NCBI GenBank assembly: GCA_023703675.1
Contig: CP097974.1
Location: forward strand, 209,288-273,287
Source of the DNA: SAR86 cluster bacterium
Lineage (GTDB): Bacteria; Pseudomonadota; Gammaproteobacteria; Magnimaribacterales; AG-339-G14
Direction: 5' to 3'
Length of the DNA stretch: 64,000 nt
Shown here: positions 1 through 64,000 of the stretch, piece by piece
How the letters are laid out: each line of letters opens with the position of its first letter
Position numbering within the stretch: the first letter of the stretch is position 1
The notes under the pieces: generated by a model
The model's database searches: none
The model's input: only the letters and a program-made list of their open reading frames with translations
Told to the model about the DNA's origin: nothing
Program-made: the position numbers and the translations under genes

Positions 1-464
1 ATTTAAATCTAAAACTAATGGAGACAGAAATTTTTTTTGGAAATGAAAATGTAACAAAATTACTCAAATCAGATGAAATTGCTAATGAGGCTTCGAATTT
101 TGCATCTGATAAAAAAATTAGAGAAATATTAAAAAATTATCAAAAAAATTTTTATGATCCAGAATTAGGTCTAGTCGCAGATGGAAGAGACATGGGAACA
201 GTTATTTTTCCTGAGGCTAAGTGGAAGTTTTTTCTCATTGCATCAATTGAAGAGAGGGCAAAAAGAAGGGAAGAGCAGTTGAAAGATATTGGTTTGGAAG
301 TTAATATTGCCAACCTTATAGATAGCATCATGGCTAGAGATAGCAGAGACGCCAATAGAGATGTTTCTCCTGCAGTCCCAGCTGAAGATGCCATCACAAT
401 AGATTCTAGCAATTTAAGTATTGATGAATTAAAGAAAAAAATATTGGGAATAGTAAAAACTTAA
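1..464 (+). CDS. cmk: Cytidylate kinase, C-terminal part (5' end outside window)
   Basis: This is the C-terminal part of CMP/dCMP kinase, which phosphorylates CMP and dCMP with ATP in the cytoplasm. The frame is open from base 3, before the first visible ATG at 18, so the gene begins outside the window. The visible 153 codons carry the family hallmark DGRDMGT near base 180 followed by FPEA, a lid-like segment rich in Arg (EERAKRREEQ), and the RDxRDxNR motif near base 345. The stop codon TAA overlaps the ATG of rpsA by one base. The cmk-rpsA order is standard in Proteobacteria. Nothing in the visible part looks damaged. Confidence 0.93.
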   Translation, partial: LNLKLMETEIFFGNENVTKLLKSDEIANEASNFASDKKIREILKNYQKNFYDPELGLVADGRDMGTVIFPEAKWKFFLIASIEERAKRREEQLKDIGLEVNIANLIDSIMARDSRDANRDVSPAVPAEDAITIDSSNLSIDELKKKILGIVKT

Positions 465-2149
465 TGGAAACAACCTTTGCAAAACTTCTAGATGAAAATC
501 TTGATACGTTAAATTTTGAAATTGGAAAACTTATAACAGGAGTCGTAGTTGATCTTACTGATGACTGGGTTGTAATTCATGTAGGCTTAAAATCTGAACC
601 AATAATTGCTCGAAATGAATTTCTTGCTGATGAAGCAGAAAAAAAACTTGAAATTGGAGACGAAGTAAAAGTTACTTTAGAGGCTATTGAAGATGGTCAT
701 GGCTCTACTAGAGTTTCAAGATTAAGAGCGATGCATGACGAAAGCTGGGGAAAGTTAGAAGAATCTTTGTCGACTGGATCTATTGTTAAGGGGTACATCA
801 CCGGAAAAGTAAGAGGCGGCATGACAGTAGACGTTGGCGGTGTTAGAGGCTTCTTGCCTGGTTCATTAGTAGATACTAGACCTCTAGAAAATTTTGATCA
901 TCTTGAAAAGTCCTTTCAAGAATTCAAAGTCATTAAGCTTGATAAAGAAAAAAGTAACGTTGTGCTCTCGAGAAAAGCAGTTCAAGAAGACATCAATTCA
1001 GAAGAAAGAGAAAAGATTTTTGCAACCATTCAAGAGGGTTCTCAAGTAAGTGGCACAGTGAAAAATTTGACTGACTATGGTGCTTTTATTGATTTGGGCG
1101 GAATTGATGGTCTTCTTCACATTACTGATATCACTTGGAAAAGAATAAATCATCCTTCAGAAGTACTTTCAGTTGGAGAAGAAATAGAACTCAAAGTTAC
1201 TAAGTTCGATAGGGAAAAATCAAGGATATCTTTGGGCATGAAACAACTTTCTCAAGATCCTTGGGAAAATATTAAAGATATTTATCCTATTAATTCAGTC
1301 AATAAAGCAAAAGTAACAAGTCTGACAGATTATGGATTTTTTGCCGAATTAGATTCTAACACCGAAGGTTTAGTGCACGTTTCTGAGATCGACTGGACAA
1401 ATAAGAATATTCACCCGTCAAAAGTTGTTTCCGTCGGAGATGAAGTAAATCTAATGGTTTTGGAAATAGACATTGAAAAAAGAAGAATTTCATTGGGAAT
1501 GAAACAGTGTGTCGAGAACCCCTGGTTAAAATTTGCCGAAGGTCATAGCCTTGGCGATAAGGTAAAAGGTGAAGTAAGCTCGCTTACAGATTTTGGAATG
1601 TTTGTTAGTCTTGAAGAAGGAATCGACGGATTGATTCATCTTTCGGATTTATCTTGGACCGAGAATGAACAAGAAGCTTCAAAAAATTACACCAAGGGAC
1701 AATCTGTTGAGGCAATCATTCTAGCAATGGATGCCCATAAAGAAAGAATATCTTTAGGCATTAAACAACTCACCGAAGATTTTTTTGAAAGCTTTGCCAA
1801 CGAAAACCCAAAGGGATCTCAAGTTGAAGCCAAAGTAGAATCTATTGCCGACGATACAGTTAATTTGATGGTAAATGATAAAATCCTTGCTAAGTTAAAA
1901 CTGAGAGAGTTGAAAGACAGTGAGCCAAAAGCTGGAGACATAATTACAGCACAGATTACCTCAATTGATAAAAAAGAACGTTTTTTGAATCTTTCCATTA
2001 GGGCATTAGAAAAAACAGAGGAAAAGTCACTTTTAAAAGAAAACGTCAAAAAGAATAAAGAAATTGAAGAGTCGACAAAAACTTCCATTGGAGATCTGAT
2101 TAAGGATGAGATAAAAGAAAGCTCATCCGATAAAGATGAAGAAGTCTGA
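464..2149 (+). CDS. rpsA: 30S ribosomal protein S1
   Basis: Ribosomal protein S1 binds mRNA on the small subunit and helps start translation of weakly structured or SD-poor messages. The 561-residue protein matches the six-domain gammaproteobacterial form. S1 (OB-fold) repeats are visible, with recurring signatures such as LTDYGAFIDLGGIDGLLH (about residue 202), LTDYGFFAEL (about 288) and LTDFGMFVSL (about 375), each followed by a KxRISLGMKQ-type end. The first two repeats and the last one are more divergent, as usual. It starts on the ATG that overlaps the cmk stop, and its 3' end overlaps ihfB by 14 bases, so the three are probably co-transcribed. The acidic C-terminal tail is normal for the family. 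Confidence 0.97.
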   Translation: METTFAKLLDENLDTLNFEIGKLITGVVVDLTDDWVVIHVGLKSEPIIARNEFLADEAEKKLEIGDEVKVTLEAIEDGHGSTRVSRLRAMHDESWGKLEESLSTGSIVKGYITGKVRGGMTVDVGGVRGFLPGSLVDTRPLENFDHLEKSFQEFKVIKLDKEKSNVVLSRKAVQEDINSEEREKIFATIQEGSQVSGTVKNLTDYGAFIDLGGIDGLLHITDITWKRINHPSEVLSVGEEIELKVTKFDREKSRISLGMKQLSQDPWENIKDIYPINSVNKAKVTSLTDYGFFAELDSNTEGLVHVSEIDWTNKNIHPSKVVSVGDEVNLMVLEIDIEKRRISLGMKQCVENPWLKFAEGHSLGDKVKGEVSSLTDFGMFVSLEEGIDGLIHLSDLSWTENEQEASKNYTKGQSVEAIILAMDAHKERISLGIKQLTEDFFESFANENPKGSQVEAKVESIADDTVNLMVNDKILAKLKLRELKDSEPKAGDIITAQITSIDKKERFLNLSIRALEKTEEKSLLKENVKKNKEIEESTKTSIGDLIKDEIKESSSDKDEEV

Positions 2150-2414
2150 ACTTAAAGAAAAAATTTTTTTGAAATTCCAAGACTATTCCTATTTGGACAT
2201 AAGCATAGCGATTGATGCAATAAATCAAAAAATTTGCCAAGAGTTACAAAATGATCAAAGAATTGAGTTAAGAGGATTTGGTTCATTTTCATTAAGAAAG
2301 AGGAAACCGATGCGTGGAAGAAATCCAAAAACTGGAACTTCTATCGAATTAGGCGAAAGGCGTATTCCTTATTTTAGAGCCTCAAAAGCTCTTAACTTTA
2401 AAATAAATCATTAA
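2136..2414 (+). CDS. ihfB: Integration host factor subunit beta
   Basis: IHF-beta is half of the DNA-bending heterodimer that shapes promoters, replication origins and recombination sites. The 92-residue product has the HU/IHF fold: an N-terminal helical part and the conserved ELRGFGSF and RxGRNPKTG segments (residues about 44-66), the latter forming the DNA-intercalating arm with its conserved Pro. The ATG lies inside the end of rpsA, giving a 14-base overlap. Position directly after rpsA identifies this copy as the beta subunit. Its partner ihfA is also in this window, at 50649, after pheT. Confidence 0.95.
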   Translation: MKKSELKEKIFLKFQDYSYLDISIAIDAINQKICQELQNDQRIELRGFGSFSLRKRKPMRGRNPKTGTSIELGERRIPYFRASKALNFKINH

Positions 2415-2438
2415 TTCTTAATAATCCCTCCTGATATA

Positions 2439-2690
2439 ATGTTTTGGGTGAGGTATTTTTACTTAATTTTATTTTTTCTTGTTCTAGGCTATTTTCTTCT
2501 TTTCTTTTTTCTGAATCAGGATTTTGTTGAAATAGATTTATATTTTCTAGAAATAAAAGGTGTTTCTTTAGGATTCACAATTTTGGGAGCTTTGGTTACT
2601 GGAATGATTTTAAGTTTAATTCTTCAGATACCTCTTCTTTTCAAAAAGAACAAAAAAACTTATAAAACTGATGACGATAAAAATAAATAA
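2439..2690 (+). CDS. lapA: LapA-domain (DUF1049) inner-membrane protein
   Basis: This small 83-residue protein has two hydrophobic membrane segments (about residues 5-27 and 43-67) separated by a short stretch with the NQDFVEIDLYF pattern typical of the LapA/DUF1049 family. The tail is basic and hydrophilic. In enterobacteria LapA works with LapB in controlling lipopolysaccharide synthesis. The position between ihfB and pyrF is the classic place for lapA, which is what makes the call firm despite the small size. I see no lapB between this gene and pyrF, where it often sits. The 3' end overlaps pyrF by 20 bases. Confidence 0.8.
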   Translation: MFWVRYFYLILFFLVLGYFLLFFFLNQDFVEIDLYFLEIKGVSLGFTILGALVTGMILSLILQIPLLFKKNKKTYKTDDDKNK

Positions 2691-3372
2691 AAAACAAGTC
2701 ATCGTTGCACTAGATCTTGATTCGTTTGAAGAAACTGAAGAAATTTTGAAATTTTTAGATCCAAATTTATATAGAGTTAAGATTGGAAAGCAATTGTTTA
2801 TGAATTCTGGCCCAGAAATTGTTAACAAAATCCAAGCTCTTGGCTTTGATATTTTTCTTGATTTAAAACTTCACGACATACCAAATACGGTTGGAAGTGC
2901 TTTAAAAAATCTATTGAGTCTAAATGTTTGGATGATCAATATTCACTTACTTGGCGGCAGAGAGATGATTGAGGAATCGGTAAAGAGGATAAAAGATTTC
3001 AATCATCAAACTTTACTTACTGGAGTTACAGTTTTAACGAGTTTAGATAACAAAAATTTAAATGAAATTGGATTGCATAAAGGTACTGACGAAACGACCT
3101 TTACTTTGGCCAAATTAGGAAAAGAACTAGGAATTGATGGTATTGTTGCGTCACTTGATTCTGTTAGTGAAATAAAAAGAAATTTTGGTAATGATTTTTT
3201 GACGGTCACTCCTGGCATCAGAATGCAACAAAGTAACGATGATCAAAAAAGGTCTGGATCGCTTTTCGATGCAATTCAATTTGGTTCTGACTTTGTGGTT
3301 GTTGGAAGAGAGCTTACTCAAGCTAGAAACAAAGATGAAGTAATAAATCAATTTAACTCTTTAATTGCCTAG
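2671..3372 (+). CDS. pyrF: Orotidine 5'-phosphate decarboxylase
   Basis: PyrF decarboxylates OMP to UMP, the last step of de novo pyrimidine synthesis. The 233-residue length is normal. The N-terminal strand VIVALDLDS is followed by the catalytic signature DLKLHDIPNTV (about residues 64-74), which carries the Lys/Asp network of the active site. The phosphate-binding end is seen as TPGIRM and then FVVVGRELTQA. The ATG at 2671 lies within the end of lapA, indicating translational coupling. No unusual changes seen. Confidence 0.95.
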   Translation: MTIKINKKQVIVALDLDSFEETEEILKFLDPNLYRVKIGKQLFMNSGPEIVNKIQALGFDIFLDLKLHDIPNTVGSALKNLLSLNVWMINIHLLGGREMIEESVKRIKDFNHQTLLTGVTVLTSLDNKNLNEIGLHKGTDETTFTLAKLGKELGIDGIVASLDSVSEIKRNFGNDFLTVTPGIRMQQSNDDQKRSGSLFDAIQFGSDFVVVGRELTQARNKDEVINQFNSLIA

Positions 3373-3375
3373 CAA

Positions 3376-5028
3376 ATGCAAATGGGTTGGAAAGTTTTTA
3401 TTGTTTTTTTAATTGTTTCTTCATGCGCCAAAAATAATCACCCGAACAATGCAGTAGTTGTTACTCGTCATCATCTGGCAACTGATGTTGGTGCAAATAT
3501 TTTAAGAGAAGGCGGTAACGCTGTTGACAGCGCTATTGCTGTTGCATTTGCACTTGCAGTGGTGAATCCTTCTGCTGGAAATTTAGGGGGTGGAGGTTTT
3601 ATGTTGTATTACGATGCCAAAAAAAATAAAACCTTCGCACTTGACTATAGAGAAAGAGCGCCACAAGCAGCAACAGAAAAAATGTTTTTAGACAAAGACG
3701 GAGAAGTTATCAAAAATTTGAGTCTTAATTCTTATCTAGCAGCAGGAGTTCCTGGAACGGTAAAGGGAATGTTTAAAATACATGATTTGTTTGGATCGAA
3801 ATCAATGAATGATTTAATTTCTCCCGCCATAAAAATAGCAAAGAACGGCTTTGAGTTATCATCTTTTCAGGCTGAAAATTTCAACAAATATAAAAAAAAA
3901 TTCTCTAATGGCTCAGATAGCGAATCAATATTTATAAACGCTGAAAGAGATTTTGAAGAAGGCGATGTATTTATTCAGACAGATTTAGGAGAAACTTTAG
4001 ATCTAATAAAAAAACAAGGACAAGAAGTATTTTACAACGGAATAATAGCCGAAAAAATTGCAGCGGATTTTTCAAATAACGGTGGGCTTATAACAATAGA
4101 GGATTTAAAAGACTACAAAGTTTTTTTAAAAGACCCTATTTGTGGAGATTATAAAGAATACGAAGTCTGTTCTATGCCATCACCAAGTTCAGGCGGAGTC
4201 GCAATTATTCAAATGTTAAATATTATTGAAAACTTTGATCTTGCTAAGTATTCACACAATTCAATTGAGTACATAAAACTTTTAGCTAAAGTAATGAGTT
4301 TTGCGTATGCAGATAGATCTAAGTATTTAGGAGACCAGAACTTTTTCAATTCGCCTGTAAACAAATTAACTTCTAAAAGTTACGCGAATATCATTTCTAA
4401 AAAAATAAAATCTGGTGAGAAAATAAGTGTTGAGCCAGGAATATATTTTTACGAAGGAGATCAAACTACGCATTTTTCTATAATTGATTTTGATGGAAAC
4501 GTGGTGAGCAACACTTACACTCTCAACACAGCTTATGGATCAGGTATAGTTGCAAAAGGTACTGGAATATTAATGAATAATGAAATGGATGATTTTTCTA
4601 TCAAACCCGGTACGCCAAACGCTTATGGTTTAGTCGGGTCAGAAGCAAACAAAATCGAATCCAGAAAGTCGCCTTTGTCTTCTATGTCTCCAACTGTTGT
4701 ATTTAAAAACTCCAAGCCCGTTTTAATTACAGGATCTCAAGGGGGCTCAATGATAATAAACACGGTATTTCAAGAAATTTTAAATGTTTTAGAATTTGAT
4801 ATGAAATTATCTGAGTCTAACAAAAAAGAGAGAGTGCATTATCAATGGAAGCCGGATATCTTATTTCATGAGGGCTTGAGCAAAGATTTGATTGAAGAAC
4901 TGAGTAAAGAAATGCGGCTTTACGAGAGAAATATAGGCGAAACTCAATCAATCGCAATCGAAAACAATAATTATAAAGGATGGACAGATCATCGCAGACC
5001 AGATGGAAAAAAAATTGAATTACATTAA
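3376..5028 (+). CDS. ggt: Gamma-glutamyltranspeptidase
   Basis: GGT cleaves glutathione and other gamma-glutamyl compounds, usually in the periplasm. The 550-residue precursor starts with a hydrophobic segment ending in VSSC (Cys17), which reads as a lipobox, so it may be a lipoprotein anchored on the periplasmic side. The nucleophile Thr that becomes the new N-terminus of the small subunit is Thr365 in the TTHFS motif. The N-terminal REGGNAVDSAIA and NLGGGGFMLYY motifs, the PSPSSGGVA stretch and the C-terminal GSQGGSMI motif are also present. A second ATG two codons downstream is an alternative start. The 3' end overlaps uvrC by 26 bases. Confidence 0.94.
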   Translation: MQMGWKVFIVFLIVSSCAKNNHPNNAVVVTRHHLATDVGANILREGGNAVDSAIAVAFALAVVNPSAGNLGGGGFMLYYDAKKNKTFALDYRERAPQAATEKMFLDKDGEVIKNLSLNSYLAAGVPGTVKGMFKIHDLFGSKSMNDLISPAIKIAKNGFELSSFQAENFNKYKKKFSNGSDSESIFINAERDFEEGDVFIQTDLGETLDLIKKQGQEVFYNGIIAEKIAADFSNNGGLITIEDLKDYKVFLKDPICGDYKEYEVCSMPSPSSGGVAIIQMLNIIENFDLAKYSHNSIEYIKLLAKVMSFAYADRSKYLGDQNFFNSPVNKLTSKSYANIISKKIKSGEKISVEPGIYFYEGDQTTHFSIIDFDGNVVSNTYTLNTAYGSGIVAKGTGILMNNEMDDFSIKPGTPNAYGLVGSEANKIESRKSPLSSMSPTVVFKNSKPVLITGSQGGSMIINTVFQEILNVLEFDMKLSESNKKERVHYQWKPDILFHEGLSKDLIEELSKEMRLYERNIGETQSIAIENNNYKGWTDHRRPDGKKIELH

Positions 5029-6808
5029 AGCCATAGAAGTATTTGAAAAGAAAATTGAGCTTCCAGAAGATCCAGGAGTCTATAAATTTTTTAATGCAGA
5101 TTTTGAATTGCTTTACGTAGGTAAAGCAAAAAATTTAAAAAATAGAGTTTCTTCTTATTTTTCTAAAGGCGAAACCAAGAAGCAAAAATCCTTAAGAACT
5201 CAGATTAATTATGTAGATTTGATAATAACCAAAACCGAATCGGATGCCTTAATCTTAGAGCAAAGCTTAATTAGAAAGCACAAGCCTCCTTACAACGTTC
5301 AGTTCAGAGATGATAAATCTTATCCAATTATTCACATTGCCTCTGCAAAAGAATTTCCAAATATTTTTATTTCCAGACAAAAGCAAAAAGAGGGAACTTC
5401 TTTTGGACCTTATGCAAACGTTGGTGCGATGAGAAAGAATCTTGAGATGTGTAAAAAAATCTTCAAAATTAGGGATTGCAAAGATGTGGTTTTTAAAAAT
5501 AGAACTAGGCCTTGCATAGAGTATCAAATTGGCCGATGTTCAGCTCCTTGCGTTGGATTAATTTCTAAGGAGGATTATCAAAAGGATGTTGAAAGCGTAG
5601 AAAATTTCCTAAATGGAAAAAATGAAAAAGTTTTAAAAGATCTTTATGAAAGCATGGATAAATATTCAGATAGTAAAGACTATGAAAGGGCAATTCTCTA
5701 TAGGGATAAAATTAATGCCATACGAGACATACAAAAAAATCAGAGCATATTGACTTTGTATCAAGACATAGACGTCGTCGCCTTTAAAAAGAATAAATTT
5801 AGTATTTGTATAAGCTTGGTCGAGGTAAGAGACGGTTGGATAAGCACAACAAAGAACTTTTTCTTAGAAGACCAGAAACTACTGGCAGACAAGGATATGT
5901 TTCTTAGATTTATTGAATCGTATTATTTAAATACAAAAGAAAAAAAAATAAATTTAATAGCAAACTTTGACCTATCAAATCATAAAATTGAATTAGAAAA
6001 TATTTTAGAAAAAAAAATAAAGATTATAAAAAAATCTAAAAAAAATGAGCCTTTACTTGAAATTGCCGAATCACAGGCATTGGATAGAATTAATCGAAAA
6101 AATACCTTTGAATGGGTAAAAGAATCTTTTACAAACCTTAAAGAAAAATTAGGATTGAAAAATTTAGAAAGAATTGAAGCTTTCGATATAAGTCATAATC
6201 AAGGCAGCAAAGTTACAGCGTCATGTGTTTGCTTTTCGGAGGATGGTCCAGACAAAAAAAATTATAGGAGCATGAACCTCTCGCTTGATAAAAATGATGA
6301 TTATCTAGCTTTATCAGAAGCAGTAAGAAGAAGACTCAAAAATCTTGAAGATAATAATAAATCTTTTCCCGACTTATTAATTATAGACGGCGGAAAAGGA
6401 CAATTAAATTCTGTATCTAGCGAGTTAGAAAAGAGTGGCTTTAAAAAAGTTAATATAATTTCTATTTCGAAAGGACCTTTAAGAAATGAAAAATATGATG
6501 AGATTCATTTAAAAAGTTCTCCTTACAAGTTAAACGTTTCAGATCTTGAGGGGTGCTCAAGGTTGATACAATTAATTAGAAACGAATCCCACAGATTTGC
6601 CATTAAAAAACATAGACAAAGAAGAAGTAATTCTTATTTAAAATCAGAAATAGACCAAATTCCCTCCATCGGAAAAAAATATGCAAATCTCTTAATTAGA
6701 CATTTTGGCGGCACTAAAAGATTAAAAGAAGCTTCTTATGATGACCTTTTAAAGGTAAATGGCATTGGTGAGCAAAAAGCCAAGCTCATCAAGAAATATT
6801 TGAACTAA
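5003..6808 (+). CDS. uvrC: Excinuclease ABC subunit C
   Basis: UvrC makes the dual incisions in nucleotide excision repair with UvrA and UvrB. The 601-residue protein has the N-terminal GIY-YIG nuclease (PGVYKF at about 24 and LYVGKAKNLKNRV at about 37), a Cys-bearing region around residues 150-185, a UVR coiled segment (about 205-240) that contacts UvrB, an RNase H-like C-terminal nuclease containing IIDGGKGQLN, and a tandem helix-hairpin-helix tail (IPSIGKKYA and VNGIGEQKA). It starts inside the end of ggt. The uvrC-pgsA pair that follows is conserved in gammaproteobacteria. Confidence 0.96.
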   Translation: MEKKLNYIKAIEVFEKKIELPEDPGVYKFFNADFELLYVGKAKNLKNRVSSYFSKGETKKQKSLRTQINYVDLIITKTESDALILEQSLIRKHKPPYNVQFRDDKSYPIIHIASAKEFPNIFISRQKQKEGTSFGPYANVGAMRKNLEMCKKIFKIRDCKDVVFKNRTRPCIEYQIGRCSAPCVGLISKEDYQKDVESVENFLNGKNEKVLKDLYESMDKYSDSKDYERAILYRDKINAIRDIQKNQSILTLYQDIDVVAFKKNKFSICISLVEVRDGWISTTKNFFLEDQKLLADKDMFLRFIESYYLNTKEKKINLIANFDLSNHKIELENILEKKIKIIKKSKKNEPLLEIAESQALDRINRKNTFEWVKESFTNLKEKLGLKNLERIEAFDISHNQGSKVTASCVCFSEDGPDKKNYRSMNLSLDKNDDYLALSEAVRRRLKNLEDNNKSFPDLLIIDGGKGQLNSVSSELEKSGFKKVNIISISKGPLRNEKYDEIHLKSSPYKLNVSDLEGCSRLIQLIRNESHRFAIKKHRQRRSNSYLKSEIDQIPSIGKKYANLLIRHFGGTKRLKEASYDDLLKVNGIGEQKAKLIKKYLN

Positions 6809-6815
6809 AATTCTT

Positions 6816-7349
6816 ATGAAATTAATACCAAATTTTCTTTCTTTTTTGAGAATTCTATTGGTTTTGCCAATCATTTATTCATTGCAAAGTGATTTGTATA
6901 TATTGGCCGCATTTTTATTTTTTCTTTCTTCTATGACAGATTTTATGGATGGATATTTAGCTAGAAGATATGAATTAGAATCAGAATTGGGAGCTTTTCT
7001 TGATCTAATAGCTGATAAAATTCTTGTAATCACTATATTAGTTTGGTTAGTCTTTATTTATGCAAATCAAGCCTTAACAATACTTTCAATTTTAATCATT
7101 TTGAGAGAAATTATTATCACCTCCTTTAGGTATTTTTTAATTTTAAACAATGCGGATTCAGAATTAATCAAAGCAAATAAATATGGAAAATTTAAAACAG
7201 CTTTTCAGTTTTTCTCAATTTTTCTTTTGATTTTAAGTCCTTTACATAATAATTTTTACTTAACTTTTTCGTTAATTCTTCTTTTACTATCAACTTTGAT
7301 TTCCTACTTTTCTTTAACAATCTATTTTTTAAACTGGATAAAAAAATAA
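6816..7349 (+). CDS. pgsA: CDP-diacylglycerol--glycerol-3-phosphate 3-phosphatidyltransferase
   Basis: PgsA makes phosphatidylglycerol phosphate from CDP-diacylglycerol and glycerol 3-phosphate in the inner membrane. The CDP-alcohol phosphotransferase signature D-x2-D-G-x2-A-R-x8-G-x3-D-x3-D is complete at about residues 42-67. The 177-residue protein has several hydrophobic helices, as expected. It follows uvrC by 7 bases. In E. coli pgsA is followed by the tRNA genes glyW-cysT-leuZ; here cysT- and leuZ-type tRNAs do occur downstream but are separated by inserted protein genes. Confidence 0.92.
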   Translation: MKLIPNFLSFLRILLVLPIIYSLQSDLYILAAFLFFLSSMTDFMDGYLARRYELESELGAFLDLIADKILVITILVWLVFIYANQALTILSILIILREIIITSFRYFLILNNADSELIKANKYGKFKTAFQFFSIFLLILSPLHNNFYLTFSLILLLLSTLISYFSLTIYFLNWIKK

Positions 7350-7352
7350 AAA

Positions 7353-8441
7353 ATGGATAAATACGAAGTTGATTGTTTGGTTATAGGCGGAGGGGTTGCT
7401 GGTTTAGCGTCGGCAAAATTTCTAGCCCAAGAATTTAAAAAAACTTATTTAATTGAGAGAAACAATTATCTCGGTATGGAAACTTCGAGTAGAAATTCTG
7501 AGGTAATTCATGCTGGAATTTATTACAAAAAAAATTCATTAAAATCAGAACTTTGTTTGAAAGGAAAAATAATGCTATATAAATATTTAACTGAAAAAGA
7601 TATCAATTTTAATAATTGCGGAAAATACATTTTAGCCACAAATGAAGAGGAGTGTAAAAAGCTTGAAGAGATTAGATTGAATGCCGTTGATTGTGGTTTG
7701 GAAGACTTATTTTATGAGCCAAATCTAAAAAAGATTTATCCTTTTTTAAACGTTAAGAATTCTATTTTTTCTCCTTCCTCCGGTATTTTTGATAGCCATG
7801 AATATTTCAAAGCCTTGGAAAAAGATTTTTGTGATGCAGGAGGGTTAGTTCTCTTGGGGAATGAGTGCCTAGATATTGAAGAAACGAATGATTTTTTTGA
7901 AGTTAAAATTAAGGATTTGAATAATGAGCTAATTTATATTCTACAAACCAAATTTTTAATTAATGCTGCAGGTATTCATTCTGCGGAAATAGCAAAACTC
8001 ATTGATAAATCTAGAGAGATAGACGTACAGTACATTAAAGGCGAATATTATAATTATTCTGGTAAAGAAAAAATAAATCACTTAATTTACCCGGTGCCTG
8101 GGTCTCTAAGTTTGGGGCTTCACGCAACTATCGATCTCGGAAGTGGTATTAAATTTGGCCCTTCCGCAGTAGAAACGAAAGAAATAAATTATAAAGTAGA
8201 AGATGAAAATAAAATGGATTTCGTTAGATCGCTTCAAAAGTATTGGCCTTCAATAAAAGAATGTGATTTATCTCCTAATTATTCAGGAATAAGGGCAAAG
8301 GAAAGAGGAGCTCAAGATTTTGGACTAGAAAAATTAGATAAAAAAAATAAAATCGCTATAAACATTATCGGCTATATTTCGCCTGGCTTAACGTCATCAT
8401 TAGCCTTAGGAGAGAAAATTACTGAATTAGTCAAAGGCTAA
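7353..8441 (+). CDS. FAD-dependent oxidoreductase, LhgO-like
   Basis: A 362-residue member of the DAO (glycine/2-hydroxyacid oxidase) family. The FAD-binding Rossmann motif GGGVAGLASA is at about residues 12-21, and SSRNSEVIHAGIYY at about 46-59 matches the signature of L-2-hydroxyglutarate oxidases (LhgO/YgaF). The C-terminal INIIGYISPGLTSSLALG stretch is the second FAD-contacting region. It probably oxidises a 2-hydroxy acid to a 2-oxo acid with transfer of electrons to the respiratory chain. It sits 3 bases after pgsA and 4 bases before galE, so it is read with them, but its metabolic link to either is unclear. The exact substrate cannot be read from the sequence. Confidence 0.8.
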   Translation: MDKYEVDCLVIGGGVAGLASAKFLAQEFKKTYLIERNNYLGMETSSRNSEVIHAGIYYKKNSLKSELCLKGKIMLYKYLTEKDINFNNCGKYILATNEEECKKLEEIRLNAVDCGLEDLFYEPNLKKIYPFLNVKNSIFSPSSGIFDSHEYFKALEKDFCDAGGLVLLGNECLDIEETNDFFEVKIKDLNNELIYILQTKFLINAAGIHSAEIAKLIDKSREIDVQYIKGEYYNYSGKEKINHLIYPVPGSLSLGLHATIDLGSGIKFGPSAVETKEINYKVEDENKMDFVRSLQKYWPSIKECDLSPNYSGIRAKERGAQDFGLEKLDKKNKIAINIIGYISPGLTSSLALGEKITELVKG

Positions 8442-8445
8442 AAAA

Positions 8446-9456
8446 ATGAATATCTTGGTTACAGGAGGATTAGGTTATTTAGGTAGCCATGCAGTTATTA
8501 AGTTAATTGAACAAGAATATGGAGTTATTATTCTTGATAACCTCTCAAATAGCCGCAAAAGAAATTTAAATATATTAGAAAAGATTACCAATAAAAAAAT
8601 AGAATTCTATGAAGCAGATATCAGAGATAAACCCAAGCTAAATAAAATCCTAAAAAAGAATAAAATATCAGGAATAATGCATTTTGCTGGCCTCAAGTCA
8701 GTTAGTAAATCCAATTCTGAAAAGGAAGAATATTTTGACGTAAACGTTAATGGGACTAGAAACCTTATAGAAGCACTCAATGAAACATCAAGTAACAACA
8801 AGTTTTTTATTTTTAGCAGCAGCGCTTGCATTTATGGAAAACCAATTTACTTGCCATATGATGAAATTCATGATCTTAAACCAGAAAATTATTATGGAAA
8901 GACTAAACTTCAATCAGAATTAATTTTAAAAGACGCATATCAAAATCATAAAGATTGGAAGATAGTCGTACTTAGATACTTTAATCCTATTGGCTCACAT
9001 AATTCTTACCTTATTGGGGACGATCCTGTTGGGAGCCCCGAGAATTTAATGCCTAACATTGTAAATGCCGTAAATTCTAATGAAACTAATTTAAAAATTT
9101 TTGGCTCAGATCACGATACTTTTGATGGTACGCCAGTTAGAGATTACATTCATGTAGAGGATTTAATTGAAGGTCATGTTCTAGCATTGAATTTCCTAAA
9201 AAGTAGTAAAAAAAATATTTATGAAATATTTAATTTAGGATCTGGAGAGGGTTTTAGTGTGCTTCAATTGATAAATTCTTTCGAAGAGATAAATGACGTA
9301 AAAGTACCATTCGAATTTACAAATAAAAGGAAAGGAGATCTTCCAATATATTTCTCTAGCGCTGAAAAAATCAATAAAAAGTTAGGCTGGAAGCCTAAAT
9401 TAACACTAATGGATATGTGCAAAAGTTCTTGGGAATTTCATAAAAATAAAAAGTAA
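8446..9456 (+). CDS. galE: UDP-glucose 4-epimerase
   Basis: GalE interconverts UDP-glucose and UDP-galactose (or the GlcNAc/GalNAc pair) using bound NAD. The 336-residue extended SDR has the NAD-binding GGLGYLGSH motif at about residues 7-15, the FSSSACIYG active-site segment and the catalytic YYGKTK (YxxxK) motif. The RYFNPIGSH stretch and the C-terminal GDLPIYFSS region are typical of GalE. It opens the polysaccharide locus and sits immediately before tRNA-Cys and galU, so it likely supplies galactose-type precursors. Confidence 0.92.
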   Translation: MNILVTGGLGYLGSHAVIKLIEQEYGVIILDNLSNSRKRNLNILEKITNKKIEFYEADIRDKPKLNKILKKNKISGIMHFAGLKSVSKSNSEKEEYFDVNVNGTRNLIEALNETSSNNKFFIFSSSACIYGKPIYLPYDEIHDLKPENYYGKTKLQSELILKDAYQNHKDWKIVVLRYFNPIGSHNSYLIGDDPVGSPENLMPNIVNAVNSNETNLKIFGSDHDTFDGTPVRDYIHVEDLIEGHVLALNFLKSSKKNIYEIFNLGSGEGFSVLQLINSFEEINDVKVPFEFTNKRKGDLPIYFSSAEKINKKLGWKPKLTLMDMCKSSWEFHKNKK

Positions 9457-9471
9457 AATATATATTAATTT

Positions 9472-9545
9472 GGCTGAGTGGCAGAGTGGTCATGCAGCGG
9501 ACTGCAAATCCGTCAACGCCGGTTCGATTCCGACCTCAGCCTCCA
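9472..9545 (+). tRNA. tRNA-Cys (GCA)
   Basis: The acceptor stem GGCTGAG pairs with CTCAGCC, followed by discriminator T and an encoded CCA. The anticodon stem GCGGA/TCCGT closes the loop CTGCAAA, giving anticodon GCA. The T arm contains GGTTCGATTCC. Discriminator U73 is the known identity base of tRNA-Cys. This corresponds in order to cysT, which follows pgsA in E. coli. Confidence 0.97.
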
Positions 9546-9559
9546 AAAGACAATTAGAA

Positions 9560-10444
9560 ATGGATAAAAGAAACGTTTCAAAAGCCTTAATTCCAGTAGC
9601 TGGATTGGGCACTAGGATGCTGCCTGCTACTAAAGCTATACCAAAAGAACTACTACCTATATTTGATAAGCCTTTGATACAACATGTTGTAGAAGAAGCA
9701 ATAAGTGGAGGAATTAAAGAAATTATTTTAATTACTCGTAGTGGAAAAGAGGCTATTGAAAATCATTTTGATAATAATTATGAATTAGAACATCGTTTGG
9801 AGGTTTCTGGAAAAAGAAAAATTTTAAAGTCCGTAAAGAATTTGATTCCAAAGAATATTAAAATCAGCTCTATTAGGCAGGAAAATGCTCTAGGACTGGG
9901 ACATGCAATCTTATGTGCTGAGCATTTATTGAAGAACGAACCTTTTGCAGTCTTACTGCCAGATGAATTCTTAGTGCAAAAAGAGCTATCGCAAGATTTT
10001 GCAAAAATGATGAAAAATTTCACTACGTCAGGCTCTGGTCAGCTATTGGTCGAAAAAGTTTTAAAAAGAGACGTTCCAAATTATGGAGTGGTAGATTTAA
10101 AAAAGAAAATTTTAAAATCAAAATCACAAAAAAAAGTTTTTGGTCTTATAGAAAAGCCCAAACCAAAAAATAGTCCTTCCAATTTAAGGATAGTGGGAAG
10201 GTATATTCTTCCATTTAGCACAATGAATGCTATAAAAAAATTAAAGCCTGGAAGAGATGGAGAAATCCAATTAACAGATGCAATTAATTATTTGGTTAAA
10301 AAAGATTTAGAAGAAATAAATGCTAATCTTTCTACTTCAGAAATATATGATTGTGGTTCTAAAACAGGTTTTCTAGGTGCTAATATAGCTTTAGCATCAA
10401 GGAACAAAAAAATAAAAAGATATATCAAGGAGATAATTAAATAG
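9560..10444 (+). CDS. galU: UTP--glucose-1-phosphate uridylyltransferase
   Basis: GalU forms UDP-glucose from UTP and glucose 1-phosphate, feeding surface polysaccharide synthesis. The nucleotide-binding signature AGLGTRMLPATKAIPKELLP begins at about residue 13, and later LLPDEF and VEKP-like (IEKPK) motifs complete the family pattern. The length of about 294 residues is normal. The frame is open further upstream through tRNA-Cys from a TTG at 9470, but that part only translates the tRNA; the ATG at 9560 fits the family N-terminus. The last base of its TAG stop is the first base of tRNA-Leu. Confidence 0.95.
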   Translation: MDKRNVSKALIPVAGLGTRMLPATKAIPKELLPIFDKPLIQHVVEEAISGGIKEIILITRSGKEAIENHFDNNYELEHRLEVSGKRKILKSVKNLIPKNIKISSIRQENALGLGHAILCAEHLLKNEPFAVLLPDEFLVQKELSQDFAKMMKNFTTSGSGQLLVEKVLKRDVPNYGVVDLKKKILKSKSQKKVFGLIEKPKPKNSPSNLRIVGRYILPFSTMNAIKKLKPGRDGEIQLTDAINYLVKKDLEEINANLSTSEIYDCGSKTGFLGANIALASRNKKIKRYIKEIIK

Positions 10445-10530
10445 CCCAGGTGGTGGAATTGGTAGACACAAGGGACTTAAAATCCCTCGAAGGCAACTTC
10501 GTGCCGGTTCAAGTCCGGCCCTGGGTACCA
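10444..10530 (+). tRNA. tRNA-Leu (UAA)
   Basis: The 87-base gene has acceptor strands GCCCAGG and CCTGGGT (first pair G-T), discriminator A and an encoded CCA. The anticodon stem AGGGA/TCCCT closes loop CTTAAAA, giving anticodon TAA. A long variable arm (TCGAAGGCAACTTCG) and the T arm CCGGTTCAAGTCCGG mark it as a class II leucine tRNA. It shares one base with the galU stop codon. It is the counterpart of leuZ in the E. coli pgsA-glyW-cysT-leuZ order. Confidence 0.97.
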
Positions 10531-10541
10531 AGTAAATATCT

Positions 10542-11105
10542 ATGTACTACTCCGACGAAGAATTAATTTCTTTTGGCTTCAAAAAAATTGGGAAAAATTT
10601 GAAAGTCAGCAGGCTTGCAAACTTTTACTCTATAGAGGATGGAGAAATGGGCGATAACGTAAGAATTGATGATTATGTAATATTGAAGGGAAAAATATAC
10701 ATAGGTTCAAATGTGCATATTTCATGTTTCTGTAATTTAAGTGGAGGATATGGGATTACCTTGAAGGATTTTTCTGGAATTTCTTCACACACTAGTATTT
10801 TTTCCGCAGTTGAAGATTTTATATCTCCAACACTTATGAGTCCCTCAATAGACAGAAAATACTCAAAGATTATCGACGGCCCTGTGGTTTTTGAAGAGGG
10901 AGCAAAATTAGGATCTCATTGTATTGTTTTACCTGGCATTACAATTGGGAAGCATTCTACTGCAACTGCACAAACTTTAATAAATAAAGATGTAAAGGAT
11001 TTTGCAGTAATAGGCCCTAAAGTAAGAGGGTTTAAAACTTTTGGTTTTAGAGATAAGAAAGCAATTAATGATATCAAAAGTCATTATTTAGATGAAAAAA
11101 ATTAA
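10542..11105 (+). CDS. Left-handed beta-helix (hexapeptide) acyltransferase
   Basis: A 187-residue acyltransferase of the LacA/WbbJ type. Hexapeptide repeats are visible as IGSNVHIS, LGSHCIVLPGITIG and related turns between about residues 45 and 150. The N-terminal opening (YYSDEELISFGF then IGDNVRIDDY-like) is typical of sugar O-acetyltransferases in O-antigen loci. It would move an acetyl or other acyl group from CoA or ACP to a sugar. Its 3' end overlaps the next gene by 14 bases, and it opens a run of genes (methyltransferase, dioxygenase, ACP, KASIII, SDR) that looks like an acyl-modification module. The donor and acceptor cannot be told from sequence. Confidence 0.8.
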   Translation: MYYSDEELISFGFKKIGKNLKVSRLANFYSIEDGEMGDNVRIDDYVILKGKIYIGSNVHISCFCNLSGGYGITLKDFSGISSHTSIFSAVEDFISPTLMSPSIDRKYSKIIDGPVVFEEGAKLGSHCIVLPGITIGKHSTATAQTLINKDVKDFAVIGPKVRGFKTFGFRDKKAINDIKSHYLDEKN

Positions 11106-11802
11106 ATTTAAGTATTCAAAAGATAACGATTTCGATTTATTTTTAGATAGATTTACTTTTGAGCCAACTTTTACTACAAACTTAATTATTGAAAGTGTTC
11201 TAAAAAATCTTTCTAAAAATTCTACCATTTTAGACTTGGGGTGCGGTTCAGGCGTCGTTGGAATAGTCATAAACGAACTTTCAAAATTTAAACATTCTTT
11301 CTTTGCTTCTGACGTTTTTGAGACTGTAAAAGATGTAGTAAGTAAAAATGCAAATTTAAATAATGTAAAAATTAAAATTGAGCTATCCGATACTTTCTCA
11401 TCTTGGAATAGGAGATTTGATTGCATAATTGACGATATTTCCGGGATTTCTTCGGAAGTAGCTAAACTTTCTCCCTGGTTTGAAAATATAGCTTGTGATA
11501 GTGGAATAGGCGGAGACATTCTCACAAATAAGGTGCTTTGCGAGGCTCCTTCATTTCTAGAAAATGACGGATTGTTTTTTTTTCCAGTAATATCATTATC
11601 TAATTCTGCGTCTATTTTAAATAAGGCTAGAGAAAATTTTAAAAATTTAGAATTGGTCAATTCGAAAGATTGGCCGTTGCCAAGTTCAATGGCAAACAAT
11701 CTGGAAGCTTTAAATGATTTAAAAGATTTAGGGCATATTTCCTTTGAGGAAAAATTTGGTATATTAGTCGCTTCAACTAGTATTTATAAGGCTTATAATT
11801 AA
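11092..11802 (+). CDS. Class I SAM-dependent methyltransferase
   Basis: The 236-residue protein has a Rossmann-like methyltransferase core: motif I ILDLGCGSGVVG at about residues 46-57 binds S-adenosylmethionine, followed by the FFASDVFE motif II region at about 72. Motif IV reads IIDDISGIS (about 112-120) rather than an NPPY-type motif, so it is not a clear HemK/PrmA family member. It lies between an acyltransferase and a PhyH-type dioxygenase, so it probably methylates a sugar or its acyl substituent. It overlaps the preceding gene by 14 bases. The substrate is unknown. Confidence 0.75.
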   Translation: MKKIKFKYSKDNDFDLFLDRFTFEPTFTTNLIIESVLKNLSKNSTILDLGCGSGVVGIVINELSKFKHSFFASDVFETVKDVVSKNANLNNVKIKIELSDTFSSWNRRFDCIIDDISGISSEVAKLSPWFENIACDSGIGGDILTNKVLCEAPSFLENDGLFFFPVISLSNSASILNKARENFKNLELVNSKDWPLPSSMANNLEALNDLKDLGHISFEEKFGILVASTSIYKAYN

Positions 11803-11804
11803 TC

Positions 11805-12638
11805 ATGAATGATGATCTACCTTGGTTTGAAGTAGAAAATTCAAACATAAATGAACAAGAATACGATTTAAAAAATCCTTTTTATGAAAACGTAAAAGAA
11901 TTTTCAGAAAAAGGGTTCACTGTTTTTGATTTGTATTCAGATAACTCAGTTATTGATGATGCTTTGTTAAAACTTGACGCCTTAATAGAAACAAAAAATT
12001 ATTCTAAAAATCCAAAATATTATCATTACAATGAAAGCCCAAGGATAGTAGAAGCTTGGAAAAAAATAAAAGAAATCTCACTTCTTTCTAATGACAAGAA
12101 TGTTATTGAGTTTCTAAATCTTGCTTATAAAAGAAAACCTATTCCTTTTTCTACAATCAATTTTTACGCGTCAACTGAACAACCCCTTCATAGCGATTAC
12201 TGGCATTTTGGGTCTACACCAGATAGATTTTTATGCGGCGTCTGGATAGCAATGGAAGATATTCATGAGGATTCAGGACCTCTTCAAGTGGTCCCGAATT
12301 CATCTTCGCTTCCTATAACTTCACAAGAATCTTTAGGCTTAGAGATTCCGAAAACCACTAAAGAAGTCAAAAGAAATTATGCTATTTACGAAGAATTTGT
12401 GAAAAAACAGATGGAAGAATTTAGTCTCAGGACTGTGCCTGTTATCATCAAGAAAGGTCAATGTTTGATTTGGTCGGCAAATTTATTACATGGGGCATTT
12501 AAGAGGGTTAATAAAAATTTAACTAGAAAAAGTATGGTTACACATTTTCATTTTGAGAACTGTAAATATTACAATCCCGTTTTTACAGATTTTAAAAGAA
12601 AAGTGTATAATGAAAGAGAGTTAGAAATAGTTAAATAA
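11805..12638 (+). CDS. Phytanoyl-CoA dioxygenase (PhyH) family protein
   Basis: This 277-residue protein looks like an Fe(II)/2-oxoglutarate-dependent hydroxylase. The iron-binding HxD pair appears in PLHSDYWHF (about residues 126-134), the distal His in LLHGAFKRVN (about 227), and an Arg downstream (NLTRKS) fits the 2-oxoglutarate anchor. The 'EDSGPLQVVPNSS' stretch between them is typical of PhyH proteins. It is one codon away from the following ACP gene, which suggests that it hydroxylates an acyl chain held on that carrier or the finished sugar derivative. That role is inferred from position only. Confidence 0.8.
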   Translation: MNDDLPWFEVENSNINEQEYDLKNPFYENVKEFSEKGFTVFDLYSDNSVIDDALLKLDALIETKNYSKNPKYYHYNESPRIVEAWKKIKEISLLSNDKNVIEFLNLAYKRKPIPFSTINFYASTEQPLHSDYWHFGSTPDRFLCGVWIAMEDIHEDSGPLQVVPNSSSLPITSQESLGLEIPKTTKEVKRNYAIYEEFVKKQMEEFSLRTVPVIIKKGQCLIWSANLLHGAFKRVNKNLTRKSMVTHFHFENCKYYNPVFTDFKRKVYNERELEIVK

Positions 12639-12893
12639 ATGCCTAAAATTACCCAAGAAACTTTATTTGACGCAATATCGAAAGCGCTTGATGTTGATTC
12701 TTCGAAAGTTAATTTGGATTCAAGTATTGATACTATCGAAGAATGGGACTCTTTGGGAAGTTTAAGTATTCTTACCTCACTAGATGAGTTATCTGATGGC
12801 GAAACGTCAAAAATAGAAGACATTTCCAGTGCTGCCTCATGCAAAGATATTATAGATTTACTGAAAGTTCATAACCTATATGATCCAAGCTAA
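12639..12893 (+). CDS. Acyl carrier protein (module A)
   Basis: An 84-residue carrier protein distinct from housekeeping AcpP. The phosphopantetheine attachment site is Ser38 in EEWDSLG. The predicted four-helix layout and acidic composition are typical. It starts directly after the PhyH gene and its last 14 bases overlap the following KASIII gene, so the carrier and synthase are translationally coupled. It is the likely carrier of the chain made by that synthase. Confidence 0.85.
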   Translation: MPKITQETLFDAISKALDVDSSKVNLDSSIDTIEEWDSLGSLSILTSLDELSDGETSKIEDISSAASCKDIIDLLKVHNLYDPS

Positions 12894-13839
12894 AATTGAA
12901 GGTATTGAGTACCATCTAGCTTCAAAAAAAGAAAATCTAAAAAATTTAAAAGAAAACAACCCTGATTGGGATGTAGAAAAAATATTTGAAAAAGTCGGTG
13001 TAAAGGATAGATTTATCTCTTCTGAGCATGAAACCTCTCTGAGTCTTGGCATTAATGCTGCAAAAAAGTTTTCTCATAAAATATTAAAAGAGGTTGATTG
13101 TTGTATCTTTGTCACTCAAACTCCAGATTTTCTCTTACCAAACAACGCAAGCATTGCGCAAGATAAGCTTAATTTGAGTAATGAAATTTCTGCATTTGAT
13201 ATAAATATGGGCTGCTCTGGTTTTGTTTATGCTCTTTCGGTGGCTTCTTCTTTTTTAGAATCTAATATTCATTCTAAAATTTTAATTATTTGCGGCGAAA
13301 CTTATACAAAATATCTGAACGAACATGATCGTTCGACCCAACCTATATTTAGCGATGGTGCGTCAGCTACTATATTGTCGAAAGGTAAGACTTCAAAAAT
13401 TGGACCGTTTTTATTTGGAACAGATGGATCTGGATATGATAAGTTGATTTTTAAAAACAGCGGGGCGTCTAAAGAATTTAAAAATGAAAACAAAAGTATT
13501 TTTATGGACGGACAATCGGTATTGCTTTTTACAATGGATAAGATTCCCAATTTGATTTTAGAATTAATGGAAACAAATAATTATTCTATTGATGACATAG
13601 ATTTCTTTTTATTCCATCAAGCCAGTAACGTGGTTTTAGATAACATCCAAAGAAAGTTAAAAATTCCTTCCGAAAAGCTGCCAAGAAATGCTTCTAAATT
13701 TGGAAATACAACTTCATCAACAATTCCAATACTAATCAAAGATTTAGTAAATTCAAAAAAATTGAGGAGAAAAATGAGAATAGTTTGTTGTGGATTTGGG
13801 GTTGGACTTTCTTATGGAGCGACAATTGTCAATTATTAA
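12880..13839 (+). CDS. 3-oxoacyl-ACP synthase III family protein (module A)
   Basis: A FabH-type ketosynthase of 319 residues that condenses an acyl starter with malonyl-ACP. The full catalytic triad is present: Cys112 in NMGCSGF, His246 in FLFHQAS and Asn276 in FGNTTSS. Because it is paired with its own ACP and SDR in a polysaccharide locus, it more likely makes a short 3-oxoacyl group for sugar decoration than membrane fatty acids. A second, clearly diverged copy lies at 31548. It overlaps the ACP gene upstream and the SDR reading frame downstream. Confidence 0.88.
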   Translation: MIQAKIEGIEYHLASKKENLKNLKENNPDWDVEKIFEKVGVKDRFISSEHETSLSLGINAAKKFSHKILKEVDCCIFVTQTPDFLLPNNASIAQDKLNLSNEISAFDINMGCSGFVYALSVASSFLESNIHSKILIICGETYTKYLNEHDRSTQPIFSDGASATILSKGKTSKIGPFLFGTDGSGYDKLIFKNSGASKEFKNENKSIFMDGQSVLLFTMDKIPNLILELMETNNYSIDDIDFFLFHQASNVVLDNIQRKLKIPSEKLPRNASKFGNTTSSTIPILIKDLVNSKKLRRKMRIVCCGFGVGLSYGATIVNY

Positions 13840-14533
13840 AAATAAACAATTTATTATTATAGGCGCCAATTCAGGGCTAGCTAATTTTTCTGTAAAAAAG
13901 TTTTCTCGTAGAAATCTTGTTTTTGGAACCTATAATAAATCCAGGCCGAAGGAAACAAAGGATTTTCATCTTTTAAAAAAATTAGATTTGTCAAAAAAAA
14001 AACAAATAGAAGCTTTCATTAATAAAATTTCGAAAGATTTGTCCAAAATAGTACTGATTAATTTTGGAGTTTTTAATCAAGATAATCTTCTGGTAAATGT
14101 TGAGGAGGAAGAATTATTAAATTCTTTTCAAATAAATGTATTTTCAAATTTTTATCTCAATAAAATGCTTATTCCCATTATGATAAAAAATAATTGGGGC
14201 AGGATTATCCATTTATCGTCTCAAAGAGCTTTTTTGGGAGCTAAAGGAGCATCTGTATATGGGGCTTCAAAGTCTTCGCTAATCGGTTTAAGCAATAATA
14301 TTGCATCAGAATATGCGAGATTTGGCATTACTTCCAATATAATAAATTTGGGATATTTTGAATCTACTCTATTTTATAAATTAGACAAATCATTGCAGAA
14401 GGAATATTTAAATTCAATTCCTGGAAAAAAATTGGGAACTGCTGAAGATATTTTTAACGTTTTAGAAATGATAGTTAAAAATCCTTTTATGAACGGCTCT
14501 ATAATTGATTTGCATGGCGGGGCAAAAATATGA
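13814..14533 (+). CDS. SDR-family oxidoreductase, FabG-like (module A)
   Basis: A short-chain dehydrogenase of about 239 residues. The nucleotide-binding GANSGLA motif is near residue 17, the active-site serine lies in IHLSSQ and the catalytic YGASK (YxxxK) follows. The C-terminal HGG is usual for FabG-like proteins. I place the start at ATG 13814, which begins MERQLSII; a GTG at 13790 is in frame but lies deeper in the KASIII gene. Following an ACP and KASIII, it probably reduces the 3-oxoacyl-ACP to a 3-hydroxyacyl-ACP. It overlaps the wzz gene by 4 bases (ATGA). Confidence 0.82.
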   Translation: MERQLSIIKNKQFIIIGANSGLANFSVKKFSRRNLVFGTYNKSRPKETKDFHLLKKLDLSKKKQIEAFINKISKDLSKIVLINFGVFNQDNLLVNVEEEELLNSFQINVFSNFYLNKMLIPIMIKNNWGRIIHLSSQRAFLGAKGASVYGASKSSLIGLSNNIASEYARFGITSNIINLGYFESTLFYKLDKSLQKEYLNSIPGKKLGTAEDIFNVLEMIVKNPFMNGSIIDLHGGAKI

Positions 14534-15465
14534 ATAAAGAAGAAGCATCGAAGCTTGAAAATTTTTTATCGAAAGAAATTGATTTAAGAGAAATAATATT
14601 TGTCCTTTGGAATAGAAAATTTTTTTTAATAAGTCTCAGTTTTTTGTTTTCAATTATTTCTATTTTTTATTCTTTATCTATCCCAAATAAATATACTTCC
14701 GAATCAATACTAGAAGTACAGTCAAATTCAAGCACTTCCGGCGCTATGTCATCGATAAGAAGTCAATTCGGAGGTATCGCATCGCTTGCTGGGATAAATT
14801 TAGGGTCTGGTGACTCCGGAGACAAATCTTTTTGGGTTATGGAAAGAATAAAATCAAAAGAATTCTCTAAACATATTTATTCATTTCCTGGAGTTGTAGA
14901 AAATTTTTTTGCAGTTGAAAAATATGATCCTGATGAACAAAAAATTTTTTATAATGAAAAAATTTTCAAACAAAGTGTTTGGCAAACTAGAAGTAATGGT
15001 AAATCTTATAAGCCCACCTTTTTAGAATTCCATGCTGCATTTAACAGTTCTTTAGATGTTCAAAAAAATACTGAAACCGGATTTATAGATTTAAAATTTG
15101 AACATTTTTCTCCTAAATTTTCTGAAGAATTATTAAATTTAGTAATCAATGAAATTAACGTTCTTACAAAGGAAGGAGATAAAAATGAAGCTACATTTTC
15201 TCTTGAATATTTGCAGTCGGTCTTGGGAAAAACTTTAATTGAGGATACTAGATTGTCAATAAACGAACTTATTAAAACACAGCTGAATATAATAATGCTT
15301 GCTGATGTGAAAGATTTTTATATTCTTAAACCTATTGACTTACCTTTTGTTCCAGAGAGTAAATCATCTCCTTCGAGATCTCTAATTGTAATTATGTGGT
15401 CATTTTTTGGATTTCTTTTAAGTTCTTTATATATTTTGGTTAGGCATTTCTATTTAAAAAAATAG
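14530..15465 (+). CDS. wzz: Wzz-type polysaccharide chain-length determinant
   Basis: A 311-residue inner-membrane protein with the Wzz/PCP layout: a short cytoplasmic start, a first membrane helix at about residues 31-51, a long periplasmic domain, and a second helix near the C-terminus (about 285-305) preceded by a proline-rich stretch (PFVPESKSSPSRS). The IDLREIIFVLWNRK segment before helix one is typical of the Wzz domain. It sets the length distribution of the polymer made by Wzy. There is no tyrosine kinase domain, so it is of the O-antigen or ECA type rather than a full Wzc. Confidence 0.85.
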   Translation: MNKEEASKLENFLSKEIDLREIIFVLWNRKFFLISLSFLFSIISIFYSLSIPNKYTSESILEVQSNSSTSGAMSSIRSQFGGIASLAGINLGSGDSGDKSFWVMERIKSKEFSKHIYSFPGVVENFFAVEKYDPDEQKIFYNEKIFKQSVWQTRSNGKSYKPTFLEFHAAFNSSLDVQKNTETGFIDLKFEHFSPKFSEELLNLVINEINVLTKEGDKNEATFSLEYLQSVLGKTLIEDTRLSINELIKTQLNIIMLADVKDFYILKPIDLPFVPESKSSPSRSLIVIMWSFFGFLLSSLYILVRHFYLKK

Positions 15466-15472
15466 GTATTTC

Positions 15473-16585
15473 GTGAAAATATTAATAGTTATAGGAACAA
15501 GGCCTGAAGCTATTAAAATGGCACCGTTGATTTTAAATCTCAAGAAAGAAAAATATTTTAAAGTAAAAGTTTGTGTGACAGCTCAACACAGAGGAATGCT
15601 GGATGAAGTGCTGAATTTGTTCAGAATAAAACCAGATTATGACCTAAATCTAATGAAAAAAAATCAATCCATTAACGATATTGCTTCGAAAATTATAAAA
15701 AAGATCGATAACGTTCTAAATTTGAGTAAGCCTGATTTAGTCTTGGTTCATGGAGACACATCAACAACTCTCTATTCAGCAATAGCAAGTTTTAATAAGA
15801 AGATTAAAATTGGTCATATTGAAGCTGGCCTAAGAACATTTAACTTAGATTTTCCTTGGCCTGAAGAGAGTAATAGGCAGATAGTAAGTAAACTTTCTTC
15901 TTTTCACTTTGCACCAACTAAAATTGCCAAACAAAATCTTATTCAAGAGGGAATAAAAAAAAAGGATGTTTTTGTTACTGGAAATACAATTATTGACTCT
16001 CTTTTAATTGCATCAAAATTGATAGATTCAAAAAAAGCTTTAAAAAAAGAGTTAGAAAATAAATTTAAATTCTTAAAAAAAGAAAAAAAATTAATTCTTG
16101 TTACAGGACATAGAAGAGAAAATTTTGGAAAAAGTTTGAAAAATATATGTTTAGCTTTGAAACAGCTTTCTAAATTAGATATTGAAATTATTTATCCTGT
16201 TCATTTGAATCCCAAAATAAATATTCCTGTGAATAACATGCTGAATAATGTAAAAAATATAAAATTATGTAGTCCTCTTGATTACATTTCTTTCGTATAC
16301 CTTATGACAAAATCTTATCTAATAATAACGGATTCTGGTGGAATTCAGGAAGAGGCCCCAACTTTGGGGAAGCCTGTTTTAGTTACTAGAGAAGTTACCG
16401 AGAGGCCTGAAGCGCTTGAGGTAGGAACGGTCAAATTAGTGGGTTCTAATCAGGATAAGATAGTTTCGGAGGCGACTAAATTATTAAATAACAAAAATGA
16501 GTATAATAAAATTTCTTTTAAACAGAATCCTTACGGTGATGGTAAATCAAGCTTAAGGATATCAAAAATTTTAAAAAAAATATAA
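15473..16585 (+). CDS. wecB: UDP-N-acetylglucosamine 2-epimerase (non-hydrolysing)
   Basis: WecB interconverts UDP-GlcNAc and UDP-ManNAc. The 370-residue protein has the N-terminal GTRPEAIKMAP motif, VHGDTSTT at about residue 92, the GHIEAGLRTF motif at about 113, and the C-terminal TDSGGIQEEAP motif at about 283, all hallmarks of the family. It uses a GTG start at 15473, 7 bases after wzz. Together with wecC at 19656 it would give UDP-ManNAcA, an acidic building block of the polymer. Confidence 0.94.
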   Translation: MKILIVIGTRPEAIKMAPLILNLKKEKYFKVKVCVTAQHRGMLDEVLNLFRIKPDYDLNLMKKNQSINDIASKIIKKIDNVLNLSKPDLVLVHGDTSTTLYSAIASFNKKIKIGHIEAGLRTFNLDFPWPEESNRQIVSKLSSFHFAPTKIAKQNLIQEGIKKKDVFVTGNTIIDSLLIASKLIDSKKALKKELENKFKFLKKEKKLILVTGHRRENFGKSLKNICLALKQLSKLDIEIIYPVHLNPKINIPVNNMLNNVKNIKLCSPLDYISFVYLMTKSYLIITDSGGIQEEAPTLGKPVLVTREVTERPEALEVGTVKLVGSNQDKIVSEATKLLNNKNEYNKISFKQNPYGDGKSSLRISKILKKI

Positions 16586-16591
16586 CCATAC

Positions 16592-17626
16592 ATGCCAAAG
16601 AGAGCTTTCATCACGGGAATTACTGGTCAAGATGGTTCTTATCTTGCGGAATTTCTTTTGGAAAAGAATTATGAAGTACATGCCATAACAAGAAGGGTAT
16701 CAGTTTTTACTACCCAAAGGATAGATCATTTATTGCGGCACCCAAATTTATTTACTTACCATGGAGACTTGGCTGATTCTAGCAATCTTCACATGCTTTT
16801 ATCCAAAATTAAGCCCGATGAAGTTTATAATTTAGGTGCACAATCCCATGTTTCTGTGTCATTTGAAGTTCCTGAATATACTGCTGAAGTTGACGCACTA
16901 GGTGCAATTCGCTTATTAAATGTTTTAAAAGACTTAGGGCAAACCCCAAGATATTATCAAGCTTCTACATCTGAATTGTTTGGCGGTATCCCAGGAACAG
17001 AGCCTCAAAATGAAGATACACCGTTTTCTCCTAGATCTCCATACGGAGCTGCAAAATTATATGCCTATTGGATTACTAAAAATTACAGAGAGTCTTATGG
17101 TATGTTTGCAAGTAATGGAATTCTTTTTAATCATGAGTCGCCAAGAAGAGGAGAGACATTTGTTACAAAAAAAATTACTAAAGGAGTGGCAAATATTGTC
17201 AAAGGAAATCAACGATTTATAACATTAGGAAATTTAAATGCAAAGCGAGATTGGGGATACGCTAAAGACTATGTTGAGTCGATGTGGCTGATGCTTCAAC
17301 ATGAGAGACCCGACGATTTTGTCATAGCAACAGGAAAGTCTTGGAGTATCAGAGAATTCGTAGAGATGGCTTTTAAAAGCGTGGACGTAGAAATTGAATG
17401 GGAGGGAGAAAAAGAAAAAGAAATTGGAAAGAATAAACTCTCTGGAGAAACGATTATAAAAATTGATCCCAAATACTATAGACCATCAGAGGTAGACTTC
17501 CTCAAAGGAGATGCTTCAAAGGCTCTTAAATCTTTAGGATGGAAACCCAAAACATCTATTAAAAAATTAGTGAAAATTATGGTTGATTACGATCTTAAAT
17601 ATGATGATTACAGTGGGGTAGAATGA
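16592..17626 (+). CDS. gmd: GDP-mannose 4,6-dehydratase
   Basis: Gmd converts GDP-D-mannose to GDP-4-keto-6-deoxy-D-mannose, the entry to fucose, rhamnose and perosamine sugars. The 344-residue SDR protein has [12 protein letters not shown] at about residues 8-19, the STSELFG segment, the catalytic Thr/Glu and YGAAK motif at about 150, and the [16 protein letters not shown] signature that separates GMD from other dehydratases. It overlaps the next gene by 4 bases. The nearby aminotransferase (18559) and RmlC-like epimerase (17623) are the likely users of its product. Confidence 0.95.
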
Positions 17627-18168
17627 AAATTGATTTTGATTTTAGAAGTTCAAATCTTTTAGAGGACGTTACTATTATTTATCCTTCGGTTCACAAAGAA
17701 GATAGAGGCTCAATATGGACTTCTTATTTAAATAAAAAAATTGATAAATTTTTGCCTGATGATCTTGTTTTTCTTCATGATAAATTTTCAGAATCTAAGA
17801 AAAATGTTTTGAGAGGCATTCATGGAGATCATAAGTCTTGGAAATTAATTTCTTGTATTTCAGGAAAAATTTTTCAAGTCATTGTGGACTTAAGAAAATC
17901 TTCATCATCATTTTTAAAACATGAGACTTTTAGACTAAACTCGAATGAAAAAAAAATGATCTTAATTCCTCCTGGAATGGGTAATGCATTTTTAACTATA
18001 AGTGAAAATGCTACATATCATTATAAGCTAGCATACAAAGGAGATTATATAGATGCAGCAGATCAATTTACCGTTGCTTGGGACGATCCAAGATTGAACA
18101 TTGATTGGCCCATAAAAAAACCTATTTTATCTAGCAGAGACTTGCAAATTAACAATGGAAGTAATTAA
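17623..18168 (+). CDS. RmlC-like sugar 3,5-epimerase family protein
   Basis: A 181-residue cupin of the dTDP-4-dehydrorhamnose 3,5-epimerase family. It shows the KEDRGSIW opening, the active-site His in NVLRGIHGD, a [13 protein letters not shown] strand and the [10 protein letters not shown] stretch, all matching RmlC topology. It is sandwiched between gmd and a perosamine-synthase-like aminotransferase, and no rmlA or rmlB is seen in this window. It may therefore act on a GDP-linked keto sugar rather than on the dTDP one; some heptose and 6-deoxy pathways have such RmlC-like enzymes. The substrate is inferred. Confidence 0.78.
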
Positions 18169-18553
18169 ACATAATAATAAGATTTTAAGCATAATTTACA
18201 GAGATGAAGATTGGGTTAAAGGTCTAAATTTTATTACTCCAAATGAAATGTTTGTTCAGGTGGGTTCATGGTGGTATGACAAGGGAAAATTACTCGACAA
18301 ACACGTTCATAAAGATTTTGAAAGGAAAGCTATGAGAACTCAAGAGTGTGTATATGTTAGAAAAGGTAGTATGAGAGTCACTCTATTTTCTGAAGAACTT
18401 GAAGAATTACAACAGTACGATTTATTTGAAGGTGATTTGAACGTTTTTGCTTATGGTGGACACGGATACGAAATATTAGAGGATGATACTCAAATTATAG
18501 AAAGTAAAAATGGGCCTTTTGTTGATGTTGAAACCGATAAGACAAAGTTTTAA
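18155..18553 (+). CDS. Small cupin-fold protein
   Basis: A 132-residue single-domain cupin. Candidate metal ligands are His in LDKHVHKDFE (about residues 48-57) and the later HGYEI (about 108-112), with the RKGSMRVTLF strand between. It overlaps the RmlC-like gene by 14 bases and precedes the aminotransferase by 5, so it belongs to the same sugar operon. It could be a sugar isomerase or epimerase, or a sensor of pathway intermediates; the sequence does not decide. Confidence 0.65.
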   Translation: MEVIKHNNKILSIIYRDEDWVKGLNFITPNEMFVQVGSWWYDKGKLLDKHVHKDFERKAMRTQECVYVRKGSMRVTLFSEELEELQQYDLFEGDLNVFAYGGHGYEILEDDTQIIESKNGPFVDVETDKTKF

Positions 18554-18558
18554 AAATA

Positions 18559-19650
18559 ATGCCTAAAGAATTCATTATGCAAATGCGACCCCTTTTTGGC
18601 AAAGAGGAAAAAAAAGCACTTTCGGATTATATGGAAGAAGATGGATTTTTGACTGAGTACAAAAGGACGGAGATATTTGAGTCAATGATTGCTAAGTTTA
18701 CATCTTCAAAACATTGCATCGTTGTTAATAATGGAACAATAAGTCTAACTCTTTCTGCTTTGGCATTAGGACTGAAGGCTAATGATGAAATTATAATTCC
18801 CAATTTTACAATGGTTGCAACGCCTAATTCAATACAGATGTTTGGTGCAAAGCCAGTATTTGTGGATGTTGAAAGAGAAACTCTTTGTCTAGATTTAGAA
18901 AAAGCTAAAAAAGTCTTAACAAATAAAACTAGGGCAATAATTTTAGTTTCTGCAAATGGAAGATATCCTGAATACGGTATTGATAATTTACTTAAATTTG
19001 CTGACGAAAATAATTTATTTATTATCGAAGATGCTGCTCAGTCGTTAGGATCTTATTATCCTGATGGACGACATATTGGAACAGTTGGCGACATTGGTAG
19101 TTTTTCTTTTTCTGCGCCTAAGATAATTTCAACCGGGCAAGGAGGAGCAATAGTAACCAATTCTGATAAATTATCTAAAAAGCTCAGAAAACTTAAAGAT
19201 TTTGGAAGAACCTCTGGGGGAAACGATATTCATGATGAGATTGGTTACAATTTCAAATTTACCGAGCTCCAAGCTTGTATTGGAATAGAGCAAATGAAAA
19301 AGTTACCGAAAAGAATGGAGAGAAAAAAAGAGATTTGGAAAATATATAAAGAAGAATTAAAAACTTTAAAACAATTACAGTTATTTGATCATAACTTAAA
19401 ACATACAACACCTTGGTTTATAGACTCTCTAGTTGAAAATAGAGAAGAACTTATTCAATATTTAAAATTAAACAATATTGGAACCAGGGTGATGTACCCA
19501 CCTTTAAATAAGCAAAAAGCCTACAATATTGATTTGGATGCTCCTGTCTGCGACGAAGTTGATCGAAAGGGGCTTTGGCTACCCTCTAGCGTTCAATTAA
19601 CAAATGAAGAAATTTTTTATATTTCCGATACCATTAAAGCCTTTTATTAA
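18559..19650 (+). CDS. DegT/DnrJ/EryC1-type aminotransferase, perosamine synthase-like
   Basis: A 363-residue PLP-dependent sugar aminotransferase. The internal aldimine Lys lies in SFSAPKIISTGQGG (about residues 186-199), preceded by the EDAAQSLGS stretch that contacts the cofactor. The overall pattern (N-terminal MRPLFGKEEKKAL, then NNGTISLTLS) resembles GDP-perosamine synthase (RfbE/Per). Being three genes downstream of gmd supports 4-amination of GDP-4-keto-6-deoxymannose. It could instead use the product of the intervening RmlC-like enzyme. Confidence 0.8.
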   Translation: MPKEFIMQMRPLFGKEEKKALSDYMEEDGFLTEYKRTEIFESMIAKFTSSKHCIVVNNGTISLTLSALALGLKANDEIIIPNFTMVATPNSIQMFGAKPVFVDVERETLCLDLEKAKKVLTNKTRAIILVSANGRYPEYGIDNLLKFADENNLFIIEDAAQSLGSYYPDGRHIGTVGDIGSFSFSAPKIISTGQGGAIVTNSDKLSKKLRKLKDFGRTSGGNDIHDEIGYNFKFTELQACIGIEQMKKLPKRMERKKEIWKIYKEELKTLKQLQLFDHNLKHTTPWFIDSLVENREELIQYLKLNNIGTRVMYPPLNKQKAYNIDLDAPVCDEVDRKGLWLPSSVQLTNEEIFYISDTIKAFY

Positions 19651-19655
19651 AAAAA

Positions 19656-20852
19656 ATGAAAATTAATTGTATTGGTCTTGGTTATGTTGGGTTACCGACT
19701 TCTCTACTATTAGCCGACAAAAATTTTGATGTTATTGGTGTAGACAGCAATGAAAAAAAAATAAAAGAAATAAATTCACACAATTTATTTCTAAATGAAA
19801 TTGAATTACAAAATCTTTATTTAAAGGTAATCAAAAAAAATAATTTTAGAGCACAATCTTCACCAGAAGCAGGCGACGTTTTTTTTATTGTAGTGCCAAC
19901 CCCAGTCAACCCAGATAAGTCCTATGATTTATCGTTTCTAAATTCTGCAGTTGATTCAGTAATTCCTTTTTTAAAAAAAGGCAACATCTTAGTAATTGAA
20001 TCAACAGTACCTGTAAAAACAACTCAATTAATTTCAGAAAAGATTTTTAAAGAAAGAAAAGACTTAAAAAATGAAATTTATGTTGCTTACTGTCCCGAAA
20101 GAGTATTACCTGGAAATACTTTGCATGAATTAAAAAACAATGACAGAGTGATTGGAGGTATAGATGAAATTTCAACTCAAAAAGTTATTAATTTTTACAA
20201 AAAATTTGTAGACGGAAATTTGTATGAAGCTGACTCTTTTACTGCGGAACTCTGTAAACTTGCAGAAAATTCTTTCAGAGATAATCAAATTGCTTTTGCA
20301 AATGAATTATCTATCATCTGTGATGAATTGAACGTCAATGTAAATAATTTAATTAAAATAGCTAATAAACATCCAAGAGTAAATATTTTAAAACCCGGTA
20401 CGGGAGTTGGTGGACATTGTATAGCTGTTGATCCTTGGTTTTTGATTTCAGATTTCCCCGATAAAACAAATCTTATTAAAAAATCTAGAGAGGTAAATGA
20501 TTTCAAAACAGAATGGTGTATAGAAAAAGCTATATCTACTATAAAAGAGTATTTTGAAATTAATAAAAAATATCCACTAGTTTCATGTATGGGAATTACA
20601 TATAAGAAAGATTCAGATGACATGAGAGAATCTCCGTCTTTAAAAATTGCAAAAAATTTAATTAATCAAACTGAGTTTGAGACTTTAATTTGTGAGCCTA
20701 ATTTAAAAAGTCATGTTGATTTTGAACTTTCAGATCACGAAAAAGCTTACTTTAATGCTGACATCGTCATATGGTTGGTAAATCATAAAGAGTTCGAATC
20801 AATAAAAAAAATTGAAGGGAAAAAAGAACTAGATTTTTGTGGTTTGAATTAA
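19656..20852 (+). CDS. wecC: UDP-N-acetyl-D-mannosamine dehydrogenase
   Basis: WecC oxidises UDP-ManNAc to UDP-ManNAcA in two NAD-dependent steps. The 398-residue protein has the N-terminal GLGYVGLPTSLLLA NAD site, the YCPERVLPGNTLHEL signature at about 149, an AELCKLAENSFRD segment at about 200, and the catalytic Cys in GVGGHCIAVDPW at about 253. These features place it with WecC rather than UDP-glucose dehydrogenase. With wecB it forms a complete ManNAcA branch inside the locus. Confidence 0.92.
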   Translation: MKINCIGLGYVGLPTSLLLADKNFDVIGVDSNEKKIKEINSHNLFLNEIELQNLYLKVIKKNNFRAQSSPEAGDVFFIVVPTPVNPDKSYDLSFLNSAVDSVIPFLKKGNILVIESTVPVKTTQLISEKIFKERKDLKNEIYVAYCPERVLPGNTLHELKNNDRVIGGIDEISTQKVINFYKKFVDGNLYEADSFTAELCKLAENSFRDNQIAFANELSIICDELNVNVNNLIKIANKHPRVNILKPGTGVGGHCIAVDPWFLISDFPDKTNLIKKSREVNDFKTEWCIEKAISTIKEYFEINKKYPLVSCMGITYKKDSDDMRESPSLKIAKNLINQTEFETLICEPNLKSHVDFELSDHEKAYFNADIVIWLVNHKEFESIKKIEGKKELDFCGLN

Positions 20853-20863
20853 TCAGTTTTTTT

Positions 20864-22147
20864 ATGATAAAAATTCTAAATTTTTTTAAGATTAAACTTG
20901 GCAACAGTCCTTTTATAAAAAATACTTTAATAGTCACTTTTGGCACTGGAATTGCTCAATTGTTTCCAATGATATCTTATCCATTTTTAGCAAGGATTTT
21001 TTCTCCTTCAGAATTTGGTCTTCTAGCAATTATCACTTCATTAGTACCAATTATCGCAGTCATATCTAGTGGGGCTTATGAAGGAGGAATTTTATTGTCG
21101 AAATCTAAAAGGGCGTCAATAAATCTTTCGGCCTATATTTTAATCAGATCATTTATAATTTTATCTTTCTTCACTTTACTAATTATTCTGTTCAACAAAA
21201 ATATTTCGGAAATTTTAAACGAGCCACTTTTAACAACTTGGATTTTCTCTGTTCCAATAATATCTTTGGGGGCCGTTATATTTAATATCTCAAATGAGTG
21301 GAATGTTAAGTATAAATATTTTTCAGCTTTGAGTTTTAATAAGGCTTTTTATACTGTGACTAATGTAATTTTTAAACTTATCGTTGGATTGTTTTCAGCT
21401 ATAAAATTTGGGGGGCTTATTCTTGGAGATCTTTTTGGAAAGCTTTTCATGATCTTTTATTGTTTTTTTATGCTAAGGAGCCTTGATGGAAATTCTTTTA
21501 AGTCAATTAATTTCAAAGATATAAGACAGTCACCTGAGTTAGTTTATGATTTTCCAAAATTTGTTATGCCGGATCAAATAATAAGCAACTTAGGCGGTTC
21601 TATACATATTTTTTTTATAAGTTCCTATTTTGGAAGCGCTCAAGTTGGATTAGTTTCTATTGTCTCTTCATTATTGTATGCACCCATAACAATTTTTAGT
21701 TCGGCTATTAAAGATGTATTTAGACAAAGAGCAATTGAGGAATTTGAAGTCTCTAAAAATTGCAGACCTTTATATTTTAAACTTTTAATTCCTATAGTTG
21801 CTATTGCTACTATAGGTTTCAGTTTTTTATACTTGATACTACCGAGTTTTTTTAGAATTTTTTTTGGACAGGAATGGGAAGATGCAGGAAAATATGGCCA
21901 AATTCTCATTCCTTTATTTTGTTTTAGTTTTATAAGCATGTCATTGAAAGATGTTTTTGTTGTGGTAAAAAAAATGCATATTGCTTTAATTTGGCAAGTT
22001 TTTTATATAGTCATATTGGTTTGCTCTTTGATTGTTGGAACTATGTATTTTTCAGATCTAAATGTAACTTTACATTTGATGACACTCGCAGGAAGTATTT
22101 CGCATATTCTTTATATGGTTCTTTCTTACTATTATGCGAAAGAGTAG
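20864..22147 (+). CDS. wzx: Polysaccharide flippase, Wzx-type
   Basis: A polytopic membrane protein of about 427 residues with roughly a dozen hydrophobic segments, of the MATE/polysaccharide-transporter superfamily. The N-terminal part (FGTGIAQLFPMISYPFLARIFSPSEFG) is typical of Wzx-like proteins, and a long second-half helix bundle follows. It would move undecaprenyl-linked repeat units across the inner membrane. I place the start at ATG 20864, after the wecC stop; an in-frame TTG at 20837 would overlap wecC. Its neighbour downstream is a Wzy-like protein, a common pairing. Confidence 0.85.
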   Translation: MIKILNFFKIKLGNSPFIKNTLIVTFGTGIAQLFPMISYPFLARIFSPSEFGLLAIITSLVPIIAVISSGAYEGGILLSKSKRASINLSAYILIRSFIILSFFTLLIILFNKNISEILNEPLLTTWIFSVPIISLGAVIFNISNEWNVKYKYFSALSFNKAFYTVTNVIFKLIVGLFSAIKFGGLILGDLFGKLFMIFYCFFMLRSLDGNSFKSINFKDIRQSPELVYDFPKFVMPDQIISNLGGSIHIFFISSYFGSAQVGLVSIVSSLLYAPITIFSSAIKDVFRQRAIEEFEVSKNCRPLYFKLLIPIVAIATIGFSFLYLILPSFFRIFFGQEWEDAGKYGQILIPLFCFSFISMSLKDVFVVVKKMHIALIWQVFYIVILVCSLIVGTMYFSDLNVTLHLMTLAGSISHILYMVLSYYYAKE

Positions 22148-22153
22148 ATTCTA

Positions 22154-23491
22154 ATGGCTTCTATTTTTAAAGATAAAAATTTGCCTTTCCTTTTTTCCTC
22201 AAAAAAAAAGGCAAATCTAAATCTTAAAATAAACATCGAAACTGCGTTACTAATTTTTGGAATAATCTTATTTAGATATCTATGCGATAAATCGTACTTA
22301 ATAACAAAGATAGTTTTTAATTATGAAAATCCTTTTTTATTTGAACCCACTTTCTTTTCTAAAACTGTATCTTGGATTTTCTTAATTTCACTTTTACCAC
22401 TTCTGACTAAGATATATTTCAATAAGAATCCTAGTAATAATATAATTTTTCTGCTGAGTTTAATATCTCTTGTTCCTTCGACTACATTAATTGCGGCATA
22501 TGGAACTTATCCAATAAATTATATATTTTTGCTTTGGGTATATTGGTTTTTGCTTTTTCTTTTAATTATTCTTATCCCTTCTTTCAACTTAAATGTATTT
22601 AAAAAACTAAGGTCTAGATATTTCTACCTGGCTTTAATTTTTCTGATTTGTACAGCAGTTATTTACTTATCTTGGTTAAATACTGGATTTAGATTTGTTT
22701 TTAATATTTTTGATTCCGCAATGATTTATGGATTAAGAGTAGAAGCAAGAGACTATTCAAACTTCCCTCTGATAGGTTATTTACAACATGCTGGAGACAA
22801 CCTTCTCCCCATATTAATGGTTTATATGTTTGCAAAAGGAAAGAAATTATTTTCTTTAATTCTAGCGTTCATAATTCTATTAAACTTTGGAATATCTGCT
22901 TCTAAACAAGTATTTCTACTCTTGTTTCTAGGAGTGTTTAGTTGTTTTTTTATAAGAAACATTTCTTTGCCTAGATTATTTTTAATCGGCACGATACTTG
23001 TAACTCTGATTACTTTAGCGGAGTTTTATCTGTTGAATACTGCGATCAGCTCAATGTTTTCGAGTTATCGAATATATTTCATACCTGCAAAATACCATCA
23101 CATTTATTACGAATTTTTTTCTACTTATCAGCCAGATTATTTTAGACAATCTTTTTTAAGATATTTCTTCGAATCTCCTTATGAAAGAAGTTTGCATATG
23201 ATTTTGGCTGATTATCATAATAGAGATTATTATGCCCGTGCAAACAATGGTTTGTTTTCCGATGCTGTAATGAATTTAGGATATCTTGGAATAATTATTT
23301 TTCCTCTTTTGCTAACTATAGTTTTGAAATTCTTGGATGGCGCCTCCCAGAATTTACCATCATCTGTAATCTTTATTGTCATCATAACTACAACCTTTAT
23401 GTTGTTGAATTTAAATCTCTCAATTGCCTTAATGTCAGGAGGGTTACTTTTAATTATATTTACTCTTTATAGTCTTCCGAGAAAGGAGTAG
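22154..23491 (+). CDS. Probable O-antigen polymerase, Wzy-like
   Basis: A 445-residue integral membrane protein with about 10-12 predicted helices and little recognisable sequence motif. A long hydrophilic loop at about residues 297-365 (rich in Tyr, Arg and His) separates the N-terminal helices from three C-terminal ones, the arrangement seen in Wzy polymerases. Its place directly after wzx and before glycosyltransferases supports the role, which is to join repeat units in the periplasm. Wzy proteins are very diverse, so the call rests on topology and context. Confidence 0.7.
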   Translation: MASIFKDKNLPFLFSSKKKANLNLKINIETALLIFGIILFRYLCDKSYLITKIVFNYENPFLFEPTFFSKTVSWIFLISLLPLLTKIYFNKNPSNNIIFLLSLISLVPSTTLIAAYGTYPINYIFLLWVYWFLLFLLIILIPSFNLNVFKKLRSRYFYLALIFLICTAVIYLSWLNTGFRFVFNIFDSAMIYGLRVEARDYSNFPLIGYLQHAGDNLLPILMVYMFAKGKKLFSLILAFIILLNFGISASKQVFLLLFLGVFSCFFIRNISLPRLFLIGTILVTLITLAEFYLLNTAISSMFSSYRIYFIPAKYHHIYYEFFSTYQPDYFRQSFLRYFFESPYERSLHMILADYHNRDYYARANNGLFSDAVMNLGYLGIIIFPLLLTIVLKFLDGASQNLPSSVIFIVIITTTFMLLNLNLSIALMSGGLLLIIFTLYSLPRKE

Positions 23492-23496
23492 AAACA

Positions 23497-24618
23497 TTGA
23501 AAATTTGTCATGTAATAAGTGGTTACTTTAGAAACGATGCAAGGGTCTTTCACAGGCAATGTAAGTCGTTGCAGAAACAAAATAATGAAGTCGTTATCTT
23601 GTCAAATGATGGGGGAAGAAACGAAAAATTAGATGGAATAGAAATCTTTTCCTGTAATGTTTTTTTAAAAAAAAGAATTTTTGTACTTTTGTTTGCAACT
23701 TTTCAATTTTTTTTCAGTGCAAAAAAAATAAATGCTGATATTTATCAATTTCACTCACCTGAATTAATATTTTTAGGTTTATATTTTAAATTGATTGGGA
23801 AAAAGATTATTTACGACGCTCATGAAGATTTACCAAGGCATATATTAGAAAAAGAATGGCTACTTTGGATGCCTACTTTCTTAAGAAAATTTATATCATT
23901 AGCAACTGAACAATATCTTTTTTGGGCATTAAAAAAATATGATCGAGTAATTACGCCCCATCATCATGTATTGGAGTTATTTAAAAAAAATGGTATCGAA
24001 TGTACATTAGTTGCAAATTTTCCAATTATTAAAAATAAAAAAAATTTTTTACTAGATGATTATCTAATCAGAAAAAAAGTAATTTGTTATACAGGAACTG
24101 TTTATTCTTATAGTAATCAAGAAGAAATATTAGAAGCAATCTCAGATTTAAAGGATGTAAGATACAAAATAGTAGGGTTTTTTGATGAAGCTCATTTAAA
24201 TTCTCTTTCGTCTCATAAAGCCTTCAATCAGTTAGACTTTTCTGAAAGGATTCCTTGGGAGAGATTGAGTGAATTTTATGAAATGACTTCAGTTGGAATA
24301 GTAGTTTACGACTACAAACTTAATTTAGGAGGAAATTTGGGATCTTACGGCTCAAACAAATTGTTTGAATATATGGAAGCTGGACTTCCTCTTGTTTGTA
24401 CTGACTATAAGCTTTGGAAGGAAATAATAGATGAATATAAATGCGGAATATATGTAAAACCTGGAAATGTGAGTGAAATAAAAAACGCAATTAGTTTTCT
24501 TTTAGAAAATAAAGAGTTAGCCTATAAATATGGACAAAATGGTAGAAGAGCTGTTGAAGAAAAATTTAACTGGTCATTACATCAAAAAGAATACTTAAAA
24601 ATTTTTCAGAATATTTAA
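23497..24618 (+). CDS. Glycosyltransferase family 4 protein
   Basis: A 373-residue GT-B enzyme. The N-terminal ICHVISGYFRNDARVF and the DIYQFHSPELI stretch form the acceptor domain; the C-terminal GSNKLFEYMEAGLPLVCTDY motif (about residues 286-305) contains the conserved Glu region of GT4 enzymes that binds the nucleotide-sugar donor. It starts on TTG 23497, 5 bases after the polymerase gene. It would add one sugar to the lipid-linked repeat unit on the cytoplasmic side. Which sugar cannot be told. Confidence 0.82.
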   Translation: MKICHVISGYFRNDARVFHRQCKSLQKQNNEVVILSNDGGRNEKLDGIEIFSCNVFLKKRIFVLLFATFQFFFSAKKINADIYQFHSPELIFLGLYFKLIGKKIIYDAHEDLPRHILEKEWLLWMPTFLRKFISLATEQYLFWALKKYDRVITPHHHVLELFKKNGIECTLVANFPIIKNKKNFLLDDYLIRKKVICYTGTVYSYSNQEEILEAISDLKDVRYKIVGFFDEAHLNSLSSHKAFNQLDFSERIPWERLSEFYEMTSVGIVVYDYKLNLGGNLGSYGSNKLFEYMEAGLPLVCTDYKLWKEIIDEYKCGIYVKPGNVSEIKNAISFLLENKELAYKYGQNGRRAVEEKFNWSLHQKEYLKIFQNI

Positions 24619-24627
24619 AAAATTACA

Positions 24628-25389
24628 ATGGATCAAGAAAAAAAAATATCTTTCGTGGTGTCTTCTTGTGATAAATATTCTGATCTTTGGGATATTTTTT
24701 TTTCATGTTTTTTTAAATATTGGCCAGATTGTCCATATGAAATTTACCTAATTTCAAACTTTAAGACTTTTGAATCAAAAAGAGTAAAAACTATAAAATT
24801 AGGAGAAGATAGAGACTATGGTTCAAATTTAAAAAAGATATCACAAAACATTCCTACTGATTGGTTTGTTTTTTGGATTGATGATGCCATTTTGTCGGAT
24901 AAGATCGACACCAATTTTATAAAAAAAATCTTAAATTTAGCTCAGAAAAAAGATGCTGGATCTTGTTTGCTGATTCCAACTTACCCAGTTGCATACAGTA
25001 AAGAAAAAGACGATCTCATTGGCCCGATACCAAAATTTGTCAAATATAGAGCTGCAATAGGGTGTTGTTTGTACCATAAAAAAACTTTTAATAAACTTAT
25101 TTTAGAAGGCAAAGATATATGGGAGCATGATAAAAATAACGCTCCAAATAATTTCGAAGATAAATTTTATGCTTTAACAACTAATTTGAAAAAACCCCTT
25201 TTCCCTCATGCGCATGGAGTTGTCAAAGGTAAATGGTGTAGGCCATTCATTAAATTTTTAAAAAAGGAAGGATTTGAGAAATTAATACCTAAAAGAAAAA
25301 AGGAAACATTGACTTCTTATTTTTATGGAAAAATTTATTATCTGAGATTAAATCTATACAAGTTTTTTAAAATGCATTGGTATATCTAA
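24628..25389 (+). CDS. Putative glycosyltransferase (unclassified)
   Basis: A 253-residue protein that I do not recognise as a well-known family. It begins with a strand like those of GT-A enzymes (KKISFVVSSCDKYSDLW) and has FVFWIDDAILSD at about residues 84-95, where the Asp pair could be a DxD-like metal-binding site. Later HAHGVVKGKW and a basic C-terminal tail (residues about 210-253) suggest membrane association. Position between GT4 and hisH in the polysaccharide operon makes a sugar-transfer role likely but not proven. Confidence 0.55.
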   Translation: MDQEKKISFVVSSCDKYSDLWDIFFSCFFKYWPDCPYEIYLISNFKTFESKRVKTIKLGEDRDYGSNLKKISQNIPTDWFVFWIDDAILSDKIDTNFIKKILNLAQKKDAGSCLLIPTYPVAYSKEKDDLIGPIPKFVKYRAAIGCCLYHKKTFNKLILEGKDIWEHDKNNAPNNFEDKFYALTTNLKKPLFPHAHGVVKGKWCRPFIKFLKKEGFEKLIPKRKKETLTSYFYGKIYYLRLNLYKFFKMHWYI

Positions 25390-25393
25390 AGTT

Positions 25394-26035
25394 TTGAGCA
25401 AAAATTATAAAATAGTAATAATTGATTATGGTATGGGAAATACTGGTTCAATTAAAAATATGCTTTCTTTTCTGGGATTCGACTCTCAAGTTTCTAATGA
25501 AGCAAAAATAATAAATGAAGCAGATTTTTTGATTCTTCCTGGAGTTGGAAAATTTGATAGAGCTATGCAGAATATAAATGATTTAAACCTAGCAGATACA
25601 ATTAGTGAAGCCGTAGTTGAAAAAAGAATACCTACCCTAGGTATTTGCTTGGGCATGCAATTGATGTGTCTTTCAAGCGAGGAAGGAAATGAAAAAGGAT
25701 TAGGGTTGGTAAATTATTATGTTAAACAATTTAAATTTAATAATAGATCGAATCTCAAAATTCCTCATATGGGTTGGAATTTTTTAAAAAAAACTAACAA
25801 TGGCTTACTATTCAAATCTCAAGAAGAAAATCAAAGATTTTATTTTGTTCATTCATTTTATTTGGAAGATTCAGATTTACCTTATAAAACATCTATAACA
25901 AGATATGGGATAGATTTTATTTCTTCTTTTGAGAAAGATAATTTATTTGGTGTGCAGTTTCACCCAGAAAAAAGTCATAGCTACGGTAAAAATTTATTCA
26001 AAAATTTCTTGAATTATTATGACAGGGTTTTATAG
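25394..26035 (+). CDS. hisH: Imidazole glycerol phosphate synthase-like glutaminase subunit HisH (sugar-locus copy)
   Basis: A 213-residue class I glutamine amidotransferase. The nucleophile is Cys85 in LGICLGMQLM, and the His-Glu pair is in GVQFHPEKSH (about 186-195). It uses a TTG start at 25394. It is not in a histidine operon; instead it overlaps hisF and precedes an N-acetyl sugar amidotransferase gene. In Pseudomonas-type and similar O-antigen loci such HisH/HisF copies supply ammonia from glutamine for acetamidino-sugar formation, and that is the likely role here. Confidence 0.9.
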   Translation: MSKNYKIVIIDYGMGNTGSIKNMLSFLGFDSQVSNEAKIINEADFLILPGVGKFDRAMQNINDLNLADTISEAVVEKRIPTLGICLGMQLMCLSSEEGNEKGLGLVNYYVKQFKFNNRSNLKIPHMGWNFLKKTNNGLLFKSQEENQRFYFVHSFYLEDSDLPYKTSITRYGIDFISSFEKDNLFGVQFHPEKSHSYGKNLFKNFLNYYDRVL

Positions 26036-26771
26036 GATCATTCCCACCTTGCTCTTAAAAGACAAAGGAGTAGTTAAGACAACAAAATTTAAAAACCCTA
26101 AGTATATTGGCGACCCTATAAATATTGTAAAAATTTTAAATGAAAAAGAAGCAGACGAGCTTTGTATTCTAAATATAGACAGATCAAGACATGATGACGA
26201 ACCAGATTATCGTCATTTAGAAGAAATAGTCTCCGAGGCTTTTATGCCTGTTGCTTATGGTGGGGGAATTAAAAAAATAGGAGAAGTAGAGCAACTATTC
26301 AAAATAGGAATAGAAAAAGTAATCATAAACACACATCTATTTGGAAATTTTAAGTTTATAAAAGAACTTTCCGAAATTTTCGGTAGCCAATCTATTGTTG
26401 CATGTGTTGATACAAAAAAAAATTTATTTGGAAAATACTCGATTTATAGTAATTCAGGTACAAAAAAAACTAAGATAAACTTAGATCAGTACATAGATTC
26501 TATACAAAAAAATGGCGCTGGAGAACTTATTTTAAATAGTATTGATAATGATGGAATGATGAAAGGATATGATATTCAAATAGCAAATATGGTTAACTCT
26601 AAAATAAGTATCCCGTTTATATTGCTCGGAGGGGCAGGGAACAAAAAAGACTTAATCAGCGGAATAAATGCGGGAGCTTCTGGAGTTTCTGCAGGATCAC
26701 TTTTTGTGTATCAAGGAAAACATAAAGCTGTTTTAGTAAGTTATATAAAAAACGAAGATTTATTTTTTTGA
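26019..26771 (+). CDS. hisF: HisF-like cyclase subunit (sugar-locus copy)
   Basis: A 250-residue TIM-barrel of the HisA/HisF family. The N-terminal RIIPTLLLKDKGVVKT resembles HisF, AYGGGIKK at about residue 81 and the LLGGAGNKKD stretch at about 204 are the phosphate-binding turns. It overlaps hisH by 17 bases and is followed by the WbpG-like gene. It probably channels ammonia to that amidotransferase rather than making imidazole glycerol phosphate. The housekeeping his genes are not in this window. Confidence 0.88.
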   Translation: MTGFYRIIPTLLLKDKGVVKTTKFKNPKYIGDPINIVKILNEKEADELCILNIDRSRHDDEPDYRHLEEIVSEAFMPVAYGGGIKKIGEVEQLFKIGIEKVIINTHLFGNFKFIKELSEIFGSQSIVACVDTKKNLFGKYSIYSNSGTKKTKINLDQYIDSIQKNGAGELILNSIDNDGMMKGYDIQIANMVNSKISIPFILLGGAGNKKDLISGINAGASGVSAGSLFVYQGKHKAVLVSYIKNEDLFF

Positions 26772-26782
26772 TCTAATAGATT

Positions 26783-27925
26783 TTGACCATGAAAGTAACA
26801 TTTAAAAATCCAAAAATTTGCTCAAAGTGTGTGATGGATTCTACCGCTTTAGAAATTAAGTTTGATAACAATGGAGTTTGTTCTTTTTGTAAAGAATACG
26901 ATATTAGATCTTCCAAGGATTTGCATGAAAGCCCTGAAGATTCTAAAAAACTAGAAGATTTTTTAAAACAAATAAAACAGAAGAGAAAAAATTTTGAATA
27001 TGATTGTATTATTGGAGTCAGTGGAGGGGTTGACAGTTCTTACGTTGCCTATCTTCTTAAAAAAGTACATGGACTAAACCCACTTGCCGTTCATTTAGAT
27101 AATGGCTGGAATTCAGAGTTAGCCGTTTCAAATGTAGAAAATATTATGAAAATTTTAGAAATTGATTTAATTACACATGTTTTAGACTGGAATGAATTTA
27201 GAGACATACAAATTTCTTTTTTAAAGTCATCTATTTCAAATATTGAAATGCCTACTGACCATGCAATTTGGGCAATTCTTATAAAAACTGCGGCAAAAAT
27301 GAAAATACCCTATATTATTGCTGGAAATAATGTTGTCACTGAATCTACAATGCCTTACTCTTGGTTGTATCAGTCAAAAGACTCAAGGATTATAAAATCA
27401 ATCCACAAAAAATTTGGATCAAACATAAGAAAAACTTATCCGTCCTTATCAACTTTCGATTACATTTATTTTCTTCTAGTTAAAAGAATAAGATGGATTC
27501 CCATACTAAACTATATAAAGTACAACAAAATTGAAGCAAAGAATAAGTTGATTGAAGAGCTTGGATGGAAAGATTATGGAGGAAAACATTATGAGTCAAT
27601 ATTCACTAGATTTTTTCATTCAAATTATCTATTAAAAAAATTTGGATATGATTTAAGAAAGCCCTATCTATCTGCAGAAATATGCTCTGGGCAGCTATCT
27701 AGAAAGGACGCTTTAAAGGAGTTATCCTCTCCACCTTTGGATGAGAATCAAATGAGGCTAGACAAAGATTATATTTCAAAGAAATTAGCTTTAAGTGAAG
27801 TAGAATTTGAAATGATTATAAATAAACAAAATAAAAGTTTTAGAGATTATCCAAATTCCAATTTCTTATGGAGTAATTTCTCCTATTTTATCTCAAAGGC
27901 AAGAAATTTTATTACTAAAATTTGA
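26783..27925 (+). CDS. wbpG: N-acetyl sugar amidotransferase, WbpG/PseA-like
   Basis: A 380-residue ATP pyrophosphatase-type amidotransferase. The N-terminal Cys pairs (ICSKCVMDST and VCSFCKEYD) form a probable zinc site, and the PP-loop SGGVDSS lies at about residues 75-81. The HLDNGW stretch follows. Enzymes of this type, working with HisH and HisF, turn an N-acetyl group into an acetamidino group on sugars such as ManNAc3NAcA or pseudaminic acid. All three genes are adjacent here, forming a complete amidination unit. The first in-frame ATG may be the one two codons further on (MKVTFKN). Confidence 0.88.
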   Translation: MTMKVTFKNPKICSKCVMDSTALEIKFDNNGVCSFCKEYDIRSSKDLHESPEDSKKLEDFLKQIKQKRKNFEYDCIIGVSGGVDSSYVAYLLKKVHGLNPLAVHLDNGWNSELAVSNVENIMKILEIDLITHVLDWNEFRDIQISFLKSSISNIEMPTDHAIWAILIKTAAKMKIPYIIAGNNVVTESTMPYSWLYQSKDSRIIKSIHKKFGSNIRKTYPSLSTFDYIYFLLVKRIRWIPILNYIKYNKIEAKNKLIEELGWKDYGGKHYESIFTRFFHSNYLLKKFGYDLRKPYLSAEICSGQLSRKDALKELSSPPLDENQMRLDKDYISKKLALSEVEFEMIINKQNKSFRDYPNSNFLWSNFSYFISKARNFITKI

Positions 27926-27961
27926 CCCACTTATATTAGAATTTAATTTTTTTCTAAAGAA

Positions 27962-29191
27962 ATGAATATTCTTGTTTTAGTACAAATTTTTGACACTCCA
28001 ATGGAAAGTGGTTCCGATAGAAATTATTTCTTTTATAAAAAATTCTGCGAATATGGTTTTGACGTAAACGTTATTACGTCAAATATTGATTACAAATCCG
28101 CTTCACCAAGATTTCCGAATAATAATTCAAATTTAAAGAAAAATATAAAAGGAATAAGTGTTGAATATTTGAATGTTTATACAAATATAAGGGGAAGTTT
28201 TTTTCGAAGAACTATCTTCTATCTTTCTTACTTTTTTAAAGCATTAAAATTAATAATCAAGAAAAAAGATGTTGATCTCATTTATGCAGTTTCTACTCCG
28301 TTAAGCACAGGTTTTCTAGGCGTCCTAGCTTCAAAAATTTTAAAAGCCCCATTAGTTTTTGAAGTAACTGATGTTTGGCCAGATGCGGCAATATATTCTG
28401 GAGTTTTAAAAAATAAATTTTTAATTTACTTTCTTAAGTTCTTTGAAAAAATTTGTTATAAAAATTCAAACAAAATAATAGCTCTAACTGAAGGGATAGC
28501 GAATAACATACAAGATAAAATTAGAGATAAAAAAAAAGTGTTGCTTATATCTAATGGTGTAGATGTCGAACTATTCGATCAAATTTCTGAAAACTCAAGA
28601 GAAAATATTCGGAAAAAATATGACATAAATTCAAAAATTGTTTGCACTTATTTAGGTGCTCATGGAAGATACAATTCTTTAAATACAGTTCTTAAAGCAG
28701 CAAATATTCTTAAATCAAATCATAAATTTAAATTTATTCTAATTGGAGACGGTGACGAGAAAATCAAGCTTAAAGAAAAATCAAAAAAATATAATTTAAA
28801 AAATATTATTTTTTTAGACCCAATTCCTCGATCCAAATCTTTAGAATTTTTAAACGGTTCTGACATTTTTCTTTTACCAAATTTAAAAGGTGATTTTTTC
28901 GACGGAAATCTTCCGAACAAGCTATTTGATTACATGGCTGCAGCTAGACCAATAATTGTCTCTGGTTCTAGAGAATCTTCAGAGTTAGTAAAAAAAGCTG
29001 ACTGCGGTGTTTGTGTTGAAGCTGAAAATGAGGAAGCAATTGCACGTAACATTTTGAGCCTAGGGAAAATGTCATTTGAAGAAAGATTTGAAATAGGAAG
29101 AAAAGGTTCTGAGTATGTTAAGTTGCATTTTAATAGAGAAAAACATAGTAAATTATTAATTGACATAATCATGGGAATTAAAAAAAATTAA
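27962..29191 (+). CDS. Glycosyltransferase family 4 protein, WbuB-like
   Basis: A 409-residue GT-B enzyme resembling WbuB of O-antigen loci. It opens with NILVLVQIFDTPMESGSDRNY, then VFEVTDVWPDAA (about residues 134-145) typical of this subgroup, and the donor-binding region is GNLPNKLFDYMAAARPIIVSG (about 315-335). It follows the amidotransferase by 36 bases and is the last gene before a 98-base gap, so it probably ends a transcription unit. The donor sugar may be the FucNAc- or amidino-type sugar made nearby, but this is inferred. Confidence 0.83.
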   Translation: MNILVLVQIFDTPMESGSDRNYFFYKKFCEYGFDVNVITSNIDYKSASPRFPNNNSNLKKNIKGISVEYLNVYTNIRGSFFRRTIFYLSYFFKALKLIIKKKDVDLIYAVSTPLSTGFLGVLASKILKAPLVFEVTDVWPDAAIYSGVLKNKFLIYFLKFFEKICYKNSNKIIALTEGIANNIQDKIRDKKKVLLISNGVDVELFDQISENSRENIRKKYDINSKIVCTYLGAHGRYNSLNTVLKAANILKSNHKFKFILIGDGDEKIKLKEKSKKYNLKNIIFLDPIPRSKSLEFLNGSDIFLLPNLKGDFFDGNLPNKLFDYMAAARPIIVSGSRESSELVKKADCGVCVEAENEEAIARNILSLGKMSFEERFEIGRKGSEYVKLHFNREKHSKLLIDIIMGIKKN

Positions 29192-29289
29192 CTTATAAGT
29201 TTTCTTTGATTTTCTAATTTTGAAAATTCTAACTTTCAAAGTATTAATTTTTTCTAACTTTTAAATTATAAAATATTTATGTAGTATCC
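29192..29289 (+). promoter_or_regulatory. AT-rich intergenic region with repeats and a possible promoter for module B
   Basis: The gap contains three copies of TTCTAA(C/T)TTT beginning at 29212, 29227 and 29252. A TATAAA hexamer at 29267-29272 lies 17-18 bases before the ACP start and could be a -10 element; no good -35 box is seen. The first repeats also sit within an imperfect inverted repeat (CTTTGA at 29205 with TCAAAG near 29236). This could be the promoter region of module B, but in such AT-rich DNA the assignment is weak. Confidence 0.35.
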
Positions 29290-29577
29290 ATGAAACACAT
29301 AAATAAGATGAATGTTGAACAAGCAAAAAAAATAGTTATTGAGGTAATAAACGAAAACTTAGAAAAAGGTGAGGCCAATGAAGATTCAAAATTACTTGAG
29401 GAAGACCTTTTAGATTCTATGACACTTGTTGAAGTTTGCCTTTCACTTGAAGATGTAGCTGATAACCATGGATTTGAATTTGATTGGACATCGGAAACAG
29501 CTTTGTCAAAGTCAAAAAGCATGTTTAGAAGTGTGACTTCTCTTGCAGAAGAATTTTCCTCACAATCAGAGAATTAA
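29290..29577 (+). CDS. Acyl carrier protein-like (module B, first)
   Basis: A 95-residue carrier protein with the phosphopantetheine Ser43 in LLDSMTLVE. It is less like housekeeping AcpP than usual, having an FEFDWTSETALSKSKSMF segment after the site. It starts at ATG 29290; a second ATG six codons in is possible. It is the first gene after the 98-base gap, and the next gene's start is within or just after its end, so it leads the module B operon (ACP, SDR, ligase, KASIII, ACP). Confidence 0.75.
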   Translation: MKHINKMNVEQAKKIVIEVINENLEKGEANEDSKLLEEDLLDSMTLVEVCLSLEDVADNHGFEFDWTSETALSKSKSMFRSVTSLAEEFSSQSEN

Positions 29578-29578
29578 C

Positions 29579-30256
29579 TTGATCGTTATTACTGGTGCAA
29601 ATAGAGGGTTGGGAAAAGCCATCGCTCAACGTCTTGTTGACAAAGGAAACAATGTTTTGGCTTTAGTAAGATCTAAAGAAAACATTGAATTTGAGAGTAT
29701 CGAATGTGATGTGAGAGATTACTCATCAGTTAAAAACGCAGCGAGACGTATTAAAAATATGAAAAAAAGTATTTCTTGTTTCATAAATGTAGCAGGAGTT
29801 GCTTCAATGAATATGGCTGTGACTACTGATGAGTCAACAGTTCAAAAACTTATTCAAACCAATCTCGTAGGTACAATATATTGCTGTCAATTATTTGGTC
29901 CTATTTTAATGAGACAGAAGCAAGGAAGCTTTATTAATTTTTCAACTATAGCTGTTCCATTAGCTCTTAAAGGAGAATCTATTTATGTTGCCTCAAAATC
30001 AGGGGTTGAGGCATTTTCAAGAACTTTTGCAAGAGAAATGTCAGATTTTAATATTAGAGTTAATTGTATTGCTCCTGGACCCATTAATACTGATTTATTG
30101 AAAGGAATATCAGAAGGACAGATAAAAAAAATAACAACGCAACAAGTTATTCAAAAACAATTTGAAAAATCTGACGTATGTGACTTAGTAGAGCTACTTA
30201 TGGATGCAAAAGCTTCTTGTCTTAGTGGACAGATTTTAAATGTTGGGGGTGTTTAA
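29579..30256 (+). CDS. SDR-family oxidoreductase, FabG-like (module B)
   Basis: A classical SDR of about 225 residues. The TGANRGLGKA cofactor motif is at the N-terminus, NVAGVASMN (NAG-like) is central, and the catalytic Ser and YVASK motif (FSTIA then YVASKSG) follow. The C-terminal LSGQILNVGG is the standard FabG-like ending. I favour the TTG at 29579, two bases after the ACP stop; a TTG at 29543 overlapping the ACP gene is the other option. It likely reduces a 3-oxoacyl group on an ACP. The next gene begins without an ordinary start codon (see that entry). Confidence 0.82.
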   Translation: MIVITGANRGLGKAIAQRLVDKGNNVLALVRSKENIEFESIECDVRDYSSVKNAARRIKNMKKSISCFINVAGVASMNMAVTTDESTVQKLIQTNLVGTIYCCQLFGPILMRQKQGSFINFSTIAVPLALKGESIYVASKSGVEAFSRTFAREMSDFNIRVNCIAPGPINTDLLKGISEGQIKKITTQQVIQKQFEKSDVCDLVELLMDAKASCLSGQILNVGGV

Positions 30257-30261
30257 TAGAT

Positions 30262-31551
30262 ATTCTTTCTAAATTAAAAGAGAGATGGATTGATATTGAA
30301 CATCCATTTCTCATTCATCCTGAGGGGAGCTTATATTTCAGTGAAATTACCAATCAGACTCCTCTTAATTTATCGTCTATTAAAGAGGGGGATGTTGTTG
30401 CTCTTATCGGCGATTTTGATCCAAAATCTATCTTAACTCTTTTAGAACTAATAGAAAAAAATGTTATTTTGGTTCCTTTGACTGTCGAAACTAGAGAACA
30501 ACATGAGTATTTTTTTGATGCAGCTTTAGTAGATGTTGTAATTGATAAAAATAATGTCCAAAGAATTATTCATGAGAATAGACATGATTTAATAGATTTG
30601 TTGAGGCAAAAGAAACATTCTGGATTAATTTTATTCTCCACAGGAACTACAGGAAGGCCTAAAGCTATTTTGCATGATCTTACTTTATTCATGCGAAGAT
30701 TTGAAACTCCTCGCCCAACCTTAAAAACTTTGAATTTTCTTCTCTTTGATCACATTGGTGGTTTAAATACTCTATTACACACCCTTTATAACAAGGGTAC
30801 CGTTGTAGCCCCTCACTCCAGAAATGTAAAAGACATTTTAAAAATCTGCAGAGACTTTGATATTGAAGTTTTACCAACAACGCCAACTTTTCTGAGATTG
30901 ATGTTGATGAGCGGTCTAATTCCAAAAAATGTTTCATCATCTTTAAAGGTAATAACTTACGGAACGGAAAGAATGGATCAATCAACTCTGAATAAACTCT
31001 GTGAGCTTTTACCTGATATTGACTTCAGACAGACTTTTGGAATGTCTGAGCTTGGAATTGTTAGAGCTAAAAGCAAAAGTAGAAAAAGTTTGTTTATGAA
31101 AATTGGCGGAGAAGGAGTTGAAACTAGAATTAACAATAACGTATTGGAGATAAAATCTGAAACCAGGATGCTAGGTTACCTGAATGCAGAAAGCCCTTTT
31201 GATAAGGATGGTTGGTATAACACAAATGACATTGTTGAAGAAAAAGACGGTTTTTATAAAGTTGTCGGGAGAACTAATGAAGTAATCAATGTAGGCGGTT
31301 TGAAGTTCATGGCTTCTGAAGTTGAAAGGGTTGCTTTGAAGTTTGATGGAATAGAATTAGTTAAAGTTGAAGGAAAAAAAAATCCTATAACTGGCGAGCA
31401 TGTAGAGATCATCGTTAAGCCAGTTGAAGGAGAAAAAATACTTAAGAATGAGTTGAAGAATTTTTTGAATGAAAACCTACCTAAACATATGATGCCTAAA
31501 AGAATAAGCATTTCTGACGTTTCAATAGGACATAGATTTAAAAGATTATGA
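30262..31551 (+). CDS. AMP-forming acyl ligase (ANL superfamily), start uncertain
   Basis: An adenylate-forming ligase that would activate a carboxylic acid and load CoA or an ACP. The ATP-binding STGTTGRPKA motif is near base 30638, FGMSELG near 31037 and GRTNEVINVGG near 31267. The coding frame is open upstream to the stop at 30223, and the upstream part reads like a normal family N-terminus (GDVVALIGDF, VILVPLT). Yet no ATG, GTG or TTG occurs there before TTG 30469. I give ATT 30262 as a provisional start; ATA 30256, or a -1 frameshift from the SDR gene, are alternatives. The C-terminal catalytic-Lys motif is atypical (IGHRFKRL). It overlaps the KASIII gene by 4 bases. Confidence 0.72.
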   Translation: MLSKLKERWIDIEHPFLIHPEGSLYFSEITNQTPLNLSSIKEGDVVALIGDFDPKSILTLLELIEKNVILVPLTVETREQHEYFFDAALVDVVIDKNNVQRIIHENRHDLIDLLRQKKHSGLILFSTGTTGRPKAILHDLTLFMRRFETPRPTLKTLNFLLFDHIGGLNTLLHTLYNKGTVVAPHSRNVKDILKICRDFDIEVLPTTPTFLRLMLMSGLIPKNVSSSLKVITYGTERMDQSTLNKLCELLPDIDFRQTFGMSELGIVRAKSKSRKSLFMKIGGEGVETRINNNVLEIKSETRMLGYLNAESPFDKDGWYNTNDIVEEKDGFYKVVGRTNEVINVGGLKFMASEVERVALKFDGIELVKVEGKKNPITGEHVEIIVKPVEGEKILKNELKNFLNENLPKHMMPKRISISDVSIGHRFKRL

Positions 31552-32504
31552 AAATTACAAAAAATATTTTATTACTTCCGAAGAATAAAATAGATATCTA
31601 CGAAGAACTACATAATGCCGGAAAAGACAAGTTAGAGGTAAAGAAGACAATTAGAAATACTGGTATAAAATCAGTCCATAAAGTTGATTCTCAAACATTA
31701 AGTGATTTTGTGTTTGAAGGTTTATCAAACATTAAAAAAGACTATCATGATTTTTTTGAAAATGTAGATTCTGTTATTGTTGTATCTCAGAGTTTTGATC
31801 ATCGGATTCCATCTTTGAGTACTAGAATCCAAGATAAATTTAACATTCCTGAAAAAGCTTTTTGCATAGATATTATGGATGGATGTTCCGGTTATATTAA
31901 ATCTTTAGGTTTAACTAGAATGCTCCATCAAATTGGGTGCAAAAAATTTTTAGTAATTTCTGGAGATCTGAACTCTAAAATGACTACCAACTCAGAAATT
32001 GGGACAAAGATACTATTTGGAGATGGTATTTCAGTTTCCATAATTGAGCCCGATGAAACTGAATCTGAAATCAGATTGTTCAACAGAGGAGATAACGAAA
32101 ATATCATTAATTGTTCAATGGACTCCAACAAAATGAATATGAATGGGTTTGAAGTATTTAGATTTACAAAAAACGAAATACCAAGGCTGATAAATAATTA
32201 TTTATCAGAGTCCGGGAAATCTATAAACGATTTTGACCTCCTTGCTCTTCATCAAGCCAGTAAGCTAGTAGTGTCTACAATATGTAATTCAGTGGGTTTT
32301 AAAAATAACCTTTGCCAAGATTTTTCTTGTGATGAAATTGGTAATCTGGGTGCAGGCAGTATAGGCGCTTGGATTTCGCAAATTAATGATCTTACAAAAA
32401 TGGATTCTTTAAAAATGCTTGCTGTTGGTTTTGGTTCTGGATTATCATGGGGATTGATATCTATTTCATTAGATGTGTGCGTGAATGAGGTAATCTATGT
32501 CTAA
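31548..32504 (+). CDS. 3-oxoacyl-ACP synthase III family protein (module B)
   Basis: A second FabH-type ketosynthase, 318 residues, with the whole triad: Cys113 in MDGCSGY, His235 in LALHQAS and Asn266 in EIGNLGAGS. It is clearly diverged from the copy at 12880 outside these motifs, so it probably uses a different starter or makes a different product. The ATG overlaps the ligase stop (ATGA) and the 3' end overlaps the next ACP gene by 8 bases, showing tight coupling. The adjacent AMP ligase suggests that the starter may be a free acid activated by that enzyme. Confidence 0.86.
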   Translation: MKITKNILLLPKNKIDIYEELHNAGKDKLEVKKTIRNTGIKSVHKVDSQTLSDFVFEGLSNIKKDYHDFFENVDSVIVVSQSFDHRIPSLSTRIQDKFNIPEKAFCIDIMDGCSGYIKSLGLTRMLHQIGCKKFLVISGDLNSKMTTNSEIGTKILFGDGISVSIIEPDETESEIRLFNRGDNENIINCSMDSNKMNMNGFEVFRFTKNEIPRLINNYLSESGKSINDFDLLALHQASKLVVSTICNSVGFKNNLCQDFSCDEIGNLGAGSIGAWISQINDLTKMDSLKMLAVGFGSGLSWGLISISLDVCVNEVIYV

Positions 32505-32739
32505 TATAAGTTTTGAGCAATTTGCTACAGAATTTGCCAAGGACTTAGAAATTGAAGGTCAAGAATTCATTTCATTGCCCTTAAAAGAGATTCCCGAATA
32601 CGATAGCATGGGTTTAATAACTGCAAGTCTTACTATAGAAAGGCTTTTCGACTTTGAAATATCTCTTGAAACCCTTGATGAAACTGATTCTCTAAATTCA
32701 CTCTTTGAATATTGTGTAAATTATAAAAATTCAAACTAG
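32497..32739 (+). CDS. Acyl carrier protein (module B, second)
   Basis: An 80-residue acidic carrier with the phosphopantetheine Ser37 in EYDSMGL. It overlaps the KASIII gene by 8 bases. Having two different ACPs flank the SDR-ligase-KASIII set suggests one may carry the starter and the other the elongated chain, but this is inference. It ends the tightly overlapping run; a 59-base gap follows before the GNAT gene. Confidence 0.8.
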   Translation: MSNISFEQFATEFAKDLEIEGQEFISLPLKEIPEYDSMGLITASLTIERLFDFEISLETLDETDSLNSLFEYCVNYKNSN

Positions 32740-32798
32740 GATTTTTGTGAGAGGAAAATAAATTCAATTTTTTTTAAAGTTTTTTCTTATTTGCCAAA

Positions 32799-33425
32799 AT
32801 GAAAATTAGAGTTGCAGAAAAAAAAGACTATATATCCATTGCCAAAATACATTACTTTTCAAGAGAGCTTCTAGGAAGTGGATTTTTTTCTTTAACAAAT
32901 AAATTTTTTTTAAGAAAATATTATAAGATTTTGTTACAAGACCAGGATTTCGTGGTGATGTGCGTTGAGGATAAAGAAAAAAGAATAATTGGTTTCGTAA
33001 GCGCCTCATTAGACGCTCAAAAACAGTTTAAAACTTTATCTAAACATAAATTCTCTCTCGGTCTGACTTTGATTCCTTCAATTTTATTAAGACCAACCTT
33101 TCTATTTGATATCCTGAGAAGGTATAGATCTAGCATTGGTAAAAATAAAGAAAGATTTGTGAATGTTAAAGGAGCCAGAGGCGAATTTTGGGTGTGGGAT
33201 GTAAGATACAAAAATCCTCTTTGGGCTATAAAGCTTTATCAATCGCATTTAAGATTTCTTCAGAAACTAGGCTTAGAAAAAATGTTTTTCGAAGTTGATA
33301 TTGAGAATAAAAAAATATTAAGTTTTCACCAAAAAAATGGTGCTAAAACGAATGAAAAATACCTTTTACCAGATGGAAGGGAAAGAATTCTAATGTATTA
33401 TGATTTGAAAGATCTTCACTTATAA
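32799..33425 (+). CDS. GNAT-family acetyltransferase
   Basis: A 208-residue protein with the GNAT layout: N-terminal [18 protein letters not shown], a central strand [10 protein letters not shown], and a C-terminal region (KIYQ-like [37 protein letters not shown]) that matches motif A/B of GNAT N-acyltransferases. Located right after the module B ACP and before the fdt-like genes, it is a candidate for moving the custom acyl chain onto an amino sugar. Its stop overlaps the next start by one base. Confidence 0.72.
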
Positions 33426-33916
33426 TGAAAGTTATGAGTCATACAAATTATAAAATCCACGATTCCTCAGATGTTCAAACAACTAATATTGGAGATAATT
33501 CAGTGATTTGGCAATTTGTCGTAATTTTAAAAAACGCAATTATAGGTGAAAATGTTAATATCTGTTCTCATTGTTTCATTGAAAATGACGTAGAAATTGG
33601 GTCTAACGTAACTATTAAGTCAGGTGTCCAAATATGGGATGGAATAAAAATAGAAAACGGTGTTTTCATTGGTCCAAACGTATCGTTTACAAACGATACT
33701 TTCCCCAAAAGTAAAATTTATCCAGAAAAATTCTTAAAAACCTTGGTTTGTGAAGGAGCTTCTATTGGAGCAGGGTCTGTAATTTGTCCAGGCATTACAA
33801 TTGGAAAAAATTCTATGATTGGAGCAGGAACTGTTGTTACAAAAGATGTGCCAGAGAACAGCTTGATTTTAGGAAATCCAGGAAAATATATAAGAAATCT
33901 TGATGGGAAGCTTTAA
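33425..33916 (+). CDS. Hexapeptide N-acyltransferase, FdtC/WbpD-like
   Basis: A 163-residue left-handed beta-helix protein. Repeats such as [34 protein letters not shown] and [23 protein letters not shown] give the typical turns; the GNPGKYIR ending is shared with FdtC, QdtC and WbpD enzymes that acylate a 3-amino group of a dTDP- or UDP-sugar. It sits immediately upstream of fdtA and fdtB, matching a Fuc3NAc or Qui3NAc type pathway. The start is ATG 33425; an ATG three codons later is possible. Confidence 0.8.
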
Positions 33917-34331
33917 AAAACTCAAAACAAAAAATTGTAAGCTTATAAAGCTAAATAAAATTGTCGATCCCAGGGGTAACATTACTTTTCTTGAAGAAAA
34001 AAACCACGTGCCATTTGATATTTCAAGAGTTTACTACCTCTATGACACTCCAAGTGGAGCAGAAAGAGGAGGGCATGCTCATTATGATTTAGAACAACTT
34101 ATCATTGCAGTTTCAGGAAGTTTCGATGTGATAATTGATGATGGTTTTAATTCTGAGAGAGTAACTTTATTAAGACCAGATGAAGGACTTTTGATTTCTT
34201 CAATGATCTGGAGGGAATTAAAAAATTTTTCTGGAGGAGCTGTTTGTCTAGTCTTAGCTTCAAACCTATATAGCGAATCAGACTATATAAGGAGTTACGA
34301 TGAATTTTGTAATACGGTAAAGAAAAATTAA
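33903..34331 (+). CDS. fdtA: dTDP-4-oxo-6-deoxy-glucose 3,4-ketoisomerase, FdtA/QdtA-like
   Basis: A 142-residue cupin of the FdtA/QdtA type. The N-terminal [11 protein letters not shown] and [19 protein letters not shown] motif (about residues 41-58) and the [13 protein letters not shown] strand match the family, which moves the keto group of dTDP-4-keto-6-deoxyglucose from C4 to C3. I choose ATG 33903 over the adjoining TTG at 33900; it overlaps the upstream gene by 14 bases. The needed dTDP-sugar enzymes rmlA and rmlB are not in the window. Confidence 0.85.
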
Positions 34332-34333
34332 AG

Positions 34334-35434
34334 ATGAAAGTAAGTTTTTTAGAATTGGTTTTCGATGAGAAGCTCCAATCTAGCATCAATGAATCAATTT
34401 TAAGAATTTCTAATTCCTCAAATTACATTGGAGGAAAAGAAATAGAATTTTTTGAAAAAGAATATGCAAAGTTTTTAAATTTAAAAGAAGCCATAGCTGT
34501 CGGAAATGGTTACGATGCTTTGGTTTTATCATTAAAAGTTCTTGGCATTTCTTCTGGCGATGAAGTTTTAGTTCCTTCAAATACTTTCATAGCAACTTGG
34601 CTTGCAATTGTGAGTATTGGCGCAAAGCCTATTCCTGTTGAGCCAATAGAAAGAACTTATAATATTGACTATACAAAAATTGAAAAACTAATATCAAAAA
34701 AGACCAAAGCAATTATTCCTGTTCATTTATATGGACAACCTTGCAATTTAGACCCAATTATTTCAATCGCGAAAAAACATAATATTAAAGTTATAGAAGA
34801 TGCCGCTCAAGCACATGGCGCTAAATATAAAGGAGAGCATATCGGCGCTCATGGTGATTTAGTAGCATGGAGTTTTTATCCTGGAAAAAATTTGGGAGCT
34901 TATGGAGATGCTGGCGCCATAACCACAAACAATCTAAGAATTGCAAAAAAGCTAAGATTAATGCGAAATTATGGATCAGAGATTAAGTATAAAAATGACG
35001 TTATAGGAGTAAATTCAAGAATGGATTCACTTCAGGCGACTGTTTTGAGAAAAAAATTAAAAAAATTGAGATCTTGGAATAAGAAAAGAAATTTGATTGC
35101 TAATTTTTATAAAGATCATCTCAGTGGTTTAGATTTAATTCTTCCTTTCACAGAAAAATGGGCTGAACCAGTTTGGCACTTATTTTGTGTAAGACATCCG
35201 AAAAGAAATTTTCTGATAGAGAAACTTAAAAAAAGGGGGATTGAGACTTTAATTCATTACCCAATTGCACCGCATGAACAGAAAGCTTTTAAATATTTAA
35301 ATTTGAGCAAAAAATATCCTCTTACAGAAAAGATTTCTAAAGAGTTATTGAGTTTGCCGATTGGTCCACATTTAAATGAAAAAAAATGTGAGTATGTCTG
35401 TAATAATTTAAAGAAAATTCTCAAAACTATTTAA
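34334..35434 (+). CDS. fdtB: Sugar 3-aminotransferase, FdtB/QdtB-like
   Basis: A 366-residue DegT/DnrJ/EryC1-type PLP enzyme. The N-terminal YIGGKEIEFFEKEYAKFL and VGNGYDALVLSLK motifs are characteristic of FdtB-type 3-aminotransferases, EDAAQAHGA binds the cofactor ring, and the Lys of the internal aldimine is in SFYPGKNLGAYGDAG. It would aminate dTDP-3-keto-6-deoxyhexose from FdtA, after which the FdtC-like enzyme acylates it. It starts 2 bases after fdtA. It closes this sub-operon before a 143-base gap. Confidence 0.88.
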   Translation: MKVSFLELVFDEKLQSSINESILRISNSSNYIGGKEIEFFEKEYAKFLNLKEAIAVGNGYDALVLSLKVLGISSGDEVLVPSNTFIATWLAIVSIGAKPIPVEPIERTYNIDYTKIEKLISKKTKAIIPVHLYGQPCNLDPIISIAKKHNIKVIEDAAQAHGAKYKGEHIGAHGDLVAWSFYPGKNLGAYGDAGAITTNNLRIAKKLRLMRNYGSEIKYKNDVIGVNSRMDSLQATVLRKKLKKLRSWNKKRNLIANFYKDHLSGLDLILPFTEKWAEPVWHLFCVRHPKRNFLIEKLKKRGIETLIHYPIAPHEQKAFKYLNLSKKYPLTEKISKELLSLPIGPHLNEKKCEYVCNNLKKILKTI

Positions 35435-35577
35435 AAGCTTTTCAAAGAAGTAAGAAACTACAATTTTTAATTAAATAGATTAAAAAAAGATTTTAAAGAG
35501 ATTAAGCTTTAAAAAAAGCTATTTAAATATAAAATCAGAAGCATATATAGCTGAATATCGATTAAGACCCTACAAAT
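35435..35577 (+). promoter_or_regulatory. Intergenic region with hairpin and possible promoter
   Basis: This 143-base AT-rich gap holds an inverted repeat AGCTTT/AAAGCT at 35505-35520 with a 4-base loop, and TATAAA at 35528-35533 about 45 bases before the next ATG. A clear -35 box is not seen, nor a U-rich terminator tail. It may be a weak promoter for the aminotransferase-sugar transferase pair downstream. Confidence 0.3.
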
Positions 35578-36726
35578 ATGACCTGGAAAGTACAATTATG
35601 TGAATTGAATTATACTCTTGAGGAATCAAGGGCTGTTGAAAGAGTTATTTCCTCTAAATGGCTGACAATGGGAGAAAACGTAAAGAAATTTGAAAATAAA
35701 TTTTCACAATTTTTAGGCGAAAAATCGTTGTGCTCGGCAGTTTCTAGTTGTACCGCGGCATTACATATTTCAATTCTTGGCTTAAATCTCAAAGCAAAGG
35801 ACGAAATTATTATGCCGGCCTTGACTTTTGTAGCTAATGCCAACGTCATAAAGCTTTCTGGCTGTAAGCCAGTTCTTGCTGACATAGAATCCTTACAAAA
35901 TCCAAACCTTAGTCTTGAAACGATAAAAAAGGTTGCAACAAAAAAAACAAAAGCTATTTACATAGTTCATTTTGCTGGTTTTCCATGTGACGTTGAGCCT
36001 ATAGCTGAATTTTGTAAAAGAAATAATATTTATCTAATCGAAGATGTGGCCCATGCTCCTGGTGCGTCGATAAATGGAAGAAATTGCGGAACCTTTGGAG
36101 ATGTCTCTTGCTTCTCTTTTTATAGTAATAAAAACCTCTCTACCGGAGAGGGAGGCATGATTGTTACAAGAGATAAAAAGCTTCACGAGCGTTTTCAAAA
36201 AATAAGATCTCATGGAATGACTGCAGCTACCCTTGATAGACATGAAGGTAGAGCATTTACATATGATGTAATTTCTCCTGGGTTAAATTATAGATTCGAT
36301 GAAATAAAAGGCGCTTTAGGGTTAGTTCAACTTTCAAAATTAAAAAGGGCGAATAATAAGAGAAAAAAACTATCAGAAAGATACTTAAAGAATCTTAAAA
36401 ATTCTCCATTAATGTTGCCTTTTTCTCAAAAAAGAGAAAAGTTTGAATCCTCACATCATATAATGCCTGTGCTTCTTCCAAAAAATATCAATAAAGAGGA
36501 GGTAATTAATTTTTTAAAAAATTTAGGCATTCAAACTAGCATGCATTATCCTTCTTTTCACAACTTTTCTTTTTACAAGAAATTTTTCAGTAAGAATAAA
36601 TCTCCGGTTTCTTCTGAGTTCATTAAAAGGGAACTCACTTTGCCTCTTTATCCTGATTTGAAATTTAAAGAAGTGGACTATGTATGCGACTCAATAAAGA
36701 AATATTTTGATGATAAGAATTTTTGA
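35578..36726 (+). CDS. DegT/DnrJ/EryC1-type sugar aminotransferase (third copy)
   Basis: A 382-residue PLP-dependent aminotransferase. Cofactor and substrate motifs include SSCTAALHIS at about residue 60, EDVAHAPGA at about 155 and the Schiff-base Lys in FSFYSNKNLSTGEGG at about 179-193. The family acts on nucleotide-linked keto sugars. It is different from the copies at 18559 and 34334. Its partner could be the dehydratase at 37904, which would give a UDP-4-amino-4,6-dideoxy sugar, but the intervening genes make this uncertain. It overlaps the sugar transferase gene by 17 bases. Confidence 0.82.
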   Translation: MTWKVQLCELNYTLEESRAVERVISSKWLTMGENVKKFENKFSQFLGEKSLCSAVSSCTAALHISILGLNLKAKDEIIMPALTFVANANVIKLSGCKPVLADIESLQNPNLSLETIKKVATKKTKAIYIVHFAGFPCDVEPIAEFCKRNNIYLIEDVAHAPGASINGRNCGTFGDVSCFSFYSNKNLSTGEGGMIVTRDKKLHERFQKIRSHGMTAATLDRHEGRAFTYDVISPGLNYRFDEIKGALGLVQLSKLKRANNKRKKLSERYLKNLKNSPLMLPFSQKREKFESSHHIMPVLLPKNINKEEVINFLKNLGIQTSMHYPSFHNFSFYKKFFSKNKSPVSSEFIKRELTLPLYPDLKFKEVDYVCDSIKKYFDDKNF

Positions 36727-37375
36727 TTTTTTATTAAGTTTGATTGCTTTATTTTTGCTAAGCCCAATCTTTTTAATAGTTATTTTAGTTTTGAGATTAA
36801 CAGGTGAAGGTAAAGTATTTTATTTCCAAAAAAGGATTGGAAAAGGAAAAAAAATAATTACTTTGTATAAATTTACAACCATGGTGAGTGGCAGCGAAAA
36901 AACAGGAACAATTACAGTTAAAAATGATCCAAGAATACTTCCAGTTGGAGTTTTTTTGCGTGAAACCAAGATAAATGAATTAGTACAATTAGTAAATATC
37001 ATAAAAGGAGATATGTCCTTGATTGGCCCCAGGCCTCAAACAAAAGAATCATTTGAGTTATTTGATCGAGATGCTCAAAATATAATTGGTTCTTTAAAAC
37101 CTGGATTGTCAGGTTTAGGGTCAATTGTATTCAGCAATGAAGAGGCTATGTTGGAAAATGAGATAAATCCCAAAGATTTCTATAGAAAATTCATAGCCCC
37201 TTATAAAGGAAAATTAGAAATCTGGTATTCAAATAATATAAACACTAAAATATATTTTGCGCTCATTTTTTTAACTATCATCGCAGTTTTCTTTAAAAAA
37301 AATGGAATACCCTATCGATTTTTTAAATCTTTACCTGAAGTCCCTGAGAACTTGAGAAAATTTATAACTATTTAA
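36710..37375 (+). CDS. Undecaprenyl-phosphate sugar phosphotransferase (initiating transferase)
   Basis: A 221-residue short bacterial sugar transferase (PglC/WcaJ C-terminal type). It has an N-terminal membrane helix (residues about 5-28), the YFQKRIGKGKK stretch, LYKFTTM, the RxTKINELVQLVNIIKGDMSLIGPRP catalytic core and the KPGLSGL motif. It would transfer a sugar 1-phosphate to undecaprenyl phosphate, starting repeat-unit synthesis. I choose ATG 36710; the overlapping TTG at 36707 is less likely. A truncated relative of it lies at 39094. Confidence 0.88.
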   Translation: MIRIFDFLLSLIALFLLSPIFLIVILVLRLTGEGKVFYFQKRIGKGKKIITLYKFTTMVSGSEKTGTITVKNDPRILPVGVFLRETKINELVQLVNIIKGDMSLIGPRPQTKESFELFDRDAQNIIGSLKPGLSGLGSIVFSNEEAMLENEINPKDFYRKFIAPYKGKLEIWYSNNINTKIYFALIFLTIIAVFFKKNGIPYRFFKSLPEVPENLRKFITI

Positions 37376-37427
37376 ATTTTTTTAATTAACTAATATTTTT
37401 AACAAAAGAATTATAATTATTTAAATT

Positions 37428-37895
37428 ATGACAAAAAAAGAGGTTTTAATTGATTATGGGAAGAATATTGATGCTAGCTTGGATAATTTATTGGAAGTGG
37501 GCTATGCAAAATTACCAAATTTGATTGCAGCCTTGGGTTGCGTTCAAACAGAGCGACTAAAAGAATTTTTGAAAATAAAAGAGAATTTAACTAATGAGTG
37601 GGATCCTTTTTTTCAGGACAGAGATATTGGTTTTGTAAAAGCAATTAATGGGAACAATGCCAATCACTGGCTAAACGCAAAAATTTTAAATTTCAGAAAA
37701 GATCGTGATGAATTTCTAAAAGTTACGCATGATAATAACGTTATGACTCGTCCTATTTGGAATCTAATGTCTAAACTTCCAATGTTTCAAGATTGCCAAA
37801 CCGATGGTCTTGAAAACTCTTTTTGGTTAGAGGATCGAGTGGTAAATATACCTTCCAGTGTCCCAGACGCAGCCTTAACAAAACTGAAAAAATAA
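37428..37895 (+). pseudogene. LegC-type aminotransferase, C-terminal remnant
   Basis: The 155-residue frame matches only the C-terminal third of LegC-like PLP aminotransferases: GYAKLPNLIAALG (the usual GYNxRMPNLNAALG) at about residues 44-56, HWLNAKIL, VMTRPIWNLMSKLPMF and the terminal VVNIPSSV. About two thirds of a normal protein of roughly 380 residues is absent, including the PLP-binding Lys. The first 40 residues do not resemble the family. It is very unlikely to be active. It lies just before the dehydratase gene with which LegC is normally paired, so it is a leftover of a larger cluster. Confidence 0.8.
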
Positions 37896-37903
37896 TTCTT
37901 ATT

Positions 37904-39091
37904 ATGGAAATGTTAAAACTGATTGGTCGAACGGAATCATTATTTGATGACGATATTACCAGCTGCAAAAAGGATTTGGAATCTTTGGTTTCAAATAACC
38001 GTTTTTTGGTGATCGGTGGCGCAGGCTCTATTGGCCAGGCAGTTACACGTGAAATTTTTAAGAGAAATCCTTATACACTTCATGTTGTCGACATCAGTGA
38101 AAATAATTTGGTCGAACTTGTAAGGGATATTAGGAGCACCCTTGGATACATCGATGGTGATTTTCGCACCTTTGCTCTTGATTGCGGCAGTAATGAATAC
38201 CGTGCGCTTATGAATACTAGTGAAGGATATGACTATGTCCTAAATCTTTCAGCGCTTAAGCATGTTCGAAGTGAAAAAGATCCTTTTACACTAATGCGTC
38301 TTATTGAGGTAAATATCCTTAATACTATTAAGACAGTTCAAATGGCCAGAGCTGATGGGGCTAAGAAGTATTTTTGCGTTTCGACTGATAAAGCAGCGAA
38401 TCCAGTAAGCATGATGGGTGCCAGTAAGCGCATTATGGAATTGTTTTTGATGCGCGAAAGCGAATCTATGGAAATTTCAACTGCACGGTTTGCTAATGTG
38501 GCTTTCTCTGATGGTTCTCTCCTACATGGGTTCAACCAACGTTTCGCTAAACGACAGCCTATTTCGGCACCTGATGACGTCAAACGTTATTTTGTTACTC
38601 CTCAGGAGTCTGGTGAGCTTTGCCTGATGTCGTGCTTACTTGGTGAAAACAGAGATATCTTTTTTCCAAAATTAAGTGAGCAACTTCATTTAACCACTTT
38701 CTCAGAGATTGCTAATCGATACTTAAAAAATCTCGGGTATGAGCCATATCATTGCTCAACGGAACAAGAAGCAAGAGACCGATCTGATGAATTGATAGCT
38801 TCTAAACGCTATCCATGTTATTACTTCAAAACAGATACTACGGGCGAAAAGGATTTTGAAGAATTTTTTACAGATAACGAAATTCTTGAAATGAATAAAT
38901 TTAAGAATCTAGGAGTGATTAAAAATGAACTTAACTTCAGTTCGCCTATGCTGGATAATTTTTTAAAGGTGATTAATGAGCTCCGTTCTCAAAAAGTTTG
39001 GGAGAAGGAACCCATAGTTGATCTATTTAACAAAATGATTCCTGATTTTGATCACAAAGAGACGGATAAATATTTAGATGAGAGAATGTAA
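37904..39091 (+). CDS. UDP-N-acetylglucosamine 4,6-dehydratase-like protein (LegB/PglF type)
   Basis: An SDR-type nucleotide-sugar dehydratase of about 395 residues. The NAD site VIGGAGSIGQAV is near residue 31, and the active-site STDKAANPVSMMGASKR (about residues 161-177) has Met in place of the usual Tyr of YxxxK, as in FlaA1/PglF-type UDP-GlcNAc 4,6-dehydratases. ARFANVAFSDGSLLHGF follows. It makes a UDP-4-keto-6-deoxy sugar. The start is ATG 37904 or 37910. Its Arg codons are largely CGN while neighbours use AGA, and it looks less AT-rich than the surroundings, pointing to recent transfer. Confidence 0.85.
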   Translation: MEMLKLIGRTESLFDDDITSCKKDLESLVSNNRFLVIGGAGSIGQAVTREIFKRNPYTLHVVDISENNLVELVRDIRSTLGYIDGDFRTFALDCGSNEYRALMNTSEGYDYVLNLSALKHVRSEKDPFTLMRLIEVNILNTIKTVQMARADGAKKYFCVSTDKAANPVSMMGASKRIMELFLMRESESMEISTARFANVAFSDGSLLHGFNQRFAKRQPISAPDDVKRYFVTPQESGELCLMSCLLGENRDIFFPKLSEQLHLTTFSEIANRYLKNLGYEPYHCSTEQEARDRSDELIASKRYPCYYFKTDTTGEKDFEEFFTDNEILEMNKFKNLGVIKNELNFSSPMLDNFLKVINELRSQKVWEKEPIVDLFNKMIPDFDHKETDKYLDERM

Positions 39092-39093
39092 AT

Positions 39094-39387
39094 ATGCAGC
39101 GGTTTTTTGATATTGTTTTTTCGGGTATTGCGCTAGTTTTTCTTACACCTCTTATACTGCCTCTTAAGTTAATTTTACTAGTCACAGGTGAGGGAGAGAT
39201 TTTCTTCCAACAGAATCGTGTCGGGCGAGAAGGTATGCATTTTAAGCTCTATAAATTTACTACCATGCTTAAAGAAAGTCCCTGCATGGGCACAGGCACT
39301 ATTACTGTCAAAAATGACTCACGTGTTCTTCTTATAGGTAGATTTCTTCCTAAAACAAAAATAAAAAATTATTTAAAGACAAGATAA
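39094..39387 (+). pseudogene. Sugar phosphotransferase, N-terminal fragment
   Basis: The 97-residue frame is collinear with the start of the intact transferase at 36710: membrane helix, TGEGEIFFQQNRVG, LYKFTTML, GTITVKNDSRVL and LPKTKI. It then ends in KNYLKTR and a stop where the family should continue with the NELxQLxNxxKGDMSLIGPRP catalytic core. The active site is therefore missing. Base composition matches the preceding dehydratase. The end marks the right border of the polysaccharide locus; rnd starts 2 bases later. Confidence 0.82.
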
Positions 39388-39389
39388 TT

Positions 39390-40253
39390 TTGATAAACAT
39401 TTTAAAGAAATTAGGATTTTACCTAAAAAATAAAAAAACAATATATTTGATAGAGTCTGAAGAAGACGAAGAGTTTGTAAAAGAGTCATTAAAAAAAGAA
39501 AAATATGTTGGTTTAGATACAGAGTTTAATTGGAGAAATACTTATTTCCCTGAATTGTCCTTATTACAGATATCAACGAGCTCAAAAATACTTCTAATAG
39601 ATTGCTTAAAATTTAAAAAATTAGAATTTTTAAAGAAAATTTTAGAAGATAAAACTAAGACAATTGTTATGCATTCTTCAAGAAGCGATACGACGGTTTT
39701 AAACACTAATTTGAATATAAAATTGAATAGTTGCTTCGATATTCAAATTGCAGAAAAGTACATAAATGGTGGCGAAATTAAAAATTATGGGTTTATAGTA
39801 TCCAAATATTGTGGTTATGAATTAGATAAATCAGAAACGAATTCGAATTGGTTAAAAAGACCTTTAACCGACGACCAGCTCAAATATGCTGCTGATGACG
39901 TAAATTTTTTAATATCCATATATAAGATACAGTTAAAAAAATTAAAAAAACTCAAAAAAGAGGAAATTATTAATTTAGAGTTTATGAAAGAAATACAACT
40001 AGGAAATCAAGAACTTCATATTTCTAGATTAAGAAAACTAAAAAAAGCTTCAATTGTAGAGAAAGATATTTTTCTTTGGAGAGAGAAATACGCAAGGCAA
40101 AAAAATATCCCACCTTCATACGTTTTTGGAAAAAAAGATTTAAAAAAAATATCAAATAAAATTAAGAATAAAGAAAAAGAATCTCATGAAATAAAAAAAT
40201 TATTTAGAGATAACTCTGCTGCAAAAGATTTTTTAAAATATATTAAATTATGA
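39390..40253 (+). CDS. rnd: Ribonuclease D
   Basis: RNase D is a 3'-5' exonuclease that trims tRNA precursors. The DEDD-type active site is visible: GLDTEFNWR (motif I, about residues 36-44), HSSRSDTTVL (motif II, about 93-102) and YAADDVNFLI (motif III, about 170-179). An HRDC-like domain follows from about residue 215. At 287 residues it is shorter than the E. coli enzyme (about 375), apparently lacking a second HRDC domain. It uses a TTG start at 39390. It marks the return to core chromosome. Confidence 0.87.
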   Translation: MINILKKLGFYLKNKKTIYLIESEEDEEFVKESLKKEKYVGLDTEFNWRNTYFPELSLLQISTSSKILLIDCLKFKKLEFLKKILEDKTKTIVMHSSRSDTTVLNTNLNIKLNSCFDIQIAEKYINGGEIKNYGFIVSKYCGYELDKSETNSNWLKRPLTDDQLKYAADDVNFLISIYKIQLKKLKKLKKEEIINLEFMKEIQLGNQELHISRLRKLKKASIVEKDIFLWREKYARQKNIPPSYVFGKKDLKKISNKIKNKEKESHEIKKLFRDNSAAKDFLKYIKL

Positions 40254-40561
40254 TTTTTTTTTGGTTTTTTTATTATTTGGTTTTAATTTGTATCTGTTTT
40301 TCTTTATCGAAAGTTATCCGAAATAAATTTATAAAATACTCTCTAATACCAATCATTTTTGGAATATTTGGCTCTTTTTGGTTTGTAGAACCTGGTAAAA
40401 ATGAGATGGCTCCGATAATATCGATAATATTTTTAGAATTATCGATTTTAGAGTCTAATGGAATTAATAGGCTGTTAAGACCAACAATAAGTTTTATCGT
40501 CTTTTTAGAATTTATTAGTTTGATTTCTTATTTTATATATAAAAGGTTTTCTAAAATTTAA
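40250..40561 (+). CDS. Hypothetical small membrane protein
   Basis: A 103-residue protein with three hydrophobic segments (about residues 4-21, 29-46, 75-97) and no motif that I recognise. It overlaps the rnd stop by 4 bases (ATGA), suggesting co-translation, and its 3' end overlaps the convergent phosphoesterase gene by 11 bases. The EPGKNEMAPIISIIFLEL stretch is a possible cytoplasmic or periplasmic turn. Function unknown. Confidence 0.6.
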   Translation: MIFFWFFYYLVLICICFSLSKVIRNKFIKYSLIPIIFGIFGSFWFVEPGKNEMAPIISIIFLELSILESNGINRLLRPTISFIVFLEFISLISYFIYKRFSKI

Positions 40562-41039
40562 TAATCCTTGATATTTTCTTTTTTGTATCGATTATTCCGA
40601 CATGGTTTTTACCTTTCAAAATTCCAGCACATTCTCCTGGATTAAAAATTAAAGTATTTTGCACTAACTCTGATCTATATTTGTGGGTATGACCATGGAG
40701 AATGAAATCCGCATCTTGAATCATTTTTTCGTTAATCAATTCAGGATGATGAAGGATTATTATTTTTTTTTGATTTACCTTAATTCTGTATGGCTCCTCA
40801 AAAAAATCGCAGTTAAATTTTTTAGCAGCTAATAATAATCCTTCTTTTTCAAATTTATCATTATTACCAAAGACACCTATCAAAGGCATTTTCAAAGTTG
40901 AAAAAGCAGATAAAGATTTTGGTAGCGTAACATCTCCCGTGTGTACAACTAGCGAAGGGTTGGCCGTATTAAACAAGTCACATATCTTTGAGATATTTTT
41001 TAAATTGTTATGGGTATCCCCAGTTACACCTATTAACAA
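40551..41039 (-). CDS. YfcE/MJ0936-type metallophosphoesterase
   Basis: A 162-residue calcineurin-like phosphoesterase. The metal-binding motifs GDTHNN (about residues 6-11), HTGDVT (about 34-39), GNND (about 58-61) and GHTHKY (about 114-119) are all in place. Proteins of this class (YfcE and relatives) hydrolyse phosphodiesters in the cytoplasm; the natural substrate is often unknown. It overlaps the convergent upstream membrane protein gene by 11 bases and is followed on the same strand by none closely coupled; the thiolase gene begins 6 bases upstream of its start. Confidence 0.87.
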   Translation of the reverse strand: MLIGVTGDTHNNLKNISKICDLFNTANPSLVVHTGDVTLPKSLSAFSTLKMPLIGVFGNNDKFEKEGLLLAAKKFNCDFFEEPYRIKVNQKKIIILHHPELINEKMIQDADFILHGHTHKYRSELVQNTLIFNPGECAGILKGKNHVGIIDTKKKISRIIKF

Positions 41040-41045
41040 AATTAG

Positions 41046-42185
41046 CTAAGGCTTTTCAAGAATATGTATAGCGCATGCTGTCCCAAGCCCTATAACGTGA
41101 GTCATTCCAATCTTTGCCCCCTCAACTTGTCTTTTGCCAGCTTCACCTCTTAAATGAGAACAAATTTCATAGATATTGGCTATACCCGTAGCTCCAAGAG
41201 GATGACCCTTTGAGAGAAGACCTCCCGAAACATTAACGGGAATTTTACCCCCCAACTTTACATGCCCCTCATCTATCATATTTCCTGCTTCTCCGTCTTC
41301 GCATAGACCAAGATTTTCGTAGTGAAGCATTTCAGCTGTTGCAAAGCAATCATGTAATTCAACAAGGTTCACATCTTCAGCTCCAAGACCAGCTTGTTCA
41401 TATGCATCTTTAACTGCAATTCTTGTGCAAGCATTCACGTCAGGCATAACTAAATCTCTATCAGTATAAGGATCACTTGCTAGAGCAGAAGCTCTCACCT
41501 TAATTGCACGTTGCATTCCTAGTTCTTTAGCCTTTTTCTCAGAAACCAAAACAGCCGCAGCAGAACCGTCAACATTTACAGAACACATCAACTTTGTATT
41601 TGGATAAGAAATCATTTCCGCATTCATAACTTCATCCAAAGGAGTTTCAATTTGGTACATTGCTTTTGGATTTAATGTCGAGTGATGATGATTTTTGACA
41701 GAAATTTTTGCAAATTGTTCAAAGGTTGTTCCGTATTTACTTGAGTGTTCCATTCCTGCTTCAGCAAAAACACAAGGCATGGTTCCAGAACCAAGAAGAC
41801 CTTCTTTAGGGATTCCTTTATCTCCTCCAGCACCGCCTAAGAGTCCTTTACCCATTTGCTCAACTCCAACAGCTAAAACAACGTCATACATGCCAGCTTT
41901 TATTGACATCCAAGCCTCTCTAAATGCAGTAGCACCTGTAGCACAAGCATTAGCGCAATTAACAACTGGTATTCCAGTTTGGCCAATTTCTTGAAGAATT
42001 CTTTGTCCTACCATTGCATTCGCTTGACCAAGATTTCCACAATACATTGCTTGCATATCTTTTATAGTTAAACCAGCATCATCTAAGGCCATTAGAGCTG
42101 CCTCAGCACCAATATTTGGGACGGTACGATCAGGAAATCTTCCAAACTTGATCATATCAACTCCTAAAACATATACGTCACTCAT
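41046..42185 (-). CDS. Thiolase family protein (acetyl-CoA acetyltransferase, SCP-2 type)
   Basis: A 379-residue thiolase-fold enzyme. The nucleophilic Cys lies in NCANACATGATAF (about residues 82-94), the acid/base His in SKGHPLGATG (about 325-334) and a later Cys in GLGTACAIH (about 368-376). Such single-gene thiolases usually work with a Zn-ribbon/OB-fold partner, and one (42207) is encoded directly upstream in the same direction. The pair probably cleaves a 3-oxoacyl-CoA in fatty acid or sterol-like side-chain breakdown. A good SD (AGGAG) precedes the ATG. Confidence 0.86.
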   Translation of the reverse strand: MSDVYVLGVDMIKFGRFPDRTVPNIGAEAALMALDDAGLTIKDMQAMYCGNLGQANAMVGQRILQEIGQTGIPVVNCANACATGATAFREAWMSIKAGMYDVVLAVGVEQMGKGLLGGAGGDKGIPKEGLLGSGTMPCVFAEAGMEHSSKYGTTFEQFAKISVKNHHHSTLNPKAMYQIETPLDEVMNAEMISYPNTKLMCSVNVDGSAAAVLVSEKKAKELGMQRAIKVRASALASDPYTDRDLVMPDVNACTRIAVKDAYEQAGLGAEDVNLVELHDCFATAEMLHYENLGLCEDGEAGNMIDEGHVKLGGKIPVNVSGGLLSKGHPLGATGIANIYEICSHLRGEAGKRQVEGAKIGMTHVIGLGTACAIHILEKP

Positions 42186-42206
42186 AATTTTCTCCTATTA
42201 AAAAAC

Positions 42207-42635
42207 CTATGCAGGTTCAAAAAAATAACTTAGATAAGAATTACCTTCTTTATCTTTTCTACCCAGAGCATCACCATAAGTCAGCTTAACTGGCATATCA
42301 AATTTTATTTTATCAGGATCTGGATCAATATTGATTAGATTTCCTTTAATTGTTCCACCACCTTCTAGATCAACAATCGCAGAAACGTATGGAACATCTA
42401 TTCCAGGAAAGGACCTATAAACGATAGCAAAACTATGAAGTTTTCCATTATCCGATAATTTAATGACTTCCATTTCGTTTCTTGCAAAGCATTTAGAACA
42501 GACATTTCTTTCACCAAGAAATATTGCCCCACATTTTTTACATCTATAACCCTCTAAATAAGGCTCTCCTTTTTCTGGAATTTTCAGATAGTCAACGACT
42601 GGCAAAGGTCTAGATTCAGTCACATTTCTCCCCAT
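42207..42635 (-). CDS. Zn-ribbon/OB-fold acyl-CoA-associated protein (DUF35 type)
   Basis: A 142-residue protein with a rubredoxin-like zinc ribbon (CKKCGAIFLGERNVCSKC, about residues 30-47) and a C-terminal OB-fold. These proteins form complexes with thiolases such as the gene just downstream on the same strand. I choose the start at 42635 (MGRNVTESRP); the frame remains open to 42731, but that 32-residue hydrophobic extension overlaps the opposite-strand djlA gene start and is not family-like. Confidence 0.82.
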   Translation of the reverse strand: MGRNVTESRPLPVVDYLKIPEKGEPYLEGYRCKKCGAIFLGERNVCSKCFARNEMEVIKLSDNGKLHSFAIVYRSFPGIDVPYVSAIVDLEGGGTIKGNLINIDPDPDKIKFDMPVKLTYGDALGRKDKEGNSYLSYFFEPA

Positions 42636-42699
42636 AAAATTTAAACGTATAATAATTAAAGCACAGCAAGAATAAAAAATTAATAAAAAATAAAAAAAT

Positions 42700-43434
42700 A
42701 TGAGTCTTATCGGTGGTTTAGTTGGAGGCATGATTGGATTTACTTTCCTAGGTCCTCTAGGCGCTTTAATAGGAAGTGTTGTGGGCTCAAGGATGGGTAG
42801 AAATTCAGTTCGCAGAAAAAATCCTAATAATTTCGATCATCAAGTGGCTTTTTTCGCTGCTCTCTTTGCTTGTTTAGCGAAGATCGCCAAAGCAGACGGT
42901 CAAGTAACTAAAGAAGAAATTAACAAAATAGAAGATTTTATAACTCAAAAGTTTAATTTAGATGGAGAGCAAAGAAATCTCGCTATTAATATTTTTCAAA
43001 AGGCCAAAGACGATAACGTATCTTTTGATGCTTATGCAAAACAATTAGCCAGTTTACTCAAAAGAAGTCCTAACTCGTTGATGATTTTCTATGAACTTTT
43101 GTTTGAATTAGCAATGGCTGATGGAGAATTGCATCCCAATGAAGAAAAGTTGTTAAAAAAGGTTCCAAGGATTTTTGGTTTCAACGACGGCTTATATAAT
43201 CAGCTATTTCAAAAATATGGGCTGAAAACTCAAAATTTCTATGAAGTACTTGGCGTTTCAAAACAAATGACCTTTGATGAAATAAGAAAGACTTATTTAA
43301 AAAAAAGGAGAGAATTTCATCCTGATAAATTAATCTCTAAGGGTTTGCCAGAAGAATTAATAGAAAAAGCTAAAGAGAAATTTATAGAAATTCAAGAGGC
43401 CTATGAAGAATTGGAAAAAATTCATAAAAAATGA
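42700..43434 (+). CDS. djlA: DjlA-like co-chaperone
   Basis: A 244-residue protein with an N-terminal glycine-rich membrane segment (GLVGGMIGFTFLGPLGALIGSVVG written across residues about 5-28), a TerB-like central helical domain (AKADGQVTKEE, then MADGELHPNEE), and a C-terminal J domain with the HPD triplet (REFHPDKLI, about residue 208). DjlA is an inner-membrane DnaK co-chaperone. It is divergent from the Zn-ribbon gene with a 64-base space between. Confidence 0.87.
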   Translation: MSLIGGLVGGMIGFTFLGPLGALIGSVVGSRMGRNSVRRKNPNNFDHQVAFFAALFACLAKIAKADGQVTKEEINKIEDFITQKFNLDGEQRNLAINIFQKAKDDNVSFDAYAKQLASLLKRSPNSLMIFYELLFELAMADGELHPNEEKLLKKVPRIFGFNDGLYNQLFQKYGLKTQNFYEVLGVSKQMTFDEIRKTYLKKRREFHPDKLISKGLPEELIEKAKEKFIEIQEAYEELEKIHKK

Positions 43435-43445
43435 TAATTTGAATA

Positions 43446-43913
43446 ATGAAATTTTTATCTTCTTTCAATCAAAAATTAATTAATTTGATTTATTTTGATT
43501 TCATTATTTTGCTTTTTTTCAGGCTATACCTAGCTTATGTATTTTGGTTTGCAGGCATAAGAAAGATAGCTTGGGACAATGGAATTCCTAACATTGATAG
43601 ATTTGCGGGATTTTTAGCTTCTGGTGGGGAAGATAATTTAAATTTTATTTTTCCACATTTTTTTGGTTGGTTAGCAGTTCTTGCTGAAGCAGGAGGTGCT
43701 ATTCTTTTAATATTAGGGCTCTTCTCAAGATGGGCGATAATTCCATTAATTTTTACAATGTTGGTAGCTTTTTATTATCACTTTCCAAATGGTTGGAATT
43801 CAGATTCTGGAGGAGTTGAAATGACGGTGACCTACATCCTTATGTTGCTCGTGATTTTAGTTTATGGACCAGGTAAATATTTTTCCTTAGATTTCTGGGT
43901 TCTGAGAAAGTAA
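43446..43913 (+). CDS. DoxX family membrane protein
   Basis: A 155-residue protein with four predicted membrane helices and the DoxX pattern: an early helix with FRLYLAYVFWFAGIRKI (about residues 27-43), then FGWLAVLAEAGGAILLILGL (about 74-93) and the FYYHFPNGW stretch. DoxX proteins are linked to redox stress and thiosulfate or quinone metabolism, but the function is often unclear. It follows djlA by 11 bases and precedes pdxH by 1 base, so the three may share a transcript. Confidence 0.78.
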   Translation: MKFLSSFNQKLINLIYFDFIILLFFRLYLAYVFWFAGIRKIAWDNGIPNIDRFAGFLASGGEDNLNFIFPHFFGWLAVLAEAGGAILLILGLFSRWAIIPLIFTMLVAFYYHFPNGWNSDSGGVEMTVTYILMLLVILVYGPGKYFSLDFWVLRK

Positions 43914-43914
43914 A

Positions 43915-44520
43915 TTGTTATTTCATTCAGATATAACTGTCGAACCAATCCTTAGAGTTGTTGAAATTCTGAATAAGGCCATGACTCTAAATTTAGTTGA
44001 TTGGAATGCCATGAATATTGCCACGGTAAACGTTGATGGTTCTCCATCTTCAAGAATGGTGCTACTGAAAAAAGTAGACGATAGAGGGTTTGTTTTTTAC
44101 TCAAACTTCAACAGCAGAAAAGGAAAAGAAATTGAAACAAATAATTCAGTTGCTCTTAATTTTTGGTGGAGAGAGCTTAAAGAGCAGATTAGAGTTGAAG
44201 GGAAAATTGAAAGACTCTCCGCAGAAGAATCAGATGAATATTTCAACTCAAGGGCATTGCAATCTAGAGTTGCTGCAATTGTTTCAAAGCAAAGTGAGAA
44301 AATAGACTCTTATGAAAAATTAAATCAAGAAATTGAAGAGATGACAAAAAGTTTTGAAGATAAAGGCGAAGAGCCTAAAAGACCTGAGCACTGCGGATTG
44401 TATTTGATAATTCCAAGTTCTATAGAGATCTGGAAAGAAGGAGATTACAGAACTCATTTAAGAGAAAAATTTACGTTAACTTCAAAAAATACCTGGGAAA
44501 GTTGCTTCTTATCTCCTTGA
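43915..44520 (+). CDS. pdxH: Pyridoxamine 5'-phosphate oxidase
   Basis: PdxH oxidises pyridoxine or pyridoxamine phosphate to pyridoxal 5'-phosphate with FMN and O2. The 201-residue protein shows the FMN-binding RMVLLKKVDDRGFVFYSN and NSRKGKEIETN segments, ALNFWWRELKEQIRVEG, and the C-terminal WESCFLSP ending that fits the usual W..xLxP. It starts on TTG 43915, two bases after the doxX stop. With pdxB at 60472 the window holds two genes of vitamin B6 metabolism. Confidence 0.93.
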   Translation: MLFHSDITVEPILRVVEILNKAMTLNLVDWNAMNIATVNVDGSPSSRMVLLKKVDDRGFVFYSNFNSRKGKEIETNNSVALNFWWRELKEQIRVEGKIERLSAEESDEYFNSRALQSRVAAIVSKQSEKIDSYEKLNQEIEEMTKSFEDKGEEPKRPEHCGLYLIIPSSIEIWKEGDYRTHLREKFTLTSKNTWESCFLSP

Positions 44521-44529
44521 TTTTTGAGT

Positions 44530-44535
44530 TATAAT
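44530..44535 (+). promoter_or_regulatory. Possible -10 element for thrS
   Basis: A perfect TATAAT hexamer lies 35 bases before the thrS ATG, in the 49-base gap after pdxH. A -35 box at normal spacing is not evident (TTGCTT at 44502 is too far). The region after it contains a short leader with AAGGCC and AAGGTC repeats but no clear attenuator. Confidence 0.4.
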
Positions 44536-44569
44536 TATCACATAAGGCCGTTCGTAAAGGTCGTAGAAA

Positions 44570-46498
44570 ATGATAGTAATCACTCTTCCGGATAATTCAA
44601 AAAAACAATTCGATAATTCTGTGTCAGTCATTGAAGTGGCTAGATCTATAGGCGCTGGTTTGGCCAAAGCTACAGTTGCGGCAAAAGTTAATGGAAAATT
44701 AATCGATGCAACCGACTTAATAGAAAATGATTGTTCTCTTGAAATAATAAGAGCTCAGGATCAAGAAGGTTTAGAAATAATCAGACATAGCTGTGCTCAC
44801 TTATTTGGTCATGCTTTGAAGCAGTTATTTCCCAAAGCAAAGATGGCAATTGGTCCGATTATTAAAAATGGATTTTACTACGATGTTGATTTAGATAATT
44901 CGCTAACCCAAGACGATTTACAAAAAATTGAATTACGAATGAAAGAATTGGCTTCTTCCGAGTATCTCGTTAAAAAAGAAGTTGTTCCAAAAAAAGTTGC
45001 AGAGGAAGTTTTTAAAAAAAGAAAAGAAAGCTATAAGTTAGAAATCTTAAAAGACATTGACGATGAAGAAACGGTTGGACTGTATCATCACGAAGAATAT
45101 GTTGACATGTGTAGAGGGCCACATGTTGATTCCATGAGACATGTTAAAGCTTTTAAACTGTCTCATGTTGCTGGAGCTTATTGGCGTGGAGACTCAAAAA
45201 ATAAAATGCTACAAAGAGTTTACGGAACACTGTGGAATTCGGATAAAGAATTAAGAAAACACTTAAGTAATCTGGAAGAAGCTTCAAAGCGTGATCATAG
45301 AAAACTAGGACAAAAATTTGACCTGTTTCATTTTCAGGAAGAAGCGCCAGGAATGGTTTTTTGGCATCCTAAGGGCTGGACTATTTTTAGAATCTTGGAA
45401 GATTTTATAAGAGAAAAACAATTAAGGGCGGGATATGAAGAAATTAGAACGCCTCAAGTTATTGATCGAAAGCTGTGGGAAAAATCAGGTCACTGGGAAA
45501 AATATAGAGAGAATATGTACATTACCGAGATCGATGAAGAACAGGCTAATGAAAAAAGAGTGAATGCGCTTAAACCAATGAGTTGCCCAGGACATGTTCA
45601 AATTTACAATCAAGGCATAAAATCTTATAGGGATTTACCAGTGAGGTTGGCTGAATTTGGTTGTTGTCACAGACATGAAGCCTCTGGAACTTTACATGGC
45701 TTGATGCGAGTCAGACAATTGACTCAAGACGATGGACATATATTTTGCACTGATGAACAAATAGAATCTGAAACACAAGAGTTTATTAAAATTCTTTCTG
45801 AAGTTTATACCGAACTTGGATTTAAAGATTTTAAAATCAATTTATCTACTCGACCTGAAGTCAGAGTGGGGTCCGATTTAATTTGGGATAAAGCCGAGAA
45901 AGCCCTGGAAGATGCGATAGATAAATTGAATTTAGATTATGAAATTTCGACTGGAGACGGAGCATTTTATGGTCCCAAATTAGATTTTGTTTTAACCGAT
46001 GCAATCGACAGGGAATGGCAATGCGGAACATTACAATTGGATTTTAATTTACCTGAAAGACTTGATGCAAAATATGTCGGGGAAGATGGAGAAAAACACC
46101 AACCGGTGATGATGCATAGAGCAATACTTGGCTCAGTTGAGAGATTCATTGGAATTTTAATTGAAGAATACGATGGAAATTTCCCAGTTTGGTTGGCCCC
46201 CATTCAAGCAGTGATAATGAATATTTCTCAAAAACATGAAGAAAAAGCTAGAGAATATGCTGATTTTCTTAATTCTAGGGGTTTTAGAGTCAAATTAGAC
46301 TTGAGGAATGAGAAAATCACTTATAAAATCCGCGATCACTCTATACAAAGAGTGCCTTTTCAACTCGTTGTTGGAGATAAAGAACAAAATTCAAATTCTT
46401 TGTCAGTTAGAGCCAGAAAAGGAGAGGATTTAGGAAGTATGAAGTTGGATGAATTTTCTAACTTTCTTTCTAAAAAAATAAAATCAAAGGAGGTTTGA
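44570..46498 (+). CDS. thrS: Threonyl-tRNA synthetase
   Basis: ThrRS, class II aminoacyl-tRNA synthetase, 642 residues as in E. coli. It has the N-terminal TGS domain (residues about 1-61), the editing domain with the [12 protein letters not shown] motif (about 73-84) and the RGPHVDS Cys-containing stretch, and class II catalytic motifs ([25 protein letters not shown], motif 3 near the LGSVERFIG sequence). The C-terminal anticodon-binding domain starts near residue 540. It leads the conserved thrS-infC-rpmI-rplT-pheST-ihfA cluster. Confidence 0.97.
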
Positions 46499-46531
46499 TT
46501 GAATAAAATTTTTTTAGTTTTAGTCTAGTTA

Positions 46532-47071
46532 ATGACTCAACCAAGAAGGGCATTTGAAAAGAAAAATAAGCAGCCCATAAACCAATTCATTAAAGCCGAA
46601 AAAGTTAGACTTATCTCACAAACTGGAGAGCAGTTAGGAGTTGTCGAACTTAAAGAAGCTTTAGCAAAGGCAAAAGATCAAGAACTAGATTTAGTCCAAA
46701 TGAATAAAGACTCTGATACTCCGGTTTGCAAAATGATGGACTATGGTAAGCACCTATTCGATCAAAAAAAACAAAAGGCAGCTTCAAAAAAGAAAACAAA
46801 AAAAACTCAACTCAAGGAAATTAAATTCAGACCAGGAACGGATGAAAATGATTATCAAATTAAGATGAGAAATATTATTAAATTTTTAAATGATGGTGAT
46901 AAAACCAAAATAACAATGAGATTTAGAGGAAGAGAATTAGCGCACAAAGAAATAGGTTTGAATCTATTGAAGAGAGTTGAATCAGATTTAGTTGATATTG
47001 CCAATGTTGAACAAGAACCAATTTCTGAAGGGAGACAGTTTGTAATGCTTTTGAGCCCAAATAGGAAATAA
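46532..47071 (+). CDS. infC: Translation initiation factor IF-3
   Basis: IF3 binds the 30S subunit and checks start codons. The 179-residue protein matches the family: IxAxxVRLIxxxGEQLG near residue 30, [17 protein letters not shown] at about 69-85, the linker, [15 protein letters not shown] at about 96 and [13 protein letters not shown]. Unlike E. coli, where infC starts on AUU for autoregulation, the start here is an ordinary ATG at 46532; an in-frame stop at 46526 rules out longer forms. It is followed 2 bases later by rpmI. Confidence 0.96.
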
Positions 47072-47073
47072 AT

Positions 47074-47271
47074 ATGCCAAAAATTAAAGTTCACAGTGGC
47101 GCCGCCAAACGATTTAAAAAAACTGGAAGTGGTTTAAAAAGAAAGCAAGCCAATAAAAGCCACATCCTCACAAAAATGACGACTAAGTCAAAAAGGCAAT
47201 TACGCGGAACAACCGCTTTGGCAGCTGGTGACGAGAAGCTAGTTAAAAGAATGTTTAAGGAGAAATCTTAA
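47074..47271 (+). CDS. rpmI: 50S ribosomal protein L35
   Basis: A 65-residue basic ribosomal protein. [20 protein letters not shown] at the N-terminus and the SHILTKM stretch are characteristic of bL35. It shares one base with the start of rplT (TAATG), so the two are coupled. In E. coli rpmI and rplT are feedback-controlled by L20; no matching leader structure is obvious here. Confidence 0.96.
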
Positions 47272-47627
47272 TGGCAAGGGTAAAAAGAGGCGTCGAAGCC
47301 AGAAGAAAGCATAAAAAAGTTCTTAAACTGGCAAAAGGGTATAGAGGAGCAAGAAGCAGAACCTTTAAAGTTGCCAAGCAAGCCGTAACTCGTGCGGGAC
47401 AGTATGCTTACAGAGATAGAAAGGTTAAAAAAAGAACTTTTCGATCCTTATGGATTGTAAGAATTAATGCTGCCGTTCGAGGTCATGGTATGTCTTATAG
47501 TGTTTTCATGAATAGTTTAAAAAAAGCAAATATTAAGTTGGATCGCAGAGTTCTTGCAAATATTGCAGCAGAAGACGAACAATCATTTGCAGATTTAGTC
47601 GAAATTGCTAAACAAAATGCAGCATAA
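47271..47627 (+). CDS. rplT: 50S ribosomal protein L20
   Basis: A 118-residue basic protein. The [20 protein letters not shown] start and the [24 protein letters not shown] stretch (read across residues about 52-75) identify bL20, a 23S rRNA-binding protein needed early in large-subunit assembly. It begins on the ATG overlapping the rpmI stop and precedes pheS by 8 bases. Confidence 0.97.
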
Positions 47628-47635
47628 TATGTTGT

Positions 47636-48610
47636 ATGGATTTAGCAAAGCTTAAGCAAGAATTAAAAAAAGACTTTAATTTATCTAAATCATCCGAAGA
47701 CTTACAAAAGTTAAAAGTCAAATATCTAGGGAAAAAAGGCAAGATAACAGATTTGTCTAAAACTTTAGGTAAGTTGGATCAAAAGGATCGTCCAATCGTT
47801 GGAAAAAAAATCAATCAAATAAAAACTTTATTCCAAGATTTAGTTAAGTCTAGTTCAAAACGAATAGAAGACTTTGAATTAGAAAATGAGATCTCGAAGG
47901 AGACGGTAGACGTATCTTTGCCAGTCGGAAAAATTTTTGCTGGCGGATTGCATCCCATTACTAAGACAATAGATAAAATTTGTTCATATTTTTCTGCTAA
48001 GGGGTATCTAATAGAAGAAGGCCCAGAAATTGAAAGTGAATACTATAATTTCGATGCGCTTAATATCCCTGAAAATCATCCAGCTAGAGATATGCACGAT
48101 ACTTTTTATGTTGATTCTGGAAAATTATTAAGAACTCATACATCTCCCGTTCAGATTCGGTCTATTGAAAAATATAACGTTCCTCTCAAAATAATTTGCC
48201 CTGGTAAAGTTTATAGGAGTGATTCAGACCCTACACATACGCCGATGTTCCATCAGATTGAAGGATTATTGATTGATGAAAATGTGAATTTTGGTAATTT
48301 GAAAAAAGAACTTATAGACTTTTTAAATTATTTTTTTGCCAAAAAACTAGACGTAAGATTTCGTCCATCGTATTTTCCTTTTACAGAACCCTCAGCTGAA
48401 GTGGATATTATGGATAAAAATGGTTGGCTTGAGATCATGGGCTGCGGCATGGTGCATCCCGATGTTTTAGAAATGGCCGGTATCGATTCAAAGAAATATT
48501 CAGGCTTTGCTTTTGGGTTAGGTATTGAAAGAATGGCTAAACTTGATTATTCAATAAAAGATATGCGGGTTTTGTTTGAAAATGATTTAAAAGAAATTTC
48601 GGGTTCATAA
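47636..48610 (+). CDS. pheS: Phenylalanyl-tRNA synthetase alpha subunit
   Basis: The catalytic alpha chain of PheRS, 324 residues. After an N-terminal coiled coil (about residues 1-90) come the class II motifs: GPEIESEYYNFDALNIPENHPARDMHDTFYV (read across residues about 127-157), LLRTHTSPVQIR, a motif 2 region KVYRSDSDPTHTPMFHQIEG and the C-terminal GLGIERMAKLDY motif 3. It is directly followed by pheT without a gap, as usual. Confidence 0.96.
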   Translation: MDLAKLKQELKKDFNLSKSSEDLQKLKVKYLGKKGKITDLSKTLGKLDQKDRPIVGKKINQIKTLFQDLVKSSSKRIEDFELENEISKETVDVSLPVGKIFAGGLHPITKTIDKICSYFSAKGYLIEEGPEIESEYYNFDALNIPENHPARDMHDTFYVDSGKLLRTHTSPVQIRSIEKYNVPLKIICPGKVYRSDSDPTHTPMFHQIEGLLIDENVNFGNLKKELIDFLNYFFAKKLDVRFRPSYFPFTEPSAEVDIMDKNGWLEIMGCGMVHPDVLEMAGIDSKKYSGFAFGLGIERMAKLDYSIKDMRVLFENDLKEISGS

Positions 48611-50647
48611 ATGAAGATCTTAAAATCTCATCTTTTAGAAAAAGTTGACGCAAAATTAAATGTTAAACAGTTAGAAGCCGAGCTTACAAGATTAGGACTA
48701 GAAGTTGAATCGATCCAAAAATTTGGAAATTCAAAAAAATCCGATTTTGTTATTGATTTAGATCTTACTCCTAATAGGGGCGATTGTTTTAGTGTGCTTG
48801 GAGTCGCAAGAGAACTAGCTGCAATAAGTAACAAAGAGATTTTAAAAGAAAAAAATATTCTTAAAAAAGCTAGTTTAAGTCCCCTTACTAAAGTGAAACT
48901 CTCTGAAAAGCTTGCCTGTCCAAAATACTCTTTTATAGAAATTCATAAAATTGATAATACAAAAAAATTACCTGAATATATCTCGAATAGATTAGATGCG
49001 GCCGGAATAAATTTAATTAATCCAATTGTAGATATTTTAAATTACGTAATGATTGACTTAGGTCAACCGCTTCATGCATTTGATTTAGACAAAATAGGTA
49101 AATCAATAAATGTAAGATTTGCAAAACCTAAAGAGAAGATCTCTCTACTTGATGGCTCGAATAAAATTTTGAATAAAAACTGCTTAGTTATTTCAGATGA
49201 AAAAAAAGCCTTGGCATTAGCAGGAATTATGGGGGGGATAGATTCTTCTGTTCAACTTGATACTTGCTCTGTATTGATTGAGTCTGCCTTTTTTAACCCT
49301 TTAGTGATTCAAGGAAAAGCAAGAAGTTTTAATATTCAGACCGATTCTTCACAAAGGTTTGAAAGAGGGGTGGATTTTGATCTACAACAGAAAGCGCTTA
49401 TCAAGGCAACTAATTTAATTGCCGATCATTTATCTGGTTCCCACAGTCAAGTGAAGACTATTGAAGCGAAAAAATTCATACCTAGAAAAAAAGTTTTAAA
49501 CATTGAATTAAACAATTTAAATAAAAAATTAGGTACGAAGTTAAACGCTGTAGAAATAAAAAAAATTCTAAATTCTTTAGAAATAAATACCATCGTAAAA
49601 AAAGATTTGCTTTGTACGATGATTCCGTCGCATAGATTTGATTTGAATATCGAAGAGGACTTAATTGAGGAAGTGGCTCGCATGATCGGATACGATAATC
49701 TCCCTTCATTTGAACTGAAAACGTTTAATAAATTTTTCGTTCCTACCGATTATCAAGAAACTTTAAAAATAAAAAAATACATTGCTAACAAAGGGTTTCA
49801 AGAAGTCATAAATTATTCATTTGTGAGTAAAAAAATTCTCAATGATTACAATCTCTCTAAAAACTCAATATCGGTTAAAAACCCACTCAATGAGAACTTG
49901 GAAGTTATGAGAACAAGCTTACTACCTGGCTTGCTGAATAATTTAAAATTAAATTTTAATCGAGGTGAAAATTCTTTAAAAATATTTGAAGAAGGGAGAA
50001 TATTTAGTAATAAAAATAATAGTAAGGAGCAAAAAATACTTGCGGGATTAATTTTTGATCACGATGGCAAGAAAAATTGGAACAATAAAACTAAATTTGA
50101 CTTTTTTGAACTTAAAAAATTTATCATAACTTTGCTAGATAATCTTTTCTTGGTTGATTTTAACTTCAAAAAAAGTTTAAACAATTTTTTACATCCAAAC
50201 ATATCTTTGGACGTATATGTGAAAGGAAAAAAAATAGGCTCCTTTGGAAGAAGTCATCCAAAAATTAATAAAATTGTAGGCATTAGAAAAGATTTCTTTT
50301 ACTTTGAGTTTGAGTTAGAAGAGTTATTTCAAAAGGAAATATTAAAAATTTCAGAATCTTCAAAGTACCCATCAATTCAAAGAGATTTATCCTTTTTAGT
50401 ACCTGAAAATGTTGAATATGAGAAGTTGAAATCACTAGCAGAAAAAATGGCAGGAAACGAATTAGTAAATTTAAAATTATTTGATCTTTACAAAAATTCT
50501 GGAATTCAAGAAGCAAGTTCTAGTTATGCATTAAATTTCACTTGGCAATCAAAACATAAAACTCTTAGAGATGTTGACATAGATTTAGTTATTGAAAAAA
50601 TTATTAAAGCATTCGAAAAAGAATTCAATGCTTCCTTAAGAAGTTAG
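48611..50647 (+). CDS. pheT: Phenylalanyl-tRNA synthetase beta subunit, lacking the internal OB-fold domain
   Basis: The beta chain binds tRNA-Phe and edits Tyr-tRNA. The protein has 678 residues; the E. coli chain has about 795. The N-terminal MKILKSHLLEKVDAKLNVKQ domain runs straight from GLEVESIQKFGNS (about residue 40) to DLDLTPNRGDC (about 49-59), whereas the family normally has about 110 residues of OB-fold (tRNA-binding, B2) domain between them. The remaining parts look normal: the B3/B4 editing module (NPIVDILNYVMIDLGQPLHAFD, read at about 136-157), RFERGVD, the B5 domain and the C-terminal FDX-ACB domain ending in NASLRS. Nothing suggests a frameshift; it reads as a clean domain loss. 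Confidence 0.94.
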   Translation: MKILKSHLLEKVDAKLNVKQLEAELTRLGLEVESIQKFGNSKKSDFVIDLDLTPNRGDCFSVLGVARELAAISNKEILKEKNILKKASLSPLTKVKLSEKLACPKYSFIEIHKIDNTKKLPEYISNRLDAAGINLINPIVDILNYVMIDLGQPLHAFDLDKIGKSINVRFAKPKEKISLLDGSNKILNKNCLVISDEKKALALAGIMGGIDSSVQLDTCSVLIESAFFNPLVIQGKARSFNIQTDSSQRFERGVDFDLQQKALIKATNLIADHLSGSHSQVKTIEAKKFIPRKKVLNIELNNLNKKLGTKLNAVEIKKILNSLEINTIVKKDLLCTMIPSHRFDLNIEEDLIEEVARMIGYDNLPSFELKTFNKFFVPTDYQETLKIKKYIANKGFQEVINYSFVSKKILNDYNLSKNSISVKNPLNENLEVMRTSLLPGLLNNLKLNFNRGENSLKIFEEGRIFSNKNNSKEQKILAGLIFDHDGKKNWNNKTKFDFFELKKFIITLLDNLFLVDFNFKKSLNNFLHPNISLDVYVKGKKIGSFGRSHPKINKIVGIRKDFFYFEFELEELFQKEILKISESSKYPSIQRDLSFLVPENVEYEKLKSLAEKMAGNELVNLKLFDLYKNSGIQEASSSYALNFTWQSKHKTLRDVDIDLVIEKIIKAFEKEFNASLRS

Positions 50648-50648
50648 A

Positions 50649-50924
50649 ATGTCAATCACTAAAGCTGACCTTATAAACCATTTGAATCAGAAGATGGGAA
50701 TTCCAAAAAAGGATTGCAACTTGATTCTGGAGTGTTTTTTTAATGAAATTTCAGAGGCACTTGCACGCGGAGAAGAAGTAAAATTGCCAGGACTAGGAAA
50801 TTTTTCAACCTCTTATAAAAATAGCCGACCCGGCAGAAATCCCAAAACAGGAGAAAAGTTTCAAATCAAAGCAAGAAATGTTGTAAGTTTTAAGGCTGGG
50901 AAAAAATTAAAAGAACAACTTTAA
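50649..50924 (+). CDS. ihfA: Integration host factor subunit alpha
   Basis: IHF-alpha, 91 residues, pairs with IHF-beta (2136). MSITKADLINHLNQKMGIPK and VKLPGLGNF with RPGRNPKTGEKFQI (about residues 59-72) mark the HU/IHF fold and DNA-bending arm. It begins one base after the pheT stop and precedes a MerR-type gene, the same order as in other gammaproteobacteria. Confidence 0.95.
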   Translation: MSITKADLINHLNQKMGIPKKDCNLILECFFNEISEALARGEEVKLPGLGNFSTSYKNSRPGRNPKTGEKFQIKARNVVSFKAGKKLKEQL

Positions 50925-50927
50925 TTT

Positions 50928-51251
50928 ATGGAGATAGATTTAAAAAAAATTCCTGATAAAAAATACTTTTCTACCATAGAAGTTTCAAAAATAGTCGGTA
51001 TTGAAGCACATACTTTAAGATATTGGGAAAAAGAATTTGGGAGTTTATTCAATGTTAAAAAGACTTCAAATCAGAGAATATTTAAAAAAAATGACATAGT
51101 TAATTTTTTAAAAATAAAATCTTTGATTAAAAAAGAAGGAATGACTATCAAAGGTGCAAAGTCTAAAATTAAGAAATTCGAGATCGATACAAAGTCTTCG
51201 ACAAATGTTTTACCGATCTTAAAAAGCATTTTGAAGGAGTTAAAAAAATAA
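50928..51251 (+). CDS. MerR-family transcriptional regulator
   Basis: A 107-residue protein with a MerR-type winged-helix DNA-binding domain: FSTIEVSKIVGIEAHTLRYWEKEF (read at about residues 14-37) followed by NQRIFKKNDI and KEGMTIKGAK. It lacks a long effector domain. This gene regularly follows ihfA in gammaproteobacteria and its target is generally not known. No obvious operator is visible nearby. Confidence 0.87.
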   Translation: MEIDLKKIPDKKYFSTIEVSKIVGIEAHTLRYWEKEFGSLFNVKKTSNQRIFKKNDIVNFLKIKSLIKKEGMTIKGAKSKIKKFEIDTKSSTNVLPILKSILKELKK

Positions 51252-51265
51252 TTTGGGAGAGAAAA

Positions 51266-51786
51266 ATGAGAAGAATAGTTACGGGACATAATAAAGAGGG
51301 CAAATCAATTATAAATATAGATGGTCCTCCCGCGAGATCCTTAGGTGAAGACGTTGGAGGATTGTTTGAGCTCTGGAATACTGATGGAAAGGATGTAAAT
51401 TCTTTGGATACAACTGATAGAGCTGACTCAGAAGTAATTCTTTCTCCCCCTTCTGGTGGAACTAAATTTAGGTATTTTCAAATTAATCCATTACCCGAGG
51501 GAGTCTCGCCTGAATTCATCGAACAAGCAACGGCTGACGCTTTTGAAAAGATGGGGGCTGCTCACCATAGAGTAGATACTTCTAGACATCCTGCGATGCA
51601 CAAAACTGAGACTGTCGATTACATAATTCTTCTTAAAGGCGAGGTTAATCTAATTTTAGATGAAGAAGAGGTTGCTTTAAAACCATTTGACGTAGTGGTG
51701 CAGCGCGGAACCAATCACGCTTGGGCAAATACAGGAAGTGAACCAGCTCTTTTAATAGCAGTTTTAATTGATAGCAATATCAGAGA

Positions 51787-51790
<4 letters not shown>
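51266..51790 (+). CDS. Cupin-domain protein
   Basis: A 174-residue single-domain cupin. The two cupin motifs are seen as HHRVDTSRHPAMHKTETVDYIILLKGE (read across residues about 98-124) and VVQRGTNHAWANTG (about 148-161). A strong SD (GGGAG) stands before the ATG at 51266. It overlaps the following carboxylase gene by 4 bases (ATGA), so the two are probably one operon. Many CoA-metabolism clusters carry such cupins; no defined activity can be assigned. Confidence 0.78.
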
Positions 51791-53380
<1,590 letters not shown>

Positions 53381-53393
53381 AACTAATTTAAGT

Positions 53394-53894
53394 ATGATTA
53401 AAAAAAATTTTGTCTTTTTCTTATTTTTTTCAAATTTTATCTTCTCTTCGTCTTCTTTAGATACTTCGAGTGAAATTGATTCTTACAATGACTTCACTTT
53501 TAAATGCGGTTGCCGGGAAGGTTTATTCAAATCCTTTGAGATTGGGAGATCAGGAAACGTAAAATGCAAATCTGGATTATATAAAAGCTATCAAATAATA
53601 AAAAAAGGAAGTAACTATTTTTTGAATGGAGATAAATATCCTAACTTTGAAGAGAGTTTTAATGGTGCAAACATTAAAACATCGGAAACTAAAACTGCAG
53701 TTGAAAATAATGGAATTCTTAAACTTAGGCATGAAACCAAGTCACTGAATGATGAAGGCTACAAAGAAATAAAGTATTTTAATTTGAACGTTGACGAGAA
53801 AAGTTTTGAAAAAGGAATAGAGATTTATTCAGAAGAAAAAATAAGTTTGAATTGGTTAGGAAATTCTTCAGGTAAATGTAAAAAGAAAGCTTAG
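53394..53894 (+). CDS. Hypothetical secreted protein
   Basis: A 166-residue protein with a hydrophobic N-terminus (residues about 5-20, rich in Phe and Ser) that looks like a signal peptide. The mature part has a few Cys residues in KCGCREG and a C-terminal [10 protein letters not shown] recognise no family. It starts 13 bases after tRNA-Pro and converges on the CoA-transferase gene with a 20-base gap. An AT-only inverted repeat, AGTTAAA/TTTAACT, lies in the gap at 53902-53920. Function unknown. Confidence 0.6.
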
Positions 53895-53914
53895 TAAAGA
53901 TAGTTAAATTAATT

Positions 53915-55099
53915 TTAACTTATCGCGATGACTTTTTTTTCTATCAAACTTTTTATTATCGCCTCATCTACTCCCAGAGAAGATACGATCTCTTGGCTAT
54001 GTTCACCAAGCATTGGTGCCGGTCGAGAAAGCTCACTAGGCGTTTTACTGAATCTAGCAGCTGGTCTTGCTTGTCTGACTTCTCCGAAGCCATCAATGTT
54101 TATTCGAGAGATAGATTCATTTGCCAAAATTTGTTCATTGTCTAATAGTTCCATTCGATCAAGCAGCGGGGCGCTTGGCACTCCTTCTTCTTGAAGCCTC
54201 CTAAGTATTTCTGATCCTTTCCATTTACTGATTTCTTCTCCAGTGATTTGTTTTCTAATCTGAGCATTTGTTACTCTTCCCGCAGGGCTAGAAAACCTTT
54301 CATCGTCTATTAAATCTTCTCTCTTTAAAGCTTTACACATTCCTTTCCATTCAGCATCAGAAACTGCTCCTGCAGTTATGTACCTATCTTGAGCTTTATA
54401 AATGAGATCTTGAGTGCCTTGGAGCTTCCTTACATCTATTTCATTTTCTGCGTATACGATGCCAGCCATTCCTTCTGGCCAGAAAAAAGAAATCATACAA
54501 TCCAGCATTGATATTTCAATATGTTGTGCAGTTCCATGTTTTTCTCTTGCATACAGAGCAGACGATATGGCTTGGGCAGTTGTTAAAGCCGTAACTTTGT
54601 CGGCTATGATTATTCTAAACATTTTGGGTTGACCTGTTTCACGATCGGCTTGTATGTCTGTAGCCCCTGATAAGGCTTGAATTATTGGGTCATAAACCCT
54701 TGAATTTGCATAGGGCCCCCTGTTACCAAATCCACTAATTGATACATAAATTATCTTTTCGTTGATTGCTCTAATTTCTTTTTCTCCAAAGCCCATTCTT
54801 TCAATGGCTCCCGGCCTAAAATTTTGCATAAACACGTCAGCTTCGGCAGCTAATTTAAAGAGAATATCCTTTCCTTCTTTAGTCTTTAAGTCTACAGCAA
54901 TGGATTTTTTTCCTCGGTTGCATGAAAAAAAAACTGGATTTATTCCGTTGTGTGGAGCCGCCATATGCCTAACGAGTTCACCGGATATAGGCTCAACTTT
55001 TATAACTTCTGCCCCTTGATCGGCAAGCATCATTGCGGCAACTGGTCCTGAAACCATGCCTGTTAAATCTAGAACTTTCAAGCCTGTTAGTGGCCCCAT
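53915..55099 (-). CDS. CaiB/BaiF CoA-transferase family protein
   Basis: A 394-residue class III CoA-transferase. N-terminal PLTGLKVLDLTGMVSGPVA, VDLKTKEGKDIL, the ISGFGNRGPY stretch (about residue 122) and ISMLDCMISFFW with the catalytic Asp (about 198) follow the family order. It would move CoA between organic acids, probably in a fatty or aromatic acid pathway. It is read with the upstream GST gene (3 bases apart). Confidence 0.88.
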   Translation of the reverse strand: MGPLTGLKVLDLTGMVSGPVAAMMLADQGAEVIKVEPISGELVRHMAAPHNGINPVFFSCNRGKKSIAVDLKTKEGKDILFKLAAEADVFMQNFRPGAIERMGFGEKEIRAINEKIIYVSISGFGNRGPYANSRVYDPIIQALSGATDIQADRETGQPKMFRIIIADKVTALTTAQAISSALYAREKHGTAQHIEISMLDCMISFFWPEGMAGIVYAENEIDVRKLQGTQDLIYKAQDRYITAGAVSDAEWKGMCKALKREDLIDDERFSSPAGRVTNAQIRKQITGEEISKWKGSEILRRLQEEGVPSAPLLDRMELLDNEQILANESISRINIDGFGEVRQARPAARFSKTPSELSRPAPMLGEHSQEIVSSLGVDEAIIKSLIEKKVIAIS

Positions 55100-55102
55100 T
55101 TA

Positions 55103-55735
55103 TTAACCTCCATAATTTACTTCCATAGCTTTTTTGTAAGCCTCTCTTTTCGAAATATTTTCTCTATAGATTGTAATATTTTTAGACAAATCAAACTCAT
55201 AAAAAATAGCCCAATCTAAGCAAGACATCAACAAAATATCTGCTAAACCAAAGCCACCGGATAAAAGAGTTTCATTATTCTCTAGGTGTTTTTCAATTAC
55301 TTTAAAATGCCGTTTAAGATATTCTCTACAGGAAAGCACAACATCAGGCGCCTCTCCATAAATTTCCTTTAAATCGTAATGACGGCGCATTACGTAAAGA
55401 CTCGTTTCGTCAACTTCTCCATAAATATAGCTGCACCATTCATCTTCTTTTGCCAATTCAGAATTAGTGCCAGGTATAAATAAATTTTTTGAAGGGAAGG
55501 TGTTTTGTAAATACCTACAAATTGCAACACTTTCTGAGAGGCTTAAATCTCCATGTTGCATAAACGGAATTTTTTGTTTTGGATTAAGAGAGGAATATTC
55601 TTTGGTAAGAGTCTCTCCAGTTCTTGGTCCAATCGGTTTCAACTCATAATCAATTGTTAGTTCTTCGGCCATCCAAATTGGTCTAAGAGTTCTAGCTGTG
55701 CCCGCTCCCCAAAGAATTAGTTTATTTTTATCCAC
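55103..55735 (-). CDS. Glutathione S-transferase family protein
   Basis: A 210-residue GST. The thioredoxin-like N-terminal domain has LWGAGTARTLRPIWMAEEL (read over residues about 8-26), the glutathione-binding QKIPFMQHGDLSLSESVAICRYL (about 53-75), and an all-helical C-terminal domain. It could detoxify electrophiles or act on a glutathione-linked intermediate of the neighbouring CoA-transferase pathway; no evidence decides. Confidence 0.85.
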   Translation of the reverse strand: MDKNKLILWGAGTARTLRPIWMAEELTIDYELKPIGPRTGETLTKEYSSLNPKQKIPFMQHGDLSLSESVAICRYLQNTFPSKNLFIPGTNSELAKEDEWCSYIYGEVDETSLYVMRRHYDLKEIYGEAPDVVLSCREYLKRHFKVIEKHLENNETLLSGGFGLADILLMSCLDWAIFYEFDLSKNITIYRENISKREAYKKAMEVNYGG

Positions 55736-55750
55736 TAAAAACTATCTTAT

Positions 55751-55782
55751 AAAAAAAGGGGCTTTTCAGCCCCCTTTTTTTT
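55751..55782 (-). terminator. Rho-independent terminator after hsp20
   Basis: The hairpin GGGGC-TTTTCA-GCCCC at about 55758-55774 is flanked by runs of A and T. Read on the minus strand it has a G/C stem followed by a U tract just after the hsp20 stop codon, so it fits as its terminator; it could work in both directions. Confidence 0.8.
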
Positions 55783-56227
55783 AACCTAAAAGTTTACTTT
55801 TTGTGGTGAAGTCAATTTTTCTAGGTTTTTGATCATCAGGAATTACCCTTTCAAGACCGATGTAGAGCATGCCATTATTTAAAGCTGCTCCTTTAATCAC
55901 CATGTCATCTGAGAGCACAAACTTTTTCACAAAGTTTCTAGCTGCAAGACCTTGATGAACAATTCCTTCACTTGCATCTTTGTCTTTAGATCCAGTAATG
56001 GTTAAGTTTTCACCGACAGCCTCAATGTCAATTTCACTCTCTTCAAAACCGGCAACAGCAAGTTCGATAGTATATTGTTCTTCAGTTACCTTTCTAATGT
56101 TGTAAGGAGGGTAATTAGAAGTTTGTTTAGAGTTTGCCAACAAAGACAAAGTGTCAATTGTTCGGTCAAATCCCACCGAGAAAGGAGAGATGTCTCTCCA
56201 TAAAAGTTCAAATGTATTATTAATCAT
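55781..56227 (-). CDS. Hsp20 small heat-shock protein, IbpA-like
   Basis: A 148-residue alpha-crystallin-type chaperone. It begins with a phenylalanine-rich region (FELLWRDISPFSVGFDRTID at about residues 5-24), then the crystallin domain with YPPYNIRKVTEEQYTIELAVAGFEESEID (read at about 40-68), and ends GLERVIPDDQKPRKI. It holds unfolded proteins for DnaK. A sigma-32-like promoter is seen upstream and a terminator directly follows, so it is a self-contained heat-shock unit. Confidence 0.92.
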   Translation of the reverse strand: MINNTFELLWRDISPFSVGFDRTIDTLSLLANSKQTSNYPPYNIRKVTEEQYTIELAVAGFEESEIDIEAVGENLTITGSKDKDASEGIVHQGLAARNFVKKFVLSDDMVIKGAALNNGMLYIGLERVIPDDQKPRKIDFTTKSKLLG

Positions 56228-56291
56228 TTTTTACTCCTTTTGTTTAAGCAAGTTAAAATTACATTGACCCTAAAAGGCATCAACATGGTTT

Positions 56292-56319
56292 AAATATGGT
56301 TTCTACCTAAAATTTCAAG
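56292..56319 (-). promoter_or_regulatory. Sigma-32-like heat-shock promoter of hsp20
   Basis: On the minus strand CTTGAA (56314-56319) matches the -35 element of sigma-32 promoters and CCATATTT (56292-56299) resembles the CCCCATNT -10 element, with a 14-base spacer. It lies about 65 bases upstream of the hsp20 ATG. The placement fits control by the heat-shock sigma factor. Confidence 0.72.
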
Positions 56320-56342
56320 ACCTAGGTATAATTTATTTTGTA

Positions 56343-56861
56343 ATGCTTTCTTTTAAAGAACAAAATTGCAATATTACTCTTAGGGAGGGAATTGAAGAAT
56401 ATAATAGCTACTTAGTGGCCAATGGAAAAGAGATTCTGACTGCACTGTCTGACTCAACAATTGTCATGGATCATGACGCAACACACGTTATTTTTGGTTT
56501 GGACACTTCTCTAGAAGAGGAAAGCCTACTCGACTCATGGGTGCTTTGGTGTTCTTCTTTCGAATTAAAATATTTAATGTCTTATTCAAAACAACCTGAG
56601 ATAAAAGATTTATACAAAAAACTTCTTAGGGAAGTTGGTGTTTTAAAATTTATTAAACTTTTTTTTAGCGTTTTCCCAACCAAACTAAGGATAATTTTTA
56701 AACATAAAAAAGTAATGAAAAAAAAGTGGCCTTTTAAATTTCCAAAAGAATACTTAGATAAGAAAATTTGTGATCTAAGGGAAGAATATGGCATCGTGAT
56801 TCTAGAAGAAGAGGATAAAAACTTTAAAAAATTAAATTGGTCTGGCTCAATTAGAAATTAA
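56343..56861 (+). CDS. Coq4-motif protein
   Basis: A 172-residue protein of no clear standard family, but it has the zinc-binding pattern of Coq4: HDxxH-x11-E, seen as His44, Asp45, His48 and Glu60 in the region around DHDATHVIFG. Coq4 is a ubiquinone biosynthesis protein in mitochondria and bacteria. The rest is rich in Lys and ends in WSGSIRN. It is transcribed divergently from hsp20. A weak role in quinone or related lipid biosynthesis is possible; another Zn-dependent function cannot be excluded. Confidence 0.55.
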   Translation: MLSFKEQNCNITLREGIEEYNSYLVANGKEILTALSDSTIVMDHDATHVIFGLDTSLEEESLLDSWVLWCSSFELKYLMSYSKQPEIKDLYKKLLREVGVLKFIKLFFSVFPTKLRIIFKHKKVMKKKWPFKFPKEYLDKKICDLREEYGIVILEEEDKNFKKLNWSGSIRN

Positions 56862-56889
56862 GTAAGGATTAATTTTAGGGAGAAATATA

Positions 56890-57276
56890 ATGGATAGAAC
56901 GCATTTGATAACGGTAGTGAGTGAAAAGGTGCTCTTGGCAATTATAGGAGTAGCTACTTGCATAGCAGCGGGACAGCACTTATACAGTATGTATTTGTCA
57001 ATGCAAATTATGCTCGCAGATTTATTTTTGCTCTTTATATTTACCGAGATTCTTGCAATGGTTGCGGCTTTTTATAGCTCAAAAAGAATTCCTGTAACTT
57101 TGCCAATTATCATCGCGATTACCGCCCTTTGCAGATTGATAGTGATGCAAAATAAAGACATGGATGCATTAATAATCATTGCCGAAGCTTCTGCGGTAAT
57201 TATTTTGGCTGGAGCTGCCTACATTATGAGTTTAAAGGACAAAATAAGCCTAGAAAAATTGAGAGATAGGGAGTAA
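56890..57276 (+). CDS. PsiE-like inner-membrane protein
   Basis: A 128-residue protein with four hydrophobic segments. The LADLFLLFIFTEILAMVAAFYSSKRIPVTLPI stretch (read across residues about 38-69) resembles the phosphate-starvation-inducible PsiE family. Function of PsiE is poorly known. It begins 28 bases after the previous gene and converges on tusA with 4 bases between. A good SD (GGGAG) precedes the ATG. Confidence 0.72.
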   Translation: MDRTHLITVVSEKVLLAIIGVATCIAAGQHLYSMYLSMQIMLADLFLLFIFTEILAMVAAFYSSKRIPVTLPIIIAITALCRLIVMQNKDMDALIIIAEASAVIILAGAAYIMSLKDKISLEKLRDRE

Positions 57277-57280
57277 TAAT

Positions 57281-57499
57281 TTAAGTAATTTTTTTTACTT
57301 TAAATTCAAGTAAACCATCTGAAATCTTTTTAGAAACTAATTCATGATTTAGATATTCACAGAATTTTTCAACATCTTTTTCAGCTGTAGGATCTGTAGC
57401 TATTAATTCAATGACATCTCCCGATGAAGCCTCGTGGATGGCTCTATGCAGCAACATTATAGGTTCGGGGCAAATTAATCCCTTAGCATTAATTTTCAT
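57281..57499 (-). CDS. tusA: TusA-type sulfur carrier
   Basis: A 72-residue protein with the CPEP motif (Cys10) of TusA/SirA sulfur carriers, which pass persulfide sulfur for tRNA 2-thiouridine and other pathways. The fold pattern (GLICPEPIMLLHRAI then ATDPTAEKDVEKFCEYL) is standard. It overlaps the nucleotidyltransferase-cupin gene by 11 bases, so both are probably translated together from the same message. Confidence 0.88.
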   Translation of the reverse strand: MKINAKGLICPEPIMLLHRAIHEASSGDVIELIATDPTAEKDVEKFCEYLNHELVSKKISDGLLEFKVKKIT

Positions 57500-58265
57500 T
57501 ATCGTAAAACCTTAGTCTCTCTATGTCATCTTCATCGGTTTTTTCTCCATACTGGATTTCTATAATGTGACATGATTCATCGAAAGGGTTTGTGATTTGG
57601 TGCCACGCTTCTTTTTCAACATGAAATACTTGTTCTTTATTTAATTCAATTGATTGGAAGTTTTCGGCATCTACTTTGCTGAAATTAATTAGGCACTTGC
57701 CTTTTGAAACGAACCAAATTTCATTTCTATGAAAATGTCTTTGAAAGCTCATTCCTTTTTTTGAATCTATAATTAATTCTTTGAGTTTTAAGTTTTTATC
57801 AGTGAATAGATTATAAAACTTGCCCCATACTCTATCTTCTGAAGAATATTCGAAGTCTTTTAAGATCCAACTTGAAGAATTCTTTTTGTGGTCTCCTCCT
57901 ACTCCAAAATGAAAGGTGACATCAGAAACTTCCATCTCTGGAATGTTTCCTTTATTTCTGTCTCCTCCATTACAAAACAATATTTCTTCATCAGGATATT
58001 TTAATTTTGTTTTATTGAGCGCATCTATGCAGCTGCCCAAATCATCGTCCTCAAAGGAAATAACATCATCGACAGGTTTTAAATTTTTTATAATTATTTC
58101 TCTTTCTGTAAACGGCATAAAAAATTTACCTTTTTTCTTTATCAACCAATCATCACTATTCAAAGCAACAATTAAGGTGTCTCCAAGTTTCTTTGCTTCT
58201 TCTAAGTATGCTATGTGTCCAGAATGGATTGGATCAAAACCACCACTAACAACTACAATTTTCAT
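57489..58265 (-). CDS. Nucleotidyltransferase-cupin fusion protein
   Basis: A 258-residue two-domain protein. The N-terminal part (about 1-135) is a TagD/RfaE-C type cytidylyl- or adenylyltransferase: SGGFDPIHSGHIAYLEEAKKL has the HxGH nucleotide-binding motif, with NGGDRNKGNIPE near residue 100. The C-terminal part (about 145-245) is a mannose-6-phosphate-isomerase-like cupin, with MSFQRHFHRNEIWFVSKGK (read about 173-191) and EAWHQITNPF. The union of a nucleotide-transfer and a sugar-isomerase-like domain suggests a nucleotide-sugar function. It precedes tusA on the minus strand. Confidence 0.8.
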   Translation of the reverse strand: MKIVVVSGGFDPIHSGHIAYLEEAKKLGDTLIVALNSDDWLIKKKGKFFMPFTEREIIIKNLKPVDDVISFEDDDLGSCIDALNKTKLKYPDEEILFCNGGDRNKGNIPEMEVSDVTFHFGVGGDHKKNSSSWILKDFEYSSEDRVWGKFYNLFTDKNLKLKELIIDSKKGMSFQRHFHRNEIWFVSKGKCLINFSKVDAENFQSIELNKEQVFHVEKEAWHQITNPFDESCHIIEIQYGEKTDEDDIERLRFYDNEN

Positions 58266-58293
58266 TTATTAATTTTAATTTATTTTATTTTTT

Positions 58294-59706
58294 TTAAACA
58301 ACCTTAAAATCACTGTCTTCAATTGCTCTTTTTGAAGTCTTATCAAGTCTGAAAAAAACTAAAATTGATGCAAGTAAAACGCCTAGGCAAAGTCCAATCC
58401 ACATACCAATAGCACCTTTTTCAGGAATAACTAAATCTGTCAGGCCTAAAATATATCCCACAGGTAGGCCAAAACACCAAAAAGCGACAATCATTATATA
58501 TAGAGGAGCCAGAGTGTCTTTATAACCTCTTAGCGCACCTTGACCAGTAAAACTTATACCATCAGATAATTGCATGAAGGCAGCTATAAAAATTAATGAA
58601 CCAGCTAGAGAGGTTACAATTGGATCAGTATTAAAAAAAGAAGCAAAGAAAGTTCCATAATTTAAAAGTAAAACGAAATTAAATGAAGCCAAGATGACTG
58701 CTACGATGATAGCAAAAAAGGATGAGTATCTTGCTCTAACGAATTCTCCTGCTCCTAAAAGGTTTCCAGATCTTACTGCAGCAGCCAAACCTATCGAGAG
58801 AGGCAACATAAATGTCACTGTTGTAACTTGCATAGCTATGGCGTGAGAAGCAATTGTATTCTGACCAAGATTGCTTAATAACAATCCGCTTCCACTAAAA
58901 AGTCCAAATTCAACAAAAATACAAGCTCCAATTGGAAAGCCTAGTTTGAAAATTTCACCCATTTTCCTAAGATCTGGAGGCGTATAACCTTTAAACAAGT
59001 TTGCTCCTTGATAAGGTTTGGAGAAGTAAATGTATATTATTAAAGCCAATAAAGCTGACCATGTGGAGATAGCAAATGATACACCGCAACCACTGCCCCC
59101 CATTTCAGGAAAACCAAATTTGCCAAAGATAAATAGATAGTTCAAAGCCGCGTTGAGCGTAACCATGCCTAAGTTGATAACAGTAATTGGTACAGGTCTT
59201 GTAATGCCTTCGCTAAATGACTTTAACGGCTGAAAAAGAAATAATGCAGGAGTTCCAACTAATAAACCTAGAAGGTAATTTTTGGTTATTTTCTGTACAT
59301 TTTCTGGAGTTTTAAAAAAGTCTAGTAGATTTCCTGCGAAAATTAAATAAATAGAAACCAAAGCTATCAAAGGAATGCACAACCAAAAAGCCTGTTTTAC
59401 ATGGGGCCCAATTTCTTCAAATTTTTTTGCACCATAAAATTGAGCTACATAAGCAGTAACAATAAATAGGCTCCCTCCGACTCCAAAGAAGACAGGCCAA
59501 AAAAGCATATTTCCTGTTGCCACTGCAGCTTGATCTACAGTACTGTAGTTCCCTGTCATTAATGCAGCAATCACTCCGGTGGCATGAGAAGCCAATTGTG
59601 AAAAAAAGATCGGGATCGCTAAAGAAGCAAAAATTTTTAACTCAAATCTAATTTTATTGTCACTTCCAATAGGCTCGACAATATTTCTGTCTTCAGTTGC
59701 TTTCAT
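58294..59706 (-). CDS. MATE-family multidrug/metabolite exporter
   Basis: A polytopic transporter of about 470 residues with roughly 12 membrane helices. The two-fold repeat typical of MATE proteins is visible: ASLAIPIFFSQLASHATGVIAALMTGNYS at the start of one half and GFPIGACIFVEFGLFSGSGLLLSNLG at the start of the next (each read across its line). I place the start at 59706 (MKATEDRN); the frame runs 20 codons further upstream but that part is not conserved-looking. It is divergent from the acyltransferase at 59780. Confidence 0.86.
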   Translation of the reverse strand: MKATEDRNIVEPIGSDNKIRFELKIFASLAIPIFFSQLASHATGVIAALMTGNYSTVDQAAVATGNMLFWPVFFGVGGSLFIVTAYVAQFYGAKKFEEIGPHVKQAFWLCIPLIALVSIYLIFAGNLLDFFKTPENVQKITKNYLLGLLVGTPALFLFQPLKSFSEGITRPVPITVINLGMVTLNAALNYLFIFGKFGFPEMGGSGCGVSFAISTWSALLALIIYIYFSKPYQGANLFKGYTPPDLRKMGEIFKLGFPIGACIFVEFGLFSGSGLLLSNLGQNTIASHAIAMQVTTVTFMLPLSIGLAAAVRSGNLLGAGEFVRARYSSFFAIIVAVILASFNFVLLLNYGTFFASFFNTDPIVTSLAGSLIFIAAFMQLSDGISFTGQGALRGYKDTLAPLYIMIVAFWCFGLPVGYILGLTDLVIPEKGAIGMWIGLCLGVLLASILVFFRLDKTSKRAIEDSDFKVV

Positions 59707-59779
59707 AAAGGTAGGGTATGATACTACTTGAAATTTAATTTGGAGATAAAAAATTAGGCGAGACAATAGACCTTTTTGG

Positions 59780-60475
59780 TTGAAACGGATTCACTGGTGG
59801 TTCGATCAAAAATATATCCAATATAAAATTAGTCCTCAATTTGAGAAAATAGGATCAGGCCCACTAATTTTAGGTGTCAAATACTTGCATATTAATGGCA
59901 ACGGAATTTCTGTAGGAGATTTCGCTACTTTTATTTCCGCTCCAGATTCTCATATTCATCTGACTACTTGGAACGCGGGCGATTATGACGGAAAAATTGA
60001 GATAGGTGATTTTTGTTTATTTAGCCCTGGCGTAAGAGTTTCTGCTGCTACCAAAATTAAAATAGGAAATTCTTGTATGTTCGCTAACAGCGCATATATC
60101 TCCGATTCCGATTGGCATGGAATTTATGATCGGGCTCTCCCGGTTGGACAATCAAAACAAGTTACGCTAGAAGATAATGTATGGATAGGAGATGGCGCAA
60201 TTGTTAGCAAGGGAGTAACTATAGGCAAAAATTCAATTGTAGGCGCAAGAGCGGTCGTTGTGAAAGATATTCCAGAGAATGTCATTGTTGCGGGAAATCC
60301 AGCAGAAATAATAAAAGAGCTTGATCCAAAAGAAAAACAAGTATCTAGAGCCGAAATGTTTTCTTCGCCTAAAGCTCTAGATGAATTGTATTTAGAAATA
60401 GATAGAATTAGTTTAAAGAAAAACACTTTTTATGGATGGATAAAAAGTAAGTTTTTTCCTCAACAAGATCAATGA
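59780..60475 (+). CDS. Left-handed beta-helix acyltransferase
   Basis: A 231-residue hexapeptide-repeat acyltransferase. Repeats such as IEIGDFCLFSPGVRVS, IKIGNSCMFANSAYIS, VWIGDGAIVSKGVTIGKNSIVGA and the typical ending AGNPAEIIKEL mark the LbH fold; His residues in DSDWHGIYDR are candidate catalytic bases. A TTG start at 59780 is used. It overlaps pdxB by 4 bases. The substrate (sugar or other) is unknown. Confidence 0.78.
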   Translation: MKRIHWWFDQKYIQYKISPQFEKIGSGPLILGVKYLHINGNGISVGDFATFISAPDSHIHLTTWNAGDYDGKIEIGDFCLFSPGVRVSAATKIKIGNSCMFANSAYISDSDWHGIYDRALPVGQSKQVTLEDNVWIGDGAIVSKGVTIGKNSIVGARAVVVKDIPENVIVAGNPAEIIKELDPKEKQVSRAEMFSSPKALDELYLEIDRISLKKNTFYGWIKSKFFPQQDQ

Positions 60476-61563
60476 TAAAAATTGTAGCCGACAAAGATCT
60501 TCCTTTCTTAGATAAGGCTTTTGATTATTCTGAAGAAATAGAGCTGTTAAAACTACCTTATGATCAAATAACTAATGGTAATTTAAAAAATGCAGATGCC
60601 TTGATAAGTAGATCGGTGACAAAAATCAATGAGGAATTAGTAAGTGGTACTAACTTAAAGTTAATTTTTTCTTTAACATCAGGAGAAGATCATGTTGATT
60701 TTGATTGTTTGGAAGAAATAAAGTTTCAATCTGCCAAGGGTTCTAATGCCCAAGCGGTTTTTGAGTACACTGTTTGCGCTTTACAATTTTCCTCAGAAAA
60801 AAAAATTGGAATTATTGGCGAAGGTAACATTGGGAAAAAAATTAAAGATAATCTTTCTTTTTTGGGTTACGAAGTAATTTCTTATGATCCTTATCTTTAT
60901 AACCATGACGAAAGCATAAAAAATGCTGTCCTAAATTGTCCAATAGTTTCAGTTAATGCTTCTTATTCTAGAGATGGAAAGTATCCTTCGCATGAGTTAA
61001 TAGAAAACGTATTCAGTGATTCTCTTTTAATAAACACTTCGAGAGGCGAAGTTGTCAATTATAAAAAAATTGCAAAAGAAAATGATTGCGTTCAGATAAT
61101 TGATGTTTGGAATAATGAGCCAAAATTAAATAAAGATGATTTAGTCGATGCTTTTTTAAGTACTCCTCATATAGCAGGAAATTCTTTTGAAGCAAAATCT
61201 GATGCACTAAATTTAGCAATTGAAGAAATATCTAACTTTTTTGAATTAAAAAAAACAAGACAATTAGATCCTGATCTCCACTATATCGACGTAGACGAAA
61301 TCAGTTTAGCTGAAGAAATAGAAAAAACTATGATTCCTTTTAATTTCTTGAAACAGTTTCTCGATATAAAAAAATATAGTGATGTTTTTAAAAAGAAAAT
61401 AAAACAGGACGAAGCGATTTCAGATTTTTCAATGTATTTTCAGGAAATTAGAAAAAAGTTTGAGCGTTTAGGATTTGGAAATTACTCTTTGAACCTTTCA
61501 AACACCTCTAACGAAAATAAAGAAAAATTATCTTGCCTTGGCTTTAGGTTTCAAGAGAAATAA
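60472..61563 (+). CDS. pdxB: Erythronate-4-phosphate dehydrogenase
   Basis: PdxB oxidises 4-phosphoerythronate in the pyridoxal phosphate pathway of gammaproteobacteria. The 363-residue protein has the D-2-hydroxyacid dehydrogenase fold: [13 protein letters not shown] near residue 108 (NAD site), NTSRGEVVN near 189 and DVWNNEP with [16 protein letters not shown] near 211-238, and the extended C-terminal dimerisation part that marks PdxB. It overlaps the upstream gene (ATGA) and the next. Confidence 0.9.
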
Positions 61564-61579
61564 AATTTATAATAAACAT

Positions 61580-61960
61580 ATGAAAGACTTAAAAGAAAAA
61601 CTTTCAAAAGAAGCTTTTGAAGTAACACAAAACCAGGGGACCGAAAGACCTTTTAGTGGAGATTTGCTTAACATCAAGGAAGAAGGTACTTATAAATGTA
61701 TTTGTTGTGGCCAAAATTTATTCTCTTCTCAAGCGAAATTTGAATCAGGGACCGGGTGGCCAAGTTTTTTTATGCCAATCGATGAGACTGCAGTTAAAAA
61801 TATTGAAGATCGTTCTCATGGAATGGTAAGGGTTGAAGTAAGGTGCAATGGGTGCGATGCTCATTTAGGCCATGTTTTTCCTGATGGCCCCGAACCAACT
61901 GGATTGAGGTACTGCATGAATTCTGTTGCGATGTCTTTTGAGCCTTATAACAGTGAATAA
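61580..61960 (+). CDS. msrB: Peptide methionine-R-sulfoxide reductase MsrB
   Basis: MsrB repairs Met-R-sulfoxide in proteins. About 126 residues. Two CxxC pairs bind zinc (CICCGQNLF and [11 protein letters not shown]), [11 protein letters not shown] is the substrate-binding loop and the catalytic Cys is in [10 protein letters not shown]. The start is taken at ATG 61580 (MKDLKEKL), since the 14-codon extension upstream overlaps pdxB and is not family-like. Confidence 0.92.
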
Positions 61961-63254
61961 TTTTTGGAAGTCAACTTTTGGATTTTCTTTTTTCACATTT
62001 ATCTCAAGGGTTTTTGGGTATCTTCGTGATCTAACATTAGCGGCTTTTTTAGGAGCTGGACAAATTTATGACATATTCGTTGTAATATTCAGAATCCCTA
62101 ATGTCTTCAGGAGTTTTTTTGGAGAAGGAGCAATGGCACAATCTCTTGTTCCAAGCATTATCGAAGCAAAAGAAAATATAAATAATTTTCTAAATCAAAT
62201 TTTTTCTTTGTTACTTTTTTCTTTATTGATTTTTGTTGGATTAGCTGAGGTATTTCCTAAATTATTTGTTTCCCTTTTTGCACCTGGTTTTATTTATGAT
62301 GAAGAAAAGTTTCTAGATGCCACGAATTTTTTGAGAATTGTATTCCCTTACATACTTTTGATTTCTCTTACTGCATTTTTTGGGGCAATACAAAATTCTA
62401 GGAAAATCTTTCAATTTGTAGCTGCGACTCCAATTTTTTTTAATCTTAGTTTAATTTGTTTCGCTTTTTCATTTGCTGAACTTTCTTTAAAAGTTTTAGG
62501 AATTTCAGTATTAACTGCTGGACTGATTCAATTAATTTTAAATTTCTCTGTTGTGGCTTATTTCGGAATTTTTCCAAAACTCACATTGACTTTTGATCGT
62601 GAAATTCTCAATTCCTTCTTCAACAAATTCATTCCCGCAATTTTCGCAGCTGGCGTTTATCAGTTAAATGTTTTAGTAGATACGATATTCGCTTCATTTC
62701 TGATAACTGGCAGCCCAACTTGGTTGTATTTATCTGAGAGACTAATTCAATTTCCTCTTGGTCTGTTCGGAGTGGCAGTTGCACTTGTTTCTTTACCAAA
62801 CTTAACAGAACTTTTTATACAAAAAGATATGAAACAAATAAGTTCACATAGTTTTAAAATTTTGAGAGTTTTATTTTTAATGGGATTTGGATGTTTCTTA
62901 GGGGCTTACTTCCTTGGCGACTACATAATTGAAATCCTCTTTAAGAGAGGTGAATTTTCTTCTTTTGATGTAGGAATGACTTTTTTAGCTCTTCAGGGGT
63001 ATGCTATTTCGCTCATCTTTTTATTACCTCAAAAATATTTTAATAGTCTTTTCTTTGCGATTTCAAAAACAAATATGGTTGTTTATACTGGATTGTTATC
63101 ACTTTTAGCTAATTTGATCTTGAATTATTATTTTATTTTTATAATAGATTTAGGCCATTTTGGATTGGCTCTCGCAACTTCTATTAGCAGCATAATAGTC
63201 TTTTTTGTAAGCTTGTATTGGCTGTTGAGTAGAAAAATTTTATTGGCTTTTTAA
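61953..63254 (+). CDS. murJ: Lipid II flippase MurJ
   Basis: MurJ moves lipid II across the inner membrane in peptidoglycan synthesis. About 433 residues with 13-14 membrane helices. The N-terminal [50 protein letters not shown] region carries the conserved MurJ signature with its basic and polar central-cavity residues (read across residues about 13-62). I choose GTG 61953 ([10 protein letters not shown]); the frame extends upstream from a TTG at 61926 but that overlaps msrB. It is followed by ribF, as in other gammaproteobacteria. Confidence 0.92.
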
Positions 63255-63256
63255 CA

Positions 63257-64000
63257 ATGTATTTAATAAGAGGACTTAAAAACATAAATCTCTTTAAGGA
63301 AAGATTTTCTGATTTTAGAGTCATTGCAACCATAGGAAATTTTGATGGACTACATCTAGGGCATCAAAAAATTATTTCGGACATGAAAAATATTGCTAAT
63401 GAAAAAAAACTAAAAACAATGGTAATTTTTACTGAACCACATGCAAAAGAATTTTTTGCTGAAAGCTCTAATTCCTCGTCTCAGCCAAGCAGAATATCGC
63501 CTTGGCGTGATAAATTTCAAAGATTAAAAGCACAAGGAGTAGATTTTGCTTTCTATTTAAACTTTAACAAAAAATTACAATCGATGACCCCCGAAAAATT
63601 CATAAATAACGTTCTAGGAAATTTAAACATTCATTATTTAACTATCGGGGATGACTTTAAGTTTGGAAATCGTAGAAAAGGTGATTATGAGATGCTTGAA
63701 AACTGGGGCAGTCTTAATGATGTTATTGTTCAACAAACTCCAACATATCTCAGGGGAGATAGAAGGTACAGTAGTTCCTGGATAAGGGAGGCACTTGATA
63801 AAGATGATTTTGAATTGGCAGCTGAATTGCTCGGAAGAAGATATACTTTTTCTGGCAAAGTAGTTAGTGGAAACAGTTTAGGCAGAACTATTGGAGTTCC
63901 AACAGCAAATTTGTGGCTGCCTAAAAGTAACCTGCCTATAAAGGGTGTGTATGCAGTAAAAGTTCACTATGAAAAAGAAATTCTTTTGGGCATTGCAAAT
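63257..64000 (+). CDS. ribF: Bifunctional riboflavin kinase/FAD synthetase, N-terminal part (3' end outside window)
   Basis: RibF converts riboflavin to FMN and FMN to FAD. The first 248 codons are visible. The FAD-synthetase (nucleotidyltransferase) domain shows ATIGNFDGLHLGHQKII (HxGH-type motif, about residues 24-40), GDDFKFGNRRKG and the SSSWIREAL stretch; the riboflavin-kinase domain begins at about GRTIGVPTANLWLP. The frame is open to the end of the window. It starts 2 bases after murJ. Confidence 0.95.
   Translation, partial: MYLIRGLKNINLFKERFSDFRVIATIGNFDGLHLGHQKIISDMKNIANEKKLKTMVIFTEPHAKEFFAESSNSSSQPSRISPWRDKFQRLKAQGVDFAFYLNFNKKLQSMTPEKFINNVLGNLNIHYLTIGDDFKFGNRRKGDYEMLENWGSLNDVIVQQTPTYLRGDRRYSSSWIREALDKDDFELAAELLGRRYTFSGKVVSGNSLGRTIGVPTANLWLPKSNLPIKGVYAVKVHYEKEILLGIAN

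Follow-up and report, generated by a model that had tools for sequence, protein, structure and literature searches.

The question that this locus raises is where translation of a ligase gene begins when no canonical start codon is found where its N-terminus should begin. The locus lies in a window of 64,000 nucleotides, the whole stretch of DNA that was analysed, at positions 209,288-273,287 of the single-contig genome of a SAR86 cluster bacterium (1,194,046 bases, 34.2% GC). The window shows the gene orders rpsA-ihfB-pyrF and thrS-infC-rplT-pheS-pheT-ihfA, which mark a gammaproteobacterium, and the junction between the ligase and the SDR gene upstream of it sits in a surface-polysaccharide island. 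The features considered at the junction, in window positions, are the following.

29290-29577, + strand: acyl carrier protein (ACP), first gene of the ACP-SDR-ligase core; start ATG 29290 or 29308, stop TAA 29575-29577.
29579-30256, + strand: SDR (FabG-like ketoreductase); start most likely TTG 29579, stop TAA 30254-30256.
30235-30241, + strand: T TTA AAT heptamer in the SDR frame, a candidate -1 slippery site (rejected).
30245-30251, + strand: Shine-Dalgarno-like GGGGGTG, 4 nt before ATA 30256.
30256-30258, + strand: ATA, proposed ligase start codon, in a 1-nt overlap with the SDR stop (TAATA) and aligned to the starts of relatives.
30256-31551, + strand: AMP-forming acyl/aryl ligase (ANL family), 431 residues from the ATA; stop TGA 31549-31551.
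30469-30471, + strand: TTG, first in-frame canonical start of the ligase, rejected as main start.
31548-32504, + strand: ketoacyl synthase III-like gene, whose ATG overlaps the ligase stop (ATGA); Pfam ACP_syn_III_C 4.7e-9.

Both domains of the ANL superfamily were detected in the ligase above their Pfam cut-offs, namely AMP-binding (PF00501, 60.6 bits, cut-off 29.9, 1.5e-16) and AMP-binding_C (PF13193, 26.2 bits, cut-off 24.5, 1.6e-5). In frame 1, the stop TAG 30223-30225 is followed by an open frame that runs from 30226 to the TGA whose last base is 31551, and there is no ATG, GTG or TTG before TTG 30469, which is codon 72 of the ligase. Given the codon usage of the host genome, the chance of such a run of 71 codons is about 4%. 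The SDR stop and the ATA have one base in common (30256), and an ATT occurs in the ligase frame at 30262, two codons 3' of the ATA. In residues 2-71 of the ligase, which precede TTG 30469, conservation among 42 ligases reaches at least 85% in 26 columns, 24 of which are matched by the window sequence; over the whole protein, 190 of the 197 conserved columns are matched and the frame is intact over 431 codons. Judged by this conservation, the N-terminal stretch ahead of TTG 30469 is real coding sequence, and no usable canonical start was found near the N-terminus that it encodes. The earlier note on this DNA had described the frame as open from 30226 with TTG 30469 as its first canonical start, at the cost of about 70 conserved residues; both statements are correct, all of its coordinates check, and the loss amounts to 71 residues.

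A scan of bacterial genomes yielded 55 loci from several phyla with ligase relatives 46-74% identical to that of the window. The junction could be read in 54 of them, the remaining one (L057) being a partial ligase that was not readable there. The codon aligned with ATA 30256, or with an adjacent codon, is ATG in 44, GTG in 8 and TTG in 2 of these 54 relatives, and one of the two with TTG (L053) really has an ATG one codon upstream. Full-length relatives comprise 430-431 amino acids, with identities to the window ligase of up to 73%. Most of the 54 have a single base in common between ligase start and SDR stop (TRATG or TRGTG), the same geometry as the TAATA of the window. The ATA at 30256, already a candidate of the earlier note, is supported by this alignment with 54 canonical starts, and the comparison places the ancestral ligase start at 30256, with the window differing from TAATG by a single base. 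An ordinary ATG in related genomes had also been named beforehand as a sign of a sequence error. Such ATGs do occur, in relatives that are distant (about 74% identical at best), and at this distance the ancestral start can be identified, whereas an error in the window genome cannot be demonstrated.

Closer comparisons were sought as well. A family search found no ligase in other genomes of the host family, and an order-wide search returned only two distant ligase relatives (46% and 35%), both with ATG. No second copy of the SDR/ligase junction was present in the viral contigs or phages searched. The ligase is carried by one family genome, and the codon is ATG, GTG or TTG in the distant relatives.

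The sequence context of the ATA includes a strong Shine-Dalgarno (SD) element. GGGGGUG pairs with the genome's own 16S tail, GGATCACCTCCT, in a 7-bp duplex of -12.3 kcal/mol, which is stronger than the duplexes at 99.6% of host gene starts (top 0.4%). The GGGGGTG, which the earlier note had named as a possible SD before ATT 30262, has a gap of 4 nt to the ATA as against 10 nt to the ATT. The motif arises from SDR codons for a conserved VGGV and the SD is strong in the relatives too, so that it was not made for the ATA; we regard it as an aid to initiation that is a by-product of SDR coding, not specific to this codon. Across the host genome, the median SD pairing is -2.2 kcal/mol at gene starts, about that of random 20-mers and no stronger than the -2.4 kcal/mol at random positions, rough values in which first canonical codons were taken as gene starts, and the genome may rely little on SD pairing despite its ordinary anti-SD. 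An altered initiation machinery was considered and rejected: the 16S tail is ordinary, and there is one CAT tRNA with the three G-C anticodon-stem pairs of the initiator type.

Based on the position of the ATA and its overlap with the SDR stop, we propose that ATA 30256 is probably the real ligase start, used by coupled re-initiation and giving the full-length 431-residue product at reduced yield. In the proposed scheme, a single G-to-A change would have converted an ATG (or similar) start within the 1-nt stop/start overlap into ATA. Ribosomes ending the SDR at TAA 30254 would stay on the mRNA, held by the adjacent GGGGGUG, and would re-initiate with fMet-tRNA on the AUA, producing full-length ligase in amounts that are a fraction of those of the SDR. 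The downstream ketoacyl synthase III-like gene, through its ATGA overlap, may be lowered in turn. What the sequence shows is where the start lies, the overlap, the SD match, the conserved N-terminus, the lack of a conserved frameshift site and the fixed near-cognate starts elsewhere in the family; actual initiation on the AUA, how efficient it is and whether regulation gains from it are inferences.

The textbook gene with AUU, AUC and AUA starts is infC. In the host, infC (IF3) starts at an ordinary ATG (window position 46532), and an IF3-type autoregulation was discarded because of this ATG; the ligase also differs from infC in having no known IF3-type feedback logic. In Staphylococcus aureus, AUA starts with an extended SD have been reported for infC, ccpN and citZ, and an AUU start for cvfC1 (PMC13009471). 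With an extended SD, AUA/AUU starts of this species yielded about 10% of the AUG level in reporters when the medium was poor and, with rich medium, up to 30% for one AUA gene (PMC13009471). On the other hand, CUG reached 0.86% of AUG in an Escherichia coli reporter (PMC11497404) and AUU about 0.3% (PMC10666635), and such values of about 1% or less for near-cognates count against an AUA start. Like the S. aureus infC, ccpN and citZ genes, the ligase has the AUA at the true N-terminus of a normal gene with an extended SD just upstream. It differs from the AUA/AUU genes of S. aureus and E. coli in that its start lies in a 1-nt stop/start overlap, in a surface-sugar operon, and is known from one genome. 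Ribosomes that terminate at such overlaps re-initiate readily (PMC10666635; PMC2268962). Compared with known TAATG/ATGA termination-reinitiation coupling (PMC10666635), the overlap is the same single base, which is also ancestral in the relatives, whereas ATA takes the place of ATG or GTG as start.

A whole-genome census supplied a second case. Among 1152 gene-like ORFs screened for extended coding sequence ahead of a first canonical start, only two genes were convincing, the ligase and zapE, a number that is a lower bound, as the census is blind to lost starts soon followed by a canonical codon (about 16% of 40-codon runs lack one). The zapE gene, encoding an AFG1-like ATPase, lies outside the window at genome positions 1102586-1103638 (G000:C1, L120). 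It has no ATG, GTG or TTG start in any of the 35 family genomes carrying it, which belong to four genera (relatives L121-L154). The start position is CTG in three of them (g1, 7/7; g2, 7/7; g3, 6/6; together 20/20), and in two of these three it shares bases with the stop of the upstream gene (CTGA). The genomes of the remaining genus (g4, 15/15) have an ATA two codons earlier, in an ATAG or ATAA overlap with that stop. Among 34 sampled genomes of sister families, the same position holds ATG (f2) or TTG/ATG (f3). The first ATG, GTG or TTG of zapE lies beyond the Walker A motif in many family genomes, and starting at that codon would destroy the enzyme. CTG makes up only 4% of the leucine codons of the host genome, and the TG of CTGA is also constrained by the upstream stop.

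The family thus appears to tolerate near-cognate starts, ATA included, at stop/start junctions, where they seem to be genuine and fixed; for the ligase ATA, the zapE pattern is supporting evidence but no proof. Both genes have no canonical start and have a CTG or ATA that overlaps, or lies beside, the upstream stop. They differ in that zapE is a core gene, lacks a canonical start family-wide and has no SD before its CTG (-0.3 kcal/mol), whereas the ligase lies in an accessory island of one family genome; what the two junctions share is therefore the overlap and not the SD. We tentatively hypothesize, at somewhat less than even confidence, that stop/start overlaps in this family, marine Gammaproteobacteria with small genomes, are sites of relaxed start-codon identity, that re-initiating ribosomes accept CUG and AUA, and that near-cognates have become fixed across genera (zapE) and keep arising in newly acquired operons (ligase).

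The best-surviving alternative is a sequence or assembly error, in which the cell would have ATG (or GTG) at 30256 and the A would be a base-call or consensus error. All distant relatives are canonical at this codon, which fits an error, as does the fact that a second genome of the species carrying the ligase was not found. The quality of the assembly speaks against it. In a comparison with a congener over 350 kb, restricted to scored genes and comprising 310 orthologue pairs, no gene of the host genome was split, while the programmed frameshift of prfB was detected on the congener side as a positive control. In the host and the congener alike, zapE again emerged as the one convincing long protein without a canonical start, and this sole other case is a genuine family-wide feature; the remaining candidates of the comparison resemble short 5' extensions or, near an RNA gene, an artefact of the reversed strand. 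By our own estimate, zero nonsense errors in about 300 kb bound the substitution error rate only at about 2e-4. These comparisons indicate an assembly that is not visibly error-rich, with a loosely bounded substitution rate, and we regard a base error at 30256 as unlikely.

A recent loss of function, in which an ATG-to-ATA mutation would have left little or no ligase synthesis, is judged about as unlikely, or slightly more so. Surface-sugar islands vary fast, and an aminotransferase remnant is present in the window (37428-37895), both of which would agree with decay. Against decay, the 431-codon frame of the ligase is intact with its 190 of 197 conserved columns, and the ATGA overlap between its stop and the next gene persists. 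Besides, an AUA with such an SD in a coupled overlap would be expected to keep some initiation.

A start at ATT 30262, also proposed beforehand, is improbable. Passages of PMC13009471 and PMC2268962 cite AUU as an established weak start of E. coli infC and pcnB, and the same GGGGGTG lies upstream of the ATT; the alignment, however, puts the ancestral start at the ATA, two codons before it, and a start at the ATT would widen the SD gap to 10 nt instead of 4 and lose the stop/start overlap. A -1 ribosomal slip on T TTA AAT, which would fuse SDR and ligase, is highly improbable: the heptamer is a perfect X-XXY-YYZ in the SDR frame at a point where the ligase frame is open, yet the junction comparison that the earlier note had called for found it in frame in 0/54 relatives, all with ordinary ligase starts. 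That note had itself cautioned that such heptamers are common by chance, and rightly so, with P of about 0.14 for a slippery heptamer within ten codons; local folding is also unremarkable (z -1.75). Equally remote is a shorter protein from TTG 30469, which is the first in-frame canonical start and a codon common in the host genome, but would lose the 26 conserved columns and has no SD (-0.1 kcal/mol).

The ATA start, if used as proposed, bears on annotation, as gene finders limited to ATG, GTG and TTG will miss the first 71 residues of the ligase and, in many family genomes, begin zapE only after its Walker A motif. AUA starts are already known (S. aureus ccpN and infC), and the ligase, with its probable AUA start in a coupled overlap, would add another. 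The family-wide switch of zapE to CUG/AUA is the more interesting result of the two. If confirmed, it would make coupled junctions with conserved CUG and AUA starts available as a natural set, with which it could be tested whether termination-reinitiation tolerates starts that de novo initiation rejects.

As for the role of the ligase, the gene immediately before the SDR encodes an ACP homologue in nearly all relatives, and ACP-SDR-ligase forms a conserved core, while a ketoacyl synthase III-like gene follows the ligase in only a few of them. The SDR (Pfam adh_short, 5.9e-42) comprises 225 codons from TTG 29579, equal to the SDR ORFs of two relatives (L018 and L039). Its mechanically called ORF begins at TTG 29543 inside the ACP gene, and the conserved length favours TTG 29579, one base past the ACP stop. 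In the relatives examined, the next genes encode GNAT or PglD-like acyltransferases, followed in one case by a nucleotide-sugar dehydratase. These neighbours suggest a role of the module in making and loading the acyl group with which an amino sugar is N-acylated; to judge by its family and neighbours, the ligase is probably the enzyme that activates an acid and charges the module's ACP with it for N-acylation of a surface sugar. The fragment at 37428-37895 matches only positions 218-344 of 360 of a DegT/DnrJ/EryC1 aminotransferase profile, its last part, and is followed by an intact dehydratase-like gene; it is probably a remnant of a sugar-synthesis gene. A second acyl module, at window positions 12639-14533, holds ACP, ketoacyl synthase III and SDR genes in another order and without an AMP ligase.
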